36,308 nucleotides of DNA, from contig JALORQ010000009.1 in NCBI GenBank assembly GCA_025458805.1, forward strand, positions 1 through 36,308, in the 5' to 3' direction. Below are positions 1-36,308 of this stretch, piece after piece. The DNA is from Rubrivivax sp. GTDB lineage: Bacteria; Pseudomonadota; Gammaproteobacteria; Burkholderiales; Burkholderiaceae_C. The translations under genes were made by a program, and so were the position numbers. Numbering within the stretch: the stretch's first letter is position 1; every line of letters begins with the position of its first letter. The notes beneath the pieces are model-generated. The model was not told the origin of the DNA. It made no database searches and saw only the letters and a program-made list of their open reading frames with translations.

Positions 1-71
1 TCCTGCCGATCAGCGGGGGAAAACCTGAGCTGTCGCCACGGAACCAAGCAAGCCGCGCGCCAGCGCCGGGC

Positions 72-743
72 TCAGGGGGCGTCGTCGCGCGGCGGCGCCG
101 CGGCGCGCCAGGCCGGCAGCCGCCAGTCCCAGCGCAGCGCGGCGGCACGCAGCAGGGTGGCGGTGCCGGCGGCGGCCAGCAGCGCCACCCACGGCGCGGC
201 GCCGAGCGCGTGGGCCGCCACCATCACCCAGCCGCCGGCGAAGGCGCAGACCGCGTAGGGCCGGTGGTCGCTGAACGCGCGCGGGATCTCGTTGCAGACG
301 ATGTCGCGCAGGACGCCGCCGAAGACCGCGGTGACCACGCCGAGAAGCACCGCGACGATCGCGGGCATCTGCGCGTCGATCGCCACCTGCGTGCCGACCG
401 CGGCGAAGAGCCCGAGGCCGAGCGCGTCGGGCCCCTGCATCGCGCGCTCGGTGGGCTCGAGATGGCGCGCGCGCATGAACAGCATCGCGCCGATGCACAT
501 CGCCAGCAGCGCCCAGATCCAGCCCGCGTGCTGGACCCAGAACAGCGGCCGGCGGTCGAGCAACAGGTCGCGCACGGTGCCGCCGCCGAACGCCGCCAGC
601 CCGGCGACGACGCAGATGCCCACCGCATCCAGGCGCTTGCGCGCGCCCTCGATCACGCCCGACAGCGCGAAGGCCAGGGTGGCCACTGCCTCGACGGCCA
701 CCTGCGCCTGTGTCAGCGCCCAGGGCGCGGCACTGCCGGCCAT
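72..743 (-). CDS. TRIC/YadS-type (UPF0126) membrane protein, putative cation channel
   Basis: Translation MAGSAAPWALTQAQVAVEAVATLAFALSGVIEGARKRLDAVGICVVAGLAAFGGGTVRDLLLDRRPLFW... has the glycine-rich GGGTVRDLL and GGVLRDIVCNEIP repeats of this family. The only in-frame Met is at 743, so the 869 start in the ORF track is not used. Confidence 0.88.
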   Translation of the reverse strand: MAGSAAPWALTQAQVAVEAVATLAFALSGVIEGARKRLDAVGICVVAGLAAFGGGTVRDLLLDRRPLFWVQHAGWIWALLAMCIGAMLFMRARHLEPTERAMQGPDALGLGLFAAVGTQVAIDAQMPAIVAVLLGVVTAVFGGVLRDIVCNEIPRAFSDHRPYAVCAFAGGWVMVAAHALGAAPWVALLAAAGTATLLRAAALRWDWRLPAWRAAAPPRDDAP

Positions 744-747
744 GGTC

Positions 748-1962
748 TCAGCGCACCCAGGTGTTGAGCTGGATGATCGGCAGCAGCACCGCCAGCACGA
801 TGAGCATGACGACGACACCCATCGCCACGATGAGCAGCGGCTCGAGCACGGTGGCGAGCGCGAGCGCACGGCGCTGCACCTCGGCCGACATCTGCGCGGC
901 GGCGCGCGCCAGCATCACCGGCAGCTGGCCGGTCTGCTCGCCGAGCCGCGCGAACATCGCCAGCAGCCCCGGGAAGCGCTTCTTCGCCGCCAGCGCGCTG
1001 GCCAGCGGCGCGCCCTCGCGCACCTGCACCAGCGCGTCGAGCGCGTCGGCGCGCATCGCGCGGTTGCCGACCGTCTCGGCGGCGGCCTGCAGCGCCTTCA
1101 GGATCGGCACGCCGGCACCGGCCAGCATCGCCAGCGTGCCGCCGAAGCGCGCCGCGTTGTAGCCGCGCGCCAGCCGCCCGACCAGCGGCAGCCGCAGGAA
1201 CACCGCGTCGCTGCGTTCGCGGAAGGCCTCGCCGCGGCGCGCGAGGACGAACCCGGCCACGGCGGCGACCGCCGCCGCGGCCGTCGCCCAGCCCCAGGCG
1301 CGCACGAAGTCCGAGATCGCCATCATCGCCACCGTGAGCCCCGGCAGCGCGCGCTTCGAGCTGGTGAAGACCGAGGCCACCTGCGGCACGACGTAGGTGA
1401 CGAGGAAGATGACGATCACGAAGGCGATCGCCGAGACGATGGCCGGATAGAGCATCGCGCCCAGCACCTTGGCGCGCAGCGCCTGGCGCTGCTCGAGGTC
1501 GTCGGCCAGACGCTCGAGCACCGGGCCGAGCGCCCCGCTCGCCTCGCCGGCGGCGACCACCGCGCGGTAGACCTCGTCGAACTCGCGCGGCGCGGTCCCC
1601 AGCGCGCGCGCGAACGGGCTGCCGGCGTTGACCTCGCTCTTCAGGTGGGCGACGAGCTCGCGCTGGCGCGGCTGCTCGGCCTCGTCGGCGAGCGCGGTGA
1701 GCGCGCGCTCGAGCGGCAGCCCCGACGACACCAGCCCGGCGAGCTGCCGCGTCCATACCGCGAGCCCGGTGGTGCCGAACACGCGCCGCGTGAAGCGCAC
1801 CGCGCCGCCGGTCTCGGCGGCCACCGCGACCGGCGTGACCGCCAGCGGCACCAGTTCGCGCGCGCGCAGCTGCGAGCGAGCGGCCTTGGCGTTGTCGGCG
1901 TCGAGCACGCCGCTCTGCGACTTGCCCCTGGCGTCGAGCGCCTCGAAGCGGTAGGCGGGCAT
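748..1962 (-). CDS. gspF: Type II secretion system inner membrane protein GspF
   Basis: MPAYRFEALDARGKSQSGVLDADNAKAARSQLRARELVPLAV..., with two T2SF repeats and C-terminal VVMLIVLAVLLPIIQLNTWVR; located in a gsp operon. Confidence 0.96.
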   Translation of the reverse strand: MPAYRFEALDARGKSQSGVLDADNAKAARSQLRARELVPLAVTPVAVAAETGGAVRFTRRVFGTTGLAVWTRQLAGLVSSGLPLERALTALADEAEQPRQRELVAHLKSEVNAGSPFARALGTAPREFDEVYRAVVAAGEASGALGPVLERLADDLEQRQALRAKVLGAMLYPAIVSAIAFVIVIFLVTYVVPQVASVFTSSKRALPGLTVAMMAISDFVRAWGWATAAAAVAAVAGFVLARRGEAFRERSDAVFLRLPLVGRLARGYNAARFGGTLAMLAGAGVPILKALQAAAETVGNRAMRADALDALVQVREGAPLASALAAKKRFPGLLAMFARLGEQTGQLPVMLARAAAQMSAEVQRRALALATVLEPLLIVAMGVVVMLIVLAVLLPIIQLNTWVR

Positions 1963-1975
1963 GGCGGCGGGCGCG

Positions 1976-3397
1976 TCAGTCGCGCGTGACGCGGATCAGC
2001 TCTTCGGGCGACGTGATGCCCTCGGCGAGCAGGCGCTCGCCATCCTCGCGCATCGAGCGCAGCCCGGCGGCGCGCGCCGCCGCGACCAGGTCCTGCTCGG
2101 CGGCGCGCTCGTGGATCAGCGACTGCAGCGCGGCGTCGACGAGCATCAGCTCGTAGACGCCGGTGCGGCCCTTGTAGCCGGTGTGCGCGCAGTGCTCGCA
2201 GCCCACCGGGTGCCAGAAGCCGTCGTCGCCGCGGCGCCTGCAGTGCGGGCACAGCTTGCGCACCAGCCGCTGCGCGAGCACCCCCAGCAGCGTGCTCGAC
2301 AGCAGGAAGGGCTCGACCCCCATGTCGACGAGGCGCGTCACGCTCGACGGCGCGTCGTTGGTGTGCAGCGTCGCCAGCACGAGGTGGCCGGTCAGGCTGG
2401 CCTGGATCGCGATCTGCGCCGTCTCGTGGTCGCGGATCTCGCCGATCATGATGACGTCGGGATCCTGCCGCAGGATGGCGCGCAGCGCCTTCGCGAACGT
2501 GAGGTCGATCTTGGCGTTGACCTGCGTCTGGCCGATGCCCGGCAGCTCGTACTCGACCGGGTCCTCGACGGTGAGCACGTTGGTCGTGCTGGTGTCGACG
2601 CGCCCGAGCGACGCGTACAGCGTCGTCGTCTTGCCGGAACCGGTGGGCCCGGTGACGAGCACGATGCCGTGCGGCTGCTGGACCAGCCGATTGAAGCCGA
2701 CCAGCACCTCGGGCCCCATGCCCAGGCCCTCGAGCGTGAAGCGGCTCTCGGTCTTGTCGAGCAGGCGCAGCACCGCGCGCTCGCCGTGCGCGCTGGGCAG
2801 CGTCGAGACGCGCACGTCGATCGCGCGGCCGCCGATGCGCAACGAGATGCGGCCGTCCTGCGGCAGCCGCTTCTCGGCGATGTCGAGCTCGGCCATGATC
2901 TTGAGGCGGCTGATCAGCGCCGCGTGCAGCGCCTTGTTGGGCTGCACGACCTCGCGCAGCGTGCCGTCGATGCGGAAGCGCACCGCGCTCGAGCGCTCGT
3001 AGGGCTCGATGTGGATGTCGCTCGCGCCGTCCTTGGCCGCCTGCGTGAGCAGGGCGTTGAGCATGCGGATGATCGGCGCGTCGTCCGCGGCCTCGAGCAG
3101 GTCCTCGACGGCGGGCAGGTCCTGCATCATGCGCGACAGGTCGACACCGCTCTCGACCTCGCCGATCACGGCCGCCGCGCTGCCCTCGCCGCCCGCATAG
3201 GCGACGGCGATGCGCTGCGACAGCGTGCCGGCCGCCTCGTGCTCGAAGGCGGCCACGTCGAACAGCCGCGTCACTTCGGCGAAGGCGGCGGCTGGCGTCG
3301 TCTCGGCGGCCCACAGCACGAGTTGCCGGCCGTCGTCCTCGAGCAGCAGCACGTTGGCCTTCGCGAAGGCATAGGGCAGCGGGTGGCGCGATCCCAT
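1976..3397 (-). CDS. gspE: Type II secretion ATPase GspE
   Basis: Walker [28 protein letters not shown], Asp/His boxes, [31 protein letters not shown], and CPHC..CEHC zinc motif. Confidence 0.97.
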
Positions 3398-3409
3398 GGC
3401 GGCCCGGCC

Positions 3410-5680
3410 CTACTGCGGCGCCGGCGGCGGCGTGGACGGCACCGCCGAGGGCGGCGGCGGCAGGCGTGCCGCCGGGTACGGCGCAGACAGCGTCGGCGGC
3501 GCGGCGGCCCCGGGTGCTGCGGGGGTCGCGTCGGCCGGCGGCCGCACCGGCGCGAGCGCAGGAGGGTCGGGCACCGGGAAGACGATGCTGGGGCTCGGCG
3601 GACGGCCCTGCTGCACGGCGCGCATCTCGTCGTAGCGGTCGAGCGAGAGCCGGTTGACGCTCTCGCCGTCGCGCATCACCACCGGGCGCAGGAAGACCAT
3701 CAGGTTGGAGCGGTTGCGCGAGCGCGTCTGGCTGCGGAAGAGCGCACCGACGACGGGCAGGTCGCCGAGCAGCGGCACCTTCTGCTGCGTCTCCTCGTAG
3801 CGGTCCTGGATCAGGCCGCCGAGCACGATGATCTGGCCGTCGTCGACGACCACCTGCGACTCGATCGAGCGCTTGGTCGTCGTCGGGCCCGCGAGCAGCG
3901 TGCCCGGCGCCTGCTGCACGACGTCGGAGCTCTCCTGGAAGATCGTCATGCGCACGGTGCCGCTCTCGCCGATCTGCGGCCGGATGCGCAGCGTCAGGCC
4001 GACGTCGCGCCGCTCGATGGTCTGGAACGGGTTGGTCACCGCGTTGCCGGTGGTCGTGAACTGGCCGGTGATGAAGGGCACGTTCTGTCCGACGACGATC
4101 TTGGCCTCCTCGTTGTCGAGCGTGATCAGGTTCGGCGTCGAGATGATGTTGGTGTTGCCCTGCTTCTGCAGGAACTGCGCGATCGCGGCGAGCGCATAGA
4201 CGCCGCCGTAGTTGCGCAGCAGCGCGATGTTGAAGCCCTCGGCCGGCCCGGCCCCCTGGCCCTGCCCGGTGATGGTCTGCGTGAGCCCGATGATGTTCGA
4301 TCCGCCGGTGCTGAAGTTGGTGCCGCCGAAGAGGCCGTACTTGTCGCCCTCCTGGCCGAGCAGCCCCTGCCACTGGAAGCCGAAGTCGGCGGCGTTGTCG
4401 CCCGCGATCTCGACCACGATGCTCTCGATGTAGACCTGCGCGCGCCGCGTGTCGAGCTGCTCGATCATCGCCCGCACCTGCCGGTACAGCGGCTCGGGGC
4501 CGGTGATGATCAGCGCGTTGGTCGCCGGGTCGGCCTGGATGAAGCCGCCGGTCACCGGTGCGGCGGAGCCGGTGACCGGCGCGGTGGCCTGCGGCGACGC
4601 GCCGGTCGCGGTCCCGGCCCCCGTCGCGGCGGAGACGCTGGTCGACGGCAGCGCGCTCGTGGCCGGTGACGGTGCCGACGACCCGCCGCCCGTGCCCCCG
4701 CCGCCGGACGGGAACGCGGCGCGCAGCACGGCGGCCAGGCGCACCGCGTCGGCGTTCTTCAGGTACACGACCCAGAAGCCGCCGCCGGGTCCGATGCCGC
4801 TGGTCGGGCGGTCGAGCTGCTGCACCGTCGCGCGCACCTCGGCCAGCCGCGCCGCGTTCGGCGCGCGCACGATGAGCGCATTGCTGCGCGGCTCCGGGAG
4901 CACGGTGACTCCGCCCGCCCCGGCCGCCGCAGGCGCGCCGGGCGGCACCGGAGCGCCCGTACCGCCGGCAAGTCTCTGCACCAGCGGCGCGAGGTCCGAC
5001 GCCACCGCATGCTGCAGAGGGATGACCTCGATGCCGGTCGATGCCGGCTGATCCAGCGCCGCGATGATGCGCGCGATGCGCTGCAGGTTCTCGGCGTAGT
5101 CGGTGATCACCAGCGAGTTGCTCGCCGGGTTCGCGTTGATCGTGTTGTTGGCACTGATGAGCGGCCGCAGCACGGCCACCAGGTTGTTCGGGCTCTCGAA
5201 CCGCAGCTGGAAGATCTGCGTGATGATCTGGTCGCCGCGCACCGCGACCTCGCCCACCGAGACGGTGCCGGTCTGCAGCTTGGCGTCGGCCTCGGGCACC
5301 ACCTTGAGCAGCCCGCCGGTCTCGACCACCGCGAAACCGAGACCGCGCAGCGCCGCGAGGTAGCTGCGGTACGCCTGCTCGATGCTCTGCGGCTGCTCGC
5401 TGTAGACCGTCATCGTGCCGCGCACGCGCGGATCGACCGCGATCTGGCGGCCGATCATCGCCGCGAAGGCGCGCGTCACCGCCTCGATGTCGGCATTGAC
5501 GAAGTTGACGGTCACCGGCGCGCCACCGGTCGCGGCCCGGGGTTCGGCCGCCAGCGCCGGCGGCAGCGATGCCGCCAGGCAGGCCGCCAGCACCACGGCC
5601 TTCCAACGGCGCGCGCGGTCCGTGCGGGGAGTCGGCGCCGATGACTGGCATCGCACGCAGCGGTTGGTCTTCATGCTCAT
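3410..5680 (-). CDS. gspD: Type II secretion secretin GspD
   Basis: Starts MSMKTNRCVRCQ.. with signal-peptide-like segment, N-domains (VNFVNADIEAVTRAFAAMIGRQIAVDPRVRGTMTVYS), secretin domain (VPLLGDLPVVGALFRSQTRSRNRSNLMVFLRPVVMRD) and Pro-rich tail. The ORF track start at 6313 is over-extended. Confidence 0.96.
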   Translation of the reverse strand: MSMKTNRCVRCQSSAPTPRTDRARRWKAVVLAACLAASLPPALAAEPRAATGGAPVTVNFVNADIEAVTRAFAAMIGRQIAVDPRVRGTMTVYSEQPQSIEQAYRSYLAALRGLGFAVVETGGLLKVVPEADAKLQTGTVSVGEVAVRGDQIITQIFQLRFESPNNLVAVLRPLISANNTINANPASNSLVITDYAENLQRIARIIAALDQPASTGIEVIPLQHAVASDLAPLVQRLAGGTGAPVPPGAPAAAGAGGVTVLPEPRSNALIVRAPNAARLAEVRATVQQLDRPTSGIGPGGGFWVVYLKNADAVRLAAVLRAAFPSGGGGTGGGSSAPSPATSALPSTSVSAATGAGTATGASPQATAPVTGSAAPVTGGFIQADPATNALIITGPEPLYRQVRAMIEQLDTRRAQVYIESIVVEIAGDNAADFGFQWQGLLGQEGDKYGLFGGTNFSTGGSNIIGLTQTITGQGQGAGPAEGFNIALLRNYGGVYALAAIAQFLQKQGNTNIISTPNLITLDNEEAKIVVGQNVPFITGQFTTTGNAVTNPFQTIERRDVGLTLRIRPQIGESGTVRMTIFQESSDVVQQAPGTLLAGPTTTKRSIESQVVVDDGQIIVLGGLIQDRYEETQQKVPLLGDLPVVGALFRSQTRSRNRSNLMVFLRPVVMRDGESVNRLSLDRYDEMRAVQQGRPPSPSIVFPVPDPPALAPVRPPADATPAAPGAAAPPTLSAPYPAARLPPPPSAVPSTPPPAPQ

Positions 5681-6462
5681 CCGATCGCGATGACGGCGAG
5701 CGCGCCCTGGCGCCGGCCGATGATGTTGAGCAGGTTGCCGAGCGCCAGCTCGGCCCCTTCGGCGGCGCGCGCCTCGCCGCGGAACTGCAGCCGTCCGCCG
5801 CCGAGGCGCCCGCGACCCGCGAGCAGCAGCGGCCCTTGCGCGCTGCTCAGCTCGAGAGCGATGCCGCCCGACGCATCGTCCCCGCGCAGCCGCAGCCGGT
5901 AGCTGCCCAGCGTCGGCAGCGGGGCCAGCCGCGAGCGTGCGCCCTCGACGACGAGGTCGGCGCCGCCGGTCAGCCGCCAGCGTCCCGCGGCCGACTCGAC
6001 ACCGAAGCCTCCGCTCTCGAGCCGAAGCACACCGCCTGGCTGCACGGTGTTCCACGGTGTGCCGAGACCTTCGAGCCACGACGCGGGCCACTGCCCGCGC
6101 AGCACGCCGCCGCCCGGCAGCGTGATGCGCCAGCGCCCGATGCCGGGTTCGATCCGCAGCGCCTGCGTGCCGGTGATGCAGCAGTCGTGGCGCAGCCGGA
6201 CCTCGAGCGCGGCGCCGTCGAGCCCGACCGACCACTCGAGCCGACCCGGCAGCGCCGATGCATCGCGGCTGCCCGGGCCGCCGGTGAGCACCGGTACCGC
6301 GCTGCCGGCCCACACCGTGCCGCGCGCGTCGGCCAGCAGCAGGCGACCGCCGGTGCCGCGCTCGAGCATCCCGGCGATCCAGGACGCGGGCGCGAAGGCC
6401 AGCAGCGCGACGATCGCGCCGAGCAGCACGCCGGCCGCCACCGGCCAGGCCCGGCCGGCCAT
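5677..6462 (-). CDS. gspN: Type II secretion protein GspN
   Basis: MAGRAWPVAAGVLLGAIVALLAFAPASWIAGMLERGTGGRLLLADARGTVWAGSA...; T2SSN-like, positioned between gspM and gspD; ATGA overlap with gspD. Confidence 0.88.
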   Translation of the reverse strand: MAGRAWPVAAGVLLGAIVALLAFAPASWIAGMLERGTGGRLLLADARGTVWAGSAVPVLTGGPGSRDASALPGRLEWSVGLDGAALEVRLRHDCCITGTQALRIEPGIGRWRITLPGGGVLRGQWPASWLEGLGTPWNTVQPGGVLRLESGGFGVESAAGRWRLTGGADLVVEGARSRLAPLPTLGSYRLRLRGDDASGGIALELSSAQGPLLLAGRGRLGGGRLQFRGEARAAEGAELALGNLLNIIGRRQGALAVIAIG

Positions 6463-6965
6463 CACGGCGCGGCTCCGACGGTCACGACGACCGTGCCGCC
6501 GAGGCCGGCGGCCGAGGGCTGCAGACTCGCCTCGACCGGGCGCGCGCGCGCGCCGGAGCGCACCTCGGCGAGCCAGGCGCGAAGCGCGTCGGGATCGGCG
6601 TCGGTCAGCGTCAGCACCGCGCGATCGCCCTGGATCACGAGGCGGCCGGCGCTGCCCAGGCGCGAGGTGGCCGACTGCAGCGCGGCGCCGGCCTGCCCGG
6701 CGGGCAGCGGTGCGATGCCCTTGAGGGTCTCGGCCTCGGCGGCCAGCCGCTGCATCGCGGCCAGGTCGCGGTCGAGCGCCGCCTGCGCCGCCGGGGCGTC
6801 GCGAAGCGTGCGCCAAGCTGGCTGCACGGCCAGCGCCCAGGTGGCGTAGAGGCCGACGACGGCGGCCGCCAGTGCGAGCGCGCTGCGCTCGCGCGGGGCC
6901 AGCGCCTGCCAGCGCGCGCGCACTGCGGCGCGCGCCTCGGCCGCCGCCGCCGCACCGCCGCTCAC
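6462..6965 (-). CDS. gspM: Type II secretion protein GspM
   Basis: GTG start overlapping the gspL stop (GTGA). VSGGAAAAAEARAAVRARWQALAPRERSALALAAAVVGLYATWALAVQPAWRTL... is a typical GspM N-terminal TM architecture. Confidence 0.85.
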   Translation of the reverse strand: MSGGAAAAAEARAAVRARWQALAPRERSALALAAAVVGLYATWALAVQPAWRTLRDAPAAQAALDRDLAAMQRLAAEAETLKGIAPLPAGQAGAALQSATSRLGSAGRLVIQGDRAVLTLTDADPDALRAWLAEVRSGARARPVEASLQPSAAGLGGTVVVTVGAAP

Positions 6966-8203
6966 GACCGGCCCCCGCGTGCCGGCGTGACGACGACGAG
7001 CGCGCCGTCGCGCGAGGCCGAGAATCCCGCCGCGGCGGCGCGCGACCGGAACTCGGCCCACTCGTCGTCGCTCCACGGGTCGACCGCCAGCGTGAGCCGC
7101 CCCGGCTCGAAGCGCAGCGTGCGCATCGGTGGCTGCGCATCGGGCCACGCCGCCGCGGCGGCGGCGAGCAGCGGCTCCAGATCGCCATCCCCGGGCCGAC
7201 CCGCCGCGGCGCGCAGGCGCTCGTTCTCGCGCCGCATCTGCACCGGCGCGTCGAGGACCGCGCGCACCTGCGGGTGGGTCTGCTGCAGCAGGGCCACCAG
7301 CGCGCTGCGTCGCTCGGCGATGGCGCGGCGTTCGCTCCAGGCCAGCGCATTGAGCCCGACGAGCTGCACCGCGACCAGCGCGGCAAGCCCCCAGCGCACC
7401 GGCCGCCAGGCGGGCGACCCCAAGACCGCCAGGCTGTCGCGCAGCGCGCGCAGACCGCGGTGCCGCGGCGCGAGGTCGAACTGGCGCAGGTTCCACGGCG
7501 ATGCGACCGCCTCGGCGAGGTGCTCGCCGTCGCCGAGCGCCTCGACCGGATGGCCCAGCCAGGCCTCGGCAGCCGCGGCCGCCGCCGGCGCCGCCGTCCA
7601 GCGCACCGCCGCGTCCCCGGGCGGCAGCCAGGCCCGGCCGAGCGTCCCGCCCAGCCGGAGGCAGCGCACCCCGGGCGGACCGGCAAGCGCCAGGTGCACG
7701 GTGTCGTCGCCGTCGCTGCCGGCCGGCGCGAAGTGGCCGCGCCACGCGTCCCCGGGCGCCAGCGCCGGCACGACCCGCTCGACAACGCGGCCGTGGCGCT
7801 CGATCTCGGCCAGCAGCGTCGCCAGCCAGGACCGGTGCGTGACCGCGACCCAGCCCTCCTGCCCCGGGGCCGCGTCGGGCGCGAGCGCGAAATGAAGCGC
7901 TTCGTCCTCGTCGAGCAGGGCGTCCTCGAGCACGCCCAGCAGCGCGGCGCGCATGCGGGCGGCCGGCGCACGCGGCAGCACGATGCGGTGCCAGGCGACG
8001 TCGGCCTCGGCGAGCACGGCGACGATGCGGTCGGCCGCAGGCAGCAGCGCCGCGGCGGCACGCCCCTGCGCGAGCACACGGCCGGCGGCGTCGCACAGCA
8101 CGTGCTCGAACTCGGCCGGAGGGCGCGGCGCCGCGGCATCGCCGGCCGCATCGCGCGCGCCGAGCCTGGGCCTTGCCGGCAGCCGCAGGACGAGCCGGCT
8201 CAT
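6962..8203 (-). CDS. gspL: Type II secretion protein GspL
   Basis: MSRLVLRLPARPRLGARDAA...EFEHVLCDAAGRVLAQGRAAAALLPAADRIVAVLAEADVAWHRIVLP..., an actin-like cytoplasmic domain plus one TM; operon position. Start chosen downstream of the gspK stop. Confidence 0.88.
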   Translation of the reverse strand: MSRLVLRLPARPRLGARDAAGDAAAPRPPAEFEHVLCDAAGRVLAQGRAAAALLPAADRIVAVLAEADVAWHRIVLPRAPAARMRAALLGVLEDALLDEDEALHFALAPDAAPGQEGWVAVTHRSWLATLLAEIERHGRVVERVVPALAPGDAWRGHFAPAGSDGDDTVHLALAGPPGVRCLRLGGTLGRAWLPPGDAAVRWTAAPAAAAAAEAWLGHPVEALGDGEHLAEAVASPWNLRQFDLAPRHRGLRALRDSLAVLGSPAWRPVRWGLAALVAVQLVGLNALAWSERRAIAERRSALVALLQQTHPQVRAVLDAPVQMRRENERLRAAAGRPGDGDLEPLLAAAAAAWPDAQPPMRTLRFEPGRLTLAVDPWSDDEWAEFRSRAAAAGFSASRDGALVVVTPARGGRS

Positions 8204-8312
8204 CCCGCGTGCCCCGGCGCCATGCAGCCGCGCGGCACCGCCGCACCGCGGCCGATGGGCGCGTGCGGCGGCGGCTGCGGGGAAGGGAGTCGCCGGGTCC
8301 TGTCCATCGCGC

Positions 8313-9311
8313 CTATTTTGGCCCCGACCCCATGACACGTTCGGCGGCGCGATCCAGCGGCCCCAGGCGCTCGGTCCGGACCACGGCCACCTCGCTGCCG
8401 CGGTCACCGCTGCGTTCGACAAGCGAGCGTTCCTGCAGCAGGCGATCGCCCATGCGCACGCGGCCGTAGACGTCGAAGAAGTTCGACGTCACCGCCGCGC
8501 GTGTGTCGTCGAACTTGATGCTCTCGGGGAACATCTGCCGCAGCGCGTCGAGCGACTTGATGCCGTCGCGGCCGCGGCTTTGCACGATGCGCTCGGCGCT
8601 GCCGCCGTCGAGCCCCTCGAAGACCGCGGCCAGCACCTCGCGCGGCGCGGTGTTGACGTTCAGCGGCGCCCGCACCGGGAGCAGCTCGACCCATGGCTCG
8701 AGCCGCTCGACCTCCTCGCGCGACAGGCCGAGCCAGACCAGCTCGCCGACGCGGGCCGGCACCAGCGGCGCGCCGGCCGAATCGGGCCCGCCGTCGGCGA
8801 GCCACGCCGCGCGCAGGCCTTCGGCGATGCGCGTCGCGGCCTCGCCCGGCAGACCCGCGGTCTGGCACAGCCGCTGCAGGCTCCGCACCTCGAGCGGCAC
8901 CAGCTTGCCCTGGTCGTCGATCAGGTTGCGCAGGTTGTAGCGCGACTGGGCATCGACGATGCGACCCGACAGGAAGGCCTCGAGCTCGATGTCGGTCGAC
9001 TGGTCGCGCTCGGCGGCGAGGAAGGCCGACAGACGCGACTCGCGCAGCGGCACCGCCCACGGCTCGCCCTCGTGGTCGGGGCCGCCGTTGCGCCCGTCCT
9101 CGCGCAGCAGCATGCGGCCCCAGTCGAGCGCGCCGCGCAGGATCCACGCCGACTGTGCGCGCGCACGCTCGGCGGCCTCGACCTGCACGGCTCGCGCCTG
9201 CTGCGCGACCATCGTGGCGGCGAGCGTCGCGACCAGCGTCAGCACGAGCATCGCGAGCAGCAGCGCGGCGCCGCGCTGTGCGACCGGGCGCAGGCGCGAG
9301 GCCGCGGTCAC
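8313..9311 (-). CDS. gspK: Type II secretion minor pseudopilin GspK
   Basis: GTG start overlapping the gspJ stop. VTAASRLRPVAQRGAALLLAMLVLTLVATLAATMVAQQ.., DAQSRYNLRNLID, NVNTAPREVLAAV. Confidence 0.93.
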   Translation of the reverse strand: MTAASRLRPVAQRGAALLLAMLVLTLVATLAATMVAQQARAVQVEAAERARAQSAWILRGALDWGRMLLREDGRNGGPDHEGEPWAVPLRESRLSAFLAAERDQSTDIELEAFLSGRIVDAQSRYNLRNLIDDQGKLVPLEVRSLQRLCQTAGLPGEAATRIAEGLRAAWLADGGPDSAGAPLVPARVGELVWLGLSREEVERLEPWVELLPVRAPLNVNTAPREVLAAVFEGLDGGSAERIVQSRGRDGIKSLDALRQMFPESIKFDDTRAAVTSNFFDVYGRVRMGDRLLQERSLVERSGDRGSEVAVVRTERLGPLDRAAERVMGSGPK

Positions 9312-9946
9312 GGCGTCTGAGGCCCGAGCGCGATGTCGCGCGTGAGGCGGCCGCCGGGCAGAGCCAGCACCAGCCGCACGGCCGCCGGAAGCGCCTCGCG
9401 CTGCACCATCACGCCGCTGGCCGCGCCTTCGGGCGGCTCGGCGACGTCGCCCGTGCTCTGGCAGTTGCTCCACGCGTTGCCGCGAAAGCAGAAGACCTGG
9501 AACTCGGCGACGCCGTCCAGCAGCCGCACGTGTCCCGGCTCGTCGCCCAGCAGCTGCTGGCTGCCCAGCCAGCTCTCCTGCAGCACCCCCCAGCGCGTCG
9601 ACGCCGGGCCCGCCCAGCGGTCCCAGCGGCCGTCGCGCAACGCCCACACGACAACGCGCACGCCGCCGTCGCCGGTGCGAGTGAGCCGCACCGCGCGGCC
9701 GTCGAAGGCAAAGGCCGGCACGGCGCCGGCGTCGTGCAGCGCGGCCAGGTCCTGTTCCCACTGCGCGAGCACCGTCCCGAGCCGCACGGTGCGGTCGACC
9801 GCCTCGCGCCCGGCGTCGCGCGCGCGCACGATGCCGTCGATGCCGCGCCAGGCGAGCGCAGCGATCACCGAAAGCACGACGAGGGCGACCATCACCTCGA
9901 CGAGCGTGAAGCCGCCGGCCGCCCTGCCCATCCGCGCGCCGTGCAT
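9308..9946 (-). CDS. gspJ: Type II secretion minor pseudopilin GspJ
   Basis: Prepilin cleavage motif GGFTLVEVMVALVVLSVIAALAWRGIDGI...; start at 9946 or 9931. Confidence 0.93.
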   Translation of the reverse strand: MHGARMGRAAGGFTLVEVMVALVVLSVIAALAWRGIDGIVRARDAGREAVDRTVRLGTVLAQWEQDLAALHDAGAVPAFAFDGRAVRLTRTGDGGVRVVVWALRDGRWDRWAGPASTRWGVLQESWLGSQQLLGDEPGHVRLLDGVAEFQVFCFRGNAWSNCQSTGDVAEPPEGAASGVMVQREALPAAVRLVLALPGGRLTRDIALGPQTP

Positions 9947-9951
9947 CGCCG

Positions 9952-10317
9952 TCAGTAGCGCGACATGACGGTCGACAGCCGCAGCAGCGGCTGCCCTCCG
10001 GCGTCGAACACGATGGCGTCGACGCGCCGGAAGTTCGGGTTCGGGGTGCCGCGCACCTCGACGCGGCCGCCGAAGGGGCGTCCGAGCTGTTCGCACGCGA
10101 AGTCGACGTCGCCGATGCCGGGGAGCTCGCGCGCCAGGCGCAACCCGGTGAGCTGGTTCTCGGCGCACCACTGCGCGAGCGTCATCTCGCTTAGGCGACC
10201 GGCGTTGCCGGTGAGCGCCGATGCGGCGCGCAGGCCGGCGACGAGCGCGACCCCGACCACGACCAGCGCCACCATCACCTCGATCAGCGTGAAGCCGCCG
10301 CCGCGCAGGCGCTTCAC
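9952..10317 (-). CDS. gspI: Type II secretion minor pseudopilin GspI
   Basis: GTG start overlapping the gspH stop; GGGFTLIEVMVALVVVGVALVAGLRAASALTGNAGRL.... Confidence 0.93.
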   Translation of the reverse strand: MKRLRGGGFTLIEVMVALVVVGVALVAGLRAASALTGNAGRLSEMTLAQWCAENQLTGLRLARELPGIGDVDFACEQLGRPFGGRVEVRGTPNPNFRRVDAIVFDAGGQPLLRLSTVMSRY

Positions 10318-10808
10318 CGCGGCTCGTCCTCGGCGTCGACGGCGACGACGGCGAACGGCTCGAGCCCGTCGGTCGCCACCGCGGCACGCCGGTCGCCGAG
10401 CCGCAGAACGATGCGCTGCGGCGGCAGCAGCGCATCGGGACCGAGGATCACCGCGGCGGCGCCGACCACCTGCGCGGCGACACCTTCGTGCTGCCACGGA
10501 GCCGCGCCGTCCAGGCCCGGCGGCAGGCCGACGAAGCGCGGCGCCGCGCCGTCGGTGCCCGGCTGCCACGCGACCTCGAGCCCGGACGCGCGCGCCTCGG
10601 CGCGCGCGCCTTCGAGCCGCTGCGCGAGGCGCTCGGCCTCCTGTTCGAGCCGGACGGCGGCGGGGTCGCGCAGCGAGAAGGCCACCGCCGCGGCGGCGAT
10701 CGCGACGATCGCGACGACGACGAGCAGCTCGACCATCGTGAACCCGGCCGAGCGAGGGCGCGCGCCCGCGGCGCGCCGCCGTTCACTGCCACGAGCCGAT
10801 GTCGGCAT
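10314..10808 (-). CDS. gspH: Type II secretion minor pseudopilin GspH
   Basis: SAGFTMVELLVVVAIVAIAAAAVAFSLRDPAA...; short overlap with the 3' end of gspG. Confidence 0.92.
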   Translation of the reverse strand: MPTSARGSERRRAAGARPRSAGFTMVELLVVVAIVAIAAAAVAFSLRDPAAVRLEQEAERLAQRLEGARAEARASGLEVAWQPGTDGAAPRFVGLPPGLDGAAPWQHEGVAAQVVGAAAVILGPDALLPPQRIVLRLGDRRAAVATDGLEPFAVVAVDAEDEPR

Positions 10809-11235
10809 CCTTGCCTTCGCCTCCCGCCTGCCCGTCGGCGCCGAGGCTGAAGACGTCGATCTCGCCGTTGACGCCCGGATTCGCGTACTGGTAGGCGCGG
10901 CTCCACGGGTCCGCAGGCAGCTTGTCGAGGTACGGGCGCCAGTTGGCGGGCACCGGCGCCACGGTCGGCTTGCGCACCAGGGCCTCGAGGCCCTGCTCGG
11001 CGGTCGGGAAGCGCTGGTTGTCGAGCTTGTAGAGCTTGAGCGCCTGCATCAGGTTGTTGACGTCGGTGCGCGCCGCGGTGACGCGGGCGTCGTCGGCGCG
11101 GTCGAGCACGTTGGGCACGATCAGGGCAGCCAGCACGCCGATGATGACGAGCACGACCATCAGCTCGATCAGCGTGAAGCCGCGGCTGCGCGTGCGGGTC
11201 GGCCGCAGGGTGTCGGTCGGGGCGGGGTTCGGCAT
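10783..11235 (-). CDS. gspG: Type II secretion major pseudopilin GspG
   Basis: SRGFTLIELMVVLVIIGVLAALIVPNVLDRADDARVTAARTDVNNLMQALKLYKLDNQRFPTAEQGLEALV...DPWSRAYQYANPGVNGEIDVFSLGADG. The 1238-aa ORF containing it is over-extended. Confidence 0.97.
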   Translation of the reverse strand: MPNPAPTDTLRPTRTRSRGFTLIELMVVLVIIGVLAALIVPNVLDRADDARVTAARTDVNNLMQALKLYKLDNQRFPTAEQGLEALVRKPTVAPVPANWRPYLDKLPADPWSRAYQYANPGVNGEIDVFSLGADGQAGGEGKDADIGSWQ

Positions 11236-11266
11236 CGTCTCGGGGTCGTCGGCAGGGTCCAGCGCA

Positions 11267-11274
11267 TCATAATC
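11267..11274 (+). promoter_or_regulatory. Possible -10 element for gspC in the 47-bp gspG/gspC divergent intergenic region
   Basis: CATAAT (11268-11273), 9 nt before the gspC ATG; no convincing -35 identified. Confidence 0.3.
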
Positions 11275-11282
11275 GGCGCACC

Positions 11283-11936
11283 ATGTCAGCTCGCTGGGTC
11301 GGCTTCGGGGTCTGGGCAGCCGTCGCGGCGAGCGCGGTCTTCTGGGGCTTGCGCCTGTTCGCCGGCGGCGCGCCGGTGCCGAGCGGCGCCGTCGTCGCGT
11401 CGGCGGCGCCGCCCGAGGCCGACCTCTCGCGCGTGCTCGGCACGGTGCCCGAGCCCGAGGCACCCGACGATGCGGAAGAGCTTGCGGCCGACGACGGGCG
11501 CTTCGTCCTCGTCGGGGTGGTGGCGCCGCGCGCCGCCGAGCGCTCGCCGCAGGGCATCGCACTGATCGCCGTCGACGGCAAGCCGCCGCGGGCCTATCGC
11601 GTGGGCGCGACGGTCGACGGCGACCACGTGCTGCAGGCCGTGCAGTCGCGCGGCGCGATGATCGGCCCGCGCGGCGGCGATGCAGTCGTGCGGCTCGAGC
11701 TGCCGCCTCTGCCGCCCCCGGCGACCGGCGTTCCTGGCGCCGCGGGCACCACGTCGCGGCCGGCCGGTGTCGCGGTCCCGCCACGGCCCGGCATGCCCGG
11801 CATGCTGCGCCAGCCGCCGCCCGGCATCCCGCAGGGCTACAACCCGCCCGCGCCGCCCGGCGAGGAGCCGCCCGAGGTCGACGAGTCGGTGGAGCCGGTC
11901 GAGGGCGAGCCCGATTCGGGCGGCAACACCGGCTAG
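11283..11936 (+). CDS. gspC: Type II secretion protein GspC-like, short form without recognisable PDZ domain
   Basis: N-terminal TM followed by an HR-domain-like segment DDGRFVLVGVVAPRAAERSPQGIALIAVDGKPPRAYRVGATVDGDHVLQAVQSRGAMI, then a Pro/Gly-rich tail; divergent from gspG. Confidence 0.88.
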   Translation: MSARWVGFGVWAAVAASAVFWGLRLFAGGAPVPSGAVVASAAPPEADLSRVLGTVPEPEAPDDAEELAADDGRFVLVGVVAPRAAERSPQGIALIAVDGKPPRAYRVGATVDGDHVLQAVQSRGAMIGPRGGDAVVRLELPPLPPPATGVPGAAGTTSRPAGVAVPPRPGMPGMLRQPPPGIPQGYNPPAPPGEEPPEVDESVEPVEGEPDSGGNTG

Positions 11937-11949
11937 CGCACGCCGCCCC

Positions 11950-13881
11950 GTGACGGCCCCCGCGTCCGCCACCCACTCGCCATCGCAGGCGCTGATCGGG
12001 CACCTCGTCGCCGAGTTGCGGCAGTTCGCGCCCTTCGCCCAGATGGCCGCCGAGGACGTCGAGACCTTCGTGGGCGCGGCCCGGCAGACCTACCACGCAC
12101 CCGGCGAGGTGCTGCTGTCGCCCGAGAGCGGCCCGGTAAGGCGGCTGCTGCTGCTGCGCCGCGGCGCCGTGGTCGGGCGGCGGCGCGGCGCGGCGGGGGC
12201 GGCCGGGAGCTTCCAGCTCGATGCCGGCGAGCTCTTCCCGGTCGGCGCCGCGCTCGCGGCGCGGCCCGTGACGTCGGTGTACGAGGCGCTCGACGACTGC
12301 TTCTGCCTCGAGGTCGACGCCGCCGTCGCGCAATCGCTCGCCGCGCGCAACGCCGTCTGGGCCGACTTCCTCAACCGCCGCGTGCTGCAGCTGCTCGACC
12401 TGTCGAAGCAGGCGCTGCAGGCGGCGCAGGCATCGAGCGCGCTCGCCGAGCACTCGCTCGAGGCCCCGCTCGGCACGCTGCCGCGCAAGCCGCCGGTGGC
12501 CTGCGGGCCGGGCACGCCGCTGCGCGACGCGCTGCTCCTGATGCACGAGCGGCGCGTCGGCTCGGTGATGGTGCTCGGCGACGACGGCGCCGCGCTCGGC
12601 ATCCTGACGCGGCACGACGTGCTCGAGCGCGTGGCGCTCGCCCGCCCGCCCGAGGACACCCCGATCGAGCGGCTGATGTCGCGGCCGGTGCACACGCTGG
12701 ATCTTTCGGCCACGGCGCAGGACGCGGCGCTGCTGATGTCGCGTCACGGCGTGCGCCACGTGCCGCTGACCGAAGGCGGGCGCGTCGTCGGGATCGTCTC
12801 GGAGCGCGACCTCTTCGCGCTGCAGCGCCGCTCGCTCAACCAGGTCGGCGGCCGGGTGCGCCACGCCGCCGACCGGCAGGCGCTGATCGATGCCGCCGCC
12901 GAGATCCGGCGCTTCGCGCGGCTGCTGCTCGCGCAGGGGCTGTCGGCGCGCGCGCTGACCCAGCTCGTGAGCCACCTCAACGACCTGCTCGGCGAGCGCA
13001 TCGTCACGCTGGCGGCCGCCTCGCACGGCCTCGACCTGCAGCGCGCGTGCTGGCTCGTGTTCGGCTCCGAGGGCCGCGGCGAGCAGACGATCGCGACCGA
13101 CCAGGACAACGGCCTCGTCTTCGCGGCCGGCGACACGCCCGAGGCCGTCGAGGCCGAGCGCGCGCGCTGGCTGGCGCTCGGCCGCGAGGTCAACGAGACG
13201 CTCGACGCCTGCGGCATCCCGCTCTGCAAGGGCGGCATCATGGCCGGCAACCCGCGCTGCTGCCTGAGCAGCGACGAGTGGGTGGCGCGCTTCGCGCACT
13301 GGATGGAACACGGCGCGCCCGAGGACCTGCTGGCCGCGAGCATCTTCTTCGACTTCCGGCCGCTCGCCGGCAACGCGGCGCTCGTCGAGCCGATGCGCGC
13401 GGCGGTGACGCGGAGCGCGCCGCGTCTGCCGCGCTTCATGAAGCAGATGGCCGAGAACGCGCTGCGCACACGGCCGCCGATCGGCTGGGCCGGCGGCATC
13501 GAGGCCGAGCGCGACGGCGCGCACCAGTGGATCGACCTCAAGCTGCAGGGGACCACCCTCTTCGTCGACGCCGCGCGCATCTACGCGCTGGCGCACGGCT
13601 GCGCGGCGACCTCGACGCGCGAGCGCTTCGAGGCTGCCGGCCCGGCGATCGGCGCCTCGGCCGTCGAGGTGCAGAGCTGGATCGGCGCCTTCGAGTTCCT
13701 GCAGATGCTTCGGCTGCGCACGCAGGTCGGCGGCGCGACCGGCGACGACGCGTCGCCGCCGGCCCAGGCCAACCGGCTCGACGTCGCGTCGCTCGGCGCA
13801 ATCGACCGCCGCATCCTGAAGGAGTCGCTGCGCATGGCGCGCGAACTGCAGCAGCGGCTCGAGCTCGACTACCGGCGCTGA
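11950..13881 (+). CDS. cNMP-binding/CBS-pair/DUF294-type nucleotidyltransferase signalling protein
   Basis: GTG start after gspC. Cyclic-nucleotide-binding-like N-terminus (APGEVLLSPESGPVRRLLLLRRGAV), two CBS motifs (VMVLGDDGAALGILTRHDVLER; VGIVSERDLFALQR), and GlnD-like nucleotidyltransferase motif GSEGRGEQTIATDQDNGLVF. Confidence 0.88.
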   Translation: MTAPASATHSPSQALIGHLVAELRQFAPFAQMAAEDVETFVGAARQTYHAPGEVLLSPESGPVRRLLLLRRGAVVGRRRGAAGAAGSFQLDAGELFPVGAALAARPVTSVYEALDDCFCLEVDAAVAQSLAARNAVWADFLNRRVLQLLDLSKQALQAAQASSALAEHSLEAPLGTLPRKPPVACGPGTPLRDALLLMHERRVGSVMVLGDDGAALGILTRHDVLERVALARPPEDTPIERLMSRPVHTLDLSATAQDAALLMSRHGVRHVPLTEGGRVVGIVSERDLFALQRRSLNQVGGRVRHAADRQALIDAAAEIRRFARLLLAQGLSARALTQLVSHLNDLLGERIVTLAAASHGLDLQRACWLVFGSEGRGEQTIATDQDNGLVFAAGDTPEAVEAERARWLALGREVNETLDACGIPLCKGGIMAGNPRCCLSSDEWVARFAHWMEHGAPEDLLAASIFFDFRPLAGNAALVEPMRAAVTRSAPRLPRFMKQMAENALRTRPPIGWAGGIEAERDGAHQWIDLKLQGTTLFVDAARIYALAHGCAATSTRERFEAAGPAIGASAVEVQSWIGAFEFLQMLRLRTQVGGATGDDASPPAQANRLDVASLGAIDRRILKESLRMARELQQRLELDYRR

Positions 13882-13897
13882 GCGCCGAAGCGCCGCG

Positions 13898-14542
13898 ATG
13901 CCGCGCTGGAACCCGTTCGCCCGCCGTAGCGCCGCCGCCGACGACGGGCGCTGGGTCGTCATCGACGTCGAGACGAGCGGGCTCGACCCGGCCCGTGACC
14001 GGCTGCTCGCGATCGCCGGCGTCGCGGTGCGCCGGCAGGGCGCCGCCCCGGTGATCGACCTCGCCGACAGCTTCGAGATCGTGCTGCGCCAGGGCGAGGC
14101 CCGGCCGGTCGACCGCGACAACATCCTGCTGCACGGCATCGGCGTCGGCGCGCAGCGCGCCGGCGTGCCGCCGGCCGAGGCGCTGACCGCCTTCGAGCGC
14201 TGGACGGGCGACGCGCCCCGAATCGGCTTCCACGTCGGCTTCGACCGCGCGGTCATCGAGCGCGCCAATGCCGCCGTGCTCGGCCGGCGCGGCGACCATC
14301 GCTGGATCGACCTCGAGCCGCTCGCGGCGGTGACGCACCCGCAGGTGCCGGCACGGGCGCTCGACGAGTGGATGGCGCACTTCGGCATCACCTGCGCCGC
14401 GCGCCACGAGGCCGCCGCAGACGCGCTGGCCACCGCCGAACTGCTGCTGCGGCTGTGGCCGCGCCTCGCCGCCGAGGGCGCGACCGACGCGGCCGCCATG
14501 GCGCGGCTGGCGGCGACGCGGCGCTGGGTGGCGCCGAGGTAG
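13898..14542 (+). CDS. DnaQ-family 3'-5' exonuclease (DNA polymerase III epsilon-like)
   Basis: ExoI motif WVVIDVETSGLDPARDRLLAIAGVAV; GFHVGFDRAVIE; HEAAADALATAELLLRL. Confidence 0.88.
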   Translation: MPRWNPFARRSAAADDGRWVVIDVETSGLDPARDRLLAIAGVAVRRQGAAPVIDLADSFEIVLRQGEARPVDRDNILLHGIGVGAQRAGVPPAEALTAFERWTGDAPRIGFHVGFDRAVIERANAAVLGRRGDHRWIDLEPLAAVTHPQVPARALDEWMAHFGITCAARHEAAADALATAELLLRLWPRLAAEGATDAAAMARLAATRRWVAPR

Positions 14543-14593
14543 GCAGGGTACGGGCGCGCGCCGTCGCTTTCGCGCGCGCGACGCCGTGCCGGC

Positions 14594-15988
14594 TCAGGCC
14601 GGCGCGCCCCGCACCTGCAGGGCCGCCAGCAGCTTGCCGTGGATGCCGCCGAAGCCGCCGTTGCTCATCACGAGCACGTGGTCGCCGGGGCGGGCCGCGC
14701 GCACGACCTGGGCCGCGAGCGCATCGACGCTGTCGGCCACCTGGGCCTGGGTCCCCATCGGCGCCAGCGCCTCGCGCGCGTCCCAGCCGTACGGGCCCTG
14801 CAGGCAGAAGGCGAGGTCGGCCTCCTCGAGCGCCCACGGCAGCTGCGCCTTCATCGTGCCCAGCTTCATCGTGTTCGACCGCGGCTCGAAGACGGCCAGG
14901 ATGCGCTCGAGGCCGACCTTGCGGCGCAGCCCGTCGACGGTGCTGCGCATCGCCGTCGGGTGGTGCGCGAAATCGTCGTAGACCTTGACGCCGCCGGCCT
15001 CGCCGCGCAGTTCCATGCGCCGGCGCACGTTCTCGAAGCGCGCGAGCGCCGCCGCGCCGTCGGCCACCGGCACGCCGGCGTGCTCGGCGGCCAGCAGCGC
15101 GGCGAGCGCGTTCATCTGGTTGTGCTCGCCGATCAGCGGCCAGTCGACGCGGCCGATCTTGAGGCTGCCGCGCAGCACGTCGAACGCGTGCGGCTCGCCG
15201 CGCGCGCGCAGCACGCCCGGCTCTTCCTTGCGCGCGCCGAAGCGCTGCACCTCGCTCCAGCAGCCGCGCTGCAGCACGCGCGCCAGCGCCTCGTCACGCG
15301 CGTTGACGACCAGCCGCCCGCTCGCCGGCACGGTGCGCACGAGGTGGTGGAACTGCGTCTCGATGGCCGCCAGGTCCGGGAAGATGTCGGCGTGGTCGAG
15401 CTCGAGGTTGTTGAGCACCGCGGTGCGCGGCCGGTAGTGCACGAACTTGCTGCGCTTGTCGAAGAAGGCGGTGTCGTACTCGTCGGCCTCGATGACGAAG
15501 GGCGTGCCCAGCCGGCCCGGCACGGCCGCCCCCGGCTTGCCGAGCCGCGCCGAGACGCCGAAGTTGCGCGGCACGCCGCCGACCAGGAATCCGGGCTCGA
15601 GGCCGGCCGACTCCAGGATCCAGGCCAGCATCGAGGACGTCGTCGTCTTGCCGTGCGTGCCAGCCACCGCCAGCACGTGGCGGCCGGGCAGCACGTGATC
15701 GGCGAGCCACTGCGGTCCGCTCGTGTAGCGCGCGCCGGCGTCGAGCACCGCCTCGATGAGCGGGTTGCCCCGCGTCACGACGTTGCCGACGACGAAGACG
15801 TCGGGCGCCAGGCCCATCTGGTCGGCGCCCCAGCCCTCGATCAGGTCGATGCCCAGCGCGCGCAGCTGGTCGCTCATCGGCGGGTAGACGTTGGCGTCGC
15901 AGCCGGTGACGCGGTGCCCGGCCTCGCGCGCCAGTGCTGCGAGGCCGCCCATGAAGGTGCCGCAGATGCCGAGGATGTGCAGGTGCAT
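14594..15988 (-). CDS. mpl: UDP-N-acetylmuramate:L-alanyl-gamma-D-glutamyl-meso-diaminopimelate ligase
   Basis: MHLHILGICGTFMGGLAALAREAGHRVTGCDANVYPPMSDQLRALGI..., ATP loop VAGTHGKTTTSSMLAWIL, EADEYDTAFFDKRSKFVHYRPRTAVLNNLELDHADIF. Confidence 0.97.
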   Translation of the reverse strand: MHLHILGICGTFMGGLAALAREAGHRVTGCDANVYPPMSDQLRALGIDLIEGWGADQMGLAPDVFVVGNVVTRGNPLIEAVLDAGARYTSGPQWLADHVLPGRHVLAVAGTHGKTTTSSMLAWILESAGLEPGFLVGGVPRNFGVSARLGKPGAAVPGRLGTPFVIEADEYDTAFFDKRSKFVHYRPRTAVLNNLELDHADIFPDLAAIETQFHHLVRTVPASGRLVVNARDEALARVLQRGCWSEVQRFGARKEEPGVLRARGEPHAFDVLRGSLKIGRVDWPLIGEHNQMNALAALLAAEHAGVPVADGAAALARFENVRRRMELRGEAGGVKVYDDFAHHPTAMRSTVDGLRRKVGLERILAVFEPRSNTMKLGTMKAQLPWALEEADLAFCLQGPYGWDAREALAPMGTQAQVADSVDALAAQVVRAARPGDHVLVMSNGGFGGIHGKLLAALQVRGAPA

Positions 15989-15994
15989 GGCCCG

Positions 15995-16000
15995 ATTCTA
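15995..16000 (-). promoter_or_regulatory. Possible -10 element TAGAAT for mpl
   Basis: Reverse complement reads TAGAAT-cgggcc-ATG, only 6 nt from the start codon; no clear -35. Confidence 0.35.
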
Positions 16001-16092
16001 GGAAGCGGCCGGACGCCTTCGCCGGCCCCTCGGTCGGTCGGGTATGGCGCGCACCGTCGCTCCCGCGACGGCCGATCTGCTAGCGTCCTCGG

Positions 16093-16545
16093 GTGGCAGA
16101 GAGCTTCAGCGCATCCGCCTTCCGGGGCCTGCCCGGCATCGCCGAGCATCCTTGGGCCTACCCGGCGCTCGAGTCGGTGCACATCGCCGGCATCGCGCTG
16201 CTGGTCGGCAACGTGGTGCTCGTCGAGCTGCGCGTCTGGGGACTGGGGGCGGCGCTGCCGGTGCGGCCGCTGGCGCGGCTCGCGCTGGCGGTGGCGATGG
16301 CCGGTTTCGGCATCGTGGTCGCCAGCGGGCTGCTGATGTTCGCCGCCGCGCCGGCCGAGCTGCTCGCCAACCGCGTCTTCGTCGTGAAGATGGGGCTGGT
16401 GCTGCTGGCGGGCCTCAACGCGGCGTGGTTCCATGCGCGCGACGGGCTCGGCGCGGCCGACGGACTGGCGCGCGCGCAGATGCTGCTGTCGGCCGCGCTG
16501 TGGCTGGCCGTGATCGCCTGCGGCCGCTGGATCGGCTATGTGTGA
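16093..16545 (+). CDS. Small integral membrane protein (DUF6644-like)
   Basis: GTG start. Four hydrophobic helices; HPWAYPALESVHIAGIALLVGNVVLVELRVWGLG...VFVVKMGLVLLAGLNAAWFH. Confidence 0.65.
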   Translation: MAESFSASAFRGLPGIAEHPWAYPALESVHIAGIALLVGNVVLVELRVWGLGAALPVRPLARLALAVAMAGFGIVVASGLLMFAAAPAELLANRVFVVKMGLVLLAGLNAAWFHARDGLGAADGLARAQMLLSAALWLAVIACGRWIGYV

Positions 16546-16587
16546 CTTCGACCCGCGTCTCGCGCCGCACCGCGGCGCGTCTGGAGG

Positions 16588-17067
16588 ATGACCATGCATC
16601 GACGTCTCTTGCTGGCCGGCGGCGCGCTGCTCGCGCTGCGCCCGGCCTTCGCGCACCACGGCTGGAGCAGCTTCGACCAGTCGCAGCCGATCTACCTCGA
16701 GGGCACGGCGCGCAACGTGGCGTGGCGCAACCCGCACGCCGAACTGGTCCTCGAACTGCCTGCCGAACCCCGCCTGCCGGCGGACCTCGGCGCCCGCACG
16801 CCCCCGGCGCAGACGGCGCCGGTCGACGGCCGCGCGCTGCTCGCGCGGGCGCGGCTGCCCCAGCGCAGCGACAAGCGCTGGCAGGTCGAGCTGGCGCCGC
16901 TGACGCGGATGGAGGCCTGGAAGGTGCCGCAGATCCGCGACGGCGACACGGTGGCGGTGCTCGGATTCACGTTCGCCGGCGAGCGGGGCGACGCGGTGCT
17001 GCGCGCCGAGTACCTGTTCATCGGCGGCACGATCTACGGCCTGCGGTCGTCGCCCGCGACGTCGTAG
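16588..17067 (+). CDS. Exported DUF6152-like protein
   Basis: Signal-peptide-like MTMHRRLLLAGGALLALRPAFAHHGWSSFDQSQPIYLEGTARNVAWRNPHAELVLEL.... Confidence 0.7.
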   Translation: MTMHRRLLLAGGALLALRPAFAHHGWSSFDQSQPIYLEGTARNVAWRNPHAELVLELPAEPRLPADLGARTPPAQTAPVDGRALLARARLPQRSDKRWQVELAPLTRMEAWKVPQIRDGDTVAVLGFTFAGERGDAVLRAEYLFIGGTIYGLRSSPATS

Positions 17068-17162
17068 CGCGGTCTCGAGCTCGAGCGCGCGCCGGCCGCG
17101 CGGCATGTCACGCAGCTGCCATCGTCACGGCGCACACTGCGGGGCCCCGGAGGAGGCTGGCG

Positions 17163-19034
17163 GTGCGCGACGAACCTGCGCTTAGACACGACGCCTGGGC
17201 CGTCGACGAGGCGCTGCGCCTGATCGACGAGTTGTCGTCGCTGCGCACGGCGATGCTCGAGCACGAGGCGGCGCTCGCGCCGCTGATGCGCAGCGTCGAG
17301 GCCGCGCACGCCGCGGGCGCCGCGAACCTGGCCCACTACCTCGCGATGCGTCGCCACGACCTGCGCCCGCTGCAGGAGCGGCTGGCGCGGCTGGGGCTGT
17401 CGTCGCTCGGGCGCGCCGAGACGCATGCCCTCGCTGCGGTCGACAAGGTGCTGGGGGTGCTGCACCGTCTCGCAGGCCGGAGCTGGCGGCCGCTGCAGGC
17501 GCAGGAGCCGAGCGGCTACGGGCGTGGCGCCGCGGCGCTCGCACGGCATGCCGACGCGCTGCTCGGCGCGTCGCCGGCCGAGCGGCGCACGCGCATCATG
17601 GTCACGCTGCCGTCGCAGGCGGCGTCCGACGACGCGCTCGTCGACGCGCTGGTCGGCGCGGGGATGGACATCGCCCGCGTCAACTGCGCGCACGACGACC
17701 CCGGCGCATGGGCGGCGATGGCCGCGCGCGTGCGCCGCAGCGGGCGCCGGCTCGGCCGCACCGTCCGCGTGCTGATGGACCTCGGCGGCCCCAAGCTGCG
17801 CACGGGCCCGTTCGAGACCGGCGAGCCCGTGGTCAAGCTGCGGCCGCGGCGCGACGAGAGGGGCCGCGTCGTCGAGCCGGCGCGCCTGGGTCTCGTGCCG
17901 GCGGGCAGCGGCCGCGCGGTGGACGGCGCCGACCTGACGCTGGGTGCCGATGCGCTGTGGCTGGCGGCACTCGACGACGACGACGAGGTCGAGCTGAGCG
18001 ACGCCCGCGGCGCGCGACGCCGCTATGCCGTCGCGCGCAGCCGGCGCGACGAGGTGCTGCTCGAAGGGCGGCAAACCGCCTACCTCACCTCCGAGACGCG
18101 GCTGGCGCTGCGGCGCCGCAGTGCCGCGCCGCCGTCCGAGACGCGGTTGTGCGACCTGCCGCCGCCGCCGCCGCGCATCCTGGTGCAGCGGGGCGACCGC
18201 GTGCGCCTCGTGGCCACCGGCCGCGGCCGCGCCGCCTCGGAAGGACGTCCAGCGATCGTCGTCTGCACGCTGCCCGAGGCGCTGGCCGCGGTGCGTGCCG
18301 GCGAGCGCATCGCCTTCGACGATGGCCGCATCGGCGGCGTGGTGCGCCGCCGCTCGCGCCACGGCATCGAGGTCGAGATCACGCAGGCGCGCGACGGCGG
18401 CGAGTGGCTGGGCGCCGACAAGGGCATCAACCTGCCCGACACGCGGCTGGACCTGCCGGCCCTCACCGACAAGGACCTGGCCGACCTCGCTGCCGTCGCG
18501 CGCCACGCCGACCTCGTCGGCCTCTCGTTCGCCCAGTCGGCCGCCGACGTGCAGGCGTTGCAGCGCGCGCTCGACGGCGCCGGGGCACCCGGCCTGGGCG
18601 TCGTGCTGAAGATCGAGACGCGGCGCGGCTTCGAGCACCTGCCCGAGATGCTGTTCGCGGCGATGGCGGGGCCGGCCGCCGGCGTCATGATCGCGCGCGG
18701 CGACCTGGCGGTCGAGTGCGGATACGAGCGGCTCGCCGAGGTCCAGGAAGAAATCCTCTGGGCCTGCGAGGCAGCTCACCTGCCGGTGATCTGGGCCACG
18801 CAGGTGCTGGAGACGCTGGCGCGCACCGGGCGCCCGTCGCGCGCCGAGATCACCGACGCGGCGATGGGCGAGCGCGCCGAGTGCGTGATGCTCAACAAGG
18901 GCCCGCACATCGTCGACGCGATGCGCACGCTCGACGACATCCTGCGTCGCATGCAGACGCACCAGCAGAAGAAGCGGCCGCTTCTGCGCGCGCTGCGCGC
19001 CTGGACCCGGGCCCCGGAGGTGACCGCCGTCTGA
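17163..19034 (+). CDS. Divergent pyruvate-kinase-like protein with N-terminal extension
   Basis: GTG start in the frame of the 16044..19034 ORF. RIMVTLPSQAASDDALVDALVGAGMDIARVNCAHDD, VRVLMDLGGPKLRTGPF, LKIETRRGFEHLPEML, GVMIARGDLAVECGYERLAEVQEEILWACEAAHLPVIWATQVLETLARTGRPSRAEITDAAMG resemble the pyruvate kinase barrel. Confidence 0.82.
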   Translation: MRDEPALRHDAWAVDEALRLIDELSSLRTAMLEHEAALAPLMRSVEAAHAAGAANLAHYLAMRRHDLRPLQERLARLGLSSLGRAETHALAAVDKVLGVLHRLAGRSWRPLQAQEPSGYGRGAAALARHADALLGASPAERRTRIMVTLPSQAASDDALVDALVGAGMDIARVNCAHDDPGAWAAMAARVRRSGRRLGRTVRVLMDLGGPKLRTGPFETGEPVVKLRPRRDERGRVVEPARLGLVPAGSGRAVDGADLTLGADALWLAALDDDDEVELSDARGARRRYAVARSRRDEVLLEGRQTAYLTSETRLALRRRSAAPPSETRLCDLPPPPPRILVQRGDRVRLVATGRGRAASEGRPAIVVCTLPEALAAVRAGERIAFDDGRIGGVVRRRSRHGIEVEITQARDGGEWLGADKGINLPDTRLDLPALTDKDLADLAAVARHADLVGLSFAQSAADVQALQRALDGAGAPGLGVVLKIETRRGFEHLPEMLFAAMAGPAAGVMIARGDLAVECGYERLAEVQEEILWACEAAHLPVIWATQVLETLARTGRPSRAEITDAAMGERAECVMLNKGPHIVDAMRTLDDILRRMQTHQQKKRPLLRALRAWTRAPEVTAV

Positions 19035-19050
19035 CGGCAGCCGCTGCCGG

Positions 19051-19905
19051 TCAGACCGGTCCGGCGGGGTGACTGTCGCCGATCGAAGACCCCGGGGCCT
19101 GCAGCGAGCCGGCGTCGGCCGGCGCGGCGCGCACGCAGTTGCCACCGGCCTGCCGGGCGGCGAGCACGGCCAGCGTCGCCTCGTCCAGCAGCCCCTGCAG
19201 GCCGGGCTGGGCCGGCCGCAGCGTGGCGACCCCGATGCTGACGCTGGCGCGCAGCGGGCCGTCAGGCGCGTCGACCTGCAACTGCTCGAGCCCTTCGCGG
19301 ATGCGCTCGGCGGCATCGAGCGCACCGGTCGGGTCGGCGTGGGCAAGAAACACGGCGAGCTGGCCCTCGCCCCATGCGGAGAGCGCGTCGCCGCCGCGCA
19401 GCGTCTGGCGCGCGTGCCGCGCCATGGCCTCGACCAGCGCGGCAAGGGCGGCCGCGCCGCGCGTCTCGCCCAGGCGATGGTGGCGGTCGACCTCGACGAT
19501 CAGCACCGCGGCGCCGTGCCCGTAGCGGCGCGCGCGCGACCATTCGCGTTCGACGAGCGCGAGGAACGCCGCGCGTTCGTCGCTGCGGCGAACGGGTGCC
19601 TCGAGCTCGCCGATGCGCGCCAGCTGCCAACGGGCCCGGCGCGCGAGGTGCAGGGCCGCACCGAGCGGCGGCAAAGCGGCGACCAACGCCGCCGCAGCCG
19701 CAGCGACGGACGGCGGCCAGCCCAGGCCGTCTGTCGCGACGACGGCGAGCCCGGCGGCCAGCGCGGCCAGTGCCGAAGCCGCGACGAGGACGAGCAAGCC
19801 GGCCCGCCCTGGCCAGGTCGCCGCGGCGGCCGCCGCCGCGGGCGATCCGGCGGCCCGCGCCACGGCAGCCGCGGCGGAGGGGTCGGGCGAAGGCAACGGA
19901 CTCAT
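19051..19905 (-). CDS. Membrane-anchored GGDEF-family protein with degenerate signature
   Basis: Two hydrophobic segments, then FLALVEREWSRARRYGHGAAVLIVEVDRHHRLGETRG...LRGGDALSAWGEGQLAVFLAHADPTGALDAAERIREGLEQ...RASVSIGVATLRPAQPGLQGLLDEATLAVLAARQAGGNCVRA. The fold is recognisable but the GGDEF position reads GEGQL. Confidence 0.78.
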   Translation of the reverse strand: MSPLPSPDPSAAAAVARAAGSPAAAAAAATWPGRAGLLVLVAASALAALAAGLAVVATDGLGWPPSVAAAAAALVAALPPLGAALHLARRARWQLARIGELEAPVRRSDERAAFLALVEREWSRARRYGHGAAVLIVEVDRHHRLGETRGAAALAALVEAMARHARQTLRGGDALSAWGEGQLAVFLAHADPTGALDAAERIREGLEQLQVDAPDGPLRASVSIGVATLRPAQPGLQGLLDEATLAVLAARQAGGNCVRAAPADAGSLQAPGSSIGDSHPAGPV

Positions 19906-20031
19906 GCGATCGGCTCGGCTCGGGGAGCGTACACGTATTCGACCACAAGCGGCCGCGCCGTGGCGCGCGTTGCACGTGCCGAGCGTCACGGCGCGTCGAC
20001 CCCGGGTCCAGGACGGCGGCGTCGCGCGCCC

Positions 20032-20037
20032 TACACT
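20032..20037 (+). promoter_or_regulatory. Possible -10 element TACACT for the ABC exporter gene
   Basis: TACACT, 7 nt before the ATG at 20045. Confidence 0.35.
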
Positions 20038-20044
20038 GGTGTCG

Positions 20045-21907
20045 ATGACTGCCGCCGCCGGACGCCGCGCCGACCCCCTGCCCGCGGCGGCAGGCGACGA
20101 CCGCGCCCCCACGCGGCGCGTCGCAGCGCTGCGCGGCCTGCTGCCCTTCGTGCGCCCCTACCGCGGCCGCGTCGCGCTGGCGGTGCTGTTCCTCGCGCTC
20201 GCCGCCGCGAGCACGCTGGCCTTTCCGGTGGCGCTGAAGACGCTGATCGACGAGGGGCTGGTGGCCGCCGACCCGGGGGAGCGCCTGATGGCCCTGCGCG
20301 GGCACTTCGCGGCGCTGTTCGGCGTCGGGGTCGCGCTGGGTGTCTTCTCGGCGGCGCGCTTCTACGCGGTGACCTGGCTCGGCGAGAGGATCACCGCAGA
20401 CCTGCGCAACGCCGTCTACGCCCACGTCGTGCGGCAGAGCCCGCAGTTCTTCGAGACGACGCAGACGGGCGAGGTGCTGTCGCGGCTGACCACCGACACG
20501 ACGCTGGTGCAGACGGTGGTCGGCTCGTCGCTCAGCCTCGGGCTGCGCAACGCCGTGATGGGCCTCGGCGCGATGGTCGCGCTGATCGTCACCAACCCGA
20601 CGGTGATGACGCAGGTGCTGGGCATCCTGGTGCTGGTGGTGGTGCCCAGCGTCTTCTTCGGCCGCCGCGTGCGCAAGCTCAGCCGGGCGAGCCAGGACCG
20701 GGTGGCCGACTCGAGCGCCATTGCCGCCGAGGTGCTCAATGCGATCCCGGTCGTGCAGGGCTTCGTGCAGGAGGCGCGCGAGGCGGCGCGCTTCGATGCG
20801 TCCACCGAGCGCGCCTTCGACACCGCACGGCGCCGCACCCGGGTGCGCGCGGCGCTGGTCGGCTTCGTCATCGTCGCCACCTTCGGCGCCCTGCTCTGGG
20901 GTCTGTACCAGGGCACCGAGGCGGTGCTGCGCGGCGACATCAGCGCCGGCCACCTCGGGCAGACGGTGGTCTTCGTGATCATCCTCGTCGGCGCGGTGGC
21001 GGTCATGTCCGAGGTCTGGGGCGACCTGCTGCGTGCCGCGGGCGCCACCGAGCGCCTGATGGAGCTGCTGGCCACCGAATCGCCGGTGCGGGACGCGCCG
21101 GCGCCGCGTGCGCTGCCCGCGGTGCAGCGCGGCTCCGCGGTGCGGTTCGAGCACGTGACCTTCCGCTATCCGTCGCGGCCGGCGCAACCGGCGCTGAGCG
21201 ACTTCTCGCTGGCGATGGCGCCCGGCGAGACGGTCGCGCTCGTCGGGCCGAGCGGCGCCGGCAAGAGCACGGTGCTGCAGCTGCTGCTGCGCTTCTACGA
21301 CGCGCAGCAGGGCCGCGTGCTCGTCGACGGCGTGCCGGTGCCCGAGGCGCGGCTCGCCGACCTGCGCGGGCGCATCGGCGTCGTGCCGCAGGACAGCACG
21401 GTGTTCTCGACGAGCGCGCTCGAGAACATCCGCTACGGGAGGCCCGACGCGACGGACGCCGAGGTCGTGGCGGCCGCGAAGGCGGCGTTCGCGCACGACT
21501 TCATCGAGCGGCTGCCCGAGGGCTACGCCAGCTTCCTCGGCGAACGCGGCGTGCGGCTGTCGGGAGGCCAGCGACAGCGCATCGCGATCGCGCGCGCGAT
21601 GCTGAAGAACCCGCCGCTGCTGCTGCTCGACGAGGCCACGAGCGCGCTCGACGCAGAGAGCGAGCGCATGGTGCAGGCCGCGCTCGAGGCGGCGATGCAC
21701 GACCGCACGACGCTGGTCATCGCGCACCGGCTGGCCACCGTGCAGCGCGCCGACCGCATCGTCGTGATGGACGCGGGCCGCATCGTCGACGTCGGCACGC
21801 ATGCCGAGCTGGTCGCGCGCGGCGGGCTGTACGCGCGGCTGGCGGCGATGCAGTTCGAGCTGCAGCCGGCGGCGCCCGAACCGGCGCTGGATAATCGCGG
21901 CCCCTGA
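20045..21907 (+). CDS. MsbA-like ABC exporter (fused permease/ATPase)
   Basis: TM region [26 protein letters not shown]..., Walker [10 protein letters not shown], signature [32 protein letters not shown]. Confidence 0.94.
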
Positions 21908-21921
21908 CGAGACCGCCGCCG

Positions 21922-22758
21922 ATGCCGCCCCGCCCCGTCCGCACCCAGTACGAGGATTTCGTGCGCCACGTGCGCGACCACGGCGTGCGCAAGTCCGACC
22001 GCACCGGCACCGGCACGACCAGCGTGTTCGGCCACCAGATGCGCTTCGACCTCGCCGAGGGCTTCCCGCTCGTGACGACGAAGAGGGTGCACTTCAAGAG
22101 CATCGCGCTCGAGCTGCTGTGGTTCCTGCGCGGCGACTCGAACGTGCGCTGGCTGCAGGAGCGCGGCGTCACGATCTGGGACGAGTGGGCCGACCCGGCG
22201 ACCGGCGACCTCGGGCCGGTCTACGGCGTGCAGTGGCGCAGCTGGCCGACGCCGGGCGGCGGCCACGTCGACCAGATCGCCGAGGTCGTGCGCCAGCTGC
22301 GCACCGACCCCGACTCGCGCCGCATCGTCGTCAGCGCGTGGAACGTCGCCGAGTTGCCGAAGATGGCGCTGCTGCCGTGCCACGCCTTCTTCCAGTTCTG
22401 GGTCGGCCCCGCCGCCGAACCGGGCGGCCGGCGACGCCTGAGCTGCCAGCTCTACCAGCGCAGCGCCGACGTGTTCCTCGGCGTGCCTTTCAACATCGCG
22501 AGCTACGCGCTGCTCACGCACTTGCTGGCGCAACAGTGCGACCTCGACGTCGGTGACTTCGTCTGGACCGGCGGCGACTGCCACATCTACGACAACCACC
22601 GCGAGCAGGTCGAGCTGCAGCTCTCGCGCGCGCCCCATCCCTACCCCGTGCTGCAGCTGCGGCGCCGGCCGGCGTCGATCTTCGGGTACGACTACGAGGA
22701 CTTCGAGGTGCAGGACTACCTGCACCACCCGGCGATCAAGGCGCCGGTGGCGGTTTGA
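21922..22758 (+). CDS. thyA: Thymidylate synthase
   Basis: [65 protein letters not shown]..., active site [38 protein letters not shown]. Confidence 0.98.
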
Positions 22759-23639
22759 TCCTCGACCGCCGCACGCTGGCCGGCCTCGTCGCCCTCACGC
22801 TGATGTGGGGCGTCAACTGGCCGATGATGAAGTTCTCTCTGCGCGAGGTCACGCCGCTGTGGTTCCGCGCGCTGACGATGACCGGCGGCGCGCTCGTCCT
22901 GATGCTGTTCTTCGTCGCGCGCGGCGTCGACATGCGGCTGCCGCGCGCCGAGGCGCTGCGCGTGGCGTGGCTGGCGCTGCCCAACATCGTCGGCTGGCAC
23001 TTCTTCTCGATCCTCGGGCTGCAGGAGCTGGCCTCCGGGCGCGCCGCGATCCTCGGCTTCACGATGCCGGTGTGGACGGTCGGGATCGGGCTGCTGATCG
23101 CGCACGAGCGGCTGACGCCGCGCGTCGCCGTCTCGGTGGTGGCCGCGGTGGCGGCGGTCGCGCTGCTGTCGTGGCAGGAGCTCGCGCGGCTGGCCGGGCG
23201 GCCGCTGGGGGTGCTGTGGATGCAGGTGGCGGCTGCCTGCTGGGCGATCGGCACGCTGATGATGCGGCGCACGGCGACGACGCTGCCGACCGAGGCGGTG
23301 ACGGTGTGGATGATGCTGATGGGCGCCGCGTTCTTCCTCGTCGCGGCGCCCCTGGCCGAGCCGCTGCCGCAGCCTGCGGCCTTCAGCGCCGCGATGTGGG
23401 CGAGCCTGGCCTACGGCGTCCTCCTCAACTACGGCTACGCGCAGGTGCTGTGGTTCGGCCTCGCGCGGCGGCTGCCGCCGGCGGCCAGCGCGTTCTCGAT
23501 CATGGCCGTGCCGCTGGTGGGCACGCTGTCGGCGATGGCCATCGTCGGCGAGCGGCCGCAGCCCGCCGACCTGCTGGCCGCGGTCGCGATCATGGTCGCG
23601 ATCGGCGCCGCGCTGCTGCCGCGGCGCGCGACCGCCTGA
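22755..23639 (+). CDS. DMT-superfamily (EamA) transporter
   Basis: TTG start overlapping the thyA stop. Ten hydrophobic helices: [43 protein letters not shown]...; two EamA-like halves. Confidence 0.88.
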
Positions 23640-23664
23640 CGCCGCCTGCACGCCGCATCCCGCG

Positions 23665-24177
23665 ATGGACACGCGCCCCGAGATCGTGATCGTCGCCGCG
23701 ATGGCGCGCGGCCGCGTCATCGGCCGCGGCAACGCGCTGCCCTGGCACCTGCCCGAGGACCTGCGCCACTTCCGTGATCTGACGCGCGGCCACGCGGTGC
23801 TGATGGGGCGTCGCACCTGGGAATCGCTTCCGGCGGCGGTGCGGCCGCTGCCGGGGCGGCGCAACCTCGTGCTCACGCGCGAGGGCCGGTGGCAGGCCGC
23901 GGGCGCCGAGGTGGTGCGCGACATGGACGAGGCCCTCGCGCGCTGCGGCCCCGGCCCGCTGTTCGTGATCGGCGGCGCCGAGGTCTATGCGCTCGCGCTG
24001 CCGCGCGCCGACCGCCTCGAGCTGACCGAGATCGATGCCGAGATCGACGGCGACGCCTACTTCCCGCCGCTGCCGGGCGACTTCGTCGAGACGGCGCGCG
24101 AATCGCACCGCGCGACGCCGCCCAACGACTTCGCGTTCGCCTTCGCCCGCTACCGGCGGCCGCCGCCGGCGGGCTGA
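23665..24177 (+). CDS. folA: Dihydrofolate reductase
   Basis: IVIVAAMARGRVIGRGNALPWHLPEDLRHFRDLTRGHAVLMGRRTWESLP...PGRRNLVLTRE...LFVIGGAEVYALALPRADRLELTEIDAEIDGDAYFP. Confidence 0.97.
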   Translation: MDTRPEIVIVAAMARGRVIGRGNALPWHLPEDLRHFRDLTRGHAVLMGRRTWESLPAAVRPLPGRRNLVLTREGRWQAAGAEVVRDMDEALARCGPGPLFVIGGAEVYALALPRADRLELTEIDAEIDGDAYFPPLPGDFVETARESHRATPPNDFAFAFARYRRPPPAG

Positions 24178-24196
24178 CGCGCCGCGGCCGGCGGTT

Positions 24197-27100
24197 TCAG
24201 GCGCCGTCGACCGGCAGCGCGATGGACGCCTCGGCCGGGGCCGAGCGTGTCGGCGGCCCGGCATCGCCGCGCTGCCGCGCCCGCGCCCAGGCGAGCAGCG
24301 CATCGGCCGGCATCGGGCGCGCGTACAGGTAGCCCTGCAGCTCGTCGCAGCCGGCCTCGCGCAGCAGCGCTGCGACCGCCTCGGTCTCGACCCCCTCGGC
24401 GACCACCTTCAGGCCCAGCGTGTGGCCGAGGCCGATGACGGCCATCGTGATCGCCCGGTCGGTCGGGTCCTCGAGCATGTCGAGCACGAAGCTGCGGTCG
24501 ATCTTCAACTGGTCGAGGGGGAAGCGGTTGAGGTACGCGAGGCTGGTCTGCCCGGTGCCGAAGTCGTCGATCGCGAGGCCGGCGCCGAGCGCGCGCAGCG
24601 CGTGCAGCCGCTGCAGGTTGTGCGCCGCGTCCTCCATCACCATCGTCTCGGCCAGCTCGAGTTCGAGCGCACCGGGCGGGATCCCATGGCGCTGTAGCGC
24701 GTCGCGAACCGTCGCCACGAGACCGTCGTCGCGCAGCTGGCGCGACGCGACGTTGATCGACATGCGCAGTCCGACGAGCCCGGCGCGCCGCCAGGCGGCG
24801 AGCTGCCGGCAGGCCTCGTCGATCACCCAGGCGCCGATCGGCACGATGAGGCCGGTCTCCTCGGCGAGCGCGACGAACTGGCCCGGCGCGACCAGGCCGT
24901 GCTCGGGGTGGCGCCAGCGCAGCAGCGCCTCGACGCCGACCGGCTCGCCGCCGGCCGCGCTCACCTGCGGCTGGTAGTGCAGCTCGAACTCGCCGCGCTC
25001 GAGCGCGTGCCGCAGGTGGGCCTCGAGCCGCATGCGCGCCTTCGCCCGCGCGGTCATCTCGGCGGTGAAGAAGCGCGCCGTGTCCTTGCCCGCCGACTTG
25101 GCCTCGTACATCGCGCTGTCGGCCTGGCGCATCAGCGTCTCGATGTCGAGGGCGTCGTCGGGATAGACCGCGATCCCGACGCTGCACGACACGTGCAGCT
25201 CGGCACCGTCGACATGGTGCGGCGCGCGCACGCGGGGGATGAGCCGCTGCACGGCGACGTGGGCAATCTCGTCGACGTCGTCGACGCCGTTGAGCACGAT
25301 GACGAACTCGTCGCCGCCCTGGCGGCTCACGGTGTCGCCGGCGCGCACCGAGTCGACGAGCCGCCGCGCCACCGAGCGCAGCAGCTCGTCGCCGATGTGG
25401 TGGCCCAGGGTGTCGTTGATGTCCTTGAAGCGGTCCAGGTCGACGAACATCACCGCGACCTTCCTGCCGCTGCGCGCGGCCTGCTGCAGCGCGAGGCGCA
25501 ACCGCTCGGTGACGAGCGCGCGGTTGGGCAGCTCGGTCAGCACGTCGTGCTCGGCGAGGAAGCGGATGCGCTGCTCGCTCTCCTTGCGGTCGGTGATGTC
25601 GATCGAGGTCACGATGTAGTGCGAGACGCCGCCCGGCGACTCGCGCACCGCGCTGACCATCAGCCACGCCGGGTACTCGCTGCCGTTGCGTCGCCGTACC
25701 GACAGCTCGCCCTGCCAGGTGCCGCGCGCGGCGGCCACGGACCACATCGCGTCCGTGGCCGCCGGCAGCAGCAGCGACGGGCGCTCGCCGACCACCTCCT
25801 GGAGGTCGTGGCCGGTCTGCCGCGACAGCGCCTGGTTGGCGGTCAGGATGCGGCGCTCGGCGTCGACGATCAGGATGCCCTCGCTCGACGCCTCGAACAC
25901 CTTCGCCCACAGCTCGAGCCGGCGCTCCATCAGCTTGAGGTGGTTGATCGGCGCGAACGCGGTGAGCACCGCGTCCTGCCCCTGGTAGCGCACGCGCCGC
26001 GCCGACAGCACCGCCCAGGCCGGCTCGGCGCCGGCGCGCCAGCGCACCTCGAACTCGTCGACCGCGCCGCGGTCGGCGAGCTGCTGGAAGAAGCGCGCGC
26101 GCACCGGCGACTCGAGCCCGCGGCGCCAGGGGTCGAGGCGGATGCCGGCCAGCCAGGCCTCGGCCGGCGGGTTGGCGTGCAGCACCTCGTGCCCGGGGAT
26201 CGCGGTCACGACGAGCGGGATCGGCGTCGCCTCGACGAGGTCGCGCTGCGCCTCGGCGGCGCGCGCGCTGGCCGCCAGCTCCTTCTGCGCCTCGCGCTCG
26301 CGGTCGAGCTGGCCGAGCATCTCGTTGAAGCCGTCGACGAGGCGGCCGATCTCGTCGCGGCTGTCCCACTCGGCGCGCAGGGTGTGGTCGCCGGTGCGCC
26401 GCACCTCGTCGGCGACGCCGGCCAGCCGGCGCAGCGGCAGCGCGATCTGGCGCGCGACGAAGGTCACGGTGGCCAGGATCGCCAGCAGCAGCAGCAGCGC
26501 GGTGCCCAGGTGCTGCCACATCCGCTGGTACAGGCCGTCGACGCGCCGCTCGAGGAGCTGGTCGAGCAGCGCAGCGGCGCCGCCCCAGACGCCGCGCAGA
26601 TCCTCGACGAGCGCGACCTGCTGCGCGCGCGCGGCAGCCAGTGCCGCGGGCGTCGCGCCGGTGTCGACCAGCAGGCGCGATGCCTGCCGGAAGCGCTCCA
26701 CCGCCTCGCGCAGCCTCGCCTCGTCGGCCTGCAGCGCCTGCTCGACGATCGGGCCGCCGGCGGCATAGGCCTCGGTGTGGTCGGCGCGGATGCCGTTCAT
26801 CGTCGCGTCGAGCTTGCCCTCGAAGATCAGGTACTGCGTGCGGGCGTCGGAAGCGGCCAGCCCGCTGCCGGCGATCGCGGCCAACTGCCGGCCTATGGCG
26901 TGCACCGTCTCGACCAGCTCGGGGTAACGCAGCACGATGAGCGACATCGTGTAGTAGCTGTCGAGGTCGGGGTCGAGGATCAGGTTGGACTGGTTTCCGA
27001 CGCGGGTGATGAGGTCGCGCCCGGCGGCGATCGCCGCATCGGCCGCGGCCGCGGCGGCGCCGGATCCGGCCGGGGTCTGCGACAGCCGCTGCACCTGCAG

Positions 27101-27433
27101 CGCGAGGTGCGCATTGAGCTCCTCCGACTGCATGCCGGCGCCATGCGCCTGCTCGACGGCGCGCAGCGCGGAGGCCCGCTCGGACAGCCCGGGACCGGCG
27201 GGCGATGCGCCCGATCCGGCCACCGCGGCGTCGAGGAAGACGTCGCGCACCCCGGCGATGTAGGCATTGCCGGCGATCTCCTTGGTCGCGAAGTCGATCG
27301 CGATGTACTTCTCGTTGATCAGGATGCCGCTGACGAAGATCACCGCCGACAGGTCGAGCAGGTAGATGAGCATCAGCTTGCGCCCGACGCTGAGGCGGCC
27401 AAGAAGGCGGTGCAGGATCTCGGCAGGAGACAT
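24197..27433 (-). CDS. Membrane sensor protein with HAMP, PAS, GGDEF and EAL domains
   Basis: N-terminal TM/periplasmic helical region, HAMP-like [36 protein letters not shown] ([29 protein letters not shown]), intact GGDEF ([12 protein letters not shown]) and EAL ([51 protein letters not shown]). Alternative start at 27454. Confidence 0.93.
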
Positions 27434-27518
27434 CGCGGGACGGGCGGGCAGCATGGGCGCCGTGAATCCGCGGCGATTACGGCATGATGACCGCGCCACC
27501 GAAACGCGGAAAAGCGCC

Positions 27519-28283
27519 ATGCAGATCGCCACCTGGAACGTCAACTCGCTGGCCGTGCGGCTGCCGCAGCTGCTCGAGTGGCTGTCGGCCCATCCGGTCG
27601 ACGCGATGGTGCTGCAGGAGACCAAGCTCACCGACGACCGCTTTCCGGCGGCCGAGCTGGCCGCCGCAGGCTACGCGTCGCACGCGTTCGGGCAGCGCAC
27701 GTACAACGGCGTGGCGCTGCTCGCGCGCGCCGACGCCGTCGACGTCGTGCGCAACATCCCGGGCTTCGACGACGACCAGGCGCGGGTCGTCGCCGGCACG
27801 GTCGGCGGGCTGCGCATCGTCGGCGCCTACATGCCCAACGGGCAGGCGCCGGGCAGCGAGAAGTTCGCCTACAAGATACGCTGGCTCGAGGCGCTCGCGG
27901 CCTGGCTCAAGGACGAACTCGTCCGCCACCCGCAGCTCGCGCTGATGGGCGACTTCAACATCGCCCCCGAGGACCGCGACGTGCACGACCCCGTGGCCTG
28001 GGCGGGGCAGATCCACTGCACCGACGAGGAGCGGGCGCACTTCCGGGCACTGCTCGGCCTCGGGCTGGTCGACGCCTTCCGGCTCTTCGAGCAGCCGCCG
28101 AGGAGCTGGAGCTGGTGGGACTACCGCAACCTCGCGTTCCGCAGGAACCAGGGGCTGCGCATCGACCACGTGCTGGTGAGCGACGCGCTGCGCTCGCGCG
28201 TGACCGCGTGCAGCATCGACAAGGGGCCGCGGCGCAACGAACGCCCGAGCGACCACGCGCCGGTGATCGCGACGATCGATTGA
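27519..28283 (+). CDS. xthA: Exodeoxyribonuclease III
   Basis: [43 protein letters not shown]...[12 protein letters not shown]...[23 protein letters not shown]...[12 protein letters not shown]. Confidence 0.97.
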
Positions 28284-28311
28284 GGGGCGCCGAAGGACCG
28301 CGCCGGCGCGG

Positions 28312-29823
<1,512 letters not shown>

Positions 29824-29852
29824 GCGCGGCGCGGCGTCGGTGGCGGTCGGCG

Positions 29853-30968
29853 TCAAGGCAGGGGGATCAGGAGCTTGAAAACGGTGCAGCCGGGAACGCT
29901 GTCGCATTCGATCGTGCCCTGGTGCTGCTGCACGAAGGTCTGCGCCAGCGTCAGCCCGAGCCCCGATCCGCCGTCGCGACCCGACACCAGCGGGTGGAAG
30001 ACGCGATCGCGGATCGATTCGGGCACGCCCGGGCCGTTGTCCTCGACATGCAATTCCAGTGCCAGTCGGAAGCGTCGCCGCTGGAAGGTCGCCTGCCGCG
30101 CCACGCGGGTGCGCAGCACGATTCGCGCGTCGCCGCGCGCGATGCGGCCGACGAAGCGCGACTCGCCTTCGGCGGGCGCCGCCAGCGCCTGCGTCGCGTT
30201 GTGCACGATGTTGAGCACCGCCTGGATCAGCTGCTCGCGGTCGCCACGGAACTCCGGGATCGAGGTGTCGTAGTCGCGCTCGACCGCCAGCCCCTTCGGA
30301 AACTCGGCCAGCACCAGCGACCGCACGCGCTCGCACACCTCGTGAATGTTGACGTCGCTCACGACCTGCGGCCGCCGGTGCGGCGCGAGCAGCCGGTCGA
30401 CCAGCGCCTGCAGCCGGTCGGCCTCCGCGATGATGACCTGCGTGTATTCGGTGAGCTCGCGCGAGCCGACCTCCATCGCGAGCAGCTGCGCCGCGCCACG
30501 AATGCCACCGAGCGGGTTCTTGATCTCGTGCGCGAGGTTGCGAACGAGCTCCTTGTTGGCCTGGGCCAGCCCGTGCACCCGTTCCTCGCGGTCGAGTCGC
30601 GTCTGCTGCTCGATCTCGATCATCTCGACGAGCAGCCGCCCCGGCTGGTCGGTCTGGCCGACGATCACGTGCACCGGCAGCTCGGCGTGCGCCGCGCCGA
30701 GCGCCGCGCTGCGCTTCATCGTCGAGTCGAAACGGCTGCTCGCGACCTCGTTGGCGGCCACCGCGCGCAAGGTCTCGCGCAGCGGCCCGGCGTCGACCAG
30801 CCAGTCCGGCACGCTGCCGCGCTGCAGCGCGCGCCGGGACACGCCCATCATGTTCTCGAGCGCCGCGTTGGCCAGCAGGCAGCGGCCGTCGGGCGCCACG
30901 AGGGCGATCATCGTCGCGAGCTGGTCGAAGGCCTCGAAGCCGGCCAGGGGCGACGTTCGATCGGTCAT
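29853..30968 (-). CDS. ntrB: Nitrogen regulation sensor histidine kinase NtrB
   Basis: PAS-like N-terminus, H-box ELVRNLAHEIKNPLGGIRGAAQLL, N-box IVHNATQAL, DNGPGVPESIRDRVFHPLVSGRDGGSGLGLTLAQTFVQQHQGTI. Confidence 0.96.
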   Translation of the reverse strand: MTDRTSPLAGFEAFDQLATMIALVAPDGRCLLANAALENMMGVSRRALQRGSVPDWLVDAGPLRETLRAVAANEVASSRFDSTMKRSAALGAAHAELPVHVIVGQTDQPGRLLVEMIEIEQQTRLDREERVHGLAQANKELVRNLAHEIKNPLGGIRGAAQLLAMEVGSRELTEYTQVIIAEADRLQALVDRLLAPHRRPQVVSDVNIHEVCERVRSLVLAEFPKGLAVERDYDTSIPEFRGDREQLIQAVLNIVHNATQALAAPAEGESRFVGRIARGDARIVLRTRVARQATFQRRRFRLALELHVEDNGPGVPESIRDRVFHPLVSGRDGGSGLGLTLAQTFVQQHQGTIECDSVPGCTVFKLLIPLP

Positions 30969-30970
30969 GC

Positions 30971-31537
30971 TCAGGGTGGCAGCTTGGCGAGCTCGCGCTT
31001 GAGAGCGGCGATGTCGGACTCGGTGCGGTCGATGTCGGCCTTCAGCGATGCGACGCGATCGAGATAGCGCTGGAAGTTGCGCTCGTCGCCGCGCCGTTCG
31101 GGCTGGCCGTTGTTGTACTCCTGACGGAGCGTGGCCAGTCGTGCTTCCTCGCGTCGCAGTTCGTCGCCGAGTATGCGGCGCGCATCGTTGTCGCGCGCCC
31201 GCTGCGTCGCCGCGTCGATGCGCGCGCCGCTGGCGCCCGCCGGCACGGCCGGCCGTGCGGCCGGCGCCGCGGCGACCGCAGCGGGGGCCGGCGCCGATGC
31301 CGCCGCACGCGCAGGCCCCTGCACCACCGTGACGGGCGCGCTCTCGATGGTGCGACAGCCGCGGTCGCGCGCCTCCTGCGGCGACAGCGCGTCGGTGTAG
31401 AGCACCGGCGGGCCGGGGCAGCGGTAGACGGTGGGCTCGACCGGGGTCTGCGCCGCGACGGCGGACATCGACAGACAAGCTGCCAGCAGGACCTGCAGGC
31501 GCGCGCCGCGCGCACGGAGCATCTGCGTCATCCGCAT
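30971..31537 (-). CDS. Exported DUF4124-like protein with C-terminal coiled coil
   Basis: Signal peptide MTQMLRARGARLQVLLAACLSMSAVAAQ, then PTVYRCPGPPVLYTDALSPQEARDRGCRTIE, Ala/Pro linker, charged helix REEARLATLRQEYNNGQPERRGDERNFQRYLDRVASLKADIDRTESDIAALKRELAKLPP. Confidence 0.75.
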   Translation of the reverse strand: MRMTQMLRARGARLQVLLAACLSMSAVAAQTPVEPTVYRCPGPPVLYTDALSPQEARDRGCRTIESAPVTVVQGPARAAASAPAPAAVAAAPAARPAVPAGASGARIDAATQRARDNDARRILGDELRREEARLATLRQEYNNGQPERRGDERNFQRYLDRVASLKADIDRTESDIAALKRELAKLPP

Positions 31538-31609
31538 CACCTCGAGCGCACCGACACAGGATGCGCCGCTGCGATTGTCGTCGCGCCGGCGCTGCGCCGA
31601 TCGCCGGAA

Positions 31610-31688
31610 AAGCGGCCGCCGCAACGACGAGGGGCGGCCGTGGCCGCCCCCGCGGGTCTCGTGCTCCGGCGGCGCGAGCGGCCGCCGG
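31610..31688 (-). terminator. Tandem GC-rich hairpins downstream of glnA
   Basis: CCGGCGGC-gcgagcg-GCCGCCGG (31666-31688) and GGGGCGGCC-gt-GGCCGCCCC (31631-31650). A short T-run (CTTTTCC in the glnA transcript sense) follows further downstream. Confidence 0.5.
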
Positions 31689-31700
31689 GGACGCACGACA

Positions 31701-33182
31701 TCAGATGCTGTAGTACATGTCGAACTCGACCGGGTGCGTCGTCATGCGGAAGCGCGTGACCTCCTGCATCTTGAGGTCGATGTAGGCGTCGATGTAGCCG
31801 TCGGTGAAGACGCCGCCCTTGGTCAGGAACGCGCGGTCCTTGTCCAGGCACTCGAGCGCCTGGTCCAGGCTGTGGCAGACGGTCGGGATCTTCGCGTCCT
31901 CTTCCGGCGGCAGGTGGTAGAGGTCCTTGGTCGCGGCCTCGCCCGGGTGGATCTTGTTCTCGACGCCGTCCAGGCCGGCCATCAGCATCGCCGCGAAGCC
32001 GAGGTACGGGTTGCACAGCGGGTCCGGGAAGCGGCACTCGATGCGGCGGCCCTTCGGGCTGGCGACGTACGGGATGCGGATCGAGGCCGAGCGGTTGCGC
32101 GAGCTGTAGGCCAGCTTCACCGGCGCCTCGAAGCCTGGCACCAGCCGCTTGTAGCTGTTGGTGCCGGGGTTGGTGATGGCGTTGAGCGCGCGGGCGTGCT
32201 TGATGATGCCGCCGATGTAGTACAGCGCGAACTCGCTCAGGCCGGCGTAGCCGTCGCCGGCGAACAGGTTGACGCCATCCTTCCAGACGCTCTGGTGCAC
32301 GTGCATGCCGCTGCCGTTGTCGCCGACGACGGGCTTGGGCATGAAGGTGGCCGTCTTGCCGTAGGCGTGGGCGACGTTGTGCACCACGTACTTCTGCAGC
32401 TGCAGCCAATCGGCGCGCTGCACCAGCGTGCTGAACTTGGTGCCCAGCTCGTTCTGGCCGGGAGCGGCCACCTCGTGGTGGTGAACCTCGACCGGGATGC
32501 CCAGGCTCTCGAGGATCAGGCACATCTCCGAGCGCATGTCCTGGAAGCTGTCGACCGGAGGCACCGGGAAGTAGCCGCCCTTGACGGGCGGGCGGTGTCC
32601 CATGTTGCCGCCCTCGATGTCGCGGCTGGTCGACCAGGGCGCCTCCTCCGAGGTGATCTTGACGTGGCTGCCGTCCATGCCGACATGCCAGTGCACCTCG
32701 TCGAAGATGAAGAACTCGGGCTCGGGCCCGAAGTAGGCCGCATCGCCGATGCCACTGCTCTTCAGGTAGGCCTCGGCGCGCTTCGCGAGGGAGCGCGGGT
32801 CACGCTCGTACGGCTTGCCGTCGCCCGGCTCGAGCACGTCGCAGCTGAGGATGAGGGTCGGCTCCTCGTAGAACGGGTCGATGTTCGCGGTGCTCGGGTC
32901 GGGCATCAGCAGCATGTCGCTGGCCTCGATGCCCTTCCAGCCGGCGATCGACGAGCCGTCGAACGCATGGCCGGCGGTGAACTTGTCCTCGTCGAACGCC
33001 GAAACGGGGACCGAGACGTGCTGCTCCTTGCCGCGGGTGTCGGTGAAGCGGAAGTCGACGAACTTGACCTCGTTGTCCTTCACCATCTTCATCACGTCGG
33101 CAACGGTCTTTGCGGCCGGCGGCGAAGGTGACTCCTCCGGAAGCCCCCTTCTGGACGTGTCGTCGGCCGCAACCGAATGCAC
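31701..33182 (-). CDS. glnA: Glutamine synthetase type I
   Basis: [40 protein letters not shown]..., [48 protein letters not shown], adenylylation-type [23 protein letters not shown]. The N-terminal boundary is uncertain (see findings). Confidence 0.98.
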
Positions 33183-33194
33183 CGTGCGGGTGCA
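33178..33194. promoter_or_regulatory. Candidate NtrC binding site upstream of glnA
   Basis: TGCACC-GTGCG-GGTGCA is an exact match to the enterobacterial-type NtrC consensus TGCACY-N5-GGTGCA, adjacent to glnA. Confidence 0.6.
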
Positions 33195-33203
33195 CTTCGC
33201 GCA

Positions 33204-33998
33204 TCAACGCACCATCTCTGGGCCCGTGCGCACGCCCAGTTCGTCCAGGCCGGCGCGGAGCGCGTCGAACGCCGCCGCGACGACTTCGCCGCGGCCCTTG
33301 ACGCCGAGCTCGATGTGCCTGCCCCACTGCGGATGGTCGACGCTCGGCAGGCTGAAGACGCGCACGCCGTCGAAGCGCGACTCGAGCCGCTCCATCAGCG
33401 GCGTCAGCGTGGCCTCCATCGAGCCGAGCACGATGACCGACCGCTCCTCGAGCCGCGAGCCACCGTGCAGCACCGCGTAGCGCCGGTCGAGTACCCACTC
33501 GACCATGGGCCACGCCATCACCGGGACGCCAGGCACGAAGTGCACGTGGTCGACGAAGAACCCGGGGATCTTGTTGTACGGGTTGGGGATGATGCCCGCG
33601 CCGCGCGGGAACATGCCCATGTTGAGCCGGTGCACGTTGTCCGCGCGGTCGGGATCGAAGGGCATGCCCTGCTCCGTGGCCACGTCGCGCATGCGCTCGA
33701 TGATCAGAGCCTTCGCCTCCGGATGCAGCTCGAGCGGCACCCCCAGCGCCGAGGCCGCACACTGCCGGGTGTGGTCGTCGGGCGTCGCGCCGATGCCGCC
33801 GCAAGAGAAGACGAGGTCGCCGCCCGCGAACGCCTGCGCCAGCGCCTCGGTGATGAGCGTCCGGTCGTCGCCGACGTAGCGTGCCCAGGCCAGCGCCAGC
33901 CCGCGCGCGCCGAGAAGCTCGATCACCTTCGCCAGGTGCTTGTCCTGGCGCTTCCCGGAGAGGATCTCGTCGCCGATGATGATCAGTCCGATGTTCAT
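33204..33998 (-). CDS. Competence/damage CinA N-terminal-like (MoaB/MogA-fold) molybdopterin-binding domain protein
   Basis: MNIGLIIIGDEILSGKRQDKHLAKVIELLGARGLALAWARYVGDDRTLITEALAQAFAGGDLVFSCGGIGATPDDHTRQCAA.... Confidence 0.9.
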   Translation of the reverse strand: MNIGLIIIGDEILSGKRQDKHLAKVIELLGARGLALAWARYVGDDRTLITEALAQAFAGGDLVFSCGGIGATPDDHTRQCAASALGVPLELHPEAKALIIERMRDVATEQGMPFDPDRADNVHRLNMGMFPRGAGIIPNPYNKIPGFFVDHVHFVPGVPVMAWPMVEWVLDRRYAVLHGGSRLEERSVIVLGSMEATLTPLMERLESRFDGVRVFSLPSVDHPQWGRHIELGVKGRGEVVAAAFDALRAGLDELGVRTGPEMVR

Positions 33999-34834
33999 GT
34001 CGCGGGGCCGGGAAGCGGTGAAGAAGCAGGCGCCGCGCCGGCCGCGTCGCGCAGCCGCTGCAGCTCGGCCAGCGCATAGTGGGCGAACCACAGCGCAGCG
34101 AAGGCGAACACGAGCGTGTAGAGCCAGACCGAGGCGGCGACGAGCAGCGGCGCGAAGACGAGCGTGACCGCGCCGGTCGCCCAAAGCAGCGACGGGGCCG
34201 CGCCCAGCGCTCCGGTGCACATCCCCATCGCCAGCAGCGGCCAGCGCCGCACATGCAGCAGCAGCCGCCGTTCATCGACGCTGGCATGGTCCGCCAGCAC
34301 GCCGAAGCCGAGCACCTGGCAGGCGAGCCAGCCCCAGATGAGCGGGGGCAGCACCAGCACCAGCGGCGGCACCAGCCACAGCGGCAGACTGGCAGCGAGC
34401 GCCAGCAGCGCGGCCACGGTGCACGCGGCCGTCCAGCCGAGCGCGTGCCACCAGCGCGCGCCTTGCCGCCGCTCGAGCCGCGGAAAGCGCCTCGACGCGA
34501 CCAGGTCGACGATTGCCGGCGTCATCGAGGTGGCCACCACGAGCAGCGAGACGACGACGACGAGCGGGACGGCGACCGCGACCACCAGCAGCGGCGCGAC
34601 CATCAGCCGCAGGGCGCCCAGGCCCATCGCGTCGAGCCAGCGGAACATGGCCTCGACCAGCGCCCATTCCTCGAGCCGGCGGCGCACCTCGTCGACGGCC
34701 GGCTCCCAGCCGTACCACCCGAGGGCGAAGACCGCGCCGCCGGCCAGCACGAGCGGGGCGATCGACCACAGCACGACCCGCGGGTGCAGGCAGTAGGCCA
34801 CCGCGCGCCAGAACGCGTCCAGGACGGCCCCCAT
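33995..34834 (-). CDS. EI24/CysZ-like integral membrane protein
   Basis: VLDAFWRAVAYCLHPRVVLWSIAPLVLAGGAVFALGW...PLVVVVSLLVVATSMTPAIVDLVASRRFPRLERRQG..., multiple TMs; ATGA overlap with the downstream gene. Confidence 0.82.
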   Translation of the reverse strand: MGAVLDAFWRAVAYCLHPRVVLWSIAPLVLAGGAVFALGWYGWEPAVDEVRRRLEEWALVEAMFRWLDAMGLGALRLMVAPLLVVAVAVPLVVVVSLLVVATSMTPAIVDLVASRRFPRLERRQGARWWHALGWTAACTVAALLALAASLPLWLVPPLVLVLPPLIWGWLACQVLGFGVLADHASVDERRLLLHVRRWPLLAMGMCTGALGAAPSLLWATGAVTLVFAPLLVAASVWLYTLVFAFAALWFAHYALAELQRLRDAAGAAPASSPLPGPAT

Positions 34835-34850
34835 CGGCGATGCGCCGGGC

Positions 34851-35663
34851 CTATTCGTTGTCGCCGCCGAAGACGCCGCCGAGCAGGCCGCCGGCGGCGG
34901 CGCCGCCGATCAGCCCGCCCTGCTCGCGCGAGCCGCCCATCTGCGGCGCGGCGGCGAAGACGCGCGAAGCCAGCCGGCTGAACGGCAGGCTCTGCAGCCA
35001 GACCGTGCCGGGGCCCACGAGCCGGGCGAAGAACAGGCCCTCGCCGCCGAAGAGCGCCGTCTTCACCTTGCCGACGTACTGGATCTCGAAGCTCACCGAC
35101 GACGTCAGCGCGACGACGCACCCGGTGTCGACCATCAGCGTCTGCCCCGGTTGCAGCTCACGGCGGACGACGGTGCCGCCGGCATGCACGAAGGCCAGCC
35201 CGTCGCCCTCGAGTTTCTGCATGATGAAACCCTCGCCGCCGAAGAAGCCGACCGACAGCTTCTGCTGCAGCGCGATGCCGAGGCTCACCCCGCGCGCCGC
35301 GCAGAGGAACGAGTCCTTCTGGCAGATCAGCGTGCCGCCGTACTGGCGCAGGTCCATCGGCAGGATCTTTCCCGGGTAGGGTGCACCGAATGCAACCCGC
35401 TGCTTGCCACTGCCGTGGTTGGTGTAGACCGTGGTGAACAGCGACTCGCCGGTGACCAGCCGCTTGCCGGCGCCGAGCAGCTTGCCGAAGAAGCCGCCGC
35501 CCTGGTTCGAGCCGTCGCCGAAGACCGTGTCCATGCCGATCGCGGCGTCCATGAAGAACAGGCTGCCGGCCTCGCCGACCGCCGCTTCGCCGGGATCGAG
35601 TTCGATCTCGACGAACTGCATCTCGCTGCCCTTGATCTCGTAGTCGACGACATCCATGCCCAT
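34851..35663 (-). CDS. TIGR00266/AIM24-family protein with Gly-rich C-terminus
   Basis: VVDYEIKGSEMQFVEIELDPGEAAVGEAGSLFFMDAAIGMDTVFGDG...GFFGKLLGAGKRLVTGESLFTTVYTNHGSGKQRVAFGAPYPGKILPMDL. Confidence 0.92.
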   Translation of the reverse strand: MGMDVVDYEIKGSEMQFVEIELDPGEAAVGEAGSLFFMDAAIGMDTVFGDGSNQGGGFFGKLLGAGKRLVTGESLFTTVYTNHGSGKQRVAFGAPYPGKILPMDLRQYGGTLICQKDSFLCAARGVSLGIALQQKLSVGFFGGEGFIMQKLEGDGLAFVHAGGTVVRRELQPGQTLMVDTGCVVALTSSVSFEIQYVGKVKTALFGGEGLFFARLVGPGTVWLQSLPFSRLASRVFAAAPQMGGSREQGGLIGGAAAGGLLGGVFGGDNE

Positions 35664-35799
35664 CGCATCGCTCCCGCGCGCGCAGCCCTCGCCGCGGCGG
35701 GCGCGATCGTACCGAAGTGGTGCCGCGCGGTAGCAAACCGTTGCATCGCCTACGTCGCAGAGACGCGCCGGCCGCCTCGCGCTGGCCAGAATTCACGCC

Positions 35800-36308
35800 A
35801 TGGACAGCAGCAGCATCGCCGGAACCAGCGCCGCAGTGCTCGCGGTGGCGGCGATGTCGCTGGCCACTCTGGGCCGGCTGCAGCGGCGCTACGCGGGCTT
35901 CGGCTGGTGGGTCGGCGCGATGTGGGCCGCCGCGGCCGGGGCGCTGCTGACCTCGGTCGCGCCGGCGCAGGGCCCGGTCGCCGCGATGGCGGCCGTCCTG
36001 CTGGCGCAGTGGCCTCTGGCAACGCTCGCCGGGCTGCGCCGCTTCCACGCCCGCATGGACCTTCCGGCGGGACGCAATCTCGACGGGGCGGTGGCCGCGC
36101 TGTGCCTGGTGGCCGCCGGCGCGGCGCCACTCGCCCGGGCCGACAGCGGCGTGGGGCCGCTGCTCGGCAGCGCGGCGCTGATGCTGTCGCACCTGTACGC
36201 CGCCAGCCTGCTGTTCGGCGGCGCCGAGGGCCGCGAGGACTTCGCGCTGCGGCTGCTTGCCCTGGTGATGGCGCTCGTCGGCCTGAGCCCCGTGCTGGAT
36301 GCCGCGCC
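35800..36308 (+). CDS. N-terminal part of a multi-TM membrane protein, truncated by window end
   Basis: Uninterrupted ORF from ATG at 35800 to the window end: MDSSSIAGTSAAVLAVAAMSLATLGRLQRRYAGFGWWVGAMWAAAAGALLTSVAPAQGPVAAMAAVLLAQWPLATLAGLRRFHARMDLPAGRNLDGAVAALCLVAAGAAP.... Absent from the ORF track because it has no stop within the window. Confidence 0.72.
   Translation, partial: MDSSSIAGTSAAVLAVAAMSLATLGRLQRRYAGFGWWVGAMWAAAAGALLTSVAPAQGPVAAMAAVLLAQWPLATLAGLRRFHARMDLPAGRNLDGAVAALCLVAAGAAPLARADSGVGPLLGSAALMLSHLYAASLLFGGAEGREDFALRLLALVMALVGLSPVLDAA

Follow-up and report, generated by a model that had tools for sequence, protein, structure and literature searches.

The pyruvate kinase locus and its neighbours

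The window analysed here is the whole stretch of 36,308 nt from Rubrivivax sp. (contig JALORQ010000009.1), in which positions 17163–19034 (+) give an uninterrupted translation of 623 aa followed by a stop. We annotate this frame as the gene of a Pyk2-type (NF011314/PRK14725) pyruvate kinase (PK) with a GTG start. A Shine-Dalgarno-like ribosome site, GGAGGAGG, read directly from the sequence, is located at 17149–17156 (+), 6 nt 5′ of the GTG, and the N-terminus set by this codon agrees with the starts of relatives and with the NF011314 profile. The kinase frame stays open 5′ to 16044, an extension that we rejected as a high-GC artefact running over two genes of the same strand, DUF6644 (16093–16545, +) and DUF6152 (16588–17067, +), the latter 95 nt 5′ of the kinase. 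High GC gives rise here to long spurious frames at 17034–19445 (−) and 16044–17162 (+), overlapping or extending the kinase gene.

The DUF6152 gene flanks the kinase gene on one side and a GGDEF gene on the other. A comparison of shared ORFs at 27 loci returned no widely recurring neighbour across genera, and its largest ORF groups simply mirror the kinase gene on the antisense strand. An LDH gene adjoins the Pyk2-type gene in most of the Corynebacterium loci examined.

Domain architecture and active site

All PK barrel motifs quoted in a preliminary description of this sequence are present, and the PK barrel (PF00224, 175 bits) is the sole Pfam match in the window protein. The AlphaFold2 model, for which 21 family sequences served as input, reaches a mean pLDDT of 88 and a pTM of 0.81, and its top Foldseek matches in the PDB are all pyruvate kinases. 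Residues 1–139 (17163–17579, +) make up an N-terminal helical domain, delimited by alignment and AlphaFold2 models and all-helical in the model at pLDDT mostly 80–95. The (β/α)8 barrel, or A domain, comes in two parts: residues 140–218 (17580–17816, +; Pfam and alignment), containing NCAHD and DLGGPKLRTG, and residues 361–607 (18243–18983, +), containing DDG, KIE, ARGD, ATQ, MLNKG and a last helix at 583–607. Between both parts lies an enlarged, beta-rich B domain or lid, residues 219–360 (17817–18242, +), which exceeds its canonical counterpart by about 120 residues; the span from GPKxR to DDG measures 177 residues, whereas 20 canonical PKs have a median of 55 (55–66). With 18% Arg and 8% Pro, the stretch 219–360 is nevertheless predicted to be ordered and beta-rich rather than a loose Arg/Pro linker. 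A short low-confidence tail, residues 608–623 (18984–19031, +), is found where the C-terminal allosteric domain would be. As 48 residues follow MLN in the window protein and a median of 166 follow MLS in 20 canonical PKs, the C domain is absent. The helical extension of about 140 aa, the long Arg/Pro-rich middle and the missing allosteric domain, all proposed beforehand from the letters, are thus borne out.

When the protein is aligned together with canonical PKs, window residues Arg172, Asn174, His177, Asp206, Arg213, Lys483, Glu485, Asp514 and Thr546 prove to be kept. Their rabbit counterparts we take to be, in the same order, Arg72, Asn74, His77, Asp112, Arg119, Lys269, Glu271, Asp295 and Thr327. 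Rabbit numbering of positions 113–120 follows PMC8835810, that of the other positions the usage common for the family. The same alignment confirms two of the departures singled out in the preliminary description: ARVNCAHD for MRLNFSHG corresponds to a real change from NFSHG to NCAHD, with Ser76 replaced by Ala, and the MLS-x-ETA segment is replaced through a four-residue deletion (the SGET loop) that turns MLSGETA into MLNK. Both changes are seen almost throughout the Pyk2-type family. The Arg in KIETRRG, also offered as diagnostic, did not hold up: canonical PKs vary at that position too (KIERSEA, KLEKPEA), Corynebacterium glutamicum Pyk2 reads KIETIPG, and we rejected the residue as a sign of lost function.

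NCAHD, Leu113/Lys117 and MLNKG are shared across the family, and since C. glutamicum Pyk2 has them too, the divergent motifs do not abolish PK activity. Residues for metal and substrate are conserved across phyla. At the positions of the K+ signature, the window protein has Leu at 113, Gly at 114, Lys at 117 (Lys211) and Thr at 120, a mixture of both signatures; K+-independent PKs are described by L113/Q114/K117/(L,I,V)120 (PMC8835810). At 114, C. glutamicum Pyk2 has Ala. Every characterised Lys117 PK was stated to be K+-independent (PMC5501398). C. glutamicum Pyk2 combines Lys117 and Leu113, yet a need for K+ and a response to FBP, not AMP, were reported for it; either the Lys117 rule has an exception or that assay was run without ionic-strength control.

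Family membership, spread and the canonical isozyme

The window protein scores 758.2 bits against the NF011314/PRK14725 equivalog "pyruvate kinase" (cut-off 642), with residues 13–616 matching profile positions 11–612 of 614, and has the traits of that family: a helical N-domain of 120–140 aa, no C domain and MLNKG for MLSGETA. It stays below the cut-offs of all canonical PK models it matches, among them TIGR01064 (209 bits, cut-off 306). Judged by profile and alignment, it is a full-length member of a curated, already characterised family. The name "PRK14725" was not found in the literature searched.

Experimental characterisation within the family comes from C. glutamicum Pyk2 (NCgl2809), with a published mass of 67,572 Da (67.6 kDa) and an LDH gene beside pyk2 (PMC5112673). 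We identify our locus L065 with it on the basis of its calculated mass of 67,571 Da, its 619 aa and its adjacent LDH gene (locus GC 53.8%). L065 aligns with the window protein from end to end (40% identity, 630 columns, E 2e-134), and among 14 control genomes a match at the cut-off of E ≤ 1e-150 came from C. glutamicum alone. Pyk2 has a 120-aa N-terminal extension, an A domain at 128–213 and 346–606 and no C domain; it turns PEP and ADP into pyruvate and ATP and, on ribose, complements a strain deleted for both pyk1 and pyk2 (PMC5112673). Its kcat is 5.6/s and its S0.5(PEP) 4.6 mM, it needs Mn2+ and a monovalent cation, with a K+ need reported, it is activated by FBP and inhibited by ATP, it elutes as a 431-kDa hexamer and it is induced 14-fold by oxygen deprivation (PMC5112673).

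A tree of 57 proteins over 366 columns separates canonical from Pyk2-type PKs by a 100/100 branch, C. glutamicum Pyk2 falling on the Pyk2-type side, and places the window protein inside the Pyk2-type clade with Rubrivivax, Piscinibacter and other Burkholderiales. This is largely the outcome that the preliminary description had named as refuting its reading, a place in a PK clade with a characterised member of this very architecture, PK activity of the window protein itself being predicted. An AU test rejected the long-lid members as one clade, so lid length changed more than once. Short-lid sisters, proteins of ~500–540 aa, are found in the phyla of the window, Stieleria and Muricauda; the two that were scored fall short of the NF011314 cut-off, at 530 and 583 bits.

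Clear members were found in 6 of 121 genomes of the window's own taxonomic family, 10 of 349 of its phylum and 83 of 242 of the genus of Corynebacterium sputi, as well as in 23 of 246 and 23 of 248 genomes of the Stieleria and Muricauda phyla, respectively, where some are of the short-lid type. No Pyk2-type gene was found in a genome of the same genus as the window (G095). The same architecture and length recur in Pseudomonadota, Actinomycetota, Planctomycetota, Bacteroidota, Nitrospirota and Armatimonadota. This patchy spread, together with a sequence from a genome of the window's family (G027) whose closest company in the tree is planctomycete and Nitrospira sequences, hints at horizontal transfer or at extensive loss. 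One Nitrospira genome (G123) carries two Pyk2-type genes and two canonical PKs; one of its loci (L019) reads garbled after ATQVLE (QGVACLSWQGFPGLG), as if frameshifted, and the cause is probably an error in sequencing or assembly.

Whether the same genome also encodes a canonical pyk, a point raised at the outset, is answered by a 363-bit gene on another contig (G000:C142:3034-4011). Of 15 further genomes examined, 14 likewise had a canonical pyk, which makes the Pyk2-type kinase an accessory isozyme. In a Marinobacter MAG of 3.7 Mb (G126, locus L017) the Pyk2-type kinase stands alone, no canonical pyk being found. We discarded the idea of a genus living on the Pyk2-type enzyme alone, given that this MAG is probably incomplete and that 39 of 40 other Marinobacter genomes have the canonical gene.

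Function, regulation and comparison with known pyruvate kinases

The product of the window gene is very probably a genuine second pyruvate kinase, Pyk2-like in type and mechanism and auxiliary in role. The enzyme would transfer the phosphate of PEP to ADP in the cleft between barrel and enlarged lid, yielding pyruvate and ATP. The conserved Glu485 and Asp514 would hold a divalent metal, and Lys211 is at the place of the lysine that substitutes for K+ in K+-independent PKs. The enzyme would work as a conditionally used isozyme beside the canonical PK of its host. By analogy, we infer that it behaves like C. glutamicum Pyk2 in activity, FBP and ATP response, hexamer formation and induction without oxygen, though FBP activation could be lineage-specific. 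Against the analogy stand an identity of only 40% and an SSLGR motif in the window N-domain that Pyk2 has not kept.

The slow turnover and weak PEP affinity of C. glutamicum Pyk2 imply that PEP/ADP may not be the sole physiological reaction. Taken further, this leads to a PK fold whose main reaction has shifted to another phosphate donor or acceptor, PEP/ADP being a side activity. The exchange of Ser76 for Ala, the loss of the four SGET residues, the large altered lid, the low kcat and high S0.5(PEP) of the homologue, and the presence of a canonical PK alongside, in its own genome and most others checked, would all suit such a shift. Nonetheless, catalytic Arg172, Asn174, Asp206, Arg213, Lys483, Glu485, Asp514 and Thr546 are kept and C. 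glutamicum Pyk2 sustains growth when it is the only PK, so we hold a shifted reaction to be improbable. The preliminary description had suggested a subfamily with altered substrate or regulation, of which the distinct subfamily and the regulation stand, the latter because the C domain is missing and FBP nonetheless activates the characterised homologue. An altered substrate finds no such backing, with core catalytic positions kept and a Pyk2 of the same architecture acting as a pyruvate kinase in vitro and in vivo.

Less probable still is a regulatory pseudoenzyme that partners the canonical PK instead of catalysing: diverged motifs and co-occurrence with a canonical PK could be read in this way, but the metal and substrate residues are conserved across phyla and the homologue is catalytic. 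The draft state of the genome (274 contigs) and the frame open upstream to 16044 might also point to a truncated or mis-assembled canonical PK joined to an unrelated upstream frame. We give this a negligible chance, since architecture and length are the same in six phyla and the canonical pyk is on another contig; the conserved full-length alignment already refutes it.

In pyruvate kinase, a textbook case of allostery, control is attributed to the C domain, which in other PKs contributes to tetramer assembly and houses the effector site. The Pyk2 family, present in several bacterial phyla, lacks this domain but retains the reaction and, in the single member assayed, control by FBP. The type is already curated and biochemically characterised, and what the window gene adds is a second PK isozyme in a Burkholderiales genome. 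For the genuine second kinase favoured here, oligomer assembly and effector response would most likely be handled by the family-specific N-terminal helical domain and/or the enlarged lid. Short-lid sisters lack the latter, making it the less likely common answer.

The N-domain carries the signature A-x-N-L-x-H-Y-x-x-x-R-x-x-D-x-R-x-x-Q-x-x-L-x-x-x-G-x-x-x-L-x-x-x-E, with a conserved core of A53-N55-L56-(H58-Y59)-R63-D66-R68-Q71-L74-G78-L82-E86. Searches with 21 members gave no Pfam match beyond chance for it; profile searches of the PDB gave only short, unconvincing matches to designed TIM barrels, and Foldseek found no PDB relative (best E 3.0). Scans of 17 and 299 genomes (in the second, at most 13 candidates per genome were scored) returned no stand-alone or otherwise fused N-domain, every match falling within an open frame that has room for the fused kinase as well. 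This strict coupling to a PK devoid of the C domain, along with the finding that the C. glutamicum homologue is hexameric and responds to FBP as an activator, makes the N-domain a natural candidate for the assembly or effector role, and it probably stands in for the missing domain. We can only tentatively, and with more doubt than conviction, go on to regard it as a new allosteric/assembly module that replaced the C domain in a deep second PK lineage, FBP control having evolved twice in different domains.

Set against known systems, the canonical PK of its own genome (TIGR01064, C142) shares with the window protein the barrel, the core catalytic residues and Lys at 117, whereas it differs in having a C domain (166 residues after MLS), a 55-residue B span, NFSHG and MLSAETA, and no N-terminal domain. 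The 352-aa pyruvate kinase model NF005234/PRK06739 (109 bits, cut-off 564) is alike in a length that leaves no room for a C domain, but unlike the window protein it is also too short for the N-domain. The short-lid sisters (L101–L109 and L030) have the N-domain, the MLNKG loop and no C domain, as the window protein does, and differ in a near-canonical B span of 61–82 residues, compared to about 180 in the window type. C. glutamicum Pyk2 comes closest, with an N-terminal extension, an enlarged B region, no C domain, the common motifs NCAHD, DLxGPKxRTG, KIET and MLNKGPHI, and a place as second isozyme beside a canonical PK; it differs in lacking the SSLGR motif of the window N-domain and in its surroundings, ldhA adjoining the Corynebacterium gene and the DUF6152 and GGDEF genes enclosing that of the window.
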